Assembly (NCBI RefSeq): GCF_001424645.1
Contig: NZ_LMQR01000001.1
Coordinates: 427,301 to 491,300, forward strand
Reading direction: 5' to 3'
DNA from: Frigoribacterium sp. Leaf415
GTDB lineage: Bacteria; Actinomycetota; Actinomycetes; Actinomycetales; Microbacteriaceae
DNA length: 64,000 nucleotides
The translations under genes were made by a program, and so were the position numbers. Below, one piece after another: positions 1-64,000 of this stretch (positions are counted from its first letter, which is position 1; each line of letters opens with the position of its first letter). The notes under the pieces were generated by a model, which made no database searches, was not told where the DNA came from, and was given only the letters and a program-made list of their open reading frames with translations.

Positions 1-3264
<3,264 letters not shown>

Positions 3265-3304
3265 TCCCTCGGCGCCGGTCGCCCGAAGGGCCGGTGACGC
3301 TTTG

Positions 3305-3338
3305 CACCCCGGTCTCTCGACATCGAGGAACCGGGGTG
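3305..3338 (+). terminator. Terminator hairpin after asd
   Basis: CACCCCGGT (3305-3313) pairs with ACCGGGGTG (3330-3338), and an inner CTCGA/TCGAG pair (3316-3320, 3323-3327) extends the stem. The tail TCGTCGTCC is not a T-run, as is common in high-GC genomes. It separates asd from the mqo promoter. Confidence 0.65.
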
Positions 3339-3381
3339 TCGTCGTCCGGTGACCACCCGGGGTCGCCGAGGGGGCCGGGCC

Positions 3382-3387
3382 TAGACT
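3382..3387 (+). promoter_or_regulatory. -10 box for leaderless mqo mRNA
   Basis: TAGACT is followed by exactly six bases and then the GTG start at 3394. There is no Shine-Dalgarno sequence, so the mRNA probably begins at the start codon. Confidence 0.55.
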
Positions 3388-3393
3388 GACCTC

Positions 3394-4875
3394 GTGACCG
3401 ATGCGAAGAAGCCCGTCGACGTAGCCCTCATCGGGGCCGGCATCATGAGTGCCACCCTCGGTGCCATGATCAAGCAGCTCGAGCCGAGCTGGACGATCCA
3501 GATCTACGAGGCGCTGGGCGACGTCGCCCTCGAATCGAGCAACCCCTGGAACAACGCGGGCACGGGCCACTCGGCCCTCTGCGAGCTCAACTACACGCCC
3601 GAGCGGTCGGACGGCACCATCGACACCTCGAGCGCCGTCAAGGTCAACGAGCAGTTCCAGGTCTCGCGGCAGTTCTGGTCGTTCCTCGTGGCCGAGGGGG
3701 CCCTGCCCCAGCCCGACGCCTTCATCAACTCGACCCCGCACATGAGCTTCGTCTGGGGTGAGAAGAACGTCGAGTACCTCCGCAAGCGCCACGAGGCACT
3801 GCGCGAGCACCCGCTGTTCCAGGGCCTCGAGTTCAGCACCGACGCGTCCGTCATCCGGTCGTGGGCGCCGGTCCTCATCCCGGGTCGGGCGAAGGGGCAG
3901 CCGATCGCGGCGACGCGCATCGCCGCCGGGACGGACGTCGACTTCGGGTCGCTCACGCGCCTCCTCTTCACGTACCTCCAGGGCGAGGGAGCGATCCTCG
4001 AAGTCGACCACCGCGTCACGAACCTCACGAAGCTCGCCGACGGCACGTGGCGGGTGGCCCTCCGCAAGCAGGTCGGCGGCACGCCCACGACGGTCGACGC
4101 ACGCTTCGTGTTCGTCGGCGCCGGCGGGGGAGCCCTGCACCTGCTGCAGAAGTCGGGCATCGACGAGATCAAGGGCTTCGGCGGATTCCCGGTCAGCGGC
4201 GAGTTCCTGCGCTGCGACGACCCCGCGATCGTCGGCAAGCACCAGGCCAAGGTCTACGGCAAGGCCGCCGTCGGCTCGCCCCCGATGTCGGTGCCGCACC
4301 TCGACACCCGCGTCGTCGACGGGCAGGCCAGCCTGATGTTCGGGCCCTACGCCGGCTTCAGTCCGAAGTTCCTCAAGCACGGTTCGATGTTCGACCTGTT
4401 CGCGTCGATCCGTGCCCACAACCTCTACCCGATGATCCGTGCCGGCCTCGCCAACCTCTCGTTGGTCAAGTACCTCGTGGGGCAGTTGGCGGCGAGCAAG
4501 CAGACCAAGTTCGAGGCGCTGCGCGAGTTCATGCCCGACGCCGATCCGAAGGACTGGTACCGCATCACCGCCGGCCAGCGGGTGCAGGTCATCAAGAAGG
4601 ACCGCAAGAAGGGCGGGGTGCTCCAGTTCGGCACCGAGGTGATCACGGCGGGCGACGGCACCATCGCGGGCCTGCTCGGTGCGTCCCCGGGGGCGTCCAC
4701 GGCCGTGCCGATCATGCTCAGCGTGCTCGAGCGGTGCTTCCCCGACCGCATCGCCGCGTGGAAGCCGCGGCTCAACGCGATGATCCCGACCTACGGTGAC
4801 GATCTCTCGTCCGACGAGCAGCGGGCCGCCTCGACCATCGGGGCGACCGCCGAGGCGCTGAACATCCACGCCTGA
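3394..4875 (+). CDS. mqo: Malate:quinone oxidoreductase
   Basis: FAD-dependent peripheral membrane enzyme that oxidises malate to oxaloacetate and passes electrons to menaquinone, in place of or beside soluble malate dehydrogenase. The product has 493 residues, standard for Mqo. The FAD-binding Rossmann motif DVALIGAGIMSATLG is near residues 9-23, followed by the family-typical ESSNPWNNAGTGHSALCELN stretch near 49-68. The C-terminal part holds the GDGTIAGLLGASPGAST flavin-side motif. Start GTG at 3394 fits the -10 box at 3382. It stands alone between a terminator and the SOS-box promoter. Confidence 0.97.
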   Translation: MTDAKKPVDVALIGAGIMSATLGAMIKQLEPSWTIQIYEALGDVALESSNPWNNAGTGHSALCELNYTPERSDGTIDTSSAVKVNEQFQVSRQFWSFLVAEGALPQPDAFINSTPHMSFVWGEKNVEYLRKRHEALREHPLFQGLEFSTDASVIRSWAPVLIPGRAKGQPIAATRIAAGTDVDFGSLTRLLFTYLQGEGAILEVDHRVTNLTKLADGTWRVALRKQVGGTPTTVDARFVFVGAGGGALHLLQKSGIDEIKGFGGFPVSGEFLRCDDPAIVGKHQAKVYGKAAVGSPPMSVPHLDTRVVDGQASLMFGPYAGFSPKFLKHGSMFDLFASIRAHNLYPMIRAGLANLSLVKYLVGQLAASKQTKFEALREFMPDADPKDWYRITAGQRVQVIKKDRKKGGVLQFGTEVITAGDGTIAGLLGASPGASTAVPIMLSVLERCFPDRIAAWKPRLNAMIPTYGDDLSSDEQRAASTIGATAEALNIHA

Positions 4876-4920
4876 GGCCTCGTCCCGGGCGTCGCGTCCT
4901 CGTGTCGTGCGACGTGGGGT

Positions 4921-4949
4921 TTGACCCTGCTTCGAACGTGTGTTCGAAT
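4921..4949 (+). promoter_or_regulatory. LexA (SOS) box overlapping a leaderless promoter
   Basis: TCGAAC-GTGT-GTTCGA at 4932-4947 is a perfect actinobacterial SOS box (TCGAACN4GTTCGA). It lies between a candidate -35 TTGACC (4921-4926) and overlaps the candidate -10 TCGAAT (4944-4949), with a 17-base spacer. The ATG at 4956 is six bases past the -10, so LexA bound here should block RNA polymerase directly. The operator is seen; LexA binding is inferred. Confidence 0.85.
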
Positions 4950-4955
4950 GGGGGC

Positions 4956-6146
4956 ATGCGATGGTCCGAGCAAGCGGTCGACACCGAGAACGCCTCGGCG
5001 CTGCCCGGTCTGGCGCGGCTGAACAACCTGATCACCTCCGTCACGACACCCGAGTTCGCGGGGGTGACGTTCCACGAGGTGGTCGCGAAGAGCGCCCTCA
5101 ACCGCGTCCCGGGCGGCGACTCGGCTCTGCCTTTCGGGTGGACGATCAATCCCTACCGCGGCTGCAGCCACGCCTGCGTGTACTGCTTCGCCCGTCCCAC
5201 CCACGAGTACCTCGACCTCGACGGCGGCGACGACTTCGACCGGCAGATCGTCGTCAAGGTGAACGTCGCCGAGGTGCTCGCCCGCGAACTGCACCGCCCG
5301 ACGTGGCAGCACCACCCGGTCGCTCTCGGCACGAACACCGACCCCTACCAACGTGCCGAGGGCCGGTACCGGCTCATGCCCGGCATCATCGCCGCCCTCG
5401 CCGACTCGGGCACCCCCTTCAGCATCCTGACGAAGGGCACGCTGTTGCGGCGCGACCTGCCCCTGCTCGCCGAGGCGGCGCAGCACGTGCCCGTCGACCT
5501 CGCCATGTCGATCGCCGTCTACGACGACGACCTGCAGCAGTCGGTCGAGCCGGGCACGCCGACGACGGCAGCCCGCCTGGCCACCGTCTCGGCGGCCCGC
5601 GAGCTGGGGTTGTCCTGCTCGGTCTTCATGATGCCCGTGCTGCCGTACCTCACCGACGGCCTCGACCACCTGCACGCGGCGCTCGCCGCCGTCCGCGACT
5701 CGGGTGCCTCGAGCGTCATGTACAGCGCCTTGCACCTCAAGCCCGGGGTCAAAGAGTGGTGGTTCGCCTGGCTCGAGCGTGAGCACCCCGAGCTCGTGGC
5801 CAAGTACCGTGCGCTCTACTCCCAGGGCACCTACGCGCCGACGGGCTACCGCTCCTGGCTGGCCGCACGTCTACGGCCCCTGTTGCGCGAGTACGGCCTC
5901 GAGAAGGGGCAGTCCGACCCGGCCATGGGGTCGATGCGCTCGGCGGCGCTCGACGACAGCGCGCGTTCCCTGCGACTGATGGGGCTGAACGGCGCCGGCA
6001 CCGGCACGGGCACGGCAGCCGCCGGCTCCGCCGCCCTCCCGGGCATCCCCGACCTGTCGCTCGGTGCCGGTGGCTCCGCGGTCCCGCGGGCCCTCATCGC
6101 CCACGAGCTGCCGGGCGGGGCACGGTCGCAGCCGCGACTGTTCTGA
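4956..6146 (+). CDS. Radical SAM protein of the Rv2578c family (SplB-like)
   Basis: The product has 396 residues. YRGCSHACVYCFARPTHEY near residue 65 carries the CxxxCxxC cluster that binds the [4Fe-4S] and S-adenosylmethionine of radical SAM enzymes. Proteins of this Rv2578c group resemble spore photoproduct lyase (SplB), which repairs UV damage to DNA; the reaction of the non-spore group is not known to me. The perfect SOS box just before the start supports a role in the DNA-damage response. The ATG at 4956 is chosen because it matches the leaderless promoter; an in-frame extension to 4902 would read through the operator. The last ~45 residues are low-complexity Gly/Ala/Thr. Confidence 0.88.
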   Translation: MRWSEQAVDTENASALPGLARLNNLITSVTTPEFAGVTFHEVVAKSALNRVPGGDSALPFGWTINPYRGCSHACVYCFARPTHEYLDLDGGDDFDRQIVVKVNVAEVLARELHRPTWQHHPVALGTNTDPYQRAEGRYRLMPGIIAALADSGTPFSILTKGTLLRRDLPLLAEAAQHVPVDLAMSIAVYDDDLQQSVEPGTPTTAARLATVSAARELGLSCSVFMMPVLPYLTDGLDHLHAALAAVRDSGASSVMYSALHLKPGVKEWWFAWLEREHPELVAKYRALYSQGTYAPTGYRSWLAARLRPLLREYGLEKGQSDPAMGSMRSAALDDSARSLRLMGLNGAGTGTGTAAAGSAALPGIPDLSLGAGGSAVPRALIAHELPGGARSQPRLF

Positions 6147-6194
6147 GCCTGCAAGAGCCTGCGAGAGCCTGCGAGAGCCTGCGAGAGCCTGGGG
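6145..6194 (+). repeat. Five tandem 10-bp repeats after the radical SAM gene
   Basis: Units GAGCCTGCAA, three GAGCCTGCGA and GAGCCTGGGG follow end to end, the first overlapping the stop codon. The rest of the gap to 6375 holds no gene and two further near-repeats of GGTCGGTGGGTCACGG. Confidence 0.85.
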
Positions 6195-6309
6195 CCGTCG
6201 GGCCACGGGGTCGGTGGGTCACGGGGTCGGCGGGTCCCTCCCCGGTCGGGTGGAACGGGGCACAAAACGAGCCACCTGCCCGCCCGGCGTGGTCGGTGGC
6301 CCCACATGT

Positions 6310-6343
6310 CGGGGTACAGCCCTGGTCCGCCTTCTGCCATGAT
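6310..6343 (+). promoter_or_regulatory. Candidate kinase-operon promoter with CGGGGTACAG element
   Basis: CATGAT at 6338-6343 is a plausible -10 box, about 26 bases before the Shine-Dalgarno and start of the kinase. TCGGGGTACAG at 6309-6319 covers the -35 position. The same element recurs elsewhere (see findings). Confidence 0.35.
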
Positions 6344-6375
6344 CTCTCCTGACCCGAACGAGCCGAGGAGGCCCC

Positions 6376-7608
6376 ATGCTGCTCGGCCTCCCGGCCCACC
6401 TCGCGCCCGCGGCCGTCGGCGACTCGGTGTCCAGGGCGTGTCACGCGATCGCGGCCACGGTCCTCGCGGCGGCGGCCGCCCTGTTGCTCTCGAAACAGGT
6501 CGCCACGCCCGACCTGCTGCTCTGGCCCGCCCTGGTCTCGCTCGCGCCGTTGGTGGTCCTGCTCGTCGTGGTCGAGCGCACGCGTTCGACGACGGCCCAT
6601 CTCGCGTACCTGATCGTCGGGACCGCCGCCCTGTACTGGTACGCCGTCACGCTCTTCTCGCAGGTGGCCGCCGTGCAGGCGTCGGACGCCTTCTCGCTCT
6701 CGCTGCCCAAGATCGCCCTCATCATGGTCGGCAGCACCGCCGTCGGCCCACGCCGCGGTCTCCTCTGGTCGGCGGCGGGCTACGCGGCGGGCGAGCTCGC
6801 CACGCAGCTGGCGACCTGGCACACCGGGGCCTCCCTGCGGCTCGACGTCACCGCCCTGCTGGCGTTCGTCCTCGTGGCCGTGGTGTCGGGCCACGCCGAG
6901 GCGTCGCGAGGACGTGCTCGCAAGGCGCAGTCCCGGCTGCACCGGGCGGCGCTCGAGCAGCAGGTCCAGGGCATCCGCGTCGACATCGAGCAGCAGGCCG
7001 CCGCCCTCGTCCACGACACGATCCTCGGGCACCTCGCGGCCCTGGCGGTCGCCCGCCCCGGTCCCCTGTCGCGCGAGACCACCCGGTCGATCGCGGCCGA
7101 CCTGGAGGTGCTCGTGGGGCGGGACTGGCTCTCGCCCGGCTCCGTGCCGCCCGAGGTCGCCGTGACGGCCGCCGACGACTGGGAGCGCAGTCGACTGCAC
7201 GCGGCCGTCGAGCAGTCGCGGTCGGGTGGCCTCGAGGTGGCCGTGACGGGCGACGTCGCGGCGGTCGGTCGCCTCGACCCCGTCACCGGCGACGCGCTCG
7301 GACTGGCCGTCGCGCAGTGCCTCGTCAACGTGAGCCGCCACAGCGGGGCCGACCGGGCCGAGCTCGTCCTCTTCGGCGACGGCACCGACCTCACCGTGAT
7401 GGTGATCGACGACGGCGTCGGCTTCGACACGGCGACGGTGGCCCCCGACCGTCTCGGCCTGACGACGTCCGTCGAGGCCCGTCTCGCACGCGTCGACGGT
7501 CACGTGCAGATCTGGTCGTCCCCCGGCAGCGGCACGTCGATCGTCCTGCGGGTCCCGTTCGCCGTCACGGCACCGGTGGTCGTCGCCGACGACGGGGTGC
7601 CCGCATGA
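6376..7608 (+). CDS. Membrane sensor histidine kinase
   Basis: The product has 410 residues. Several membrane helices fill roughly 18-185, without a large external domain. The cytoplasmic part then gives LVHDTILGHL, with His213 as probable phospho-acceptor, as in kinases paired with NarL-type regulators. The ATPase domain shows an N-box (CLVNVSRHSG, Asn near 317), a G1 motif (DDGVGFD) and a late G-box (GSGTSIVLRVPF). ATG at 6376 has GAGGAGG nearby. It overlaps the next gene by ATGA, and a response regulator follows, so this is the active kinase of a three-gene signalling unit. The signal is not evident. Confidence 0.85.
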   Translation: MLLGLPAHLAPAAVGDSVSRACHAIAATVLAAAAALLLSKQVATPDLLLWPALVSLAPLVVLLVVVERTRSTTAHLAYLIVGTAALYWYAVTLFSQVAAVQASDAFSLSLPKIALIMVGSTAVGPRRGLLWSAAGYAAGELATQLATWHTGASLRLDVTALLAFVLVAVVSGHAEASRGRARKAQSRLHRAALEQQVQGIRVDIEQQAAALVHDTILGHLAALAVARPGPLSRETTRSIAADLEVLVGRDWLSPGSVPPEVAVTAADDWERSRLHAAVEQSRSGGLEVAVTGDVAAVGRLDPVTGDALGLAVAQCLVNVSRHSGADRAELVLFGDGTDLTVMVIDDGVGFDTATVAPDRLGLTTSVEARLARVDGHVQIWSSPGSGTSIVLRVPFAVTAPVVVADDGVPA

Positions 7609-8777
7609 CCCTCGCCGCCCCTCCTCGACCCGGGGGGCGCGCCTCCGGCCGGTCACCCCAGCAGGTCGACCCCCTCGGCGCCCTGGCCGCCCGGCCGATC
7701 ACCCTCGGGGCGGCCCTCGCCGCATGGCTCGTCGCCGTCGTCGACACGCTGCTGCGGGCCTCCGACGTGTCCTCGCCGTGGGCCGCGGCGGGCGCACTCG
7801 TCGCCGTGGCCGCGGGCGGTGTCGTGCTCGTCGCGTCGGCCGCGCCCCTGCGGGCGCCGTTCGGGCCCGGGGCGCTCTGGTGCGTCGCGGCGGCGTGCAC
7901 GGCGGCGGGCGTCCTGTCCGCCCTGGCCACGGCCGGCAGTAACCCGTTCGTGCGGGACGACTGGGCGGGGATCGCCTCGGGGGTCCTCCTGCTCGGGGTG
8001 GCCCCGTACCGTTCGGCGCGCGAGATCCTCGCCGCCGGAGGCGCCGTGGCCGCGGTCCTCGCCGTCGTGGTCCTGGTCGAGGCGCCGGGCTTCGTCACAC
8101 CGGTGCCCACCGCGTCGTACGTCGTGGTCGCCCTCACGCCGTTGCTTGCCCTGACGGCCGCCTCGGCGGCCTTCTCGCACGTCTTCGTCGCCCACGTCGA
8201 GGGGTGGGTCTCCCGGGCCACGGGGTTCCGCCGAGCCAGCACCGACGACCTCAGGGTGACCCTCGCCCGGTCGGTCCAGCAGGACCGCGTCACCGTGCTC
8301 AACCGCGAGGTCGTGCCGTTCTTCGCGCGACTGGTCGAGTCCGGTCGGATCGGCGAGGGGGACGCCGACGAGGCACGGCGCGTGGCCGACTCGTTGCGCG
8401 CCTCCCTGGTGGCCGACGCCGACGCGACGTGGCTGGCCCGGCGTCTCGCCGCGCCCGGTCGTCGGGTGCCGGCCGAGGTCGTCGACCCCGATCGGCTCGC
8501 CGATCGCCTGGGCCCGGAGCACCGCACCGCGCTCTGGGCGCTCTTCGCGGCGGTGGAGGACGTCGAGGTCGTCGACGCCCGCTCGCTCCGGGTCGTGCTC
8601 GAGGCCGGGGAGGCGCGGGTCGACATCGCCGTCGAGCTCGCGTTCGGGTCCTCGGCCGCTGCCGCACGACGGTCGCTCGCCCCCTGTCTGACCGTGCTCC
8701 GCCTCGTCTCGGGCGACCTGCGGGTCGACCGGGCACCCTCGCATCTGACACTAAGGTTTTCTTATGACCAGCACTGA
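7605..8777 (+). CDS. Membrane protein with degenerate kinase-like cytoplasmic domain
   Basis: The product has 390 residues and is not a family I can name. About six hydrophobic segments lie in 30-200, then a cytoplasmic region. The layout copies that of the preceding kinase, but I find no HD phospho-acceptor motif and no DxGxG ATP-binding motif. The tail (near 330-385) has the alternating strand and helix feel of an ATPase fold that has lost its motifs. It starts inside the kinase gene (ATGA overlap) and ends 14 bases inside the response regulator gene, so all three are translationally coupled. I infer a partner or sensor subunit for the kinase. Confidence 0.7.
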   Translation: MTLAAPPRPGGRASGRSPQQVDPLGALAARPITLGAALAAWLVAVVDTLLRASDVSSPWAAAGALVAVAAGGVVLVASAAPLRAPFGPGALWCVAAACTAAGVLSALATAGSNPFVRDDWAGIASGVLLLGVAPYRSAREILAAGGAVAAVLAVVVLVEAPGFVTPVPTASYVVVALTPLLALTAASAAFSHVFVAHVEGWVSRATGFRRASTDDLRVTLARSVQQDRVTVLNREVVPFFARLVESGRIGEGDADEARRVADSLRASLVADADATWLARRLAAPGRRVPAEVVDPDRLADRLGPEHRTALWALFAAVEDVEVVDARSLRVVLEAGEARVDIAVELAFGSSAAAARRSLAPCLTVLRLVSGDLRVDRAPSHLTLRFSYDQH

Positions 8778-9513
8778 GTCGAGCGGTCGCTCGTCCCATC
8801 GTCCGGGCTTCGGGAGGCCCGTCGCAGCACCCTCGTGGGCCACCGTCGGCCCGGGTTCCGACGCACCGCCCGCCCGTCGCGTCCGGCTCGCGATCCTCGA
8901 CGACCACGAGGTGCTGCTCGACAGCCTGAGCAGCTGGATCAACGTCAACGCCTACGACTTCGACCTCGTCCTCACGGCACACACCTGGCTGCAGCTGGTG
9001 CACAGCGACAACTTCCCGACCGACCTCGTCTTCCTCGACTTCCAGTTGAAAGAGCCGGTCTCCATCGAGGCCCGCGTGCGCACCTGCCGGGCGGCCGGGG
9101 CCAAGGTCGTCGTGCTGTCGAGCCTCGACACCCGCGAGTCGCGCGAACGAGCCCTCGAGGCGGGGGCGTCGGCCTTCCTGTCGAAGACCCTGCCGATGCG
9201 CGAGGTGATGGACGCCGCCCGCCAGGTCATGGGGGTCGCCCGTGACAACTCGCCTCAGCGCGACTGGCGTCCGCTGCCGGCCGGTGCCGCGAACCAGACC
9301 AGGCCCAAGCTCAGCGCCGGCGAGGCCGAGGCGTTCCGGTTGTACGTCTCGGGTTTCAGCACCAACGAGGTCGCCGCGCAGATGAACGTCCAGTACGAGA
9401 CGGCGAAGACCTTCCTCCGTCGGGTGCGCGAGAAGTACGCCAAGGCCAACCGACCGGCCAGCAAGAAGTCCGAGCTCATCCGTCGGGCGGCCGAAGACGG
9501 TTACCTCCAGTAG
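8764..9513 (+). CDS. NarL/LuxR-type response regulator
   Basis: The product has 249 residues: an N-terminal tail of about 38, a receiver domain and a LuxR helix-turn-helix. The receiver shows the acidic pair in LAILDDHE, probable phospho-acceptor Asp92 (VFLDFQL), the switch Ser of VVLSSL and the conserved Lys in FLSKTLP. The C-terminal domain (near 182-249) has the FSTNEVAAQMNVQYETAKTF recognition-helix region. It overlaps the preceding gene by 14 bases and shares one base with tdk. Its output genes are not evident, though the CGGGGTACAG element before the kinase is one candidate operator. Confidence 0.88.
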   Translation: MTSTESSGRSSHRPGFGRPVAAPSWATVGPGSDAPPARRVRLAILDDHEVLLDSLSSWINVNAYDFDLVLTAHTWLQLVHSDNFPTDLVFLDFQLKEPVSIEARVRTCRAAGAKVVVLSSLDTRESRERALEAGASAFLSKTLPMREVMDAARQVMGVARDNSPQRDWRPLPAGAANQTRPKLSAGEAEAFRLYVSGFSTNEVAAQMNVQYETAKTFLRRVREKYAKANRPASKKSELIRRAAEDGYLQ

Positions 9514-10118
9514 TGGCCAAGCTCTACTTCCGCTACGGCGCGATGAACAGCGGCAAGAGCACGGCTCTGCTGCAGGCGGCCTACAACTACGAAGAACGCG
9601 GTCAGCGCGTGTTGCTCGCCAAGCCGGGGGTCGACACGAAGGGCGACGACGCCATCGTCTCGCGGTTGGGAGTCACCCGGGCCGCGGACGTCACCTTCGC
9701 CCCCGACGACGAGGTCCGGCAGGTCTTCCTGGCCCGACGTGACGCCGTGCGCGACGAGACGGGCTCGAGCCTCGCCTGCCTGCTCGTGGACGAGGCGCAG
9801 TTCCTGGCGCCGCACCAGATCGACGACCTGCTGCGCATCGCGATCCTCGACGACGTCCCGGTGCTGGCCTACGGCATCCGGACGGATTTCCGCACGGTGG
9901 CCTTTCCCGGCAGTCGTCGGCTCCTCGAGGTGGCGCACTCGCTCGAAGAGCTCAAGACGATCTGCCGGTGCGGTCGAAAGGCGGTCTTCACGGCGCGTAC
10001 GGTCGGCGACCGGTTCGTGTTCGACGGGGACCAGGTCGCGATCGACGGCCAGCAGGTGACGTACGAGTCGCTGTGCGGTGCCTGCTACCTCGCCGAGTCC
10101 GGCGGCCGTCTCGCCTGA
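9513..10118 (+). CDS. tdk: Thymidine kinase
   Basis: Phosphorylates thymidine to dTMP for nucleotide salvage, in the cytoplasm. The product has 201 residues, as usual for the TK1-like type II family. The P-loop GAMNSGKSTALL is near 9-20, the Walker B-like LLVDEAQFL near 90, and the zinc lasso cysteines appear as CRCGRK and CGACY. The GTG start at 9513 shares its first base with the stop of the response regulator, so it is probably cotranscribed with the signalling genes, an unexpected pairing. The nucleoside uptake and salvage genes at 53-60 kb would supply its substrate. Confidence 0.95.
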   Translation: MAKLYFRYGAMNSGKSTALLQAAYNYEERGQRVLLAKPGVDTKGDDAIVSRLGVTRAADVTFAPDDEVRQVFLARRDAVRDETGSSLACLLVDEAQFLAPHQIDDLLRIAILDDVPVLAYGIRTDFRTVAFPGSRRLLEVAHSLEELKTICRCGRKAVFTARTVGDRFVFDGDQVAIDGQQVTYESLCGACYLAESGGRLA

Positions 10119-10134
10119 CCCCGGTCGGCCCCGC

Positions 10135-10354
10135 AGGGGGAGCCATCTGCCGTGTCGCCCGAGAGGTGAACCGATGAACGAAAAAGAGAATGGCTCCACC
10201 CGAGGGTGGAGCCATTTGCCGTGTCGCCCGAAGGGCGAACCAATGAACACAAAGAAATTGGCCCCACCCAAGGGTGGAGCCAATTTCGTGTCGCCCGAAG
10301 GGCGAACCAAAAAGCACAAAGAAATTGGCCCCACCCAAGGGTGGAGCCAATTTC
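10135..10354. repeat. Tandem array of ~67-bp hairpin repeats
   Basis: Three hairpins sit 67-68 bases apart: 12-bp arms at 10189-10200/10205-10216 (loop CGAG), and two copies with 16-bp arms at 10254-10269/10272-10287 and 10321-10336/10339-10354 (loop AA). They are joined by a linker holding a second small palindrome TCGCCC-GAA-GGGCGA. A fourth, decayed unit (right half only) begins near 10135. The array lies between tdk and tRNA-Pro, downstream of both, so it could end transcription from both sides. Open frames across it are artefacts. Confidence 0.9.
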
Positions 10355-10357
10355 TTG

Positions 10358-10431
10358 TCGGGGTAGCGGGATTCGAACCCACGACCTCCTCGTCCCGAAC
10401 GAGGCGCGCTACCAAGCTGCGCCACACCCCG
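10358..10431 (-). tRNA. tRNA-Pro (anticodon CGG)
   Basis: The reverse complement folds as a 74-base cloverleaf. The acceptor arm CGGGGTG pairs with TACCCCG, the anticodon arm is CCTCG/CGAGG around TTCGGGA, so the anticodon is CGG, and the T arm holds GGTTCGAATCC. CCA is not encoded. Confidence 0.95.
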
Positions 10432-10465
10432 ATGTCTTCGCGTTCTCACGTGAAGCAACCTGACA

Positions 10466-10471
10466 AGAATA
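10466..10471 (-). promoter_or_regulatory. -10 box for tRNA-Pro
   Basis: On the minus strand TATTCT lies 34 bases before the tRNA 5' end. The -35 region is weak. Confidence 0.4.
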
Positions 10472-10509
10472 GCCCATGTTCGGGCCTGCTCGTGTCACCC
10501 GGCGGAAGG

Positions 10510-11478
10510 TCAGGCCGTGAGGGTCACGATCACGGCTTCGGGCCGGCACGAGAACCGGACGGGGGCGTAGATCGAGGTGCCCAGGCCGGCCGAGATCTCG
10601 AGGTGTGCGGTCTTGCGGGCGTGGCTCCAGGTGGTCAGTCCGCTGACCTTGCTGCGAGGCAGGTCGCAGTTGGTGACGAGGGCGCCGTAGCCGGGCACCT
10701 GGACCTGTCCGCCGTGGGTGTGACCGCCGAAGATGACGTCGGCACCGTTGTTGACGAACGAGTTCAGGACGCGTTGGTAGGGAGCGTGGGTGACGCCGAT
10801 GCTGATGGGGTCGGGCCCGCCTCGATCGTCCTGCCAACCGACGTTCTCGCGGAGGTCGTCGAGGGCGCCGGGGATGCGGTCGAGACGGTCCCAGCCGCGG
10901 TGCGCGTCGTTGACGCCGAACAGTTCGAGTCGCGAACCCCGCAGCTCGAGCGCCCGCGCCCTGTTGTTCAGGTCGAGCCAGCCGAGCTGATCGGTGAAGA
11001 AGGACTGCATCCGGTCGATGTCGAGGTCGACGGGCGTGCGGTGGGCCTTGCTCGGACCGCCGAAGTAGGCCAGAGGGTTCTTGGGGGAGGGGCCGTAGTA
11101 GTCGTTGGAGCCGTTGACGAAGACCCCGGGGACTCCCCGGAAGGGCTCGAGCGCGTACTCGAGTGCGGTGTGGGCGTCCTCGTGTCCGATGTTGTCACCG
11201 GTGTTGACGATGAGGTCGGGTTCGAGCACGGCGAGGCCGCGCACCCACTCCTGCTTCTCGGACTGCCAGGGGGCGAGGTGGAGGTCGGACAGGTGCAGGA
11301 TCGTCAGCGTCCGGGAGCCGGGTTCGAGGACGGGCAACACCTCGTGCCGCACCGTGAACCGGTTGCGTTCGACGAACACTCCCCAGGCCAGTGCGCCGAG
11401 GCCGACGGCCGCGCCCGCTGCTGCGGTCACGGCCGTCGTCTGGAGGGCGCTGGGCCCGCCGATGTTTCGTGGGCTCAC
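10510..11478 (-). CDS. Membrane-anchored metallophosphoesterase (YkuE-like)
   Basis: The product has 322 residues. A single N-terminal hydrophobic segment near 14-37 would anchor it to the membrane. Calcineurin-like metal motifs follow: HLSDLHL, VNTGDN, a variant NGSND in place of GNHE, and GGHTHGGQ. Related YkuE proteins are phosphoesterases of uncertain substrate, in some cases acting on envelope lipids. The GTG start at 11478 overlaps the stop of the penicillin-binding protein gene (GTGA), so the two are coupled; the same pair is common in actinobacteria. Confidence 0.88.
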   Translation of the reverse strand: MSPRNIGGPSALQTTAVTAAAGAAVGLGALAWGVFVERNRFTVRHEVLPVLEPGSRTLTILHLSDLHLAPWQSEKQEWVRGLAVLEPDLIVNTGDNIGHEDAHTALEYALEPFRGVPGVFVNGSNDYYGPSPKNPLAYFGGPSKAHRTPVDLDIDRMQSFFTDQLGWLDLNNRARALELRGSRLELFGVNDAHRGWDRLDRIPGALDDLRENVGWQDDRGGPDPISIGVTHAPYQRVLNSFVNNGADVIFGGHTHGGQVQVPGYGALVTNCDLPRSKVSGLTTWSHARKTAHLEISAGLGTSIYAPVRFSCRPEAVIVTLTA

Positions 11479-14033
11479 GCGCAGTTGCCCGGGTCGTTGC
11501 CGTCCTTGTCGCCGTAGACCGTCAGCCCGATGGCCGAGTCCTTCGCGACGGACGTGTTGGCGGCGGGATTCGTGGAGGCGACCTGGCAGGCGTTCTTCCC
11601 GTCTCCGGGGGTGAATCCTGCGATGGACACCTTGGACGTGTCGAAGCCGGCTCCACCGATCGACTTGACGGCGTCACCCACCTTCTGCCGCGTCACGTCG
11701 GGGACCGCTGCCGCACCGCTGCCGTCACTCGTGAAGACGGTCACCGTCGTCCCCTTGGAGACCACGGTGCCGAACGCGGGATCGGCGCCGATGACCTGGC
11801 CGGCGGGAGCCGCCGAGGGCTGGGTGCCACCGTCCGCGTAGACGAGCGAGACGCCCTTGAGGAGCGCCTGCGCGGCCGAAGGCGTGATGCCGGTCATGTC
11901 GGGCACGGCCACGCCCGATCCACGGAGGACCGAGCCCGACGCGTCACCGAAGGCGGTGCCCGGGTAGACCGTGTTGTTCACGGACTGGACGGCCTTGAAG
12001 AACTGCGGGCGGGCGTTCGCGTAGCTGCCGAAGCGGCTCTGGTTCGGTGACGTCACCGTGCGGAGGCTCTTCTTGCCACCGTCGGCGTTGCCCTGCCAGA
12101 CCACGGTGGCGAGCTTCGTCGTGGCGCCGGCGATCCAGATCTGGTCCTTGGCGTCGGTGGTACCGGTCTTGCCGATCTCGGGGTACCCGTCGGCGGGGAG
12201 GCCGCCGACGGCCGTTCCGCTCCGCCACAGTCCCTGCATGGCCACGGCAGCGGCCGCGGCGACCTGGGGGTCGACCGCCTGGTTGCAGGTCTGGGGCTGG
12301 CCGCCGATGTCGGCGCCGTTGGCGTCCTTGATGTTGTCGACGATGATCGGCGTGCAGTAGGTGCCACCCGAGGCGATGCCGGCGTAGGCCGCAGCCATCG
12401 TCAAGGGTGCGATCTCGTCGGCCGAGCCGAGGATGGCGGACGCGTAGTCGTGCAGCGGAGCGCCGTCGGCGCGGTGGACGCCGAGCTTCTTCGCCACGCC
12501 CTGGATGTCGGCGATGTCGAGCTTCTCCGCCATGGCGGCGTAGGCCGTGTTCATCGACTTCGCCGTGGCGTCGGCGACGCTCATCTGCCCGGGCTGTTCG
12601 CCGGCGTCGTTCTTGGGCGCGTACTTGTTGCCGCGGCTGCCGTTGATCGTCATGTTGAAGGTCCGCGGCTTGGCGTTCACCGACTCGTAGATCCCGTGGC
12701 CCTGTTCGATCCAGTCGATCAGCGTGAACGGCTTGTAGGTCGATCCGGGCTGGAATCCGCCCGATCCGCCGTAGTCGTAGTCCGTGCTGTAGTTGACCGA
12801 GGTCAGCGTCGGGTCGGGGCTCACGACTTCGGAGAAGGCCGTGTTCTGCGCCATGACGATGACGCGGCCCGTCCCCGCCTCGACGGAGTCCACGACGCTG
12901 CCGAGCTTCAGGCGGTTCTCGGACGCCGGGGCGAACTTGTCGATCTGGGCCTTGGCGTTCTCGGTCAGGTCGAGGTTCAGGGTCGTGTAGACGCTGTAAC
13001 CACCGGTGTTCCAGTTGGCCTGGCGTTCCTCGGGCGTGGAGCCGAGGACGGCGAGGTCCTTGATGCTCTTCTTCACGTAGTCGCAGAAGTACGCAGCCGA
13101 GGCGACGGTCACGGCTCCGCAACCCTGGGTCGGCGCCGTCAACACGACGTAGCTCTCGACCGGGGTCGCGAGGGAGGCGTCGGCCGTGGCCTGGTCGATG
13201 TCCTTCTCGGCGAGCATCGACTTGATGATGACGTCGCGCCGGGCCTTGTTGGCCGGGTACTTCTCGGGCGTCGACATGTTGCGCGAGTCGGGGTACTGCA
13301 CGATCGCGATGAGGCTGGCGGCCTCGGGGACCGTGAGGTCGGCCGCGCTCTTGTTGAAGTAGTGCTGTGCGGCGGCCTGCACGCCGTAGGTCTGGTCGCC
13401 GAAGTAGGCGATGTTGAGGTAGGCCAGCAGGATGTCGTCCTTGCTGTACTTCTTCTCGAGCCCGATCGCGAACTTCATCTCTTCCAGCTTGCGGTCGAGG
13501 GTCGTGGTGGTCGCCTCTTTGTAGGCGGCGTCCCGCTCGTCCGCGGTCGGCAGCTGCTGCGACTGCGCGATGCGGATGTTGCGCACGAGCTGCATCGTCA
13601 GGGTCGAGCCACCACCGCTCGCACCGAGCTCGCCGGCGCCTGCCGAGCCGACGGCCGCGCGCACCAGGGAGGTGACGTCGACGCCGCCGTGCTCGTAGAA
13701 GCGCCGGTCCTCGCCGGCGACGACGGCGGTCTTCAGGTTCTCGCTGACCTGGTCCCACTTGAGCTCGACGCGGTTCTCGCTGTAGAGGGTCGCGAAGGGC
13801 ACCTGCTGCCCGCCCTGGGTCGCGTACAGCGTGTTGCGCTGCTGCAGCTTGCCGATCTCGATGTACTCGGGGATCGACTCGAAGACTCCGATCGAACTCG
13901 AGGCCGTCATGCCGGCGACCGCGATGGCCGGCGTCACGCCGATGGTCACCAGGAGGCCGGCCAGGACGCTGAAGCCGACGAATCCGAAGAGTGCCCCGAT
14001 GGCGGACGTGGGCTTCGATTTTTGGGCAGACAT
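11475..14033 (-). CDS. Class A penicillin-binding protein with PASTA domains
   Basis: Bifunctional peptidoglycan synthase anchored in the membrane: a transglycosylase polymerises lipid II and a transpeptidase cross-links it. The product has 852 residues. A transmembrane helix lies near 18-45. The GT51 domain has Glu108 in EDRRFYEHGG and a second motif GGSTLTMQLVRN. The transpeptidase has Ser431 in STYK, SMN and KTGT. Two PASTA domains (starting VPDMTG and VPDVTR) end the protein and probably sense peptidoglycan. This is the PonA type. ATG at 14033 is chosen since TACCCT lies six bases upstream; an extension to 14066 is less likely. Confidence 0.93.
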   Translation of the reverse strand: MSAQKSKPTSAIGALFGFVGFSVLAGLLVTIGVTPAIAVAGMTASSSIGVFESIPEYIEIGKLQQRNTLYATQGGQQVPFATLYSENRVELKWDQVSENLKTAVVAGEDRRFYEHGGVDVTSLVRAAVGSAGAGELGASGGGSTLTMQLVRNIRIAQSQQLPTADERDAAYKEATTTTLDRKLEEMKFAIGLEKKYSKDDILLAYLNIAYFGDQTYGVQAAAQHYFNKSAADLTVPEAASLIAIVQYPDSRNMSTPEKYPANKARRDVIIKSMLAEKDIDQATADASLATPVESYVVLTAPTQGCGAVTVASAAYFCDYVKKSIKDLAVLGSTPEERQANWNTGGYSVYTTLNLDLTENAKAQIDKFAPASENRLKLGSVVDSVEAGTGRVIVMAQNTAFSEVVSPDPTLTSVNYSTDYDYGGSGGFQPGSTYKPFTLIDWIEQGHGIYESVNAKPRTFNMTINGSRGNKYAPKNDAGEQPGQMSVADATAKSMNTAYAAMAEKLDIADIQGVAKKLGVHRADGAPLHDYASAILGSADEIAPLTMAAAYAGIASGGTYCTPIIVDNIKDANGADIGGQPQTCNQAVDPQVAAAAAVAMQGLWRSGTAVGGLPADGYPEIGKTGTTDAKDQIWIAGATTKLATVVWQGNADGGKKSLRTVTSPNQSRFGSYANARPQFFKAVQSVNNTVYPGTAFGDASGSVLRGSGVAVPDMTGITPSAAQALLKGVSLVYADGGTQPSAAPAGQVIGADPAFGTVVSKGTTVTVFTSDGSGAAAVPDVTRQKVGDAVKSIGGAGFDTSKVSIAGFTPGDGKNACQVASTNPAANTSVAKDSAIGLTVYGDKDGNDPGNCA

Positions 14034-14039
14034 AGGATC

Positions 14040-14045
14040 AGGGTA
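14040..14045 (-). promoter_or_regulatory. -10 box for leaderless PBP mRNA
   Basis: Minus-strand TACCCT ends six bases before the ATG at 14033. A TTGAAA-like sequence is present about 15 bases further upstream. No Shine-Dalgarno is seen. Confidence 0.5.
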
Positions 14046-14083
14046 AGCGACATCGCCGATTTTCAAGCTGAACGGAAGCCGAA

Positions 14084-14242
14084 ATGGTCCTTTGGGAGTA
14101 CACGACGACGCCCCTGCTGGTGCACAACAGCACGGCGATCCTCAACAACTGGGGCTCCGACGGGTGGGAACTCGTCCAGGTGACCCAGGGCCCCGAGGGT
14201 GGTCCCGTCGCGTGGCTCAAGCGCCCCCGGCAGGACGCCTGA
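14084..14242 (+). CDS. Small DUF4177 family protein
   Basis: A 52-residue protein beginning MVLWEYTTTPLLVHNSTAI, with the typical W-E-Y-T start and GSDGWELV core of DUF4177. Function unknown. Its stop overlaps the RidA start (TGATG), so the two are translated together, an arrangement I recall from other actinobacteria. A GGAA lies nine bases before the start. It diverges from the PBP gene across only 50 bases. Confidence 0.8.
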   Translation: MVLWEYTTTPLLVHNSTAILNNWGSDGWELVQVTQGPEGGPVAWLKRPRQDA

Positions 14243-14712
14243 TGGCGACCGTCGACGAACGCTTGGCCGAGCTCGGCCTCGTCCTCCCGCCCGTCGCGGC
14301 GCCCGCGGGCTCGTACGTCCCGGCCCTCCGCACGGGGTCGCTCGTCTACACGGCGGGTCAGCTGCCGTTCGTCGACGGCCGGCTGCCGGCCACGGGCAAG
14401 GTGGGTGACGGTCACGGCCTCGTCCAGCCCGCCGACGCCCAGGCGATGGCGGCGACCTGCGTGCTGAACGCCCTGGCCGCCGCGGCGACGGTCCTGGACT
14501 CGCTCGACGACGTCGTCCGCGTCGTGAAACTGACCGGATTCGTGGCCTCCGATCCCGACTTCTCGGGCCAGCCCGGGGTGATCAACGGCGCCTCCGACCT
14601 CCTCGGGCAGATCTTCGGTGAGGCCGGGCGTCACGCCCGCAGCGCCGTGGGGGTCGCGGTGTTGCCGCTCGACTCGCCCGTCGAGGTCGAGCTCGTCCTC
14701 GAGGTCCGCTGA
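14242..14712 (+). CDS. RidA family protein
   Basis: The product has 156 residues. RidA (YjgF) proteins hydrolyse reactive enamine/imine intermediates made by PLP enzymes such as threonine dehydratase. Seen here are VYTAGQLPFVDGRLPATGKV near 35-54 and the C-terminal RSAVGVAVLPLDSPVEVELV strand pair typical of the longer actinobacterial RidA. The usual catalytic Arg position is less clear in this subfamily. It overlaps the DUF4177 gene and is followed by a two-way terminator. Confidence 0.88.
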   Translation: MATVDERLAELGLVLPPVAAPAGSYVPALRTGSLVYTAGQLPFVDGRLPATGKVGDGHGLVQPADAQAMAATCVLNALAAAATVLDSLDDVVRVVKLTGFVASDPDFSGQPGVINGASDLLGQIFGEAGRHARSAVGVAVLPLDSPVEVELVLEVR

Positions 14713-14734
14713 CGCGCCTCCTCGTCCGGTCACG

Positions 14735-14771
14735 ACGACGGCCCCTCCTCACGACGAGGAGGGGCCGTCGT
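14735..14771. terminator. Two-way terminator between ridA and acs
   Basis: ACGACGGCCCCTCCTC (14735-14750) pairs perfectly with GAGGAGGGGCCGTCGT (14756-14771) around the loop ACGAC. It sits between two converging genes. The same loop is used in the hairpin after tRNA-Thr. Confidence 0.8.
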
Positions 14772-14781
14772 GGTGCCGGGG

Positions 14782-16734
<1,953 letters not shown>

Positions 16735-16763
16735 CGGAAGTCCTCTCGCGTCGTTGCGTGAAC

Positions 16764-16792
16764 CGCGGCACGGAGCCGCGCCGACGACCTTA
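16764..16792 (-). promoter_or_regulatory. Candidate acs promoter and 5' hairpin
   Basis: Minus-strand TAAGGT (16787-16792) is a plausible -10. Transcription would start near 16780, exactly where a hairpin CGCGGC-TCCGT-GCCGCG (16764-16780) begins, so the mRNA end may be protected. The leader would be about 46 bases. Confidence 0.4.
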
Positions 16793-16872
16793 CTCCGGAC
16801 GTCCCGCCGGGCAGGGGCAGGCGACGCGCCCAGCACGGGAGGACGACGTGGTGTTCCGGAGTCGTTCTGGGG

Positions 16873-16878
16873 TACACT
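16873..16878 (+). promoter_or_regulatory. -10 box for the 6C RNA
   Basis: TACACT lies seven bases before the first hairpin of the RNA. It is part of CTGGGGTACACT, a relative of the CGGGGTACAG element seen elsewhere. No clear -35. Confidence 0.55.
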
Positions 16879-16884
16879 TGACGA

Positions 16885-16984
16885 GTCGGATTCAATTCCG
16901 ACGTGCGTCGCGCTGATTCCCCCCAATCGCCCGACGCACGTGGCGGCACCGGTTCCCCCCAATCGGTGCCGCCCCTCTCTTTTA
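16885..16984 (+). ncRNA. 6C small RNA
   Basis: Three hairpins follow one another. The first is GTCGGA/TCCGAC (16885-16890, 16897-16902). The second has arms CGTGCGTCG (16902-16910) and CGACGCACG (16932-16940) with an inner GATT-CCCCCC-AATC. The third has a 13-bp stem (16942-16954 with 16961-16973) closed by a CCCCCC loop and followed by CCTCTCTTTT, a true intrinsic terminator. Two stem-loops each with six cytosines define the actinobacterial 6C RNA (B11 in M. tuberculosis), a trans-acting regulator whose C-rich loops pair with G-rich ribosome sites. As I recall it also lies beside the pilus locus in M. tuberculosis. The rest of the 370-base gap holds nothing else I can name. Confidence 0.93.
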
Positions 16985-17090
16985 ACCCGGTGGTCGCCCG
17001 GGTGGTCGGTCGGCTCGTCCCCAGTGGGGGAGACGTGCGATCCATCCCCACAGCGATCTACCGATCTGTCTGTTCCCGTCGAGGGCTGCC

Positions 17091-17096
17091 TACGAT
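17091..17096 (+). promoter_or_regulatory. -10 box for leaderless pilus ATPase mRNA
   Basis: TACGAT is followed by seven bases and the ATG at 17104; no Shine-Dalgarno is present. The promoter lies downstream of the 6C RNA terminator. Confidence 0.5.
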
Positions 17097-17103
17097 CGGG
17101 ACC

Positions 17104-18186
17104 ATGTCCCATGCGCCTCAGGTCGGCACCGCCCGTCACCCGTCCCTCACCCTCGATCACCCTCCCTCCCGCTTCGCCCTGCCTCCCGTGGCAGCGCTCG
17201 GTACCGCCCGGGGTACAGAACCTCGATTCGGGGTACAGGGGCGGCTCACCCGGCACGAGCGTTCCGCGTTCGGACCCCTCGGGCGCCTCCTCGACGATCC
17301 GGCCGTCACCGACGTGTTCGTCACCGGCGGAGTCGGCGTCTGGGTCGATCGGGGCGACGGGGCCGAGCCCGAGACGAGCCTCCACCTCTCGGAGGCCTCG
17401 GCGCGGCAGGTGGCCGTGCGACTGGTCTCGCTCGGGGGACGCCACGTCGACGAGTCGAGCCCCTGCGTCGACGTGCGCCTGGGCGACGGTCTCCGGGTGC
17501 ACGTCGTCCTGCCTCCGCTGGCGGTCTCGGGGACGGCTCTCTCGATCCGCGTGCCCCGGGCCGAGTCGATGTCGCTCGTCGACCTCGATCGCCGGGGGTT
17601 CTTCCCGCCGAAAGCACTCGAGACGGTGATCGGCTGCGTGGAGAGACGGGCCAACGTCCTGGTCAGCGGGTCGGGCGGGGCCGGGAAGACGACGTTCCTC
17701 GCCGCGCTGCTGTCCGAGGCCCCCGGCTCCGACCGCATCGTGACCATCGAGGACGTCGCCGAGTTGCGACCCCGTCATCCTCACGTGGTGGCCCTCGAGA
17801 CCCGTCAGCCCAACCTCGAGGGAGCGGGTGGGGTCGACCTGTCCCGTCTCGTCCGTGAGGCGTTGCGCATGCGACCCGACCGTCTCGTGGTCGGCGAGGT
17901 CCGCGGGCGCGAGATCCGCGACCTGCTCTCGGCCCTGAACACCGGGCACGACGGAGGCGCGGGCACCGTCCACGCCAACGGTCTCGAGGACGTCCCCGCA
18001 CGGCTCGAGGCGCTCGGGGCGCTCGCGGGACTCGGGGTGGACGCACTGGCCCGGCAGGCCGTCAGCGCGATCGACGCGGTGTTCCACCTCGAGAGACGAG
18101 GCGGCCGTCGGAGGCTCGCCGAGATCGGCCACCTCGCCGTGACGCCCGACGGGCGACTGGTCGCACGGTCGGGATCACGGGGGTGA
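17104..18186 (+). CDS. Tad/Flp pilus assembly ATPase (TadA/CpaF)
   Basis: Hexameric cytoplasmic ATPase that drives Flp pilus assembly or secretion. The product has 360 residues. After a non-conserved first ~45, the N-terminal domain reads [16 protein letters not shown]. Walker A is GSGGAGKT with Lys195, followed by TIEDVAEL (Asp box), [12 protein letters not shown] (Walker B) and [14 protein letters not shown] (His box). Two CGGGGTACAG words 20 bases apart lie in codons 36-45. The ATG at 17104 fits a leaderless promoter. The next gene overlaps by GTGA, so it heads the pilus operon. Confidence 0.9.
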
Positions 18187-19289
18187 CCGGCGGCCCGGGT
18201 CCCGGACGCCCGGGGACCGGAGGCCCGAGGACCGGAGGCCCGAGGACCGGAGGCCCGAGGACCGGGCGCCTCGGGACGGGGCGCCTGGGGACGAGGCGGG
18301 CTCGACCCACGCCGGCCGCCGTCCTGGTCGAACGCCTCGCCGTCCTCGTCGGAGCCGGTGTCGCGCCCGCCCGGGCCTGGGGCCACGTCGGCGCGGTCGA
18401 ACCCCCGGGGGCCGTCCGACGGCTGGCCGAGGCGGTCGCGCTCGACGGCGGCGACGGCGTCGCGGTCTCGACCAGCCTCGTGTCGTGGCTCGACACCCGA
18501 CCCTTCGAGGGTGCCGTGGACTCCGAGGGGCACGATCGCACGTGGAGGCAGGTCGCCTGCGCCTGGCGCGTGGCCGAGACGAGCGGTGCACCGATGGCCG
18601 ACTGCCTCCACTCCCTCGTGTCGGCCCTGCGGGCTGCCGACGAGGCCCGCCGTGACGTCCAGGTGGCCCTGAGCGGACCATGGGCGACGGCGAACGTGGT
18701 CCTCGCCCTCCCGCCCGTGGGCCTCCTCTTCTCCTTGGGGCTGGGCTTCGACACCGGCGCGGTGCTCGTCGGCACCCCGATCGGATGGGCGTGCGTCGGC
18801 GTCGCGGGGTGTCTCGTGGTCGTGGCGCGTCGATGGAACGCCCGACTCGTCCGTCGTGCCCTGCCGTCGTCGAGGGTGCCGGGGTTGCGCCCCGAACTCC
18901 TCGCCGTGGCGCTGTCCGGGGGAGCCTCGTGGTCGTCCGGACTCGCCGCCGTCGACGAGGCGGTCGCCTCGTGCGGGGTCGAGGCCGTCGCGCCCGAGCC
19001 ACGAGGAGGCGCGGGCCCGGCCGACGAGACCGCCGACCGGGTCGAGCGGCGTCGGTGCGAGGCGGTCCTCGACCTGTCCCGTCGTGCCGGGGCGCCGGCA
19101 GGGTTGCTCCTGCGCTCCGAGGCCCGCGAGCTGCGGCTGGAGGCCCGCACGGCCGCCCAGACCGCGGCGGGTCGGCTCGGGGTCACCCTGATGCTGCCGC
19201 TCGGCGTGTGCATCCTGCCGGCGTTCCTGGTCATCGGCGTCGTCCCGCTGGTCGTGTCACTCGTGTCGTCCACAGCGGGGTCGTGGTGA
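18183..19289 (+). CDS. Type II secretion F-domain protein (fused TadB/TadC-like)
   Basis: Inner-membrane platform of the pilus machine. The product has 368 residues. Residues ~1-40 are a Gly-Pro-Arg-Thr stretch written by a 15-bp minisatellite. Two F-like halves follow: AVLVERLAVLVGAGVAPARA and a pair of membrane helices near 180-220, then LRPELLAVALSGGASWSSGL and a final membrane segment near 335-365. Most actinobacteria encode these as TadB and TadC; here both seem to be in one chain, but the family is diverged and this reading is an inference. GTG at 18183 overlaps the ATPase stop; no better start exists after the repeats. Confidence 0.75.
   Translation: MTGGPGPGRPGTGGPRTGGPRTGGPRTGRLGTGRLGTRRARPTPAAVLVERLAVLVGAGVAPARAWGHVGAVEPPGAVRRLAEAVALDGGDGVAVSTSLVSWLDTRPFEGAVDSEGHDRTWRQVACAWRVAETSGAPMADCLHSLVSALRAADEARRDVQVALSGPWATANVVLALPPVGLLFSLGLGFDTGAVLVGTPIGWACVGVAGCLVVVARRWNARLVRRALPSSRVPGLRPELLAVALSGGASWSSGLAAVDEAVASCGVEAVAPEPRGGAGPADETADRVERRRCEAVLDLSRRAGAPAGLLLRSEARELRLEARTAAQTAAGRLGVTLMLPLGVCILPAFLVIGVVPLVVSLVSSTAGSW
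18214..18288 (+). repeat. 15-bp minisatellite inside the pilus F-protein gene
   Basis: Three perfect copies of GGACCGGAGGCCCGA (18214-18258) are followed by two altered copies. A repeat of 15 bases keeps the frame and encodes five residues (TGGPR). Copy number could vary without breaking the gene. Confidence 0.9.
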
Positions 19290-19391
19290 CCGGCCGTCCC
19301 CAGCAGGGGACGACGGCCGCGGGCCAGCCGCGGAATGCCGCCAGGCTCGGATCGTCGCCGGAGAGGTGGCGACACCCACGAGAGGAACATC

Positions 19392-19652
19392 ATGACCGTT
19401 GCCGCGACCCCCTCGCCCGCCGTCCCCGCGACGAGCCCTCCGTCTTCCCCCTGCCGTACCTCGGCGGCCGGCCGCCTCGCCTCCGTCGCCCGGCGCCTCG
19501 TCCGGGCCGACGACGGTGCGGCCACGGCCGAGTACGCCATCGTCATCATGGCCGCGGTGGGCTTCGCCGGCCTGCTCGTCACGATCATGAGGTCGGACGA
19601 GGTCCGGGGCATCCTGTCCGACCTGGTCCGGTCGGCCCTGTCGGTCGGATGA
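19392..19652 (+). CDS. DUF4244 protein, Flp-type pilin
   Basis: The product has 86 residues. A positively charged leader ends in DDG-AATAEYAIVIMAAVGFAG: Gly, then Glu at +5 and Tyr at +6, the exact Flp prepilin cleavage motif, followed by one hydrophobic helix. It is therefore the likely major pilin, cleaved by a TadV-type peptidase that is not in this window. ATG at 19392 has GAGAGGAA upstream. It overlaps the TadE-like gene by ATGA. Confidence 0.85.
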   Translation: MTVAATPSPAVPATSPPSSPCRTSAAGRLASVARRLVRADDGAATAEYAIVIMAAVGFAGLLVTIMRSDEVRGILSDLVRSALSVG

Positions 19653-20041
19653 CCGCCGTGACGGCCAGGGTCCGGGGGCGCTTCGTCCGTCTGGTCCGTC
19701 TCGTCCGTCGTGTCGACGGTGAGAGGGGAAGCGCGACGGTCGAGTTCGCGATGACGATGCCCGCCGTGATCCTGGTCGTCGCGTTCGTCGTCGCGAGCCT
19801 GGGCGTCACCTCCCAGTCGGTCCGCCTCGCGGACGCCGCGGCCGTGGTGGCACGGCAGACCGCCCGGGGCGATCGCGGCTCGGTCGGGGCGACCCTGGCG
19901 CGGCTCGCGCCGGGCGCCGCGATGTCCGAGTCCGTCGGCGCCGACCTCGTCTGCGTCGACCTCCGCCGGGAGGTGCGGGTCGGCCCCGTCGGCGAGGTCA
20001 CGTTGACCTCCCGCAGCTGTGCGCCGACGGCCGGGCGATGA
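19649..20041 (+). CDS. TadE-like pseudopilin
   Basis: The product has 130 residues. ERG-SATVEFAMTMPAVILVV near residue 25 gives the TadE/prepilin-like pattern with Glu at +5, then a membrane helix and a small external domain with two cysteines near the C-terminus (LVCVD and RSCAP), possibly a disulphide. The ATG at 19649 overlaps the pilin stop, and its own stop overlaps the next gene (ATGA). TadE-type minor pilins help assembly or cap the pilus. Confidence 0.85.
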   Translation: MTAVTARVRGRFVRLVRLVRRVDGERGSATVEFAMTMPAVILVVAFVVASLGVTSQSVRLADAAAVVARQTARGDRGSVGATLARLAPGAAMSESVGADLVCVDLRREVRVGPVGEVTLTSRSCAPTAGR

Positions 20042-20418
20042 CCGTCCGCCACGTCCTGGCGAGCGACCGCGGCAGCTCGAGCGTCCTGTCGGCCGCCGGG
20101 CTCGTGACGATCACGGTCCTCGCCGTCGCGCTCGTCGGATCGCACTCGGCCCTCGCGGTCCGGTCGCGCACGGCCGGGGCGGCTGACGCCTCGGCGCTCG
20201 CCGCGGCCGACGCCCTGTCGGGGGCCGTCGTCGGTGCCGTCTGCGACCGGGCCGCCGCGACCGCGGAGGCGAACGGCGTCGCGCTCTCGGCCTGCGTCGT
20301 CGCGGGCGCGGAGGTCACGGTGGAGGTCTCGACGGCCCTCGGTCCCCTCGCCGTCAGGGCCCGGGCGACGGCCGGTCCGCCGCCCCCGACGGCCCCGCCC
20401 CGGGGTGGCGGTCCGTGA
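20038..20418 (+). CDS. Rv3654c-type TadE-like protein
   Basis: The product has 126 residues. SDRGSSSVLSAAGLVTITVL near 9-28 resembles a pilin-type leader and membrane helix, but lacks the Glu at +5. The rest is Ala-rich with a Cys pair and a Pro-rich tail (PPPPTAPPRGGGP). The family is known as a TadE-like protein of the 'helicase/secretion neighbourhood', named after Rv3654c. It is the last gene of the overlapping pilus operon. Role not established. Confidence 0.82.
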   Translation: MTVRHVLASDRGSSSVLSAAGLVTITVLAVALVGSHSALAVRSRTAGAADASALAAADALSGAVVGAVCDRAAATAEANGVALSACVVAGAEVTVEVSTALGPLAVRARATAGPPPPTAPPRGGGP

Positions 20419-20531
20419 AGAAGGCCCGAGCGTCGGGTGTGTATGGTGTGGCTGTCGGCTGCACGGCTCCCGACGTTCCTCGGGGTCGGTGGGAGCGATC
20501 GAGCACCCCGTCCTCGCCCTGCAGCCCCTCG

Positions 20532-20550
20532 CCCGGTCCGTCGGACCGGG
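20532..20550 (+). promoter_or_regulatory. 19-bp palindrome in the topA leader
   Basis: CCCGGTCCG-T-CGGACCGGG is a perfect palindrome 27 bases before the topA start. A possible -10 box TATGGT (20442-20447) lies upstream. It may be an operator or an mRNA hairpin. Confidence 0.4.
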
Positions 20551-20577
20551 TCGCCGCACCACCACCCAAGGAGTCCC

Positions 20578-23529
20578 GTGCCAGGCACGAAGAAACTGGT
20601 CATCGTCGAGTCGCCCGCCAAGGCCAAGACGATCGGGCAGTACCTCGGCGACGGATACGAGGTGCTGGCCTCCGTCGGCCACATCCGCGACCTCGTCGAG
20701 CCCAAGAACCTCCCGGCCGAGCTGAAGAAGGGGTCGATGGGCAAGTTCTCCGTCGACGTCGAGAACGGATTCGAGCCCTACTACGTCGTCTCGGACGCCA
20801 AGAAGAAGACGGTCTCCGACCTCAAGCGCGCCCTGAAGAACGCCGACGAGCTCTACCTCGCGACAGACGAGGACCGCGAGGGCGAGGCCATCGCGTGGCA
20901 CCTCCTGCAAGAGCTCAAACCCAAGGTGCCGGTCAAGCGCATGGTGTTCCACGAGATCACCAAGGACGCCATCCAGAAGGCGCAGGAGAACACGCGTGAC
21001 CTCGACACCGCCCTGGTCGACGCGCAAGAGACCCGCCGCATCCTCGACCGCCTCTACGGCTACGAGGTCTCGCCCGTGCTGTGGCGCAAGGTCGGACCGG
21101 GACTGTCCGCCGGCCGCGTCCAGTCGGCCGCGACGCGTCTCGTCGTGGACCGCGAACGCGAACGCCTCGCGTTCGTCTCCGCGTCGTACTGGGATCTCAC
21201 CGCGACCTTCGAGCCCGTCGCGGCCGAGGGTGAGGCGAAGGTCGCCTTCGGGTCGCGTCTCGTCCGCGTCAACGGGGGACGCGTCGCCGCCGGTCGCGAC
21301 TTCGACGACCGAGGTCGCCTGAAGGGCGAGGCCGTCGCGCTCGACGAGGCGGCGTCGCGGGCGCTCGCCGAGGCGTTGAGCTCCTCCGACGTCGAGATCG
21401 TCGTCGGCTCGGTCGACTCGAAGCCCTACACCCGTCGTCCGGCTGCCCCCTTCACGACGTCGACCCTCCAGCAAGAGGCGGCGCGCAAGCTGCGGTTCTC
21501 CGCGCGGCAGACCATGAGCGTCGCGCAGTCGCTCTACGAGAACGGCCACATCACCTACATGCGCACCGACTCGCCGGCGCTGTCCCAGCAGGCGATCGGT
21601 GCGGCGCGCAGCCAGGCGGCCAAGCTCTACGGGTCCGACACGGTCCCCGACAAGCCGCGGCTGTACACGGGCAAGAGCAAGAACGCCCAAGAGGCCCACG
21701 AGGCCATCCGACCGTCGGGCGACACCTTCAAGACGCCGTCCGAGATGCAGAACGTCCTGCGGGGCAACGACTGGAAGCTCTACGACCTCATCTGGAAGCG
21801 CACGGTCGCCTCGCAGATGGCGGACGCCAAGGGATCGACCGCCTCGGTCGTCGTGTCGGCGACGACCTCGGGGACGGTCGAGGGCATCGCCCCCCGCGCC
21901 GCCACCGGGACGCTCGCCGAGTTCGCCGCGTCCGGCACGGTGATCACGTTCCGCGGGTTCCTCAACGCCTACGAAGAGGGGCGTGACGAGGACCGCCACG
22001 GCGCGGCCGAACCCGCCGAGGCCAAACTGCCCCCGCTGACCGCCGGTCAGGCCCTCGGCCTCGACGAGGTCGAGGCGAAGGGGCACGACACGTCGGCACC
22101 GCCGCGCTACACCGAGGCGAGCCTGGTCAAGACCCTCGAAGAGCTCGGCATCGGACGCCCCTCGACCTACGCCGCCATCATGTCGACCATCGTCGACCGT
22201 GGCTACGTCACGCCGCGCGGAACGGCCCTCGTCCCGAACTGGATCGCGTTCTCGGTGGTCCGTCTGCTCGAGGACTACTTCGCCGACCTGGTCGAGTACG
22301 ACTTCACGGCCAGCATGGAGGACGACCTCGACCTCATCGCCGGCGGCGACGCCGACCGCGTGGACTGGTTGAACGGTTTCTACTTCGGCAACGAGTCGCA
22401 CCGTGGTCTCCGCAAGGTCATCGACAACCTGGGCGAGATCGACGCGCGCGACATCAACTCCATCGTCCTCGCCGACGGCGTGACCCTGCGCATCGGTCGC
22501 TACGGTCCCTACCTCGAGGCGCCGGGCGACGACCCCGAGACGCCCCGTCGGGTGAACGTGCCCGAAGACCTCGCCCCCGACGAGTTGACCGCCGAGAAGG
22601 CGCGCGAGCTGATCGACGCCCCCGTCGTCGGCGACCGTGTGCTGGGGCTCAACCCCGAGACGGGCAAGGAGGTCATCGCCAAGGACGGCCGCTTCGGCCC
22701 GTACGTCACCGAACGGACCCCCGAGTCGGCGACCGACGAGATCGTGGCCGACCCGGCGACGGGCGAGGTGACCGAGTCGGCGGCTGCCGCCACGACCACG
22801 ACGGGGGCGAAGAAGGCTCCGGCGAAGAAGGCCCCCGCCAAGAAGGCCGCCGCTCCGAAGGAACGCACCGCGTCGCTCTTCAAGAGCATGGGCGTCGACA
22901 CGGTCGACCTCGACACGGCCCTGCGACTGCTCGACCTGCCCCGCACCGTCGGCACCGACCCCGAGAGCGGCGACGAGATCCAGGCGCAGAACGGGCGCTA
23001 CGGCCCCTATCTCAAGAAGGGGACCGACACCCGGTCGCTGACGAGCGAGGACCAGATCTTCGAGATCGACCTGCCCGGGGCGCTCGAGCTCTACGCCCAG
23101 CCGAAGTACGGCGCCCGCAAGGCCAGCAGCGCCCTGAAGGAGTTCGAGGCCGACCCGGTGAGCGGCAAGCCCATCAAGGTGAAGGACGGCCGGTTCGGCC
23201 CGTACGTCACCGACGGCGAGACGAACGCCACCATCCCGCGCGGTGAGACGGTCGAAGAGGTCGACTTCGACCGCGCCGTCCAGCTGCTCGCCGACAAGCG
23301 GGCCAAGGGGCCGGCCAAGCCCAAGACGGCCGCCAAGAAGGCACCCGCCAAGAAGGCACCCGCGAAGAAGGCGACCACCGCCAAGGCACCGGCCAAGAAG
23401 GCGACCACCGCCAAGGCGACCACCGCGAAGGCGTCGACGACGGCTGCGAAGAAGGCGCCGGTCAAGAAGGCTCCGGCGGCCAAGGCGGCGTCGGCGACGG
23501 CCGCGGCGCCGGAGGCCACGGGCGAGTGA
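20578..23529 (+). CDS. topA: DNA topoisomerase I
   Basis: Type IA enzyme that relaxes negative supercoils. The product has 983 residues. The TOPRIM domain begins KLVIVESPAKAKTIGQYL and includes ATDEDREGEAIAWH near 97-110. The catalytic Tyr327 is in ENGHITYMRTDS. The C-terminal region has repeats of the form NGRYGPYLKKG / DGRFGPYVTD, and two Lys-Ala runs: a short one near 744-760 and a long tail over about the last 75 residues (KKAPAKKAPAKKATTAK type), as in other actinobacterial TopA, which holds the enzyme on DNA. The GTG at 20578 has AAGGAG at 20568-20573; an extension to 20437 is rejected. Confidence 0.97.
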   Translation: MPGTKKLVIVESPAKAKTIGQYLGDGYEVLASVGHIRDLVEPKNLPAELKKGSMGKFSVDVENGFEPYYVVSDAKKKTVSDLKRALKNADELYLATDEDREGEAIAWHLLQELKPKVPVKRMVFHEITKDAIQKAQENTRDLDTALVDAQETRRILDRLYGYEVSPVLWRKVGPGLSAGRVQSAATRLVVDRERERLAFVSASYWDLTATFEPVAAEGEAKVAFGSRLVRVNGGRVAAGRDFDDRGRLKGEAVALDEAASRALAEALSSSDVEIVVGSVDSKPYTRRPAAPFTTSTLQQEAARKLRFSARQTMSVAQSLYENGHITYMRTDSPALSQQAIGAARSQAAKLYGSDTVPDKPRLYTGKSKNAQEAHEAIRPSGDTFKTPSEMQNVLRGNDWKLYDLIWKRTVASQMADAKGSTASVVVSATTSGTVEGIAPRAATGTLAEFAASGTVITFRGFLNAYEEGRDEDRHGAAEPAEAKLPPLTAGQALGLDEVEAKGHDTSAPPRYTEASLVKTLEELGIGRPSTYAAIMSTIVDRGYVTPRGTALVPNWIAFSVVRLLEDYFADLVEYDFTASMEDDLDLIAGGDADRVDWLNGFYFGNESHRGLRKVIDNLGEIDARDINSIVLADGVTLRIGRYGPYLEAPGDDPETPRRVNVPEDLAPDELTAEKARELIDAPVVGDRVLGLNPETGKEVIAKDGRFGPYVTERTPESATDEIVADPATGEVTESAAAATTTTGAKKAPAKKAPAKKAAAPKERTASLFKSMGVDTVDLDTALRLLDLPRTVGTDPESGDEIQAQNGRYGPYLKKGTDTRSLTSEDQIFEIDLPGALELYAQPKYGARKASSALKEFEADPVSGKPIKVKDGRFGPYVTDGETNATIPRGETVEEVDFDRAVQLLADKRAKGPAKPKTAAKKAPAKKAPAKKATTAKAPAKKATTAKATTAKASTTAAKKAPVKKAPAAKAASATAAAPEATGE

Positions 23530-23569
23530 CCGACCCGGTCGGTCCCCGAGCCGAGGGTGCACGCTGACC

Positions 23570-24718
23570 ATGCCCCTCTGGGAACACCTCACGGGTCAGC
23601 CCGATGCCATCGAGGCGTTGACCGCGGCGGCCTCCACGCAGCCCGGCAACGCCTCGATGACCCACTCGTGGCTCATCACCGGGCCGCCCGGCTCGGGCCG
23701 CTCGAACCTCGCCTACGCCTTCGCGGCCGCGTTGCTCTCACGAGAGCCGGCCGACGAAGAGGCCACCCTGCGGCAGGTCGCCGCCAGGTCGCACCCCGAC
23801 CTCGCGGTCCTCAGCACGGAACGCATCATCATCACGATCGACGAGGTCCGGTCGCTGGTCGCGGCGAGCCAGTTCTCGCCGTCGGTGGGTCGCTACCGGG
23901 TGGTCGTCATCGAGGACGCCGACCGCATGACCGAGCGCACCTCGAACCTCCTGCTCAAGGCGCTCGAAGAGCCGCCGCCCCGGACGGTCTGGCTGCTGTG
24001 CGCCCCGAGCGAGGCCGACCTCATCCCCACGATCCGCTCCCGGGTCCGCAGCGTGCGCCTCCGCATGCCCGCCGTAGGCGACGTCGCCGCGCTCCTCGAG
24101 AACCGCGACGGAGTCGACCCCGAGATCGCGCTCGTGGCGGCCCGGGAGGCCCAGAGCCACATCGGCATGGCGCGGCGCCTGGCACTCGACGCCTCGGCGA
24201 GGTCGCGACGCCGTCAGACGCTCGAGACCGCCCTGGGCATCCGCAGCGTCTCGGACGCCGTCATCGCGGCGGCCACCCTGCTCGCGGTCGCCGGTGACGA
24301 CGCGAAGGCGATCACGGAAGAGCGCGACGCCGAAGAACGGGCGAGTGCGTTGCGGTCGCTGGGCGTCGAGCCGGGCGGCACCGTGCCCCCGGCGCTGCGC
24401 AGCCAGCTGCGTGCCCTCGAGGACGACCAGAAGCGCCGGGCGACCCGGAGCCTCCGCGACGGGATCGACCGCATCATGGTCGACCTCCTCTCGCTGTACC
24501 GCGACGTCCTGTTGCTGCAGCTCGGGGTCGACGAGCAGCCCATCAACGAGGCCATCCGGGCACAGCTCGACGCCGCGGCGGCCGCCTCCAGCCCGGCCGC
24601 GACCCTGGCCGTGCTCGACGCGATCGCCCTGGCCCGTCGCCGCATCGAGGCCAACGTGTCGCCGGCCATGGCTCTCGAGGCCATGCTGGTCGTCGTCAGT
24701 CGTCACGCCACCCGCTGA
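23570..24718 (+). CDS. holB: DNA polymerase III subunit delta'
   Basis: Clamp-loader subunit. The product has 382 residues. The P-loop reads GPPGSGRSNLA near 41-51, with Arg where an active ATPase has Lys, consistent with the non-hydrolysing role of delta'. VVVIEDADRMTERTSNLLLK and LEEPPPRTVWLLCAPS follow, the usual Walker B-like and sensor region. The zinc-module cysteines of E. coli delta' are absent. It starts 40 bases after topA. A thymidylate kinase gene, which often precedes holB, is missing here. Confidence 0.92.
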   Translation: MPLWEHLTGQPDAIEALTAAASTQPGNASMTHSWLITGPPGSGRSNLAYAFAAALLSREPADEEATLRQVAARSHPDLAVLSTERIIITIDEVRSLVAASQFSPSVGRYRVVVIEDADRMTERTSNLLLKALEEPPPRTVWLLCAPSEADLIPTIRSRVRSVRLRMPAVGDVAALLENRDGVDPEIALVAAREAQSHIGMARRLALDASARSRRRQTLETALGIRSVSDAVIAAATLLAVAGDDAKAITEERDAEERASALRSLGVEPGGTVPPALRSQLRALEDDQKRRATRSLRDGIDRIMVDLLSLYRDVLLLQLGVDEQPINEAIRAQLDAAAAASSPAATLAVLDAIALARRRIEANVSPAMALEAMLVVVSRHATR

Positions 24719-24720
24719 CC

Positions 24721-24780
24721 GGCGCGCGCGGCAGGGCCACGAGCACCGGTGGCGCGCGCGGCAGCCCCACGAGCACCGGG
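24721..24780. repeat. Two tandem 30-bp repeats
   Basis: Two nearly identical 30-base units, each starting GGCGCGCGCGGCAG and ending CACGAGCACCGG, lie end to end just after holB. Confidence 0.85.
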
Positions 24781-24822
24781 GCGGCCAGCGGGCCGTCCAC
24801 CCCTTTCCCCGGGTGCATGCGG

Positions 24823-24828
24823 GATGAT
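24823..24828 (+). promoter_or_regulatory. -10 box for leaderless tetR-type mRNA
   Basis: GATGAT, then six bases, then the ATG at 24835. No Shine-Dalgarno. Confidence 0.4.
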
Positions 24829-24834
24829 GGCCTG

Positions 24835-25497
24835 ATGAGCGACCCGAACGCCGCCCCCGGCCTGCGCGAGCGCAAGCGTCTGGCCACCCGACGAGCGATC
24901 CAGGTCGCCGTCCTCGACCTCATCGTCGAACACGGGCTCGACGCGGTGACGGTCGACATGGTCAGCCGCCGGGCCGACGTCTCGCCGCGGACCTTCTTCA
25001 ACTACTTCCCGTCCAAAGAAGAGGCCGTCGTCGGCGATCCGCCGGCACTGCCGGACGGTCGCGACCTCGAGCGGTTCGTGGCCCAGCGCGACGAGCCCGT
25101 GCTGTCGAGCCTCATCCAGCTGCTGACGCACGCCGTCGAGTCGGCCACGGTCGATCGCGAACTCGTCGTCCTGCGTCGCCGGGTGCTGCGGGCGCACCCC
25201 GACCTGCTGGCCCGTCGCATCGCGTCGACGCGCGTCTTCGAGGAGCGACTGACGACCGTCGTCGCCCAGCGCATGGCGGCCGACGAGGGGGTGGCGGACG
25301 ACGCCGTCGACGCCTCGTTGCTCAGCCGCGCGCACCTGGTGTCGCTGGTCAGCATCGCCACCCTCCGCCATGCCTGGGCCGAGTGGATCGACGACGACGA
25401 CGTGGACCACCTCAGCGACATGCGGTACAGCCTGCGCGCTCGCATGGAGGCCAGCTTCGTCGAGCTCGGTCGCCTCGTGACACGTGAGGTCCGCTGA
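24835..25497 (+). CDS. TetR family regulator
   Basis: The product has 220 residues. The N-terminal helix-turn-helix spans about 18-60, ending in the typical VSPRTFFNYFPSKEEAV. The ligand domain has no motif I can assign. No obvious target lies beside it: holB is upstream and tRNA-Thr downstream, so it may act elsewhere or on itself. The ATG at 24835 is preferred to an in-frame ATG at 24817 because of the -10 position. Confidence 0.88.
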   Translation: MSDPNAAPGLRERKRLATRRAIQVAVLDLIVEHGLDAVTVDMVSRRADVSPRTFFNYFPSKEEAVVGDPPALPDGRDLERFVAQRDEPVLSSLIQLLTHAVESATVDRELVVLRRRVLRAHPDLLARRIASTRVFEERLTTVVAQRMAADEGVADDAVDASLLSRAHLVSLVSIATLRHAWAEWIDDDDVDHLSDMRYSLRARMEASFVELGRLVTREVR

Positions 25498-25502
25498 TCC
25501 TG

Positions 25503-25508
25503 TACAGT
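25503..25508 (+). promoter_or_regulatory. -10 box for tRNA-Thr
   Basis: TACAGT lies 46 bases before the tRNA. A GTGACA word (25477-25482) is a loose -35 with a 20-base spacer. Confidence 0.4.
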
Positions 25509-25554
25509 GTCTAATCGTGCCGCGAGGCACGGGCAACCGGCCACGGTCGGTCCC

Positions 25555-25630
25555 GCCGCTTTAGCTCAGTCGGTAGAGCGTCTCACTCGTAATGAGAAGG
25601 TCATCAGTTCGATTCTGATAAGCGGCTCCA
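25555..25630 (+). tRNA. tRNA-Thr (anticodon CGT)
   Basis: A 76-base cloverleaf with acceptor arm GCCGCTT/AAGCGGC, anticodon arm TCTCA/TGAGA around CTCGTAA (anticodon CGT), a TTCGATT T-loop and an encoded CCA end. Confidence 0.96.
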
Positions 25631-25632
25631 CC

Positions 25633-25663
25633 ACAGCCCCGGGTCACGACGACCCGGGGCTGT
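25633..25663 (+). terminator. Terminator after tRNA-Thr
   Basis: ACAGCCCCGGGTC (25633-25645) pairs perfectly with GACCCGGGGCTGT (25651-25663) around the loop ACGAC, followed by CCTCGTCC. The stretch 25664-25839 has no gene; it contains one TTGTACCCCGA word near 25753. Confidence 0.8.
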
Positions 25664-25839
25664 CCTCGTCCGTCGGCCGTGCCGAGGGCGTGCCGGTCTG
25701 AGGCCCTCGTCCCGGTCCCTGCGCCCCCAGTAGTGGTGAGCGCGTCGCCGGGTTGTACCCCGAACGGCCCACGGGCCTCGTCCCGTCGCCCTACGGTCGA
25801 TCTGCGACGCCCACCGGTCCCCGGAAGGAGGTGGCCCGC

Positions 25840-26568
25840 ATGCCCCTCCGAGTGATCTGCACCGCGCTGCTCGCCGCCGTCCTGGCAGGCATCCTCCTCG
25901 TCGTCTGGGCCGGAGGCGACTCCTCGGCCCTCGCGACGGCCGGCGTGGCCGACGGGCCGACGACGGTGGTCCTCGCGAGCGGCGCCCCCGAACCCGAGGC
26001 CGGCACCGAGGCCGAGGACGCAGGAGGCGCGGGGTGCGTGGACGACGCCACCAGCGCCTCCGTCCCCTCGCCCGCGCAGCCCGGCGCCGACGCCGCGAGC
26101 GGCGCGACGGGCGCCCCCGACGCCGCGAGCGGCGCGACGGGCACCACCGTCGCCGACCTCGACGCGTTCCGGACGGCCTACGAGGATCAGCGTGTGGCGG
26201 CGTGCCTCGGGCTGCTGCCGGCCGCGAACGTGCGTCACGACGCGTGCCTCGAGCAGTACCTCTTCTGGGTCGCCGGCGACCCGAGCCCCGATCCGTTGAG
26301 CGCCTGGGGGCACAAGGGCGAGGTGGTGCGCACCGACGGGGTGCCCCCGGTCGGTTGCGACGGCAACCTCGCCGGCGGCACCGCGACCACGGGCGACGTC
26401 GCCGCCGCCAAGTGGTGGGCCTCGGCCCCGCACCGTGCGGCCGTCTATCGACCGGACTTCCGTGGAGACCTCGCCCACGCCTGTGTCGGTTTCGCCGCCG
26501 TGCACGGGGGAGCGCCGGACGACAGCCCGGACTTCGTCCGCTCGGCCAGTCGCTGGTACGCCTGCTGA
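25840..26568 (+). CDS. Secreted protein with a diverged CAP-like domain
   Basis: The product has 242 residues. An N-terminal membrane or signal segment (VICTALLAAVLAGILLVVWA) covers about 5-24. A low-complexity linker with a duplicated DAASGATG segment (30-bp repeat at 26089-26142) runs to about 105. The C-terminal part has DAFRTAYEDQRVAACLGLLP and KWWASAPHRAAVYRPDF, which recall the helices and 'SPGHR' strand of CAP/SCP domains; six cysteines may pair. I give this as a resemblance only. ATG at 25840 has GGAAGGAGG just upstream. No close partner genes. Confidence 0.6.
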   Translation: MPLRVICTALLAAVLAGILLVVWAGGDSSALATAGVADGPTTVVLASGAPEPEAGTEAEDAGGAGCVDDATSASVPSPAQPGADAASGATGAPDAASGATGTTVADLDAFRTAYEDQRVAACLGLLPAANVRHDACLEQYLFWVAGDPSPDPLSAWGHKGEVVRTDGVPPVGCDGNLAGGTATTGDVAAAKWWASAPHRAAVYRPDFRGDLAHACVGFAAVHGGAPDDSPDFVRSASRWYAC

Positions 26569-26602
26569 CCGGAGAGGTCGGGTGCTGACCGGAGAGGTCG
26601 GG
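26563..26602 (+). repeat. 20-bp tandem duplication spanning a stop codon
   Basis: TGCTGACCGGAGAGGTCGGG occurs twice in a row. The first copy contains the TGA of the CAP-like gene, the second lies in the gap. Confidence 0.9.
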
Positions 26603-26644
26603 CAGGGCCCCGGACCCGCGGGCCTCGCCGTCGGCGGTGGCTGG

Positions 26645-26650
26645 TAGACA
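26645..26650 (+). promoter_or_regulatory. -10 box for leaderless oxidoreductase mRNA
   Basis: TAGACA, six bases, then the ATG at 26657. No Shine-Dalgarno. Confidence 0.5.
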
Positions 26651-26656
26651 GTCCGC

Positions 26657-27640
26657 ATGACACTTCGATGGGGAATCCTCGGCGCCGGCGGCATCGCCGC
26701 CACCTTCACCTCCGACCTGCAGGGCGCGGGACTGACCGTCTCCGCCGTCGGGTCGCGCGACCTGGCCAAGGCGCGCGAGTTCGCCGACCGTGCCGGGGTC
26801 CCGGGGGCGCACGGCAGCTACGACGACCTGGTGGCCGACCCCGAGGTCGACGTGGTCTACGTCGCCACCCCGCACCCGTTCCACGCCGAGAACGCCCTCA
26901 CGGCCGTCGCCGCCGGCAAGCACGTGCTCGTCGAGAAGGCCTTCACCGTGAACGCCGCCGAGGCCGAGAGGGTCTACGCGGCCGCTCGCGAGGCCGGCGT
27001 GGTCGTCCTCGAGGCGATGTGGACGCGGTACACGCCGCAGAGCGCGCGACTGCGCGAGGTCGTGCGCTCCGGCGTCATCGGCGAGGTGCGCCTCCTGACC
27101 GCCGTGCACGTCCAGTCGCTGCCCACCGATCCCCACCACCGCATCAACGACCCGGCGCTCGGCGGCGGGGCCCTGCTCGACCTCGGGGTGTACCCGGTGT
27201 CGTTCGCGGACGACCTGCTCGGGGCGCCCTCGACGGTCTCGGCCGCCGCCACGCTCAGCGACCAGGGCGTCGACACCCGCGTCGCGATCCAGCTCGGTCA
27301 CGCGTCGGGTGCGACGGCCCAGCTCTACGCCGCCCTCGACACCTCGGGCCGCAACACGGCGACGCTGCTCGGCACCGCCGGTCGCATCGACGTCGACGAC
27401 ACGTTCTACGCGCCCGGCGGCTTCACCGTGCGCGACTCCGACGACGCCGTGATCGAGCGCTTCGACGCCGACGAGGGCGGACTGCGCGGCATGCACCACC
27501 AGGCGCTCGAGCTCGAACGGGTCGTGGCGGCGGGCGAGCGCGAGAGCCCGTTGCTGACCGCCACCGACGGCGTGGGCGTCATGCGCACGATGGACGAGGT
27601 CCGACGGCAGATCGGCGTGCGGTACCCCTCCGAGGGATGA
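26657..27640 (+). CDS. Gfo/Idh/MocA family oxidoreductase
   Basis: The product has 327 residues. A Rossmann domain starts WGILGAGGIAATF; the family motif is seen as VLVEKAFTVNAAEA near 96 (EK with the catalytic Lys). The second domain shows GGGALLDLGVYPVSF near 171. Members are NAD(P)-dependent sugar, inositol or dihydrodiol dehydrogenases; the substrate cannot be told. The gene stands alone on a leaderless promoter, before dacB. It is not closely similar to the other member at 31341. Confidence 0.88.
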   Translation: MTLRWGILGAGGIAATFTSDLQGAGLTVSAVGSRDLAKAREFADRAGVPGAHGSYDDLVADPEVDVVYVATPHPFHAENALTAVAAGKHVLVEKAFTVNAAEAERVYAAAREAGVVVLEAMWTRYTPQSARLREVVRSGVIGEVRLLTAVHVQSLPTDPHHRINDPALGGGALLDLGVYPVSFADDLLGAPSTVSAAATLSDQGVDTRVAIQLGHASGATAQLYAALDTSGRNTATLLGTAGRIDVDDTFYAPGGFTVRDSDDAVIERFDADEGGLRGMHHQALELERVVAAGERESPLLTATDGVGVMRTMDEVRRQIGVRYPSEG

Positions 27641-27658
27641 CGTCGCCGCGAGGCTCCG

Positions 27659-27664
27659 TATGAT
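27659..27664 (+). promoter_or_regulatory. -10 box for leaderless dacB mRNA
   Basis: TATGAT, a near-consensus -10, ends seven bases before the ATG at 27672 and overlaps two other in-frame ATGs (27660 and 27663), which therefore cannot be in the transcript. Confidence 0.55.
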
Positions 27665-27671
27665 GTCCTCG

Positions 27672-29207
27672 ATGAGCGATCAGGGTGAGCCACGTCACGA
27701 CCGTCCCGAGGCGACCACGGGTGGTGACGGCGCCGGCCCCCGCGATGCGGCCCCGGCCCGGTCCGCCGCGTCGGGCTCGTCCGTGTGGCGTTGGGTCTCG
27801 TCGCGGCCGCGAGGAGTCCTCGTGACGGCGGGCGTCCTGGTCTTCGCCCTGCTCGGCGGCGGAGCCGTCGCCGCCGGGGCCGCCACCGCGCCCGACGCCG
27901 CGACGACGCGGGCCGCCTCCTCGACCCCCGAACCGGCGGTCACGATCACTCCGACCGCGACCCCCACGGCCGACCCCGCACGGTCGGTACCGGGCGTCAT
28001 CCCCGGGGCCACGCGCCTCCGGACCTGCTCCGTCGCCGGTGCCGCGTCCGACGCCCGTCTGGCCCAGTTCGAGGGCAGCGTGGTCAACGCCGCCACGGGT
28101 GAGGTCCTCTTCGACCGCAACGGCTCGACCCCGGCGCGCACGGGCAGCGTGTTGAAGACCCTGACGAGCGCGGTCGCCCTGTCCGTCCTCGGGCCCGACG
28201 CCCGTCTCACCACCCGGGTGACCGGCGACGCCGGGACGGGTGCCGTGTCCCTGGTCGGCGGCGGCGACGCCACGCTCAGCGCCACCGGTTCGAGCGTGTA
28301 CGCCGGCGCCCCCACGGTCGCCGACCTCGCGACCCAGGTGAAGGCGTCGCTCGGCGAGCAGCCCCTCACGCAGATCACGCTCGACGCCACCTACTGGAAC
28401 CCCGCCGACAAATGGGACCCGTCCTGGAAGCGCACCGAGCAGACCATCGGCTACCACTCCGAGGTCACCGCGCTCATGGTCGACGGCGACCGGGCGAACC
28501 CCGCCGCCCAGACGAGTCCGCGCAGCACCGACCCCGTCGCCCGCGCCGGCGACGCCTTCCGCTCCGCGCTCGTCACCGCGGGCGTGGTCGGTGCCGACTC
28601 CGCCACCATGACCCAGGGCACCGCCACGAGCGGCACCGTGATCGCCCAGGTGTCGTCCCAGCCGGTCAGCCGCCTGATCTCGCAGCTGCTGCCGACCTCC
28701 GACAACACCCTCGCCGAGATGCTCGCGCGCGTCTCGTCGAAGGCGTCCGGTGCCGACGGGTCGGCCGCGTCGCTCACGGCGCTCTACAAGTCCGTGCTCT
28801 CGTCGGCCTACGGTCTCGACACGTCGTCGCTCACGATCATCGACGGGTCCGGCCTGAGCGAGAACGACGCCGTGCCCTCGACCTTCGTCGCGCGCCTGAT
28901 GATCCAGGTGCTGAACCGCGAGCACGGCCTCGGCGTCGTCTACGACGCCCTCCCGGTGTCGGGCAAGACGGGCACGCTCGCCTCCCGTTTCACGGGCTCG
29001 AACGCCGTGGCCCGGGGCGCCGTGCACGCCAAGACCGGGTGGATCGACACGGCCTACACGCTCGCCGGCACCGTCGACGCGGCGGACGGCACCAAGCTCA
29101 CCTTCGCTTTCTACGCGATCGGCTCCGTGCAGGACAACGCGCGGGCCGCCCTCGACACCCTGACGACGGCCGTCTACAGCTGCGGCGACAACCTGGCCAA
29201 CAGCTGA
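27672..29207 (+). CDS. dacB: D-alanyl-D-alanine carboxypeptidase/endopeptidase (S13, PBP4 type)
   Basis: Trims peptidoglycan side chains or cross-links outside the membrane. The product has 511 residues. A hydrophobic signal or anchor lies near 48-70, then a Thr/Pro-rich linker. The penicilloyl-serine motifs are STPARTGSVLKTL (SxxK), SDN in PTSDNTLAEM, and KTG in SGKTGTLASRF, with the large insert between the first two that marks family S13. The start at 27672 is set by the promoter; a four-residue longer form from 27660 is possible in principle. Confidence 0.92.
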   Translation: MSDQGEPRHDRPEATTGGDGAGPRDAAPARSAASGSSVWRWVSSRPRGVLVTAGVLVFALLGGGAVAAGAATAPDAATTRAASSTPEPAVTITPTATPTADPARSVPGVIPGATRLRTCSVAGAASDARLAQFEGSVVNAATGEVLFDRNGSTPARTGSVLKTLTSAVALSVLGPDARLTTRVTGDAGTGAVSLVGGGDATLSATGSSVYAGAPTVADLATQVKASLGEQPLTQITLDATYWNPADKWDPSWKRTEQTIGYHSEVTALMVDGDRANPAAQTSPRSTDPVARAGDAFRSALVTAGVVGADSATMTQGTATSGTVIAQVSSQPVSRLISQLLPTSDNTLAEMLARVSSKASGADGSAASLTALYKSVLSSAYGLDTSSLTIIDGSGLSENDAVPSTFVARLMIQVLNREHGLGVVYDALPVSGKTGTLASRFTGSNAVARGAVHAKTGWIDTAYTLAGTVDAADGTKLTFAFYAIGSVQDNARAALDTLTTAVYSCGDNLANS

Positions 29208-29233
29208 GGCGGGCCGCTGTCGGTGCGGCGCGC

Positions 29234-29239
29234 GAGAAT
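29234..29239 (+). promoter_or_regulatory. -10 box for leaderless nicotinamidase mRNA
   Basis: GAGAAT, six bases, then the ATG at 29246; no Shine-Dalgarno is seen. Confidence 0.4.
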
Positions 29240-29245
29240 GGTCGC

Positions 29246-29854
29246 ATGACCAGAGCACTCTTCGTCATCGACGTCCAGAACGACTTCACCGAAGGAGGCG
29301 CGCTCGGGGTCACCGGCGGCGCCCACGTCGCGCAGGCGGTCACCGACCACCTCCGCGCCCACCGCGACCGGTACGACCTCGTGGTCGCCAGCCGCGACTG
29401 GCACGCGCCCGACGGTGACAACGGCGGCCACTTCAGCGCCGAGCCCGACTTCGTCGACTCGTGGCCGACGCACTGCGTGCAGGGTTCGACCGGTGCCGAC
29501 TACCACCCCGACCTCGACACGGCCCTCGTCGACGTCCACGTGCTCAAGGGCGACGGCCGACCGGCCTATTCGTTGTTCGACGGGTTCGTCGACGACGGGC
29601 GACCGTTCGGTGACGTCCTCGCCGCGACGGGCGTCGACGAGGTCGACGTCGTCGGTCTGGCGACCGACCACTGCGTCCGGGCCTCGGCTCTCGACGCCGT
29701 CACCGCCGGGCTCGGGGTGACCGTGCTGACCGACCTCGTGGCGGGTGTGGCGCCGGCTCCGAGCGAGGCCGCCCTGGCCGAGCTGCGCGCGGCCGGCGTG
29801 CGCACGGTCCCGTCGTCCGACGTCGTCGACGGCTCGACCGGGGTCCCGGCGTGA
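29246..29854 (+). CDS. pncA: Nicotinamidase (isochorismatase family)
   Basis: Hydrolyses nicotinamide to nicotinate for NAD recycling. The product has 202 residues. The catalytic triad is visible: Asp9 in FVIDVQNDF, a Lys in VLKGDGRPAYS and Cys143 in GLATDHCVRASA; metal-binding Asp and His lie in SRDWHAP. The nearby semialdehyde dehydrogenase overlaps it by GTGA. Annotation as PncA rather than another cysteine hydrolase rests on the WPTHCVQGSTG motif. Confidence 0.9.
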   Translation: MTRALFVIDVQNDFTEGGALGVTGGAHVAQAVTDHLRAHRDRYDLVVASRDWHAPDGDNGGHFSAEPDFVDSWPTHCVQGSTGADYHPDLDTALVDVHVLKGDGRPAYSLFDGFVDDGRPFGDVLAATGVDEVDVVGLATDHCVRASALDAVTAGLGVTVLTDLVAGVAPAPSEAALAELRAAGVRTVPSSDVVDGSTGVPA

Positions 29855-31344
29855 GCGGCCCGGTCGTGACCGCCGCCGAGCGTCGTCGCGTGGTCGAGGC
29901 CGTGCCCACCGGTCTCTTCGTGGGGGGCTCCTGGGGTCCGTCGTCCTCGGGCGACACCATCGACGTCGTCGACCCCGCCACGGGCGAGGTCCTCGTCGCG
30001 GTGGCCGACGCGACTCCCGCCGACGGCCTGCGGGCCCTCGACGCCGCGGTCGCCGCGCAGGACGCCTGGGCGGCGACGTCTCCCCGTCACCGCAGTGAGG
30101 TGCTGCGCCGCGCCTTCGACCTGCTGATGCAGCGGCGCGACGACTTCGCCCTGCTGATGACGCTCGAGATGGGCAAGCCGCTGGACGAGTCGCTCGGCGA
30201 GGTCACCTACGGCGGCGAGTTCCTCCGCTGGTTCTCGGAAGAGGCCGTGCGCGTCTCGGGTCGCTACGGCACCAACCCCGAGGGCACCGGGCGTACGACC
30301 GTGCTGCACCGCCCGGTGGGCCCCTGCCTGCTGATCACCCCCTGGAACTTCCCCCTCGCCATGGCGACCCGCAAGATCGCGCCCGCCCTCGCGGCCGGCT
30401 GCACTGTGGTCGTCAAACCGGCCGAGCTGACGCCGCTCACCACCCTCGCCTTCGCCGCCCTGCTCGCCGAGGCGGGTGTGCCCGACGGGGTGGTGAACGT
30501 CGTGACGACGCTGTCGGCGAACGACGTGTGCGAGCCCCTGATCCGCGACCCGCGCCTCCGGAAGCTCAGCTTCACGGGGTCGACGCCGGTCGGCTCGACG
30601 CTGCTGACCCAGGCCTCCGAGCAGGTGCTGCGCACCTCGATGGAGCTCGGTGGCAACGCCCCCTTCGTGGTCTTCGACGACGCCGACCTCGACGCCGCGG
30701 TCGAGGGTGCGATGCAGGCGAAGTTCCGCAACGTGGGCCAGGCCTGCACGGCGGCCAACCGGTTCATCGTGCACGAGTCGGTCGCCGACGAGTTCACCGC
30801 CAGGGTGGTCGAGCGCGTGCGCGGACTCCGGGTGGGCGCGGGGACCGACGACGGGGTCTCCGTGGGTCCGTTGATCGACGACCGGGCCGTCGACAAGGCC
30901 GACCGGCTCGTCCGCGACGCGGTCGACCGTGGGGCGGTCGTCGAGACCGGCGGCCACCCCGTCGACGGGCCGGGCACGTTCTTCGAGCCGACCGTCGTGT
31001 CGGGCGTCGTCCCCGGCAGCGAGATCCTGACCACCGAGATCTTCGGTCCGGTCCTGGCGATCTCGACGTTCCGGGACGAGGCCGAGGGCGTCCACCTCGC
31101 GAACGACACCGAGTTCGGGCTCGTGGCCTACGCCTTCACCCGCGACCTCGCCCGAGGGCAACGGCTGGCCGAGCGGCTGCAGACCGGCATGCTCGGCCTC
31201 AACGTCGGCGTGGTGTCGAACGCCTCGGCGCCGTTCGGCGGCGTCAAGTCGTCGGGCCTCGGCCGCGAAGGCGGTGCCGAGGGCATCCACGAGTACCTCG
31301 AGACGGTGTACGTGCTGACCCCCGACCCGTTCGCCGGCGCATGA
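29851..31344 (+). CDS. gabD: NAD(P)-dependent succinate-semialdehyde dehydrogenase
   Basis: Oxidises succinate semialdehyde to succinate. The product has 497 residues. The aldehyde dehydrogenase core shows TPWNFPLAMATRKIAPALA near 166, KLSFTGSTPVGSTLL, the catalytic Glu in MELGGNAPF and the nucleophile Cys299 in GQACTAANRF. The GabD assignment is by overall similarity; other semialdehydes are possible. GTG at 29851 overlaps pncA, and the next gene overlaps its stop (ATGA), so pncA, gabD and the second oxidoreductase form one operon. No GABA aminotransferase is present. Confidence 0.88.
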   Translation: MSGPVVTAAERRRVVEAVPTGLFVGGSWGPSSSGDTIDVVDPATGEVLVAVADATPADGLRALDAAVAAQDAWAATSPRHRSEVLRRAFDLLMQRRDDFALLMTLEMGKPLDESLGEVTYGGEFLRWFSEEAVRVSGRYGTNPEGTGRTTVLHRPVGPCLLITPWNFPLAMATRKIAPALAAGCTVVVKPAELTPLTTLAFAALLAEAGVPDGVVNVVTTLSANDVCEPLIRDPRLRKLSFTGSTPVGSTLLTQASEQVLRTSMELGGNAPFVVFDDADLDAAVEGAMQAKFRNVGQACTAANRFIVHESVADEFTARVVERVRGLRVGAGTDDGVSVGPLIDDRAVDKADRLVRDAVDRGAVVETGGHPVDGPGTFFEPTVVSGVVPGSEILTTEIFGPVLAISTFRDEAEGVHLANDTEFGLVAYAFTRDLARGQRLAERLQTGMLGLNVGVVSNASAPFGGVKSSGLGREGGAEGIHEYLETVYVLTPDPFAGA

Positions 31345-32393
31345 GCGCCGTCGAGCCGCTGCGTGTCGGCATCGTGGGCTACGGACTCGCGGGGCGGGTG
31401 TTCCACGGCGCGCTGCTGGCCGCCGACCCGGCCTGGCAGGTCGACGCCGTCGTCACGCGCGACCCCGACCGTGCCGGGCAGGCCGCCGCGGCGCATCCTG
31501 AGGCCGAGGTCGTCGCCGACATCGACGAGCTCTGGCGCCGTGGACTCGACCTGGTCGTCGTGGCCACCCCCAACGACACCCACGTCGAGACCGCGACGCG
31601 TGCCTTGCGGGCCGGGGCGGCCGTCGTCGTCGACAAGCCGCTCGCGACCTCGGCCGCCGATGCCCGCGGGCTCGTCGAGCTCGCCGAGTCGCTGGGCCGT
31701 CCGCTGACCGTCTACCAGAACCGGCGGTGGGACGGCGATTTCCTGACGGCCACGCGCCTCACGGGGTCGGGCGAACTGGGCGACGTGCACACCGTCGAGT
31801 CACGCTTCGAACCGTGGAAGCTCGAGAACCGCGCCGGCTGGAAGCGTCGGGCGACCCCGGCCGACGGCGGGGGCATCCTGTTCGACCTGGGCCCGCACCT
31901 CGTCGACCAGGTCATGCGACTCCTGGGGCCAATCCGGGCGGTCCACGCCGAGATCGCGACCCGCCGCCCGACCGGTACGGCGGACGACGACGTGTTCCTG
32001 TCGCTCGAGCACGAGGGCGGTCGGCGGTCGCGGCTGGCGATGAGCCACGTCGCAGCCCTGCCCGGGCCGAGGTTCCGTGTGCTGGGGTCGGCGGGGGCGT
32101 ACGAGGTGCACGGCCTCGACCCGCAAGAGGCCCAGCTGGCGTCGGGACTGGAGCCGACCGACCCCGCCTACGGTGTCGACGCGGGCGATCGTCGGGGCGT
32201 CGTGTCCGCGGGCGGCACCCGTCGCGACGAGACGACCGATCCGGGCCGGTACCCCGCGTTCTACTCGCGGCTGGCCGGGACCTTGGCCGGCGAGGGCGAG
32301 CTGCCGGTCGACCCCTGGGACGCCGTCCGGGCACTCGAGGTGATCGAGGCCGCGCGTCGTTCGGCGGACGAGGGACGCGTGATCCGCCTCTGA
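31341..32393 (+). CDS. Gfo/Idh/MocA family oxidoreductase
   Basis: The product has 350 residues. The dinucleotide fold begins VGIVGYGLAGRVFHGALL, and the catalytic Lys is in AVVVDKPLATSAADA near residue 98. GGGILFDLGPHLVDQ near 175 is the second-domain motif. The YQNRRWDGDF segment places it nearer the YdgJ/YhhX-type members than the protein at 26657. The ATG at 31341 overlaps the gabD stop by four bases. Substrate unknown. The 111 bases after the gene hold nothing I recognise. Confidence 0.88.
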   Translation: MSAVEPLRVGIVGYGLAGRVFHGALLAADPAWQVDAVVTRDPDRAGQAAAAHPEAEVVADIDELWRRGLDLVVVATPNDTHVETATRALRAGAAVVVDKPLATSAADARGLVELAESLGRPLTVYQNRRWDGDFLTATRLTGSGELGDVHTVESRFEPWKLENRAGWKRRATPADGGGILFDLGPHLVDQVMRLLGPIRAVHAEIATRRPTGTADDDVFLSLEHEGGRRSRLAMSHVAALPGPRFRVLGSAGAYEVHGLDPQEAQLASGLEPTDPAYGVDAGDRRGVVSAGGTRRDETTDPGRYPAFYSRLAGTLAGEGELPVDPWDAVRALEVIEAARRSADEGRVIRL

Positions 32394-32504
32394 CCCGGTG
32401 GGGGTCGTCGCGCGGCCTCCGGGCTGCTGCCGGGGCGGCCCGCCTGTCTGCGGTCGGCAGCAGCGGCCGCGGTCTGCGACGGGCGGACGACGCTCGCCCC
32501 TCGT

Positions 32505-33539
32505 TCAGAGGCGAGTCGTCCAGTCGACCGTCGCGAGGGTCGCGGCGACGTCGACCTCCGCGAGGGTCGGCGGTGTCCATCGGGGGCGGCGGTCCTTGTC
32601 GATCACCCGGGCGCGGACGCCCTCGACGAGGTCCGGCGACGCGGCGAGCGAGGTGACGATCCCCAGTTCCTGCCCCAGCACCGCCTCGAGGTCGGGCAGA
32701 CGAGCCGCCCGGCGTCGCGCCTCGAGGGACAGCACCACCGACGTGGGCGAGGCCGCCTCGAGGTCGTCGGCCACGGCTCCGGCGTCGCCGAGGCCCGACG
32801 CCGAGAGGTCGCGGAGTCGTCGCACGATCGCCCGGGCCTCGTCGCCTCGGTAGGCGTCGTCGATCCACTCGGCCGCCCCGGCGAGATCGGACGGTCCGGA
32901 GTCCGCGCCGAGTGCCCGCACGGCCTCGGGGCCTCCGTCGGCCAGTGCCGGCAGGACCCGCGTCAGCTCGGACGACGGGACGAACAGGTCGGCGAAGCCC
33001 GTGTGCAGAGCATCGGCAGCCGTCATCGCACGACCGGTCAGGGCGAGATGGGTGCCGAGCTCGCCCGGGGCCCGCGACAGCAGGAAACTGCCGCCCGCGT
33101 CGGGGGAGAGCCCGATGCGGGTCTCCGGCATGCCCACCGAGCTGCGTTCGGTGACGATGCGGAGCGTGACGTGACCGCCGAGCCCGATGCCCGCGCCCAT
33201 CGCGATGCCGTCGAGGAGCGACACGATCGGCTTCGACCAGCGCGCCAGACGCAGCGTTCCCCGGTACTCGCGCCGCCACATCTCGACGCTGCGTCGCGGA
33301 TCCGTCGTGGCGTTGGCGTGGATCCACGCGATGTCGCCCCCGGCACAGAACCCCCGGGGCCCGGCGCCCCGCAGCAGCACCGACGAGACCCTCGGGTCGT
33401 CCTCCCAGGCGTCGAGCGCCTGCTCGACGAGCCCGAGCATCTCGAGCGTCACCGCGTTGATCTTCTGCGGGCGGTTGAGGGTGAGCACACCGACCCCGCG
33501 GTCGACGTGGGTCAGGACGGTGGGGGCGACGACGCTCAT
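32505..33539 (-). CDS. Enoyl-CoA hydratase/isomerase family, probable 3-hydroxyisobutyryl-CoA hydrolase
   Basis: The product has 344 residues, longer than crotonases (~260) and right for the ECH_2 family. Seen are LNRPQKINAVTLEM near 21, the oxyanion-hole GFCAGGDI near 60 and GMGAGIGLGG-type helix (written AMGAGIGLGGH), then GMPETRIGLSPDAGGSFLLS with the Glu and Asp of 3-hydroxyisobutyryl-CoA hydrolases of valine breakdown. No other valine-pathway gene is near. The ATG at 33539 is six bases after GACGAT, a weak leaderless promoter. Confidence 0.85.
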   Translation of the reverse strand: MSVVAPTVLTHVDRGVGVLTLNRPQKINAVTLEMLGLVEQALDAWEDDPRVSSVLLRGAGPRGFCAGGDIAWIHANATTDPRRSVEMWRREYRGTLRLARWSKPIVSLLDGIAMGAGIGLGGHVTLRIVTERSSVGMPETRIGLSPDAGGSFLLSRAPGELGTHLALTGRAMTAADALHTGFADLFVPSSELTRVLPALADGGPEAVRALGADSGPSDLAGAAEWIDDAYRGDEARAIVRRLRDLSASGLGDAGAVADDLEAASPTSVVLSLEARRRAARLPDLEAVLGQELGIVTSLAASPDLVEGVRARVIDKDRRPRWTPPTLAEVDVAATLATVDWTTRL

Positions 33540-33594
33540 CGGGCCATCGTCGCACGGCGTCGCGGCCGTGCGCCGGCGCCCGCGCACCCCGGCT

Positions 33595-35547
33595 TCAGAC
33601 GAGGAGCTGGTGCTTCGCCAGGTCCTTGTAGAGCGGCGTCGTCTGCACCAGTTCGGAGTGGGTGCCCACGCCGACCACGCGGCCGGCCTCGACGACGACG
33701 ATCTGGTCGGAATCGACCACGGTCGACAGTCGGTGGGCGATGACGATGAGCGTGCGGTTCTCGGCGACCGCGTCGATCGCCTCGCGGAGGCGCTGCTCGT
33801 TCAGACCGTCGAGACTCGAGGTCGACTCGTCGAGCAGGAGGATCGGCGGCGCGTTGAGCAGCGTGCGGGCGATGGCCAGGCGCTGGCGTTCGCCCCCGGA
33901 GAGCATCACCCCGTCCTCGCCCACCTGGGCGTCGAGACCCTGGTCGCCGCGTTCGAGCACGGCGGTCAGGTTCACGGCCTCGAGGACCCGACGGCAGTCG
34001 TCGTCCGTAGCCTCGGGCGAACCCAGGGTGAGGTTGTCGCGGATCGTCCCGGCGAGCACGGGTGCGTCCTGTTCGACGTAGCCGATGCGGGACCGCAGGT
34101 CGCCCCGGTCGAGGGTGCGGACGTCGGCCCCGCCCACGCGCACGGCACCCGAGGTCGGGTCGTAGAAGCGCTCGATGAGCGACAGGATCGTGCTCTTGCC
34201 GGCTCCCGAGGGGCCGACGAGGGCCGTGCGCTTGCCGACGGGCACCGAGAAGCTCACGCCACGCAGCACCGTGAGGTCGTCGTCGACGGGGCCCACGCCC
34301 GAGTCGTGGCCGGGTTCGTCGGAGACCCGCGAGTCGCCCGTCGCCGTCCCGGTGGCCACGGGCGAGTCGGGGTAGCGGAAGTGCACGTCGTCGAAGCGGA
34401 CGGCGATGTCGTCCCCCGTGTCGGGACCGTCGCCGGCACCGACCTCGCGGGTCGCGACCTCGGCCGCGAGGCGCTCGTCCCCGTCGGTCTCGCTCGGAAG
34501 GTCGAGGATCTCCTGGATGCGCCCGAGCGCCCCCAAGGCCTGGTTGACGCTGAGCACGGCACCGAGCGCCTGACCGAGCGGCATGATCATGAGGAAGAGG
34601 AAGAGCACGAACGAGACGAGCGAGGCGATCTCGATGGCACCGCTCGCCACCCGGTACCCCCCGACGCCGAGCACGACGAGGAACGACACCTGCAGTGCGA
34701 CGGACGAGATCGGCACGACCAGGGCCGAGATGCGCGCCACCTGCAGTCCCCGTTGGTAGGCGCCCTCGGCGTCCCGTTCGACGGCCACGATCTCGCGGTC
34801 GGTGGCGCCCGAGGCGCGGATCGTGCGGACCGAGCTGATGGCGCGTTCGACGGCGGCCGTCAGGTCACCCACCTTCTCCTGCGCCTGGCGGCTCGCCACG
34901 CGGATGCGGCCGGACAACAGCACGACGACGACGACCGAGACGGCGACGACGAGCACGGTCAGTCCGAGCAGCACCGGGTCGATCAGGAACATGCCGACCA
35001 GGGCGCCGACGAAGGTCAGGCTGCCGCCGATCGCCTCGACGAGCCCTTGGGTGAGCACGGCCCGAAGCAGGGTGGTGTCCGAGCCGACCCGCGACACGAG
35101 GTCGCCCGTCCGGCGCGTGTCGAACTGGCTGATCGGAAGCCGGAGCATGCGTCCGACGAGGCGACGACGGCTCGAGAGGACGACCCCCTCGCCGGTGCGC
35201 TGCAGCAGGTAGTGCTGGAACCCGCTGATCAGCCCGGCCACGACGACCAGCGCGACCAGCGCCCAGACGAGGGGCCCGAGCGTCACGCCCTGCTGCACGG
35301 CCGAGATGACCTGCTGCACGAGCAGCGGCTGACCGAGCGAGGCCGCGGCACCCAGGACGCTGAGCACGATGATGAAGGCCATGACCTTCTTGTGCTCGAA
35401 CAGGTAGGGCAGCAGCTGACGGAACGTGGCACGGGGTCCCTCGGGCTGCGGGCGGCGACCCCAGCGCGACCGGGGCGCGGCCGGTGGGTCGACCCGCGCC
35501 TCCTGCCCGTCGGACGTCGTCGTGCGCGCGCGTGTGTCGGAGCTCAT
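33595..35547 (-). CDS. ABC exporter, fused membrane and ATPase domains
   Basis: The product has 650 residues. Six membrane helices span roughly 55-330, then the nucleotide-binding domain with Walker A GPSGAGKST, Q-loop YVEQDAPVLAGT, signature LSGGERQRLAIA, Walker B ILLLDESTSSLD and H-loop IAHRLST. This is a half-transporter of the multidrug/lipid exporter class; it probably works as a homodimer. Unusual is an acidic, Gly/Ser/Thr-rich insert of about 30 residues inside the NBD, between FRYPDSP and VLRGVSF. The cargo is unknown. It lies 47 bases after nothing but the upstream terminator region, so is its own unit. Confidence 0.88.
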   Translation of the reverse strand: MSSDTRARTTTSDGQEARVDPPAAPRSRWGRRPQPEGPRATFRQLLPYLFEHKKVMAFIIVLSVLGAAASLGQPLLVQQVISAVQQGVTLGPLVWALVALVVVAGLISGFQHYLLQRTGEGVVLSSRRRLVGRMLRLPISQFDTRRTGDLVSRVGSDTTLLRAVLTQGLVEAIGGSLTFVGALVGMFLIDPVLLGLTVLVVAVSVVVVVLLSGRIRVASRQAQEKVGDLTAAVERAISSVRTIRASGATDREIVAVERDAEGAYQRGLQVARISALVVPISSVALQVSFLVVLGVGGYRVASGAIEIASLVSFVLFLFLMIMPLGQALGAVLSVNQALGALGRIQEILDLPSETDGDERLAAEVATREVGAGDGPDTGDDIAVRFDDVHFRYPDSPVATGTATGDSRVSDEPGHDSGVGPVDDDLTVLRGVSFSVPVGKRTALVGPSGAGKSTILSLIERFYDPTSGAVRVGGADVRTLDRGDLRSRIGYVEQDAPVLAGTIRDNLTLGSPEATDDDCRRVLEAVNLTAVLERGDQGLDAQVGEDGVMLSGGERQRLAIARTLLNAPPILLLDESTSSLDGLNEQRLREAIDAVAENRTLIVIAHRLSTVVDSDQIVVVEAGRVVGVGTHSELVQTTPLYKDLAKHQLLV

Positions 35548-35665
35548 GATGCCTCTCGTGCCAGGTGACCGGCGTCGCGGGGTGCGGCGGTCGGTGTCGC
35601 GGGCGGTGCCACCGCCGACTACGACCGTACTTCGTCCCGGTGACTTCCACCTGCGTCACGGGACC

Positions 35666-35696
35666 GGCCCGCGCCTCCGGTCAGGAGGCGCGGGCC
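35666..35696. terminator. Hairpin between transporter genes
   Basis: GGCCCGCGCCTCC (35666-35678) pairs perfectly with GGAGGCGCGGGCC (35684-35696), loop GGTCA. It lies downstream of the MHS transporter gene. The GCGCCTCC core recurs in other terminators here. Confidence 0.75.
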
Positions 35697-35720
35697 GGGC
35701 GGCGGGGCACGGCGCGTCGG

Positions 35721-37067
35721 TCAGCCGGCCGTGTCGTAGTCGATGTCGCGGGTCTCCCGGCTGAGCACGAGCGCGACGAGGGTCAGGACCGCCATCGAGG
35801 ACAGGTAGAGGCCCACGAGCCAGGTGCTGCCGCCCGCCGCCGTCCAGAGCGCCACGGCGATGAACGGGGCCACGGCGGCTCCCAGGATGCTGGCCACGTT
35901 GTAGCTGATCGCCGAGCCGGTGTAGCGCACGCTCGTGGGGAACAGCTCGGGCAGCACGGCCCCCATCGGTCCGAAGGTGAGCCCCATCAGGACGAAGCCG
36001 ATGATGAGCAGTGCCTGCGCCCCGAGGGCCCCGGCCGCGAACAGCGGGGCGAACGTGAAGCCGAAGACGAGGATGCCCGCCGTCACGCAGATGAGCATGG
36101 CGCGGCGACCGTACCTCTCGGCGAGCGGCCCGGACACCAGGGTGAAGATGCCGAAGAACACCACGCCGAGGATGAGCATCCAGAGGAACTGCGTTCGCGG
36201 GATGCCCAGACCCGCCGGGTCGCCCGCGGCGTCGGCCGTCCCGAACGTCAGCGTGAACGTCGTCATCAGGTAGAAGAGCGTGTAGGTCGCCAGCATGATG
36301 AACGTGCCGAGCAGCAGGGGACGCCAGCTCGACCGGAACACGCGGGCGAGCGGCAGGGTGGCGACGTTGCCCGAGTCGACGACCTTCTGGAACGCCGGCG
36401 TCTCGATCAGCTTGAACCGCACGTAGAGGCCGATGATCACCAGCACGGCGCTCGCCAGGAACGGCAGGCGCCAACCCCAGGCGAGGAACTGCTCCTCGGT
36501 GAGGGTCGTGTTCAGCAGCACGAAGAGCAGGTTGGCGATGATGAACCCGATGGGCGCACCCAGCTGGGGGAACGTGCCGTAGATCGCTCGGCGGTTGGCC
36601 GGGGCGTTCTCGGTCGCGAGCAGCGCGGCGCCGCTCCACTCGCCGCCGAGGCCGAGGCCCTGGCAGAAGCGCAGCACGACGAGGCAGGCCGGGCCGGCGA
36701 CCGCCCAGCCGGGCGTGGTGCCGGCCGGGATGCAGCCGATCAGCACCGTCGCGATGCCCATCGTCAGCAACGAGGCCACGAGGGTGCCCTTGCGGCCGAT
36801 GCGGTCGCCGAAGTGTCCGAAGACGATCGACCCGACCGGACGGGCGATGAACGCGACGCCGAAGACCGCGAACGAGGCGAGCCGCGCCACGGCGGGGTCG
36901 TCGTTGGCGAAGAAGATCGTCGGGAACACGAGCACCGCGGCGGTCGCGTAGACGTAGAAGTCGTAGAACTCGATCGAGGTGCCGATGAGGCTCGCGACGA
37001 TGACGCGCGAGCGCTTGTTGGTGGTGGGGGCGGACGACGTCGACGGGTCGACGGTGGGTACGGACAC
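35721..37067 (-). CDS. MFS transporter of the metabolite:H+ symporter (MHS) type
   Basis: The product has 448 residues with about 12 membrane helices. The MHS hallmark GTSIEFYDFYVYATAAVL is near residue 29, followed by FGHFGDRIGRKGTL between helices 2 and 3 and GLGLGGEWSGAALL. The second half shows ERYGRRAML. Relatives import shikimate, citrate, proline/betaine or similar acids with protons; the cargo cannot be told. The GTG start at 37067 has CGGAG eight bases upstream. Confidence 0.9.
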   Translation of the reverse strand: MSVPTVDPSTSSAPTTNKRSRVIVASLIGTSIEFYDFYVYATAAVLVFPTIFFANDDPAVARLASFAVFGVAFIARPVGSIVFGHFGDRIGRKGTLVASLLTMGIATVLIGCIPAGTTPGWAVAGPACLVVLRFCQGLGLGGEWSGAALLATENAPANRRAIYGTFPQLGAPIGFIIANLLFVLLNTTLTEEQFLAWGWRLPFLASAVLVIIGLYVRFKLIETPAFQKVVDSGNVATLPLARVFRSSWRPLLLGTFIMLATYTLFYLMTTFTLTFGTADAAGDPAGLGIPRTQFLWMLILGVVFFGIFTLVSGPLAERYGRRAMLICVTAGILVFGFTFAPLFAAGALGAQALLIIGFVLMGLTFGPMGAVLPELFPTSVRYTGSAISYNVASILGAAVAPFIAVALWTAAGGSTWLVGLYLSSMAVLTLVALVLSRETRDIDYDTAG

Positions 37068-37217
37068 GGGGGCACTCCGAGGCAGGGGTCGAGGTCCCGG
37101 CGGACGTCGACGACCGGGCGCGTGATGCGGCGCAACGGGTCGGACGGAGGCGCGGTGCAGGGATCTGCGGGTCGCTCGGCCGGGTGAGACGGTGGCCGCT
37201 CGTGACGGCCGACGCCC

Positions 37218-37223
37218 AGCTTA
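37218..37223 (-). promoter_or_regulatory. Candidate -10 for the MHS transporter
   Basis: Minus-strand TAAGCT in the 217-base gap to ribA. It would give a leader of about 144 bases. A TCGGGGTACAG word (minus strand) lies close upstream near 37229-37239. Nothing else in the gap is recognised. Confidence 0.35.
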
Positions 37224-37284
37224 CCTCGGCTGTACCCCGACGGGGGCGCGGTTCGGGGCCACGGGGGCGGCCCCGGCCGCGGAT

Positions 37285-37926
37285 TCAGTCGTCGGAGCCG
37301 AGGTGGCCGGGCAGCTCGTGACCCATGCGGTCGCGCTTGGTGTCGAGGTAGCCCTCGTTGAAGGCGCCGACGCCGACGACGAGCGGCACCAGTTCGGTGA
37401 CCTCGATGCCGTGCTCGCCGAGCTGACGTCGTTTCTCGGGGTTGTTGCTGAGCAACCTGACGCGGGTGAGTCCCAGGTCGCGCAGCACGTCGGCAGCCGC
37501 TCCGTAGTCTCGGGCGTCGGCCGGCAGCCCGAGGGCGAGGTTGGCGTCGAGGGTGTCGAGGCCGTCCTCTTGCAGACGGTAGGCCCGGAGCTTGTTGACG
37601 AGGCCGATGCCCCGACCCTCGTGGCCGCGCAGGTAGACGACGACTCCGCCGTGGTCCCGGATGGTGTCGAGTGCGGCGTCGAGCTGCGGGCCGCACTCGC
37701 ACTTGAGCGAGCCGAACGCCTCGCCGGTGAGGCACTCGGAGTGGACGCGCACGAGGGCGCCGTCCGCCGGACGGAGGCCCGTCGGATCGCTCGCGATGAT
37801 CGCCACGTGGTCGGCCCCGGTGACCGTGTCGCGGTAGGCCCTCATGCGGAAGGTGCCGTGGCTGGTGGGGACCGTGGTCTCGACCTCGAACGACACCTGG
37901 GACGATGCGGCGGGGGTGGTGGTCAT
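37285..37926 (-). CDS. ribA: GTP cyclohydrolase II
   Basis: Opens GTP to 2,5-diamino-6-ribosylamino-pyrimidinone phosphate, the first step of riboflavin synthesis. The product has 213 residues and is a stand-alone RibA without the RibB domain found in many actinobacterial fusions. Zinc ligands are in HSECLTGEAFGSLKCECG, and the catalytic GHEGRGIGL follows. LLSNNPEKRRQL is near the C-terminal side. The ATG at 37926 overlaps the ribD stop (ATGA). ribB, ribE and ribH are not in this window. Confidence 0.95.
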   Translation of the reverse strand: MTTTPAASSQVSFEVETTVPTSHGTFRMRAYRDTVTGADHVAIIASDPTGLRPADGALVRVHSECLTGEAFGSLKCECGPQLDAALDTIRDHGGVVVYLRGHEGRGIGLVNKLRAYRLQEDGLDTLDANLALGLPADARDYGAAADVLRDLGLTRVRLLSNNPEKRRQLGEHGIEVTELVPLVVGVGAFNEGYLDTKRDRMGHELPGHLGSDD

Positions 37927-38966
37927 GCGTGTCTCCTGGGGGTGTCGCGGGCGACGACCACCAGGTCGTCGCCGAGGGGGTGCGCGTCGGTGACGCGCAG
38001 TCGTCGTTGCCCGTCGATGTGGTCCACGCCGAGGTCGTCGAGGGCGGTCCGGGGGCCGCCGAGCAGCGTGGGCGCCAGGTACACGACGTAGTCGTCGACG
38101 AGTCCGAGCCGGACGAACGCGCTCGCCACGGTCGGCCCGCCCTCGACGAACACGCTGCGGACCCCGCGGCGTCCGAGGTCGTCGAGCACGGCCTCGAGGT
38201 CGTGCGTGCCCGTCTCGACGAGCTCGCGGGGATGCCGGCGCAGGGCGGCGTCGGCGGGCACGGCGCGCGTGCCGACGACGACGGGCAGGGGCTGGTCGGG
38301 GAGCAGTTCTCCGCCGTCGCCCCGGGCGGTCAGGCTGGGGTCGTCGGCCAGCACGGTGCCCGTGCCCACCAGGATCGCGTCATGGGCCGCCCGCTGTTCG
38401 TGGACGTGCTGCCGCGCCGCGGTGCCGGTGATCCACCGGCTGCTGCCGTCGGACGCGGCGGTGCGGCCGTCCAGGCTCGAGGCCCACTTGAGCGTCACGA
38501 AGGGTCGGCCCGTCCGGGCCGTCACCAGCCAGCGGCGAGCCATCTCGGCGGCCTCGTCGGCGAGCACGCCGTCGACCACCTCGACACCCGCCCGTCGCAG
38601 CCGGTCGGCCCCGCCACCGGAGGACGCGCCGGGATCGGCGACGGCGTGGACGACGCGGGAAACGCCCGCCTCGATCAGGGCGACGCTGCACGGCCCGGTG
38701 CGGCCCACGTGGTCGCAGGGTTCGAGCGTGACGACGGCGGTCAGGCCGCGGGCCTCGCCGGGGGCGAGGTGCGAGAGGGCGTCGACCTCGGCGTGCGGGG
38801 TGCCGGCACCCCGGTGCCATCCCTCGGCCGCCGTGCTGCCGTCGGGGCGCAGGAGGACGCAACCGACCTGGGGGTTGACCCCGCGGGCCGGTCCGCGTCG
38901 AGCGAGCGAGACGGCCCGTCTCATGGCGTGCTCGAGGAGCTCGTGGTCGATCGAGTCGATGCTCAC
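37923..38966 (-). CDS. ribD: Bifunctional riboflavin deaminase/reductase
   Basis: Deaminates and then reduces the pyrimidine made by RibA. The product has 347 residues. The N-terminal deaminase shows the zinc site TPHAEVDAL and LEPCDHVGRTGPC; the C-terminal reductase shows VTLKWASSLDGRTA, WITG and VFVEGGPTVASAF. It overlaps both the GNAT gene upstream and ribA downstream by four bases. I see no FMN riboswitch before the run. Confidence 0.95.
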   Translation of the reverse strand: MSIDSIDHELLEHAMRRAVSLARRGPARGVNPQVGCVLLRPDGSTAAEGWHRGAGTPHAEVDALSHLAPGEARGLTAVVTLEPCDHVGRTGPCSVALIEAGVSRVVHAVADPGASSGGGADRLRRAGVEVVDGVLADEAAEMARRWLVTARTGRPFVTLKWASSLDGRTAASDGSSRWITGTAARQHVHEQRAAHDAILVGTGTVLADDPSLTARGDGGELLPDQPLPVVVGTRAVPADAALRRHPRELVETGTHDLEAVLDDLGRRGVRSVFVEGGPTVASAFVRLGLVDDYVVYLAPTLLGGPRTALDDLGVDHIDGQRRLRVTDAHPLGDDLVVVARDTPRRHA

Positions 38967-39667
38967 GGGGCCTCCGGGACGGAACGGTCGCGCGCCGGGG
39001 CGTACGCGGTGGGGGACGGGCGGACGACGCCGTCGACGGCATCGGTGAGGGAGTCAACGCCGTCGGCGACGGGGTATTCCGTCGAGCGGCCGGGGCGGGT
39101 CCCGGGACGCCCCAGGTCAGGCCAGCCCGGTCGCGCCACCCGCGCGTCGCCCGGTCGCAAGCGGGCCTTCCAGCAGAGGGGGTGGCCCCCGTCACGGTCG
39201 GGGTGGAGCCCCGGTCCGACACCCTGGTACGTGAAGCCCGTGCGACGGGCGACGGCGGCCGAGGCGTCGTTGCCGACGTAGCCCTCCCAGAAGAGTTCGC
39301 GCAGCCCGCCGGCACCGAAGGCCCAGTCGGCCACCAGGCCGAGGGCCTGGGTCATCAGGCCGTGACCCCGCGAGGCCGGGGCCGTCCAGAAGCCGACGTC
39401 GGAGGACCGGAGCCGCACGCTGATGACGCCCTCGAGCAGGCCGGACCCCGGGCGGCGCAGCCCCCAGGTGAACTCGCGCCCGGTGGCCCACCCGTCGTCC
39501 ACGATGCGACGCAGGAAGAACTCGGCGTCGGACCGTCCGTACGGGACGGGCACCGTGGTGAACCGCTGCAGCGTCTCGTCGCGGCAGGCGTCGACGATGG
39601 CCGGCACGTCGGCCGCGCTCGGCACCACCAACTCGAGGGTCGGTGACGCGAGCACGAACGGCAGCAC
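38963..39667 (-). CDS. GNAT N-acetyltransferase
   Basis: The product has 234 residues, of which about 165 form a RimJ/RimL-like GNAT domain: FTTVPVPYGRSDAEFFL near 38, DVGFWTAPASRGHGLMTQAL (acetyl-CoA site, R/Q-x-x-G-x-G/A type) and EGYVGNDASAAVARRTGF. The last ~60 residues are a Pro/Arg/Gly-rich tail with no fold. Targets could be a protein N-terminus or a small amine. GTG at 39667 starts two bases after the trpS stop, and its end overlaps ribD. Confidence 0.8.
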   Translation of the reverse strand: MLPFVLASPTLELVVPSAADVPAIVDACRDETLQRFTTVPVPYGRSDAEFFLRRIVDDGWATGREFTWGLRRPGSGLLEGVISVRLRSSDVGFWTAPASRGHGLMTQALGLVADWAFGAGGLRELFWEGYVGNDASAAVARRTGFTYQGVGPGLHPDRDGGHPLCWKARLRPGDARVARPGWPDLGRPGTRPGRSTEYPVADGVDSLTDAVDGVVRPSPTAYAPARDRSVPEAP

Positions 39668-39669
39668 GA

Positions 39670-42927
<3,258 letters not shown>

Positions 42928-42932
42928 TCACC

Positions 42933-44582
42933 GTGGCACTACAGGGCGTTGGCGTCGGACGTGGAGTGGCCGTCGGCCCCGTCAAGAAGATGCCCGATCC
43001 GCTGCCCGAGCCGGGCACCGACCCGCGCACGGCCGACGCGGCCCTCGAGTACGACGCCGTGCTCACCGCCCTGTCCGCCGTCGCCGCCGACCTCACGGCT
43101 CGGGGTGAGAAGGCCGGCGGCGAGGCGAAGGACGTCCTCGACGCCCAGTCGCTGATGGCCCAGGACCCGACCCTCACCGACGACGTCAAGGCCCGCATCG
43201 ACGACGGTCGCACCGGCGAACGCGCGGTGCACGAGGCGTTCGCGGCCTTCCAGGACCTCCTGATCGGCATGGGCGGCTACATGGCCGAGCGGGCCACCGA
43301 CCTCGGCGACGTGGCACAGCGCGTCATCGCCTCGCTGCGCGGCGTCCCCGCCCCGGGGGTGCCCGAGAGCGACACCCCGTTCGTCCTCGTCGCACCCGAC
43401 CTCGCGCCTGCCGACACCGCCCTGCTCGACCTCGACAAGGTGCTCGCGCTCGTCACGCGCGACGGCGGGCCCACGTCCCACACGGCGATCCTCGCCCGGT
43501 CCAAGTCGATCCCCGCGATCGTCGGGGTCACCGGTGCCCTCGACCTGGCCGACGGCACCGTCGTCGTGGCCGACGCCGCGAGCGGCGTCGTGACGGTCGA
43601 CCCCTCGGCCGACGAGGTCGCCGACGCCGAGAAGCGCATCGCCGACCGTGCGGCCGCGGCCGCCGCCCCGCTGACCGACGGTGCACTGGCCGACGGCCAC
43701 GCCGTCCCGCTGCTCGCCAACCTCGGCGCGCCGGCCGAGGCCGCAGGGGCGATCGAGCTGGGTGCCGAGGGCGTCGGCCTGTTCCGTACCGAGTTCCTCT
43801 TCCTCGGCAACTCCTCCGCGCCCACCGTCGAGAGCCAGACCGCGAGCTACACCGCACTGCTCGAGGCCTTCCCGGGCAAGAAGGTCGTCGTCCGCGCCCT
43901 CGACGCCGGCGCCGACAAGCCGCTCAGCTTCTTGAACGACGCCCACGAAGAGAATCCCGCCCTCGGCCTCCGCGGCCTCCGCGCCCTGCGCGTCAAGGAA
44001 GACATCCTGCGCGACCAGCTCAGCGCCCTCGCGGCGGCGCAGGCCGCCACCACCGCCGACCTCTGGGTGATGGCACCCATGGTCAGCGACGCCGAAGAGA
44101 CCGAGTACTTCGTCACCCTCGGTCGCGAACTCGGGCTGAAGACCGTCGGCGTGATGGCCGAGGTCCCCTCGCTCGCCGTGCTCGCCGACCAGATCTTCGC
44201 CAGCGCCGACTTCGTCAGCGTCGGCACGAACGACCTGACCCAGTACACGATGGCGGCCGACCGCATGCTCGGCTCCGTGGCCGCCTACCAGGACCCGTGG
44301 CACCCCGCCGTGCTGCGCCTGGTCAAGTCGCTCGGTGACGCCGGCGCGGCCGCGGGCAAGCCCGTCGGCATCTGCGGCGAGGCCGCGGCCGACCCGTTGC
44401 TGGCAGTCGTGCTCGTCGGGCTCGGGGCCACCACGCTCTCGATGACGCCGGCTGCGCTGGCCGACGTGCGTCTCGAGCTCTCGCGGTACACCCTCGACCA
44501 GGCTCGCGAACTCGCGACCGTTGCCGTCGCGGCGACCACCGCCGCGGGCGCCCGCCAGGCCGCCGAAGCCGCCACCGTCTGA
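42933..44582 (+). CDS. ptsI: PTS enzyme I (phosphoenolpyruvate-protein phosphotransferase)
   Basis: Takes phosphate from PEP and passes it to HPr, the entry point of all PTS sugar uptake. The product has 549 residues. The phospho-acceptor His183 is in GGPTSHTAILAR. GLFRTEFLF, the PEP-binding RALDAGADKPL and the catalytic Cys481 in GICGEAA follow. The GTG at 42933 has AGAGG seven bases upstream. HPr is not beside it. The EIIA and EIIB genes at 61.8-62.5 kb are its likely downstream partners. Confidence 0.96.
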   Translation: MALQGVGVGRGVAVGPVKKMPDPLPEPGTDPRTADAALEYDAVLTALSAVAADLTARGEKAGGEAKDVLDAQSLMAQDPTLTDDVKARIDDGRTGERAVHEAFAAFQDLLIGMGGYMAERATDLGDVAQRVIASLRGVPAPGVPESDTPFVLVAPDLAPADTALLDLDKVLALVTRDGGPTSHTAILARSKSIPAIVGVTGALDLADGTVVVADAASGVVTVDPSADEVADAEKRIADRAAAAAAPLTDGALADGHAVPLLANLGAPAEAAGAIELGAEGVGLFRTEFLFLGNSSAPTVESQTASYTALLEAFPGKKVVVRALDAGADKPLSFLNDAHEENPALGLRGLRALRVKEDILRDQLSALAAAQAATTADLWVMAPMVSDAEETEYFVTLGRELGLKTVGVMAEVPSLAVLADQIFASADFVSVGTNDLTQYTMAADRMLGSVAAYQDPWHPAVLRLVKSLGDAGAAAGKPVGICGEAAADPLLAVVLVGLGATTLSMTPAALADVRLELSRYTLDQARELATVAVAATTAAGARQAAEAATV

Positions 44583-44591
44583 CGCCCGGGC

Positions 44592-44617
44592 GGCGTCGGC
44601 CCTCGGGGGTCGACGCC
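44592..44617. terminator. Hairpin after ptsI
   Basis: GGCGTCG (44592-44598) pairs with CGACGCC (44611-44617); flanking CGGGC/GCCCG bases can extend it. It sits between converging genes. Confidence 0.5.
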
Positions 44618-44636
44618 GTCGGCCCGAGACTCGGCC

Positions 44637-45380
44637 TCAGCGCGGGACGATCTCCGCACGGCGTTCGTCGAGATGGTCCGCGAGTTCGCCCCAGGCGACG
44701 ACCACGTCGCGGAGCGCGCCGGCCGTGCTCTCGTCGAGCACGGACACGAGGCCGCGGGGATCGTCGACCAGCACGAGCGCGCTCGACCGCGACAGCACGG
44801 CGTACGACGACGACCGGTCGCCGACGGGTGCGTTCGTGCCGCGCAGCTCGAGGTGCAGGCGACCCGACGACCGCGTCAGGCGGGCCCGCACCGGGTCGCC
44901 GTCCGACGCGAAGAACTCTGCCAGCGCCTCCCGGTCGTCCGACAGGACGTCACGCTCCCACCCGTTCTCGGCGAGTCGTGAATCGGCGCCGGCCACGGAC
45001 TGCCAGAGGACGACCGACCTCTCGGTCGGGGAGGCTCCGGGGCGCAGGCCGAACCGCGCCTCCAGGTTGTCCGCGACGGCGGCGGCCACCGCCGCACGGT
45101 CAACCGACGGCGGTGGATCGAGCCGGTCCACCACGACCGTCACGACGGCGTCGAGTTCCCGCGGCCAGACCGACACCCGGGTCTCGTCGAGCAGGCGGTC
45201 GTGCTCGCCCGAGAGCAGGGTCTTCTCGACGAGCTCGTCGAGGCGGGCGAGGGCCCGACCGAGTTCGCGGTCGCCGGTGGGTCGCAGGGGTGGTCTCGTC
45301 CGCACGGCGGCGGCGAAGGCACGGCGGCGTTCGCGCTGGTCGTCGGGGCGTTCGCCGTTGCGGTACGGGCGTCGCCTCAC
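44637..45380 (-). CDS. Uncharacterised protein, translationally coupled to a leader peptide
   Basis: The product has 247 residues and I do not recognise it. It is charged and soluble, without signal or membrane segments: an Arg-rich start, a helical stretch DRELGRALARLDELVEKTLL near 38, and mixed strands later (RVSVWPRELDAVVTVVVDRL). The GTG at 45380 is chosen because it overlaps the stop of a short upstream frame with a good ribosome site (see 45377-45439); a longer frame exists but has no better start. It diverges from the DUF6177-like pair, so all three may be functionally linked. Confidence 0.6.
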   Translation of the reverse strand: MRRRPYRNGERPDDQRERRRAFAAAVRTRPPLRPTGDRELGRALARLDELVEKTLLSGEHDRLLDETRVSVWPRELDAVVTVVVDRLDPPPSVDRAAVAAAVADNLEARFGLRPGASPTERSVVLWQSVAGADSRLAENGWERDVLSDDREALAEFFASDGDPVRARLTRSSGRLHLELRGTNAPVGDRSSSYAVLSRSSALVLVDDPRGLVSVLDESTAGALRDVVVAWGELADHLDERRAEIVPR

Positions 45381-45439
45381 GAGATCGCTCGCGGGTCGGA
45401 CCGGCGGGGGCGTCGGTCGAGACGTCGGACGTCGTGCAT
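45377..45439 (-). CDS. 20-residue Arg-rich leader peptide
   Basis: ATG at 45439 follows GAGAGG with a good spacing and encodes [20 protein letters not shown], then TGA. The stop overlaps the GTG of the next gene (GTGA). Candidate -10 TAGGCT lies at 45479-45484 on the minus strand. Eight of 20 residues are Arg or Lys-like charge, so translation speed could set expression of the downstream gene. Too short to be sure it is translated. Confidence 0.4.
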   Translation of the reverse strand: MHDVRRLDRRPRRSDPRAIS

Positions 45440-45557
45440 GGCGTGCCTCTCGAGGGTCGATGGCGATGACGGGGACCAAGCCTAGGCCGCGAGGGCCGTC
45501 CCGGGCCGCGCTGGTCCGAGTCCGCCGTGCATCCGGTCGCGGCCGTGCGTCACGGAG

Positions 45558-45563
45558 CAGAAT
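45558..45563 (+). promoter_or_regulatory. -10 box for leaderless DUF6177-like mRNA
   Basis: CAGAAT, six bases, then the GTG at 45570; no Shine-Dalgarno. Confidence 0.4.
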
Positions 45564-45569
45564 CGACGG

Positions 45570-46706
45570 GTGGGCATCCCGATACGACATCCGATGGTCG
45601 ACGCGATCACGTCGCGCGCCGTCCGGGTCGACAGCAGGGCTCGCGTCGTCCGACTCAGTCGTCCGCTCGCGGACCTCCTCGGTCGACCCGCCACGGGCCG
45701 ACGTGTGGTCCTGGTGACCGGCGAACGGTCGCGCCTCACGGTCGGACTCCGGGCCGCGCTGGTCGCCGCCGGGGGAGTCTGGGCGATCCACGACGACAAG
45801 GGCCGTCTTCGTGACGGCCTCACGGGCGTGCCCTACGCCGACGTCGACGCCGCGGCCACCGAACCGGACGTCGCTGCCGCGGTTCCCGCCCTGGAGCCGC
45901 TGCCGATCATCGCCGACGCCGTGGACACCACGTGCCAGCTGACCGTCGACCTCACGGTGCTGCACCGGGCGTCACACGACACGAGCCTCGGAGGCGCTGT
46001 CGAGACCCTGGGAGCGGCCGTCTCGGGCTCCGTCCCGACCCGGTGGGGGACGACCGAGCCCCTCGGGCACGTCTGGGACTGCTGGGTCCTCACCCAGCAC
46101 GCGCGCCATCAGGCCCCCGAGACCGTCCGGGTGGTCGTCGAGGGGCCGCATCTCTCGGCGACGATCACCGCCCGGGTCACCGACCACGGCATCGAAGAGA
46201 CCACGGCGTTGACGGTCGACGTGACCGAGGGGTCGCTCGACGACGCGATCGCGCGACTGACCGACGCCCTCGGCCACATCGCCGAGTCGTCGCTGCCGAC
46301 CTTCGCCCTGGTCATCGCCCGCGAGGGCGAGTCCGACCGGTGCGTCCGGGCGGTCACCTACCCGCCGCCGAACCCGGTCGCGCTGCTGATCGGGGCGCCA
46401 TCCGTCCGGCGGCTCGGCCTCGAACGTTCCGCCCTCGACGCCGAACGGCCCGTCGTCGTGGTCGGCCGTCCTCGCCTCCCCGCTTTCGTCGTGCCCCTGG
46501 GTGACGCGGCCACCTCGGGCTGGAACGCCCTCCACCGCACCCTCGAGGCCGTGGGCCCCGAGCGGCTCGCCCAGCTCGTCGCCAGCCCGCTGCTCCAGGC
46601 GTGGGAGGAAGACCTCCACGAACTCGACCTGCTGCACGAGAGCTCGACCGAGACCGCGGCCGAGACCGAGACCGAGATCGAGCGTCCGGCCGAGGACGAG
46701 GCCTGA
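45570..46706 (+). CDS. DUF6177-like protein (larger part)
   Basis: The product has 378 residues. RRVVLVTGERSRLTVGLRAA, AAGGVWAIHDDKGRLRDGLTG, SGSVPTRWGTTEPLGHVWD and PPNPVALLIGAPSVRRLGLE recall, from memory, the C-terminal part of actinobacterial DUF6177 proteins, some of which lie near type VII secretion genes. There is no signal or membrane segment; the tail is Glu/Thr-rich (ETAAETETEIE). The second gene overlaps its stop. Family assignment is tentative and I know no function. Confidence 0.6.
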   Translation: MGIPIRHPMVDAITSRAVRVDSRARVVRLSRPLADLLGRPATGRRVVLVTGERSRLTVGLRAALVAAGGVWAIHDDKGRLRDGLTGVPYADVDAAATEPDVAAAVPALEPLPIIADAVDTTCQLTVDLTVLHRASHDTSLGGAVETLGAAVSGSVPTRWGTTEPLGHVWDCWVLTQHARHQAPETVRVVVEGPHLSATITARVTDHGIEETTALTVDVTEGSLDDAIARLTDALGHIAESSLPTFALVIAREGESDRCVRAVTYPPPNPVALLIGAPSVRRLGLERSALDAERPVVVVGRPRLPAFVVPLGDAATSGWNALHRTLEAVGPERLAQLVASPLLQAWEEDLHELDLLHESSTETAAETETEIERPAEDEA

Positions 46707-47053
46707 TGCCGCGCGACATCACCATCCTGAGTCCGCACGTGTACGACCAGCTCGATCTCGCCACCGCGGCCCACGCGGTCGACGGGTCGCTCGGCGTGCG
46801 TGAGATCGACGGCGGCGACGCACTCCAGGTGTTCGCGGTGGGCGGCGTGCCCTTGCTCACCGTCTACCAGGCGGCGGAGCTGACCGAGGCGGGCGAGCTC
46901 GAACGCCTGCTGCCCGATCCGCCCTCGGTGCGCCTCCCGGTGTTCTGGATCGACGCCGTCGCCCCGATGGGCGACGAGGGCGAGACGGGAGTGTCGGTCG
47001 CGCTGCGCCTCGCTCTCGGCCTCGAGGCCGCGTGCATCGTCGAGGACGACTGA
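46706..47053 (+). CDS. Small partner protein, DUF6177 N-part-like
   Basis: The product has 115 residues. Its ATG shares a base with the preceding stop (TGATG). DITILSPHVYDQLDLATAAH and FAVGGVPLLTVYQAAELTEA followed by SVRLPVFWIDAVAPMGDEG resemble what I remember as the N-terminal part of DUF6177 proteins. If so, the two halves are separate genes here and in swapped order. No membrane segment. Function unknown. Confidence 0.65.
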   Translation: MPRDITILSPHVYDQLDLATAAHAVDGSLGVREIDGGDALQVFAVGGVPLLTVYQAAELTEAGELERLLPDPPSVRLPVFWIDAVAPMGDEGETGVSVALRLALGLEAACIVEDD

Positions 47054-47091
47054 CCGGGCCGACGCTCGTCCACGGGCCGTCACGACCCGTG

Positions 47092-47140
47092 GCACGAGAA
47101 GAGGGCCCGACCACCAGGTGGTCGGGCCCTCTTCTCGTGC
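47092..47140. terminator. Strong two-way terminator before sdhB
   Basis: A perfect 24-bp inverted repeat (arms 47092-47115 and 47117-47140) starting GCACGAGAAGAGGGCCCGAC. The right arm contains CCTCTTCTCG. It separates converging transcription of the DUF6177-like pair and the sdh operon. Confidence 0.85.
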
Positions 47141-47155
47141 GTCGGTGCTTCGCTG

Positions 47156-47911
47156 TCAGGCGCGACCGCGCAGAACGGCCTGCTTGACCTCGGCGATGGC
47201 CTGGGTCACCTGGATGCCTCGCGGGCAGGCCTCGGTGCAGTTGAACGTGGTGCGGCAGCGCCAGACACCCTCTTTGTCGTTGAGGATGTCGAGGCGGACC
47301 TGGGCGCCCTCGTCGCGCGAGTCGAAGATGAAGCGGTGCGCGTTGACGATCGCCGCCGGGCCGAAGTACTGCCCGTCGGTCCAGAACACGGGGCAGCTCG
47401 ACGTGCACGCGGCGCAGAGGATGCACTTCGTCGTGTCGTCGAAACGCTCGCGCTGGGTGGCGCTCTGCAGGCGCTCCTTCTCGGGCTTCGACGACGCCAT
47501 CAGGAACGGCTGGATCTCGCGGTACGACTGGAAGAAGGGCTCCATGTCGACGACGAGGTCCTTCTCGAGCGGCAGGCCCTTGATGGCCTCGACGTAGATC
47601 GGCTGCGAGATGTCGAGGTCCTTGATCAGGGTCTTGCAGGCCAGCCGGTTGCGACCGTTGATGCGCATCGCGTCCGAGCCGCAGACGCCGTGGGCGCACG
47701 AGCGGCGGAAGGTCAGCGAGCCGTCCTGCTCCCACTTGATCTGGTGCAGGGCGTCGAGCACGCGGTCGGTCGGCAGCACCTGGACGTCGAAGTCCTGCCA
47801 GCGGGGCTCGTCGTCGACCTCGGGGTCGAAACGACGGATGATCAGCGTGGCCGTGAACGTGGGGACGGCGTCGGAGCCCTGGGGCTTGTTCTCGAGGACA
47901 GCGGTGCTCAT
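47156..47911 (-). CDS. sdhB: Succinate dehydrogenase iron-sulfur subunit
   Basis: Carries electrons from FAD to quinone through three clusters. The product has 251 residues. The [2Fe-2S] site is SCAHGVCGSDAMRINGRNRL with a following Cys; CILCAACTSSCP and CRTTFNCTEACPRGI bind the [4Fe-4S] and [3Fe-4S] clusters. The ATG at 47911 starts one base after the sdhA stop. It is the last gene of sdhCDAB and is followed by a strong terminator. Confidence 0.97.
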   Translation of the reverse strand: MSTAVLENKPQGSDAVPTFTATLIIRRFDPEVDDEPRWQDFDVQVLPTDRVLDALHQIKWEQDGSLTFRRSCAHGVCGSDAMRINGRNRLACKTLIKDLDISQPIYVEAIKGLPLEKDLVVDMEPFFQSYREIQPFLMASSKPEKERLQSATQRERFDDTTKCILCAACTSSCPVFWTDGQYFGPAAIVNAHRFIFDSRDEGAQVRLDILNDKEGVWRCRTTFNCTEACPRGIQVTQAIAEVKQAVLRGRA

Positions 47912-47912
47912 G

Positions 47913-49721
47913 TCAGTACTTCCGTTCCATCGGCTGGTAGTTCGTGATCACGACGGGCTTGGTGTCGAGCCGGATGTGGTCACCGGCCAACGACGAGTGG
48001 GCGTCGCCGGTCAGGTAGGCCATCGTGTGGACGAGCCAGTTCTCGTCGTCGCGGGTGGGGTAGTCCTCACGGAAGTGTCCGCCGCGGCTCTCTTGACGCG
48101 AGCGTGCCGAGTAGACGACGACCTCGGCGAGGTCGAGCAGGAAGCCCAGCTCGATCGCCTCGAGCAGGTCGGTGTTGAAGCGCTTGCCCTTGTCCTGCAC
48201 CGAGATGTTCTTGAACCGCTCGCGCAGGTCGGCGATCACGTGGGTGACCTCGTCGAGCGTCTCTTCCGTACGGAAGACCTGGGCGTTCCGGTCCATGCTG
48301 TCCTGCAGCTCTTTGCGCAGCGTCGCGATGCGCTCGGTGCCCGTGGCGTTGCGGACGTCCTCGACGAGACCGCGCACGAAGCCGGCGGGGTCTGCCGGCA
48401 GGGGCACGAACGGGGCGTCCTTCACGTACTCGACCGCGTTGTTGCCGGCCCGCTTGCCGAAGACGTTGATGTCGAGCAGCGAGTTGGTGCCGAGGCGGTT
48501 CGATCCGTGGACGCTGACGCAGGCGCACTCGCCGGCGGCGTAGAGGCCCGGCACGACCGTGGTGTTGTCGCGCAACACCTCGGCCTTGACGTTCGTCGGG
48601 ATGCCGCCCATGGCGTAGTGGGCGGTCGGCAGCACGGGCACGGGCTCGGTGTAGGGCTCGACGCCGAGGTAGGTGCGCGCGAACTCGGTGATGTCGGGCA
48701 GCTTGGCGTCGATCACGGCCGGGTCGAGGTGCGTGATGTCGAGGTAGACGTAGTCCTTGTGCGGCCCCGCGCCCCGGCCCTCGCGGATCTCGGTGGCCAT
48801 GCAGCGCGCCACGATGTCGCGGGGCGCCAGGTCTTTGATGGTGGGGGCGTAGCGCTCCATGAAGCGCTCGCCCTCGCTGTTGCGCAGGATGGCACCCTCA
48901 CCACGAGCGGCTTCGCTCAACAGGATTCCGAGCCCGGCGAGGCCGGTCGGGTGGAACTGGAAGAACTCCATGTCCTCGAGCGGCAGGCCCTTGCGCCAGA
49001 TGATGCCCACGCCGTCGCCCGTGAGGGTGTGCGCGTTCGACGTCGTCTTGTAGATCTTGCCGAAGCCACCGGTGGCGAAGATGACGGCCTTGCCCTGGAA
49101 CACGTGCAGGTCACCGGTCGAGAGCTCGTAGGCGATGACACCGGCCGGGCGCTCCTCGCCGTCGATCTCTCCCATGATGAGGTCGAGGACGTAGAACTCG
49201 TTGAAGAAGTTGATGCCGTGCTTGACGCAGTTCTGGTACAGGGTCTGGAGGATCATGTGCCCGGTGCGGTCGGCGGCGTAGCAGGCCCGCCGGACGGGGT
49301 TCTTGCCGTGCTCGGCCGTGTGGCCGCCGAATCGGCGCTGGTCGATCTTGCCCTCGGGTGTGCGGTTGAACGGCAGACCCATGTTCTCGAGGTCGAGGAC
49401 GGCGTCGATCGCCTCTTTGGCGAGGATCTCGGCGGCGTCCTGGTCGACGAGGTAGTCGCCGCCCTTGACGGTGTCGAAGGTGTGCCACTCCCAGTTGTCG
49501 TCCTCGACGTTGGCGAGGGCCGCAGCCATGCCGCCCTGGGCCGCACCGGTGTGCGAACGGGTCGGGTACAGCTTCGAGATCACCGCGGTGCTGGCGTTCG
49601 GGCCGGCCTCGATGGCCGCCCTCATGCCCGCACCCCCGGCCCCGACGATGACGATGTCGTGCTGGTGGTAGTGGACGCCGTCGACGACGGTGCTGGCGGG
49701 GGCGGGGGAGGGTGTGGTCAC
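47913..49721 (-). CDS. sdhA: Succinate dehydrogenase flavoprotein subunit
   Basis: Oxidises succinate to fumarate on the inner membrane face. The product has 602 residues. [15 protein letters not shown] binds [17 protein letters not shown] contains the region of the covalent flavin His, and [14 protein letters not shown] motif (written [19 protein letters not shown]) and [18 protein letters not shown] hold active-site His and Arg residues. The GTG start at 49721 has GGAAAGAA upstream. Confidence 0.97.
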
Positions 49722-49779
49722 GGTTCTTTCCGGTGGGGGACGTGCGGCCGGGGGCCGGAGTGGACGGTGGGCCGGGTGG

Positions 49780-50229
49780 CTAGCCGGCGGTGCAGAACGA
49801 CGGCAGCAGGTCGGCCGGGGCGTTCGCGGGGCACGGGTCGAACGTGTAGATCACGAGCGTGCCGAGGACGAGCAGGACCACCGTCGACACGAGCAGCGTG
49901 ACGAGCAGCACCTTGCGCACCGTCGGCTTCGACACGTAGTCGTTGACGATCGTGCGCATGCCGTTCGTGCCGTGGATCAGCGCGAGCCAGAGGAGGAGGG
50001 TGTCGTAGACCTGCCAGAACGGGCTGGCCCACTTGCCCGCCACGAAGGCGAAGTCGATGGCCTTGACGCCGCCCTCGCTCGCGAGCAGGTTGATGAACAG
50101 GTGGCCGAACACGAGCACGACGAGCAGCAGGCCGCTGGCGCGCATGTAGATCCAGCCCCACTTCTCGTAGTTGGTGGAGCGTTGGGCCGCGCGGGCGGAG
50201 CGCGGGGCTTCGACGGTCTGGGTGGTCAT
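49780..50229 (-). CDS. sdhD: Succinate dehydrogenase membrane anchor subunit
   Basis: The product has 149 residues with three membrane helices. [20 protein letters not shown] carries a likely haem-ligand His, and [17 protein letters not shown] follows. The C-terminus has two Cys (DPCPANAP and SFCTAG). It begins four bases after the sdhC stop and lies 58 bases before sdhA. Confidence 0.92.
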
Positions 50230-50233
50230 GGCT

Positions 50234-50686
50234 CTACTCCGAGAAGACGTTCATCAGGTGGCGCGGCGCGAAACCGGCGAACAGGACCACGGCGAGGCCG
50301 ATGACGATCCAGAACATGACGCGCTGGTACTTGGTGCCCGGGCCCCAGAAGTCGATCAGGATGATCCGCAGGCCGTTGAGGGCGTGGAAGAGGATCGCCG
50401 CCACGAGGCCGGTCTCGCCGAGCCCCATGATCGGGTTCTTGTAGGTGCCGATCACCGCGTTGTAGGCCTCGGGGCTGATCCGGACGAGGGCGGTGTCGAG
50501 GATGTGCACCAGCAGGAAGAAGTAGATGCTCACGCCGGTGATGCGGTGCAGCACCCACGACCACATGCCCTCACGACCCCGGTAGAGGGTGCCGGCGATC
50601 TTCCCGGGCGCCTTGGGCGCGCTGATCTTCGGTGCACCCGGTCTGCCTGCCGGTGATGCGACCGTTCCCGTCGACTGCTCGGCCAT
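50234..50686 (-). CDS. sdhC: Succinate dehydrogenase cytochrome b556 subunit
   Basis: The product has 150 residues with three membrane helices. WSWVLHRITGVSIYFFLLVH near 45 and LFHALNGLRIILIDFWGPGT near 98 are the family motifs, with haem-ligand and quinone-site residues. The ATG at 50686 is chosen: AGGAG is eight bases upstream, whereas a GTG at 50692 is only two bases from it. First gene of sdhCDAB. Confidence 0.93.
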   Translation of the reverse strand: MAEQSTGTVASPAGRPGAPKISAPKAPGKIAGTLYRGREGMWSWVLHRITGVSIYFFLLVHILDTALVRISPEAYNAVIGTYKNPIMGLGETGLVAAILFHALNGLRIILIDFWGPGTKYQRVMFWIVIGLAVVLFAGFAPRHLMNVFSE

Positions 50687-50763
50687 GAGCACTTCTCCTC
50701 GCGGATGGGGCGGACGACGCTCTCGCTCGGTCGGTACGAGGGACAGCCGTGTCCGCTGGTGGC

Positions 50764-50786
50764 GTTCTCAGAACCTGTTCAGTCTA
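50764..50786 (-). promoter_or_regulatory. sdh promoter with nested GAAC/GTTC dyads
   Basis: Minus-strand TAGACT (50781-50786) is a good -10 box; transcription would start near 50774, giving a leader of about 88 bases. Right at that point, GTTCTCAGAAC (50764-50774) and GAACCTGTTC (50771-50780) form two overlapping palindromes that share a half site. This is a candidate operator for a repressor of sdh. Confidence 0.45.
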
Positions 50787-50871
50787 TGTTCCCGCCGAGC
50801 GGGGCCGCCGCCCCGCCCCGCCGAAGTCGTTCGACGTCGAGACAAGACGGACCCGTCGGCCCGCACCGCGA

Positions 50872-52014
50872 TCAGCGGACGGAGGCGCGCTCGGCCCCGT
50901 CGCGGACGCTGGCCATCGCGCGTCGGTAGTGCTCGACGAGTTCGTCGCCGAGGGTCTCCCACGTGCGTCCGACGACCGCGCGCCTCCCGGCCTCTCCGAA
51001 GCGGGCCCGCAGCTCGTCCGAGGAGACCAAGGCGCGGACGCTGCGGCGGAGCGAGTGGTCGTGGCGGGGGTCGAAGAGGAACCCGTCGACGCCGTGCCGC
51101 ACCAGGTCGAGGGGTCCGCCCGCGGCCGGGGCCACGACCGGCAGTCCGCTGGCGTGGGCCTCCTGCACGGTCTGGCCGAAGGTCTCGGTCGAGCCCGTGT
51201 GCACGAAGACGTCGAGGGCCGCGTAGGCGTCGGCGAGGTGCTCGCCGTGCAGCGGGCCGGTGAAGACCGGGTCGTGATGCCGCAGGCGGCGGCGCAGGGC
51301 GGGCAGCGAGGGGCCGCCGCCGACGACCACGAGGCGCGCCTCCCGCAAGGGGCGCAGGGCGGCGAGCCGCTCGACCTGCTTCTCGGGCGCCAGGCGACCC
51401 ACGTAGCCGACGAGCACGCGGTCGGGCGCGCCCCAGCTCTCGCGCAGGGCACGGACCGCGTCGCCCGACTTGCGATTCGGGTGGAACAGGGCCGAGTCGA
51501 CCCCCCGGCCCCAGGTCGCGAGCCGGCCCACGCCGGCCGTCTCGAGGTCGCGGAGGGAGGCGCGCGAGGGGACCAACGTCGTCGTGGCCTGGTCGTGGAT
51601 GCGGCGCACGAGCCGCCAGGCGACGGCCGAGCCGAGCCCGAGCCCGTTCGTCCCCGCGTACCGGGCGACGTCGGTCTGGAAGACGGCGACCGAGGGCACG
51701 CCCAGGCGAGCGGCCGCGGCGATGGCCTGGGCACCGAGCAGGAACGGCGAGGCGACGTGCACGACGTCGGGTCGGAAGCCGGCGATGGCGGCCGCGACCT
51801 GCGGGTTCGGCAGGCCGACCGGGAACTGACGGTAGGCCACCGACGGCACCCGGTGGACCGGGAAGCCGGCGTAGCTCGTGGTCCCGCGCCCGGCCGGGGC
51901 GATGACCAGGGCCTCGTGCCCGCGTCGGGCCAGGTGGTCGAGCACGCGCAGCACGCTCGTGGTGACCCCGTTGACGGTGGGCAGGAAGCTCTCGGTCACG
52001 ATCACGACTCGCAT
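50872..52014 (-). CDS. mgtA: GDP-mannose-dependent alpha-mannosyltransferase (GT4)
   Basis: The product has 380 residues. RVVIVTESFLPTVNGVTTSV at the start and GHEALVIAPAG match MgtA/PimB-type mannosyltransferases of actinobacterial glycolipid synthesis. The GT-B C-terminal half has VGYVGRLAPEKQVERL and the GSTETFGQTVQEAHASGLPV E-x7-E motif. It diverges from manC across 96 bases; ManC makes its GDP-mannose donor, which supports the call. ATG at 52014 has GGAGGA close upstream. Confidence 0.85.
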   Translation of the reverse strand: MRVVIVTESFLPTVNGVTTSVLRVLDHLARRGHEALVIAPAGRGTTSYAGFPVHRVPSVAYRQFPVGLPNPQVAAAIAGFRPDVVHVASPFLLGAQAIAAAARLGVPSVAVFQTDVARYAGTNGLGLGSAVAWRLVRRIHDQATTTLVPSRASLRDLETAGVGRLATWGRGVDSALFHPNRKSGDAVRALRESWGAPDRVLVGYVGRLAPEKQVERLAALRPLREARLVVVGGGPSLPALRRRLRHHDPVFTGPLHGEHLADAYAALDVFVHTGSTETFGQTVQEAHASGLPVVAPAAGGPLDLVRHGVDGFLFDPRHDHSLRRSVRALVSSDELRARFGEAGRRAVVGRTWETLGDELVEHYRRAMASVRDGAERASVR

Positions 52015-52098
52015 CGGTCCTCCTCGGACTGCTCGTGCTGCGAGCCTCACCGGTGACGGTGGCGAGAGGGGATCGGCGGCATGGAGGAGGGGCGTCGA

Positions 52099-52104
52099 TA
52101 AGGT
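52099..52104 (+). promoter_or_regulatory. -10 box for leaderless manC mRNA
   Basis: TAAGGT, six bases, then the ATG at 52111; no ribosome site in between. Confidence 0.5.
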
Positions 52105-52110
52105 GAACGC

Positions 52111-53229
52111 ATGACGATCCAGGAAAGCCTCGACCGGTTCTACAGCATCATCCCGGCGGGCGGCATCGGGTCCCGGCTCTGGCCCCTCAGCCGGGCCGAC
52201 GCGCCGAAGTTCCTGCACGACCTCACGGGCAGCGGCTCGACCCTGCTGCGCGGCACCTGGGACCGCCTCGCCCCGCTCAACGGCGACCAGCGCATCATGG
52301 TCGTCACCGGGCGGGCGCACCGCGCCGCGGTCGAGTCGCAGCTGCCCGGGCTCGCCGACCACAACGTCGTCCTCGAGAGCGAGCCCAAGGACAGCACCGC
52401 GGCCATCGGTCTGGCCGCGGCCGTGCTCCGCCGCCGCGAGCCGGACGTCATCATCGGCTCGTTCGCCGCCGACCACGTCATCGCCGACACCCGCGGCTTC
52501 GGTCGCGCGGTCCGCGAGGCCATCGTCGCCGCCGACGAGGGGTACATCGCCACGATCGGCATCACCCCCACCGAGCCCGCGATCGGGTTCGGCTACATCC
52601 ACGTCGGGGCGCCCCTCGACATCGAGGGGGCGCCCAGCGCCCGCACGGTCGAGTCCTTCGTCGAGAAGCCCGACCTCGAGACGGCCGAACGCTACGTCTC
52701 CGGAGGCGACTACCTCTGGAACGGCGGCATGTTCATCTCGCGCGCCGACCGACTGCTCGAGCAGCTGGGCGAGACCCGGCCCGACCTGCTCGAGGGCATC
52801 GAGGAGCTCGCGGCCGCGTGGGACACCCCGAAGCGCGGCGCCGTCGTCGACAAGGTGTGGCCCGGACTCGAGAAGATCGCCATCGACTACACGGTCGCCG
52901 AACCGGCGGCCGCGGCGGGCCGGTTGGCCGTCGTGCCCGGAGACTTCGACTGGGACGACGTCGGCGACTTCGCGTCCATCGCGAAGCTGCACGCCGGTGG
53001 TCGGAAGAGCGACCTGGCCATCCTCGGCGAGAACGCCCGCGTGCTGGCCGACAGCTCGAGCGGCATCGTCGTCGGCAACAGCGGGCGGCTGATCTCGCTG
53101 ATCGGCGTCAACGACATCATCGTGGTCGACACCCCCGACGCGCTGCTCGTCACGACGACGGCGAACGCGCAACGCGTCAAGAGCGTCGTGGACGCCCTCA
53201 AGCTCAGCGGGCGCAGCGACGTCCTCTGA
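52111..53229 (+). CDS. manC: Mannose-1-phosphate guanylyltransferase
   Basis: Makes GDP-mannose from GTP and mannose-1-phosphate. The product has 372 residues, so it lacks the fused isomerase domain of type II enzymes. The signature IIPAGGIGSRLWPLSRADAP with KFL is near 13-35. FVEKPDLETAERYV, YLWNGGMFISR and PGDFDWDDVGDF follow. The mannosyltransferase next to it and the phosphohexomutase at the right end of the window would form one GDP-mannose route. Confidence 0.95.
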   Translation: MTIQESLDRFYSIIPAGGIGSRLWPLSRADAPKFLHDLTGSGSTLLRGTWDRLAPLNGDQRIMVVTGRAHRAAVESQLPGLADHNVVLESEPKDSTAAIGLAAAVLRRREPDVIIGSFAADHVIADTRGFGRAVREAIVAADEGYIATIGITPTEPAIGFGYIHVGAPLDIEGAPSARTVESFVEKPDLETAERYVSGGDYLWNGGMFISRADRLLEQLGETRPDLLEGIEELAAAWDTPKRGAVVDKVWPGLEKIAIDYTVAEPAAAAGRLAVVPGDFDWDDVGDFASIAKLHAGGRKSDLAILGENARVLADSSSGIVVGNSGRLISLIGVNDIIVVDTPDALLVTTTANAQRVKSVVDALKLSGRSDVL

Positions 53230-53396
53230 GCCCCTCCGGGGTCGTGGACGTTTCGTGTTCGTTAAGTCGTGGTCGCGACTGTGTAACGCCTCGGCATCAC
53301 TACCACCCGACGGTCGGCGGCGCTCGTCACAGTAGGTAACCTGTCAGCCATACCCACCCGGCGCGCCTCGTGCCGGGCTGCACCCTGGAGGACAAC

Positions 53397-54482
53397 TTGA
53401 CTACAACTGCGCGCAAGGCCGTGCTCAGCGGCCTCGCCCTGGCGAGCACCGCCGTCATCCTGGCCGGCTGTGCCTCGGCCCCCGAGAGCGGCTCTGGCTC
53501 GACCAGCGGCGCCTCGAGCGACTTCGTCCCGTGCATGGTCTCCGACGCCGGCGGCTTCGACGACAAGTCGTTCAACCAGCTCGGCTACGAGGGCCTGACC
53601 GAGGCCGCGAAGGCCATCGGGTCGACCCCCAAGACGGTCGAGTCGGCCGACGAGACCGTCTACGACGCGAACCTGTCGAACCTCGCCGACCAGGGCTGCA
53701 ACCTGATCGTCACGGTCGGCTTCGCTCTCGCCGACGCCACCAAGTCGGCGGCCGAGGCGAACTCGAACATCAACTACGCCACGATCGACGACGCGTCGAT
53801 CACGGCCGACAACGTGCAGCCGATCACCTTCAACACCTCCGAGGCCGCCTTCCTGGCGGGCTACGCGGCGGCCAGCTACTCGAAGACGGGTGTCGTGGGC
53901 ACCTTCGGCGGCATGCAGTTCCCGACCGTCACGATCTTCATGGACGGCTTCGCCGACGGCGTGAAGTACTACAACGAGCAGAAGAGCAAGGACGTCAAGG
54001 TCGTCGGCTGGGACGTCGACTCGCAGACCGGCAGCTTCACGGGTGGCTTCGAGGCCGGCACCACGGCCAAGCAGAGCGCCCAGACGCTGATCGACCAGAA
54101 CGCCGACGTCATCCTGCCGGTCGGTGGCCCGATCTACCAGAGCGCCGCCGAGGCGATCCGCGACTCCGGCAAGGACGTCGTCCTGGTCGGTGCCGACAGC
54201 GACACCTACGAGACCGACAGCGCCAACAAGGACCTCTTCCTGACCTCGGTGCTCAAGGGCATCAAGCAGGCGACCGACGCGGTCGTCACGCAGGCCAGCG
54301 AGGACAAGTTCTCGAGCACGCCCTACGTGGGCACGCTCGAGAACGACGGTGTCGGCATCGCGCCGTTCCACGACTACGCCGACAAGGTCGACTCCGGTCT
54401 GCAGGACGAGCTCGACACGATCAAGGCCGGCATCATCGACGGTTCGATCGAGGTCGAGTCGCCGTCGGCGCTCACCAGCTGA
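53397..54482 (+). CDS. BMP family lipoprotein, nucleoside-binding subunit
   Basis: Extracellular binding protein of the nucleoside ABC transporter encoded next. The product has 361 residues. ATG-less TTG start at 53397 with GGAGG eight bases upstream gives a clean signal peptide, MTTTARKAVLSGLALASTAV, and the lipobox LAGC. The mature part has the PnrA/BMP pattern: SDAGGFDDKSFNQLGYEGL near 45 and DQGCNLIVTVGFALAD near 98. An in-frame start at 53370 would bury the lipobox, so it is rejected. A terminator-like hairpin after the gene may let it be made in excess over the transporter. Confidence 0.92.
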   Translation: MTTTARKAVLSGLALASTAVILAGCASAPESGSGSTSGASSDFVPCMVSDAGGFDDKSFNQLGYEGLTEAAKAIGSTPKTVESADETVYDANLSNLADQGCNLIVTVGFALADATKSAAEANSNINYATIDDASITADNVQPITFNTSEAAFLAGYAAASYSKTGVVGTFGGMQFPTVTIFMDGFADGVKYYNEQKSKDVKVVGWDVDSQTGSFTGGFEAGTTAKQSAQTLIDQNADVILPVGGPIYQSAAEAIRDSGKDVVLVGADSDTYETDSANKDLFLTSVLKGIKQATDAVVTQASEDKFSSTPYVGTLENDGVGIAPFHDYADKVDSGLQDELDTIKAGIIDGSIEVESPSALTS

Positions 54483-54520
54483 CGAAAGCACCTCCCGTCA
54501 TCGATTAGCATCGACTGACC

Positions 54521-54561
54521 CAGGGCCGGGAGCGACGGTCACCCCGTCGCTCCCGGCCCTG
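54521..54561 (+). terminator. Intercistronic hairpin after the BMP gene
   Basis: An 18-bp stem, CAGGGCCGGGAGCGACGG (54521-54538) with its complement at 54544-54561, loop TCACC, no T-run. It probably ends part of the transcripts or protects the BMP mRNA. Confidence 0.65.
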
Positions 54562-54639
54562 TCGACGCCCGTGGGCGGGCCGCCGACCCGGTGCCGTCCG
54601 ACCCCACCCGAATGCCTAGACCCGAGGTAGCCACCTGAG

Positions 54640-56160
54640 ATGAAGCTCGAACTGCGGGGCATCACCAAGCGATTCGGCGCGCTGACCGCCAACGACCACA
54701 TCAGCCTGACCGTCGAGCCCGGCGAGATCCACTGCCTGCTCGGCGAGAACGGCGCCGGCAAGTCCACCCTGATGAACGTCCTCTACGGCCTGTACCAGGC
54801 CGACGAGGGCGAGATCCTGCTCGACGACGCCGTCCAGCACTTCTCGGGCCCCGGCGACGCCATGGGCGCCGGCATCGGCATGGTGCACCAGCACTTCATG
54901 CTCGTCCCCGTCTTCACCGTCGCCGAGAACGTCATGCTCGGCCACGAGGAGACCAAGTCCGGCGGCCGGCTCGACCTCGCCGCGGCGCGCGCCAAGGTGC
55001 GCGAGATCAGCAGCCGGTTCGGGTTCGACATCGACCCCGACGCCCTGGTCGAAGAGCTGCCCGTCGGCGTGCAGCAGCGCGTCGAGATCATCAAGGCCCT
55101 GTCCCGCGACGCGAAGGTGCTCGTGTTCGACGAGCCCACCGCCGTGTTGACGCCGCAAGAGACCGACGAGCTCATGGTCATCATGCGCCAGCTGCGCGAC
55201 GCCGGCACCGCCATCGTCTTCATCACCCACAAGCTGCGCGAGGTGCGCGAGGTCGCCACCCGCATCACCGTCATCCGCCTGGGCAAGGTCGTCGGCGAGG
55301 CCGAGCCGACCGCCTCGAACGCCGAGCTCGCCTCGCTCATGGTCGGGCGCGCCGTCGAGCTCACCGTCCAGAAGGCCCCCGCCGATGCCGGTGAGCCCGC
55401 CCTGGTGGTCGAGAACCTTCGGGTCGTCGACCCGATCGGGCAGGTGGTCGTGGACGACGTCTCGTTCGAGGTCCGCCGAGGCGAGATCCTCGCCATCGCC
55501 GGCGTCCAGGGCAACGGCCAGACCGAGCTCACCGAGGCGATCCTCGGCCTGCAGCCCCGGGTCGAGGGCCGGGTCTCGCTCGACGGGCGCGACATCACGG
55601 GCCGCAGCGTGCGCCAGGTGCTCGACGCCGGCGTCGGCTTCGTCCCCGAGGACCGCAACCAGGACGGCCTCGTCGGCGAGTTCACCGTGGCGGAGAACCT
55701 CATGCTCGACCGCTCGCAGTCCGGCCCCTTCGTGAAGCGCGGCTCGCTGAAGCTCGCCGAACTCGCGGCGTTCGCCGCGGCCAAGGTGAAGGAGTTCGAC
55801 ATCCGCACCCAGGGCATCACCACGCCGGCCGGCCGCCTCTCGGGCGGCAACCAGCAGAAGGTCGTGCTGGCGCGCGAGCTCAGCCGCGACCTGCGGCTCT
55901 TCGTGGCCGCCCAGCCCACCCGTGGCATCGACGTCGGCTCGATCGAGTTCGTGCACAAGCGCATCGTCGAGACCCGCGACCAGGGCGTGCCCGTGATCGT
56001 CGTCTCGACCGAGCTCGACGAGGTCGCCGCCCTCGCCGACCGCATCGCCGTGATGTACCGCGGCACCATCGTCGGCATCGTGCCGGCGGACACCCCTCGC
56101 GACGTGCTGGGGCTCATGATGGCCGGCGAGATGCCGCAGGGAACGGAGCAGGCAGCGTGA
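54640..56160 (+). CDS. Nucleoside ABC transporter ATPase (two NBDs)
   Basis: The product has 506 residues with two nucleotide-binding domains. The first has Walker A GENGAGKST, and Walker B VLVFDEPTAVLTPQE; the second has an altered P-loop GVQGNGQTEL, signature LSGGNQQK and FVAAQPTRGIDVGS. This layout is that of the NupA/YufO group of nucleoside or carbohydrate importers. The first domain's signature reads LPVGVQQRVEI, a known variant. The permease gene overlaps its stop by GTGA. Confidence 0.93.
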   Translation: MKLELRGITKRFGALTANDHISLTVEPGEIHCLLGENGAGKSTLMNVLYGLYQADEGEILLDDAVQHFSGPGDAMGAGIGMVHQHFMLVPVFTVAENVMLGHEETKSGGRLDLAAARAKVREISSRFGFDIDPDALVEELPVGVQQRVEIIKALSRDAKVLVFDEPTAVLTPQETDELMVIMRQLRDAGTAIVFITHKLREVREVATRITVIRLGKVVGEAEPTASNAELASLMVGRAVELTVQKAPADAGEPALVVENLRVVDPIGQVVVDDVSFEVRRGEILAIAGVQGNGQTELTEAILGLQPRVEGRVSLDGRDITGRSVRQVLDAGVGFVPEDRNQDGLVGEFTVAENLMLDRSQSGPFVKRGSLKLAELAAFAAAKVKEFDIRTQGITTPAGRLSGGNQQKVVLARELSRDLRLFVAAQPTRGIDVGSIEFVHKRIVETRDQGVPVIVVSTELDEVAALADRIAVMYRGTIVGIVPADTPRDVLGLMMAGEMPQGTEQAA

Positions 56161-57431
56161 GCGACGCCACGACCACCACGCAGGGCCCGGGCACACCACC
56201 CGCCCCGTCGTCACCGGAGTCGACCGAGGGACGCGGCTCGCGCCTCCTTCGCGAGATCACGACGGGCAACGCCGCCATCTCGGTGCTCGCCGTCGTGCTG
56301 GCCCTCGTCGTCTCGGGCCTCCTGATCGGCTTCACCGACACCACCGTGCAGGGCACGCTGGGCTACTTCTTCTCTCGCCCGGCCGACTTCTTCCAGGCGT
56401 TCTGGGCCGCGGTCGGCGGGTCGTACTCGTCGCTCTTCCAGGGCGCGATCTACAACTTCCGGGTCGACGGTTTCGCGGCGGGCATCCGACCGCTGACCGA
56501 GACGCTGAACTACGCCGTGCCGCTCATCGCCGCGGGCCTCGGCGTCGCGGTGGCGTTCCGTGTGGGCCTGTTCAACATCGGTGCCCGCGGGCAGATGCTG
56601 ATGGCCTCGGCCGCCGCCGGGTGGGTGGGCTTCTCGTTCCACCTGCCGCTCGCCGTGCACCTCCCCCTCGCCCTCGCCGCCGGCATCGCGGCGGGCGCGC
56701 TCTGGGGCGGCATCGTGGGGCTGCTCAAGGCCCGCACCGGCGCCCACGAGGTGATCCTCACGATCATGCTCAACTACATCGCCTTCTACCTGCTGGCCTT
56801 CATGCTGCGCACGCAGGGCCTGCTGCAGGCCCCGGGCAGCGCGAACCCGAAGTCGCCCGCCACGCTCGACACGGCGATCCTGCCCGACCTGTTCGGCGCC
56901 CGGTACAACCTCAACTGGGGCTTCGTGCTGGTCATCGTCATCACCGCGGTCGTCTGGTGGCTGATCAACCGGTCGACGCTCGGCTTCCGGTTCCGTGCCG
57001 TGGGCGAGAACCCGCACGCGGCGCGCACGGCCGGCATGAACGTCAAGAACATCTACCTCTACGCGATGCTCATCTCGGGCGCGCTCGCGGGCGTCGCCGG
57101 TTCGACCCAGGTGCTCGGCACGCTGACCAGCGGCTTCACCTCGGGCATCGACGCCGGCATCGGCTTCGACGCGATCACGGTCGCGCTGCTCGGTCGTTCG
57201 CGGCCGTGGGGCGTGTTCGGTGCCGGTGTCCTGTTCGGGGCGCTCAAGGCCGGTGGGTACTCGATGCAGGCCGCCAACGGCGTGCCGATCGACATCGTGC
57301 TCGTCGTGCAGTCCCTCATCGTGTTGTTCGTGGCCGCGCCCCCGCTGGTCCGAGCGATCTTCCGTCTGCCGGCCCCGGGCCTCCGCCCGGTGCGCAAGGC
57401 CTCGAACAAGGAGGCGGTGGTCACCAAGTGA
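56157..57431 (+). CDS. Nucleoside ABC transporter permease 1
   Basis: The product has 424 residues with about nine membrane helices. LTETLNYAVPLIAAGLGVAV, FRVGLFNIGARGQMLMA and GAHEVILTIMLNYIAFYLL are typical of the BPD_transp_2 permeases paired with BMP proteins. The first ~35 residues are a Thr/Pro/Ser-rich cytoplasmic tail. Start GTG at 56157, coupled to the ATPase gene. Confidence 0.93.
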   Translation: MSDATTTTQGPGTPPAPSSPESTEGRGSRLLREITTGNAAISVLAVVLALVVSGLLIGFTDTTVQGTLGYFFSRPADFFQAFWAAVGGSYSSLFQGAIYNFRVDGFAAGIRPLTETLNYAVPLIAAGLGVAVAFRVGLFNIGARGQMLMASAAAGWVGFSFHLPLAVHLPLALAAGIAAGALWGGIVGLLKARTGAHEVILTIMLNYIAFYLLAFMLRTQGLLQAPGSANPKSPATLDTAILPDLFGARYNLNWGFVLVIVITAVVWWLINRSTLGFRFRAVGENPHAARTAGMNVKNIYLYAMLISGALAGVAGSTQVLGTLTSGFTSGIDAGIGFDAITVALLGRSRPWGVFGAGVLFGALKAGGYSMQAANGVPIDIVLVVQSLIVLFVAAPPLVRAIFRLPAPGLRPVRKASNKEAVVTK

Positions 57432-58717
57432 GCACGCTCACCCCCGACACCGCGGTCCCCGCCGCGCCGTCGCCCGACCTGGCCCGGACCACGACCCGCA
57501 GCCTCAAGGCCCCGATCGCGTTCGCGATCTTCAGCGTCGTGGCCGCCGTGCTGTTCCTCGGCCTGGCACGGGACGGCGAGAGCACCTTCCGCCTGTCGAC
57601 CGCGACGGACTTCTTCGCCCTGCCCGACGCGGTCCTGCCGGCGGCCGGCACGGGCATCGTGCTCACGGTGCTCCTGGCCGTCATCACGATCGTCGCGGTG
57701 CTGCGCGCCGTCCGCTTCGAGAAGGTGCCGATCTGGCTGATCGCCGTGTTCGGCGTCCTGTTCCTGCTCGGCTTCCTCACGTGGGCGAGCGCCGGCCAGA
57801 CCATCCCGGTGCCCGGTCTGCTGCTCGGCGCCCTCGCGCTCAGCACCCCGCTGATCTTCGGTGCCCTCGGTGGCGTGATCAGCGAGCGGGTCGGTGTCGT
57901 CAACGTCGCCATCGAGGGGCAGCTGCTCGCCGGGGCCTTCGTCTCGGCGATGGTCGCCTCGGCGACCGGTTCGGCCTACGTCGGCCTGGTCGGGGCGATG
58001 ATCGCGGGCGTGCTCGTGTCGATGGTGCTCGCCGTCTTCAGCATCCGCTACATCGTCGACCAGGTCATCGTCGGCGTCGTGCTCAACGTGCTCGTCACGG
58101 GCCTCACCAGCTTCCTGTACTCGCAGGTGCTGTCGAAGTCCGAGTCGCTGAACCGCGGGGTGCGCTTCCCGCAGCTCGACATCCCGGTGCTCAGCCAGAT
58201 CCCGATCGTCGGGCCGGTCTTCTTCCGCCAGACGATCATCGTCTACCTGATGTACATCGCGATCGCCGTCGTCTTCTACGGTCTGTTCCGCACCCGGTGG
58301 GGGCTGCGCCTCCGCTCGGTGGGAGAGCACCCGCAGGCCGCCGACACCGTGGGCATCAAGGTCAACGCCACCCGCTTCTGGAACGTCTCCCTCGCGGGGG
58401 CCATCGCGGGCCTCGGCGGGGCCTACTTCACGCTCGGCTCGCTCGGCAACTTCCAGAAAGAGATGACCGCGGGCGCGGGCTTCATCGCCCTGGCGGCGGT
58501 CATCTTCGGCCGGTGGGACCCGATCCGGGCCACGCTCGCCGCGCTGCTGTTCGGCTTCGCGAGCAACCTGCAGAACGTGCTCGGGGCCATCGGTTCGCCG
58601 GTACCCAGCGAGTTCATGCTCATGCTGCCGTACGTCGTGACGATCTTCGCGGTCGCCGGCCTGGTCGGGCAGTCCCGGGGCCCCGCGGCCTCGGGCAAGC
58701 CCTACATCAAGTCGTGA
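57428..58717 (+). CDS. Nucleoside ABC transporter permease 2
   Basis: The product has 429 residues with about ten membrane helices. ALGGVISERVGVVNVAIEGQ near 147 is the second-permease motif, and LRSVGEHPQAADTVGIKV and FGFASNLQNVL follow. Start GTG at 57428 overlaps permease 1 by GTGA, and cdd overlaps its stop in the same way. It forms the membrane channel with permease 1. Confidence 0.93.
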   Translation: MSTLTPDTAVPAAPSPDLARTTTRSLKAPIAFAIFSVVAAVLFLGLARDGESTFRLSTATDFFALPDAVLPAAGTGIVLTVLLAVITIVAVLRAVRFEKVPIWLIAVFGVLFLLGFLTWASAGQTIPVPGLLLGALALSTPLIFGALGGVISERVGVVNVAIEGQLLAGAFVSAMVASATGSAYVGLVGAMIAGVLVSMVLAVFSIRYIVDQVIVGVVLNVLVTGLTSFLYSQVLSKSESLNRGVRFPQLDIPVLSQIPIVGPVFFRQTIIVYLMYIAIAVVFYGLFRTRWGLRLRSVGEHPQAADTVGIKVNATRFWNVSLAGAIAGLGGAYFTLGSLGNFQKEMTAGAGFIALAAVIFGRWDPIRATLAALLFGFASNLQNVLGAIGSPVPSEFMLMLPYVVTIFAVAGLVGQSRGPAASGKPYIKS

Positions 58718-59151
58718 CGGCCCGCAGCAGCGAGACGGTCGTCGCCGAGACCGACTGGGACGCCCTCCGCGAGGCCGCCCGCGACGCCATGCGCAAGGCC
58801 TACGTGCCGTACTCGAAGTTCCCCGTGGGGGCCGCGGCCGTCACGGACGACGGCCGGATCGTCTCGGGCTGCAACGTCGAGAACGCCTCGTACGGCATCA
58901 CCCTGTGCGCCGAGTGCTCGCTCGTGTCCGACCTCGTCATGTCGGGGGGCGGCCGTCTGGTCGCCTTCGCCTGCGTCGACGGCAACGGCGGGGTCCTCAT
59001 GCCCTGTGGTCGCTGCCGTCAACTGCTCTACGAACACTCGGACGAAGCCATGGTGCTCGACACCGTCTCGGGCTTCAAGACCATCGACGAGGTGATCCCC
59101 GACGCGTTCGGGCCGCGCCAACTCGAGCAGTACCGCGCCTCGCAGAGCTGA
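58714..59151 (+). CDS. cdd: Cytidine deaminase
   Basis: Converts cytidine and deoxycytidine to uridine and deoxyuridine. The product has 145 residues, the tetrameric short form. Zinc ligands are in LCAECSL and PCGRCRQLL, and VENASYGITLCAE gives the catalytic Glu. SKFPVGAAAVTDDG opens the domain. GTG at 58714 overlaps the permease stop, so uptake and deamination are coupled in one operon. Confidence 0.96.
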   Translation: MTARSSETVVAETDWDALREAARDAMRKAYVPYSKFPVGAAAVTDDGRIVSGCNVENASYGITLCAECSLVSDLVMSGGGRLVAFACVDGNGGVLMPCGRCRQLLYEHSDEAMVLDTVSGFKTIDEVIPDAFGPRQLEQYRASQS

Positions 59152-59238
59152 CCCGCGCCTCCTCGTCCGTCCCGGTCGTGACGCCCGCGTCGCGCCGACG
59201 GCCGCACCACCCACCGCACCACCGCTAGGAGCCCCACC

Positions 59239-60534
59239 GTGACCCAGAACGCCGTCGAACCGTTCGACACCGTCGACCTCATCCGCGTCAAGCGGGGCGG
59301 CGACGCCCTCAGCACCGAGCAGATCGATTGGCTGATCGACGCGTACACGCGCGGCTACGTGGCGGACGAGCAGATGTCGGCTCTCACCATGGCGATCTTC
59401 CTCAACGGCATGGAGCGCCGCGAGATCCGCGACATGACGATGGCCATGATCCGGTCCGGCGAGACGATGGACTTCACCGGGCTCGGCAAGACGACCGTCG
59501 ACAAGCACTCGACCGGTGGCGTCGGCGACAAGATCACCCTGCCCCTGGCCCCGTTGGTCGCCTCGTTCGGCGTCGCCGTGCCCCAGCTCTCGGGCCGGGG
59601 CCTCGGACACACCGGGGGCACGCTCGACAAGCTCGAGTCCATCCCGGGCTGGCAGGCGTCCATCTCGAACGACCGCATGCGCGAGATCATGGCCGACAGC
59701 GGCGCCGTCGTCTGCGCCGCCGGGTCGGGCCTCGCCCCCGCCGACGGCAAGCTCTACGCGCTGCGCGACATCACGGGCACGGTCGAGGCCATCCCGTTGA
59801 TCGCGTCGTCGATCATGAGCAAGAAGATCGCCGAGGGCACCGCGGCGCTCGTCCTCGACGTCAAGTTCGGATCGGGCGCGTTCATCCAGGACATCGAGCG
59901 GTCGCGCGAGCTGGCCCGCACGATGGTCGACCTCGGTACCGACGCCGGCGTCGCGACGACGGCCCTGCTCACCGACATGAACGTGCCCCTCGGCCTGACC
60001 ATCGGCAACGCCCTCGAGGTGCGCGAGTCGGTCGAGACCCTCGCCGGAGGCGGCCCGGCCGACATCCGCGAACTCACCGTCGCCCTCGCCCGCGAGATGC
60101 TGACCCTGGCGGGTCGACCCGACGCCGACGTCGAGGCCGCCCTCGACGACGGCCGCGCGATGGACGCCTGGAAGCGCATGATCCGTGCCCAGGGCGGCGA
60201 CCCGGACGCGGCCCTGCCGACGGCCCGAGAGACGCACGTCGTCACCGCCGAGCGCACCGGCTACCTGACCGAGCAGCACGCGTTGCCGTTCGGCATCGGC
60301 GCCTGGCGTCTCGGTGCCGGTCGCGCCCGCAAGCAGGACCCGGTGCAGGCGGCCGCGGGCATCGAGCTGCACGCGAAGCCGGGCGACCGGGTCACCGAGG
60401 GCCAGCCCCTGTTCACGCTGCACACGGACGAGCCCGGCCGCTTCGAGCGCGCCCTCGAGGCCGTGGACGGGGCCTGGGCGATCGGCGACGAGGCTCCTGC
60501 GGCGCGCACCATCGTCGCCGAGCGGATCGGCTGA
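59239..60534 (+). CDS. deoA: Thymidine phosphorylase
   Basis: Splits thymidine or deoxyuridine (and perhaps uridine) to base and pentose-1-phosphate. The product has 431 residues. DKHSTGGVGDKITLPLAPLV near 86-105 and SGRGLGHTGGTLDKLESIPG near 114 are the family signatures. SSIMSKKIAEG and KFGSGAF follow. The GTG at 59239 has TAGGAG ten bases upstream. The gap after cdd is 87 bases. A hairpin follows. Confidence 0.95.
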   Translation: MTQNAVEPFDTVDLIRVKRGGDALSTEQIDWLIDAYTRGYVADEQMSALTMAIFLNGMERREIRDMTMAMIRSGETMDFTGLGKTTVDKHSTGGVGDKITLPLAPLVASFGVAVPQLSGRGLGHTGGTLDKLESIPGWQASISNDRMREIMADSGAVVCAAGSGLAPADGKLYALRDITGTVEAIPLIASSIMSKKIAEGTAALVLDVKFGSGAFIQDIERSRELARTMVDLGTDAGVATTALLTDMNVPLGLTIGNALEVRESVETLAGGGPADIRELTVALAREMLTLAGRPDADVEAALDDGRAMDAWKRMIRAQGGDPDAALPTARETHVVTAERTGYLTEQHALPFGIGAWRLGAGRARKQDPVQAAAGIELHAKPGDRVTEGQPLFTLHTDEPGRFERALEAVDGAWAIGDEAPAARTIVAERIG

Positions 60535-60559
60535 CCGGGCTCGTCCGACGGACGCCCCG

Positions 60560-60596
60560 CCGGCACCGCGCCTCCGTCCAGGAGGGGCGGTGCCGG
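60560..60596 (+). terminator. Terminator after deoA
   Basis: Arms at 60560-60575 and 60581-60596 pair with one mismatch, loop GTCCA, tail TTCTCG. The arms contain GCGCCTCC and GGAGGGGC. It closes the nucleoside operon. Confidence 0.7.
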
Positions 60597-60657
60597 TTCT
60601 CGATGCGCGCGCACCTCTCTCGTGGCGCGCGTCCAGAGTCGTCGGCCGGAGCGCTAG

Positions 60658-60663
60658 TAGATT
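60658..60663 (+). promoter_or_regulatory. -10 box for leaderless add mRNA
   Basis: TAGATT, six bases, then the ATG at 60670. GAGGG within the spacer could act as a weak ribosome site if the mRNA began earlier. Confidence 0.5.
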
Positions 60664-60669
60664 GAGGGC

Positions 60670-61791
60670 ATGAGCGCTCCCGACAAGGACTACCGGCTGC
60701 CGAACGGGGGCCCGCGGCTCGCGGCCCTTCCGAAGGTGTCGCTGCACGACCACCTCGACGGGGGCCTCCGGCCCGAGACCGTCGTGGACCTGGCGGCCGA
60801 GGCCGGCATCGACCTCCCCGCGTCCGACCCCGAGGCGCTGCGCCGCTGGTTCGTCGAGAACGCCGACTCCGGCACCCTCGTCGACTACCTCGCCACCTTC
60901 GAGCTCACGGTCGCGGTCATGCAGACCGCCGACCAGTTGACCCGGGTCGCCCACGAGTTCGTCCTCGACCTGGCCGCCGACGGGGTCGTCCACGCCGAGG
61001 TTCGCTGGGCCCCCGAGCAGCACCAGCGGAAGGGGCTCACCCTCGACCAGGCGGTCGAGGCGGTGCAGGCGGGCTTCGCGTCGGCCGTGCGCTCGCTCGC
61101 CGCCGACGGGTACGAGATCTCGGTCGGGCAGATCCTCAGTGCGTTGCGCCAGGGCGAGCGGTCGCTCGAGATCGCCCAGCTCGCGGTCCGCCATCGCGAG
61201 AACGGCGTGCTGGCCTTCGACATCGCCGGGCCCGAGGCCGGGCACCCGGCCGCCGACCACAAGGTCGCCTTCGACCTGCTGGCCCGCGAGTTCATGCCCG
61301 TCACGGTGCACGCGGGCGAGGCCGACGGCCTCGACAGCATCCGTGGCGCGCTGATCGACGGGCGGGCCCTCCGACTCGGCCACGGTGTCCGCATCGCCGA
61401 GGACATCCGCGTCGTCGCGAGCAAGGGGTCGACCTCGACGGTCGAGATCGGGCCCATCGCCTCGTGGGTCCGCGACCGCGAGATCCCGCTCGAGCTGTCG
61501 CCACAGTCCAACCTGCAGACCGGCGCGATCGCCGCCTGGGGTCGCGACCTCGACGACCACCCCTTCGACCTGCTCTACCAGCTCGGCTACAGCGTCACGG
61601 TCAACACCGACAACCGTCTGATGAGCGACACGAGCCTCTGCAAAGAGCTCGCCCTCCTCAGCCAGGCCTTCGACTACGACCTCGACGACCACGAGACGTT
61701 CCAGCTCAACGCCGCCGCATCGTGCTTCCTGCCGCTCGAGGACCGCGAGGCGCTGGCCGACCGCATCACCGCCGGCTTCGAGGGGGTCTGA
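60670..61791 (+). CDS. add: Adenosine deaminase
   Basis: Converts adenosine to inosine. The product has 373 residues. The zinc His pair is in VSLHDHLDGGLRPET near 24, VTVHAGEADGLDSIRGAL holds another zinc His and the catalytic Glu region, and LGHGVRIAED and VNTDNRLMSDTSL complete the active site. It has its own promoter after the deoA terminator. The next gene starts two bases after its stop. The TNTDNR-like motif favours true adenosine over adenine deaminase. Confidence 0.93.
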   Translation: MSAPDKDYRLPNGGPRLAALPKVSLHDHLDGGLRPETVVDLAAEAGIDLPASDPEALRRWFVENADSGTLVDYLATFELTVAVMQTADQLTRVAHEFVLDLAADGVVHAEVRWAPEQHQRKGLTLDQAVEAVQAGFASAVRSLAADGYEISVGQILSALRQGERSLEIAQLAVRHRENGVLAFDIAGPEAGHPAADHKVAFDLLAREFMPVTVHAGEADGLDSIRGALIDGRALRLGHGVRIAEDIRVVASKGSTSTVEIGPIASWVRDREIPLELSPQSNLQTGAIAAWGRDLDDHPFDLLYQLGYSVTVNTDNRLMSDTSLCKELALLSQAFDYDLDDHETFQLNAAASCFLPLEDREALADRITAGFEGV

Positions 61792-61793
61792 GC

Positions 61794-62240
61794 ATGGCTC
61801 TCCCTCCGCTGCCCGACGAGGCGGTCGTCATCGGTGCCCGGGTCGCCGACTGGCGCGAGGCCGTCCGTGTCGCGGGGCACGCGCTGGTCGACTCCGGCGC
61901 CGCCCGCGAGGGCTACGGCGACGAGATGGTCCGCATGATCGACGAGCACGGCCCCTACGTGGTCATCGCGCCGGGCCTCGTGTTGGCCCATGCCCGGCCG
62001 GGCGACGACGTGGTGCGCGACGGTCTCGCCGTGGTCACGTTGGCCGAGCCCGTGCCCTTCGGCCACCCGCACAACGATCCGGTCAGCGTGGTCCTCGGCC
62101 TCGCGATCGTCACGGTCGGCGGCCACCTCGAATCGATCGCCGACCTCGCGAACGTCTTCAACGAGGCCTCCGTCATCCCCGCCCTCGCGGCCGCCACCTC
62201 GGTCGACGAGGTGCGTCGGTTGATGGGCGTCCCCGCCTGA
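61794..62240 (+). CDS. PTS EIIA component, ascorbate/mannitol type
   Basis: The product has 148 residues. The phospho-acceptor is probably His66 in PYVVIAPGLVLAHARPGDDV, and FGHPHNDPVSVVLGLA carries the second conserved His. This resembles UlaC/SgaA-like EIIA proteins. The start is two bases after the add stop, so it is cotranscribed with add. The sugar is unknown. EIIB follows after 29 bases, but no EIIC membrane gene is seen before the operon ends. Confidence 0.88.
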   Translation: MALPPLPDEAVVIGARVADWREAVRVAGHALVDSGAAREGYGDEMVRMIDEHGPYVVIAPGLVLAHARPGDDVVRDGLAVVTLAEPVPFGHPHNDPVSVVLGLAIVTVGGHLESIADLANVFNEASVIPALAAATSVDEVRRLMGVPA

Positions 62241-62269
62241 CCCTCCCCACGACGGATCGAGACAGCCCC

Positions 62270-62542
62270 ATGAAGATCGTCACCATCTGCGGCGCCGGCA
62301 TCGGCAGCAGCGGAATCCTCAAGGTCAACGCCGAGCGCGTGCTGGCCAAGCTCGACATCGAGGCCGACGTCGTCGCGGCCGACATCGGCTCGATCGCCTC
62401 GGTCGGCGACGACGCCCAGGTGATCCTCACGTCGGCCGAGTTCGTCGAGGCCATCGGCTCCACGTTCGCCGACGTCATCGTCATCCAGAACCACTTCGAC
62501 CAGGCCGAGCTGACCGAGAAGCTGCAGAAGTCGCTCGGCTGA
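62270..62542 (+). CDS. PTS EIIB component, ascorbate/lactose type
   Basis: The product has 90 residues. The phospho-acceptor Cys7 is in IVTICGAGIGSSGIL, the UlaB/SgaB pattern, and the rest has the small alternating fold of the family (AQVILTSAEFVEAIGS and FADVIVIQNHFD). A two-way terminator follows, so this is the last gene of the add run. EIIC must be elsewhere, or the pair has a regulatory task. Confidence 0.88.
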   Translation: MKIVTICGAGIGSSGILKVNAERVLAKLDIEADVVAADIGSIASVGDDAQVILTSAEFVEAIGSTFADVIVIQNHFDQAELTEKLQKSLG

Positions 62543-62581
62543 GCGCGGCGTGCGGCACCGGGGCGAGCCGCCACGGCACGG

Positions 62582-62630
62582 ACGTGAGAGACCCCGGAGG
62601 CGCGACCTGCGCCTCCGGGGTCTCTCACGT
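62582..62630. terminator. Strong two-way terminator between EIIB and phosphohexomutase
   Basis: A perfect 22-bp stem: arms 62582-62603 (ending CCCCGGAGGCGC) and 62609-62630 (starting GCGCCTCCGGGG), loop GACCT. It lies between converging genes. Confidence 0.9.
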
Positions 62631-62656
62631 CGTCCGGGCGGTCACCGCCCCGACCG

Positions 62657-64000
62657 TCAGGCCAGCAGGTCGCGCATGCCCGCGTCGAGGTCGGCCACGG
62701 CCGCCTCGGCCGCTGCCCGGCGGGCGACGGCGTCGCCCTCGGTGCTCGACGCGTCGATGTAGACCTTGAGCTTCGGCTCGGTGCCGCTCGGGCGGACGAT
62801 CACGCGGGAGCCGTCGGTGAGCCAGTAGCGCAGGATGTCGCCTGCGGGGAAGGCCCCGAATCCGTCGCGGAAGTCGTCGACGCGGTCGACGCGGTGCGAG
62901 CCGATGGTCGCCGGGGGTCGCTGACGGAGACCGTCGGTGAGCGCCGTGATGGTGGCGAGGTCGTCGACCCGGATCGAGATCTGCGACGAGGCGTAGGCGC
63001 CGAACCGCTCGTCGAAGGCGACGAGGTGCTCGGCCAGGCTCGACCCGGCGGTGTGCAGCTCGGTGGCGAGGGCGAGCAGGTCGACCGCGGCCGAGATGCC
63101 GTCCTTGTCGCGGACGACGTCGGGGTCGACGAGGTAGCCGAGTGCCTCTTCGTAGCCGTAGAGCAGTCCTCCGACACGGGAGACCCACTTGAAGCCGGTG
63201 AGGGTGTCGACGTAGTCGAGCCCGTGCACCCGGGCGATCTCGCGGAGGGCGGGGGAGGAGACGATGCTCGCGGCCAGGGTGCCGTCGCGGTCGTCCCGAC
63301 GTGCGCGCTCGGCGGCGCGCCAGCCGAGCAGCGAACCGACCTCGTTGCCGCTGAGACGGCGCCACCCACCGTCGACGGGGATCGCGACCGCGAGTCGGTC
63401 GGCGTCGGGGTCGTTGGCGATGACCAGGTCGGCCTCGACGCGGTCGGCCGTGGCGAACGAGAGGTCCATGGCGCCGGGCTCTTCGGGGTTGGGGAAGGCC
63501 ACGGTCGGGAACGCCGCGTCGGGGGCGCTCTGCTCGCTGACGGGGATCGGCTCGGTGAAGCCCGCGGTGGCGAACACGCGGCGCGCGACCTCCCACCCGA
63601 CGCCGTGCATCGCGGTGTAGACGACGCGTGGCTGACGACCGGTCGAGGCCGTCCCGGCGACGGCGGCGGTCCGACGGACGTACTCCATGACGAGGTCGTC
63701 GCCGGCCTCGCGGTAGTCGTCGGAACGGGCCAGCCGGGTGACGGGGGACTGTGCCGCCTTCTCGATCTCGGCCGCGATCTCGCCGTCGACCGGCGAGACG
63801 ATCTGCGATCCGGCGTCGACGCCGCCGAGATAGACCTTGTAGCCGTTGTCCTGCGCCGGGTTGTGGCTGGCGGTGACCATGACGCCCGCACTGACGTCGA
63901 GGTGACGCACCGCGAAGGCCAGCACCGGAGTCGGCAGGGCCCGCGGCAGGATCGTCGCGGACACGCCGGCCGCCGCCATGATCTCGGCGGTGTCGCGCGC
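62657..64000 (-). CDS. Phosphomannomutase/phosphoglucomutase family, 5' end cut off
   Basis: At least 448 residues are visible; the frame is open through the right edge, so the true start lies outside. VMVTASHNPAQDNGYKVYLG carries the active Ser, NDPDADRLAVAIP the metal loop, TGFKWVS-type sugar loop (LTGFKWVSRVGGLLYGYEEA) and VRPSGTEPKLKVYID the phosphate-binding end. By size and motifs it is a PmmB-like enzyme, making mannose-1-phosphate or converting glucose or pentose phosphates. It could feed ManC, or handle pentose-1-phosphate from DeoA. Confidence 0.9.
   Translation of the reverse strand, partial: ARDTAEIMAAAGVSATILPRALPTPVLAFAVRHLDVSAGVMVTASHNPAQDNGYKVYLGGVDAGSQIVSPVDGEIAAEIEKAAQSPVTRLARSDDYREAGDDLVMEYVRRTAAVAGTASTGRQPRVVYTAMHGVGWEVARRVFATAGFTEPIPVSEQSAPDAAFPTVAFPNPEEPGAMDLSFATADRVEADLVIANDPDADRLAVAIPVDGGWRRLSGNEVGSLLGWRAAERARRDDRDGTLAASIVSSPALREIARVHGLDYVDTLTGFKWVSRVGGLLYGYEEALGYLVDPDVVRDKDGISAAVDLLALATELHTAGSSLAEHLVAFDERFGAYASSQISIRVDDLATITALTDGLRQRPPATIGSHRVDRVDDFRDGFGAFPAGDILRYWLTDGSRVIVRPSGTEPKLKVYIDASSTEGDAVARRAAAEAAVADLDAGMRDLLA

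Follow-up and report, generated by a model that had tools for sequence, protein, structure and literature searches.

What does a radical SAM enzyme do in a cell that makes it under SOS control? The role of SplB-like proteins has so far been guessed from spore photoproduct lyase (SPL), although SOS control of their genes has been reported in several phyla. The question is raised by a gene of Frigoribacterium sp. Leaf415, located in the 64,000-nucleotide stretch of DNA that we analyzed (hereafter, the window), which a first-pass annotation described as an SplB-like radical SAM gene with a perfect LexA box fused to its leaderless promoter.

The gene (positions 4956-6146, forward strand) encodes a protein of 396 amino acids. 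Its product belongs to the Rv2578c family of NCBIfam, with a full-length match to NF038135 (model positions 1-316 of 317) at 507.5 bits, over the curated cut-off of 430, and with no difference from the family. The radical SAM domain PF04055 scores 57.5 bits (cut-off 29.5), and the CxxxCxxC iron-sulphur cluster motif that had been reported for the product (C70, C74, and C77; 5163-5186, forward strand) shows no exception in two alignments of relatives (44 of 44 and 75 of 75); the protein is thus a member of the radical SAM superfamily. A further motif, TNTDPYQRAE (T126-E135; 5331-5360, forward strand), contains four residues (D129, Y131, Q132, and E135) that are invariant in alignment A1 of 44 sequences. 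The nearest named relative is that of Frigoribacterium sp. Leaf8 (94%), and phage relatives are few and distant (seven records, <30% identity). No operon partner is evident among the adjoining genes, which we take, from their sequences, to be mqo-like (upstream) and sensor-kinase-like (downstream). At the gene's stop codon begins a tandem repeat with a 10-bp unit (GAGCCTGCGA; window 6145-6191), present in 4.7 copies.

Several peculiarities of individual relatives deserve mention. In locus L063 (genome G025, 401-2380), an intein interrupts the gene immediately ahead of C77, the third cysteine of the cluster; its Pfam intein splicing and LAGLIDADG-like domains have weak scores, and it is the one such case that was inspected. 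Long gene spans like that of L063 occur in G008, G054, G091, G102, G106, and others, and NCBIfam has a model for intein-bearing members. In L244 (G418:C5:268313-279685), about 10 kb with a serine recombinase (PF00239, PF07508) splits the gene near the GTNTDPYQ motif, an insertion into an SOS gene that calls to mind the site of phage Samy in Streptomyces (PMC12924846). In Mycobacterium sp. 1274761.0 (L285, from 1501), the frame stops after 58 residues while the box is perfect, so that either the gene is broken or the assembly is in error. Some genomes contain, besides the main family member, one from a second and more divergent clade (L225-L233, family f77), which scores 299-378 bits, under the cut-off, and has partial boxes further upstream.

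Upstream of the Frigoribacterium gene, the LexA (SOS) box TCGAACGTGTGTTCGA (4932-4947, forward strand) has no mismatches to TCGAACN4GTTCGA. It lies between a -35 hexamer, TTGACC (4921-4926, forward strand), and a -10 hexamer, TCGAAT (4944-4949, forward strand), which are separated by a 17-nt spacer; the 16-bp box takes up the last part of the spacer and runs four bases into the -10. This is the geometry that the first-pass annotation had described, except that eight bases, not six, lie between the box and the ATG. From the -10 spacing and the rarity of Shine-Dalgarno (SD)-like motifs in relatives, the ATG (4956-4958, forward strand) is predicted to be the transcript start as well as the start codon. 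TCGAACGTGTGTTCGA is the sole exact 16-mer match in the window, where 0.0011 are expected from base composition. LexA-like sites with up to two mismatches are at chance level there (6, against a shuffle mean of 4.3), so that the exact site alone stands out. A generic sigma-70 scan made no call for this promoter, which it misses because the -10 has no A at position 2; the evidence for it is the conservation of both hexamers in relatives, each at its own fixed offset.

To describe that conservation, we used 258 upstream regions of 60 nt, all distinct and each leading to an R-W start, from 294 loci; the other 36 loci were dropped because they lacked an R-W start within reach, had <60 nt of upstream sequence, or duplicated another upstream region. 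In 212 of these 258 actinobacterial promoters, which are not phylogenetically independent, a box (no more than 3 mismatches in 12) lies 5-12 nt ahead of the start, most commonly at 8 nt; the rate in shuffled sequence is 0.3%. Among the 212, the TTG of the -35 precedes the box by exactly 11 nt in 137 promoters and by 12 nt in 22, whereas each of the other offsets between 6 and 25 nt accounts for 0-3, and the -10 hexamer is TCGAAT in 118, TCGACT in 30, and TCTAAT in 23. An SD-like motif accompanies 7 of the 212 fused-box promoters and 37 of the remaining 46, which are mostly of a Streptomyces type that retains the box (GGGAACN4GTTCTA, ~30 nt before the start) and adds a leader and an SD-like motif (GAGGAGG); a wider scan, in which chance matches are more frequent, finds a box with at most three mismatches somewhere in the 60 nt in 38 of the 46. 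A second LexA-like box is found further upstream in L044, L117, and some other Streptomyces-type promoters. The box is lost in both sampled genomes of one Microbacteriaceae genus (L111 in G004 and L112 in G087). As for the gene family itself, 85 genomes out of 120 from Microbacteriaceae have a match to NF038135 (over the cut-off in 84), as do 115 of 246 genomes of the class sample (over the cut-off in 103) and 109 of 236 genomes of the phylum sample (over the cut-off in 26).

The scan of orthologous promoters that the first-pass annotation had proposed therefore found the box conserved, in agreement with its claim that gene and regulation are kept together in distant actinobacteria. Its leaderless promoter fares well as a reading of the sequence, given the fixed distance from box to start and the scarcity of SD-like motifs, which together suggest a leaderless mRNA for the radical SAM gene. 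Extended across actinobacteria, the reading would apply to most relatives and fails for the Streptomyces-type promoters with their leader. A precedent is lexA of Mycobacterium tuberculosis, itself a leaderless SOS gene (PMC2897130).

Exact 16-mer LexA boxes are rare in the 3.42-Mb genome (4 found, 0.06 expected), and each of the four sits just upstream of an open frame. Besides the radical SAM gene (8 nt from box to ATG), these are an AlkB-like 2OG-Fe(II) oxygenase gene (PF13532; 20 nt), a PHP-domain DNA polymerase III alpha-like gene (PF02811, PF07733; 39 nt), and a 90-aa ORF that matches no Pfam model (17 nt), and the longer gaps make the fused start special to the radical SAM gene among the four. 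The shorter 14-mer CGAACN4GTTCG is unsurprising alone (4 found, 2.9 expected). The boxes upstream of recA (TCGAACACGTGTTCGG) and lexA (CCGAACATACATTCGA) are one and two mismatches off the consensus, respectively. Since the genome has no match over the cut-off for DnaE2, we term the SOS-boxed polymerase only DNA polymerase alpha-like.

LexA control of the family has a published counterpart. The first-pass annotation named Rv2578c as a LexA target in M. tuberculosis; a literature search, with subscription journals mostly outside its coverage, did not find Rv2578c together with LexA. In Streptomyces venezuelae, ChIP shows a LexA peak at the 'Radical SAM protein' gene vnz_31145, which mitomycin C induces 19.97-fold and whose product was likened by the authors to thymine-crosslink repair enzymes (PMC9380542). 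This gene is likely to be SVEN_6313, the Rv2578c-family gene of PMC12924846, and as a probable orthologue it adds binding and induction to the fixed place of the box across the phylum. It is LexA-bound, as the box of the Frigoribacterium gene predicts for that gene, whereas Streptomyces-type promoters have a leader and an SD-like motif. The SOS box listed for vnz_31145 (TCGACCGTTCGCTC, at -61; PMC9380542) differs from the GGGAACN4GTTCTA of the Streptomyces orthologues. SOS control of splB has also been predicted in alpha- and beta-proteobacteria, with a 'photoreactivation' reading (PMC3323433), and in Bacteroidetes (PMC8565304), and has been noted in PMC3765255; the regulatory idea is therefore not new. 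The attB of phage Samy lies inside the Streptomyces Rv2578c-family gene, which is inactive in one natural host with no visible cost, and a repair role was called speculative (PMC12924846). The words DNA damage, mitomycin, LexA, and SOS response are absent from that article's text, so a damage phenotype was apparently outside its subject.

Is the product, then, a spore photoproduct lyase? The protein keeps the SPL fold, and to that extent the SplB-like description is apt. The folding alignment left out 6 of 80 loci (L262, L285, L300, L301, L304, and L312). A protein sequence search of the PDB returned nothing useful, a profile search found SPL weakly (E 0.0005), and Foldseek ranked lipoyl synthase above SPL; the Streptomyces family member has been reported to have an RMSD above 4 A to SplB (PMC12924846). 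SPL requires Cys140/141 (PMC3742179). In a hand alignment with SPL (PDB 4fhc), Cys140 falls in the TNTDPYQRAE motif, whose T126 is Thr in 41 of 44 sequences and Cys in none. A fourth conserved Cys is absent, C70, C74, and C77 alone being invariant in the 44 and 75 sequences; C221, which is aligned with a Leu of SPL, is Cys in only 25 of the 44. The position of the SPL relay Tyr98/99 is Phe in 43 of 44 sequences and Tyr in one. Because the residues of the cysteine-tyrosine relay are not conserved, we rejected membership of SPL proper, and either the chemistry or the substrate should differ from those of SPL. The Rv2578c protein also has, unlike SPL, a clamp-type tail and an SOS promoter. We did not find this pairing of a kept SPL fold with a missing catalytic relay described in print for the family.

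Two gene associations were considered among the 120 Microbacteriaceae genomes. A photolyase link was rejected, as a photolyase occurs in 57 of 84 genomes with the gene versus 27 of 36 without it (p = 0.52). Co-occurrence with DnaE2 (71 of 84 versus 12 of 36 overall) was set aside, because it fades above 2.2 Mb (71 of 82 versus 9 of 13, p = 0.21) and is thus explained by genome reduction.

The family core ends near residue 316. It is followed by a variable linker (residues 317-391; 5904-6128, forward strand) of low confidence in the AlphaFold2 model (pLDDT <50 at 319-327 and 345-396) and by the C-terminal pentapeptide QPRLF (6129-6143, forward strand), a motif of the beta-clamp-binding type. 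The NF038135 model (317 positions) ends ahead of this tail and hence does not include the terminal motif. Bacterial clamp-binding motifs have the form QL[S/D]LF or QxxLF and are often C-terminal, with positions 1, 4, and 5 mattering most (PMC12309361, PMC9690074). The last five residues share 49% pairwise identity versus 10-14% in the preceding 25, and L395 is invariant in 75 of 75 relatives. Of 166 complete proteins, 120 have a strict Q..[LMI][FLIMY] end (7 of 7 from PA0069, 17 of 30 from Microbacteriaceae, 42 of 51 from other Actinomycetota, and 54 of the 78 named ones), a count that left out L285 with its 58-aa frame, the partial L301, and L250; the background is 0.3% in tails shuffled in place and 3 of 2440 other ORF ends. 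Thirty-six of the 46 tails that fail the strict motif keep a final LF-type pair (APTLF, EPTLF, and similar), and the 13 of 30 Microbacteriaceae tails in which the Q is missing keep PTLF or LTLF.

A C-terminal QxxLF-type pentapeptide after a disordered linker is what the Rv2578c protein has in common with clamp-binding motif proteins, and the predicted structure places the motif accessibly, at the end of the low-confidence tail. In contrast to the canonical motif, P at position 2 and loss of Q are both common in Actinomycetota tails, in which binding is putative. Judged by its sequence, the tail should act as a beta-clamp tether. In the C-terminal part inspected, two Y-family polymerases of the same genome have no Q..[LMI][FLIG]. 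We did not find a clamp-type tail in an Rv2578c-family protein described in print, and a literature search (subscription journals mostly outside its coverage) did not find radical SAM enzymes with clamp binding or SplB with the sliding clamp.

The same combination recurs in the PA0069 family (NF033668), whose core is related: the Rv2578c protein scores 212.8 bits against its model, below the cut-off of 360. PA0069 proteins, Proteobacterial in our sample, differ from the Rv2578c family in their N-terminus, their LexA motif, and their canonical QLSLF-type tail. From 44 plasmid records we took 17 PA0069-type loci, of which 10 are over the NF033668 cut-off, 3 are annotated as such, 3 were partly scanned and are below it, and 1 is unscanned; they include near-duplicates from Azospirillum (4), Paracoccus (3), Sinorhizobium (2), Shinella (2), and Methylobacterium (2). 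The exact LexA motif of the lineage occurs within 400 nt before the matched core in 14 of the 17 (0-1.3% in shuffles), as GTTCN7GTTC in 13 Alphaproteobacteria and CTGTN8ACAG in Aeromonas; it is absent upstream in Methylobacterium bullatum, Pseudorhodobacter, and Legionella adelaidensis. Tails are strict in 16 of 17 (QLSLF, QLTLF, QLRLF, QLPLF, or QLSLL), the Legionella protein ending in LDLF followed by four residues. Among eight more distant COG1533-like plasmid proteins, none has any of three LexA motifs upstream, a comparison that is unfair for Runella, Nostoc, and an archaeon, whose regulators differ, and none has the strict tail, QLSLGI in Gemmatirosa and QLSFF in Acetoanaerobium coming near; a ninth distant locus (L358) was not counted, as its frame has a stop.

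The box, promoter geometry, family, tail motif, and missing relay residues are established by the sequence, and from them we infer a leaderless transcript, clamp binding, a DNA substrate, and lesion processing. LexA would occupy a promoter whose -10 belongs to the operator and would thereby block RNA polymerase. Upon damage, RecA would be activated and LexA cleaved, and a leaderless mRNA would be made from the ATG. The product would be a radical SAM enzyme with the SPL fold, whose flexible QxxLF tail may dock it on the beta sliding clamp at stalled forks, as in translesion polymerases, and whose 5'-deoxyadenosyl radical would process a replication-blocking base lesion, most likely by reversing or unlinking it. 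We consider it reasonably probable that the gene encodes such an SOS-induced, clamp-tethered radical SAM lesion-processing enzyme, and not a spore photoproduct lyase. Points against this reading are the tails that lack Q, the two Y-family polymerases with no such motif in the part inspected, the rank of lipoyl synthase above SPL in Foldseek, the loss of the box in one genus, the findings of PMC12924846, and the differing box listed for vnz_31145. With slightly less than even confidence, we extend the proposal to the Rv2578c and PA0069 families as one widespread SOS-induced, clamp-tethered class, which would carry out lesion chemistry at the fork distinct from that of SPL, offer direct reversal beside AlkB and translesion synthesis, and comprise the first radical SAM clamp clients.

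Other explanations fit parts of these data. The 'photoreactivation' reading of splB (PMC3323433) corresponds to a true spore-photoproduct-type lyase for vegetative cells, through which SOS would add dark repair of UV thymine dimers. We regard this as unlikely, since SPL needs Cys140/141 (PMC3742179) and yet no fourth Cys is conserved here, C221 being Cys in just over half of the sequences and facing Leu in SPL, and Tyr98 being replaced by Phe in all sequences but one; the lack of photolyase co-occurrence is weak evidence either way. Modification of RNA or protein during SOS, with the tail binding a partner other than the clamp, retains a minor but real chance. Against it, SPL outscores such enzymes by at least 2.5 Z, the PA0069 tails have the canonical QLSLF or QLTLF form, and the co-regulated genes point to DNA.

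The gene might also be SOS-controlled and yet largely dispensable or decaying, without a strong role. Its absence from 35 of the 120 Microbacteriaceae genomes would agree with this, as would the phage attB in Streptomyces and the host that bears an inactive copy at no visible cost (PMC12924846), a study whose text, as noted above, apparently did not concern damage. We nevertheless find such a dispensable role very improbable, because the three cysteines, like many other positions, do not vary among 44 sequences and because conservation extends to the promoter and to the last five residues, though not to the linker. That the LexA box is a chance palindrome is scarcely credible: boxes with up to two mismatches are indeed at chance level in the window, but an exact one is hardly expected there at all, and we rejected this explanation on the conservation of the box's position in relatives.

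An SOS-induced, clamp-tethered enzyme thus remains our preferred reading, and it bears on how the family is described. The absence of the SPL relay is a warning against calling the enzyme a 'photoreactivation' factor, and the conserved clamp-type motif yields a concrete and cheaply testable prediction of where it works; together, they replace a vague 'SplB-like' description with a specific model that can be tested. In its fusion of operator, promoter, and start codon, the gene also offers a compact natural SOS reporter. If the model is true, bacteria possess an uncharacterized radical repair step at the replication fork.
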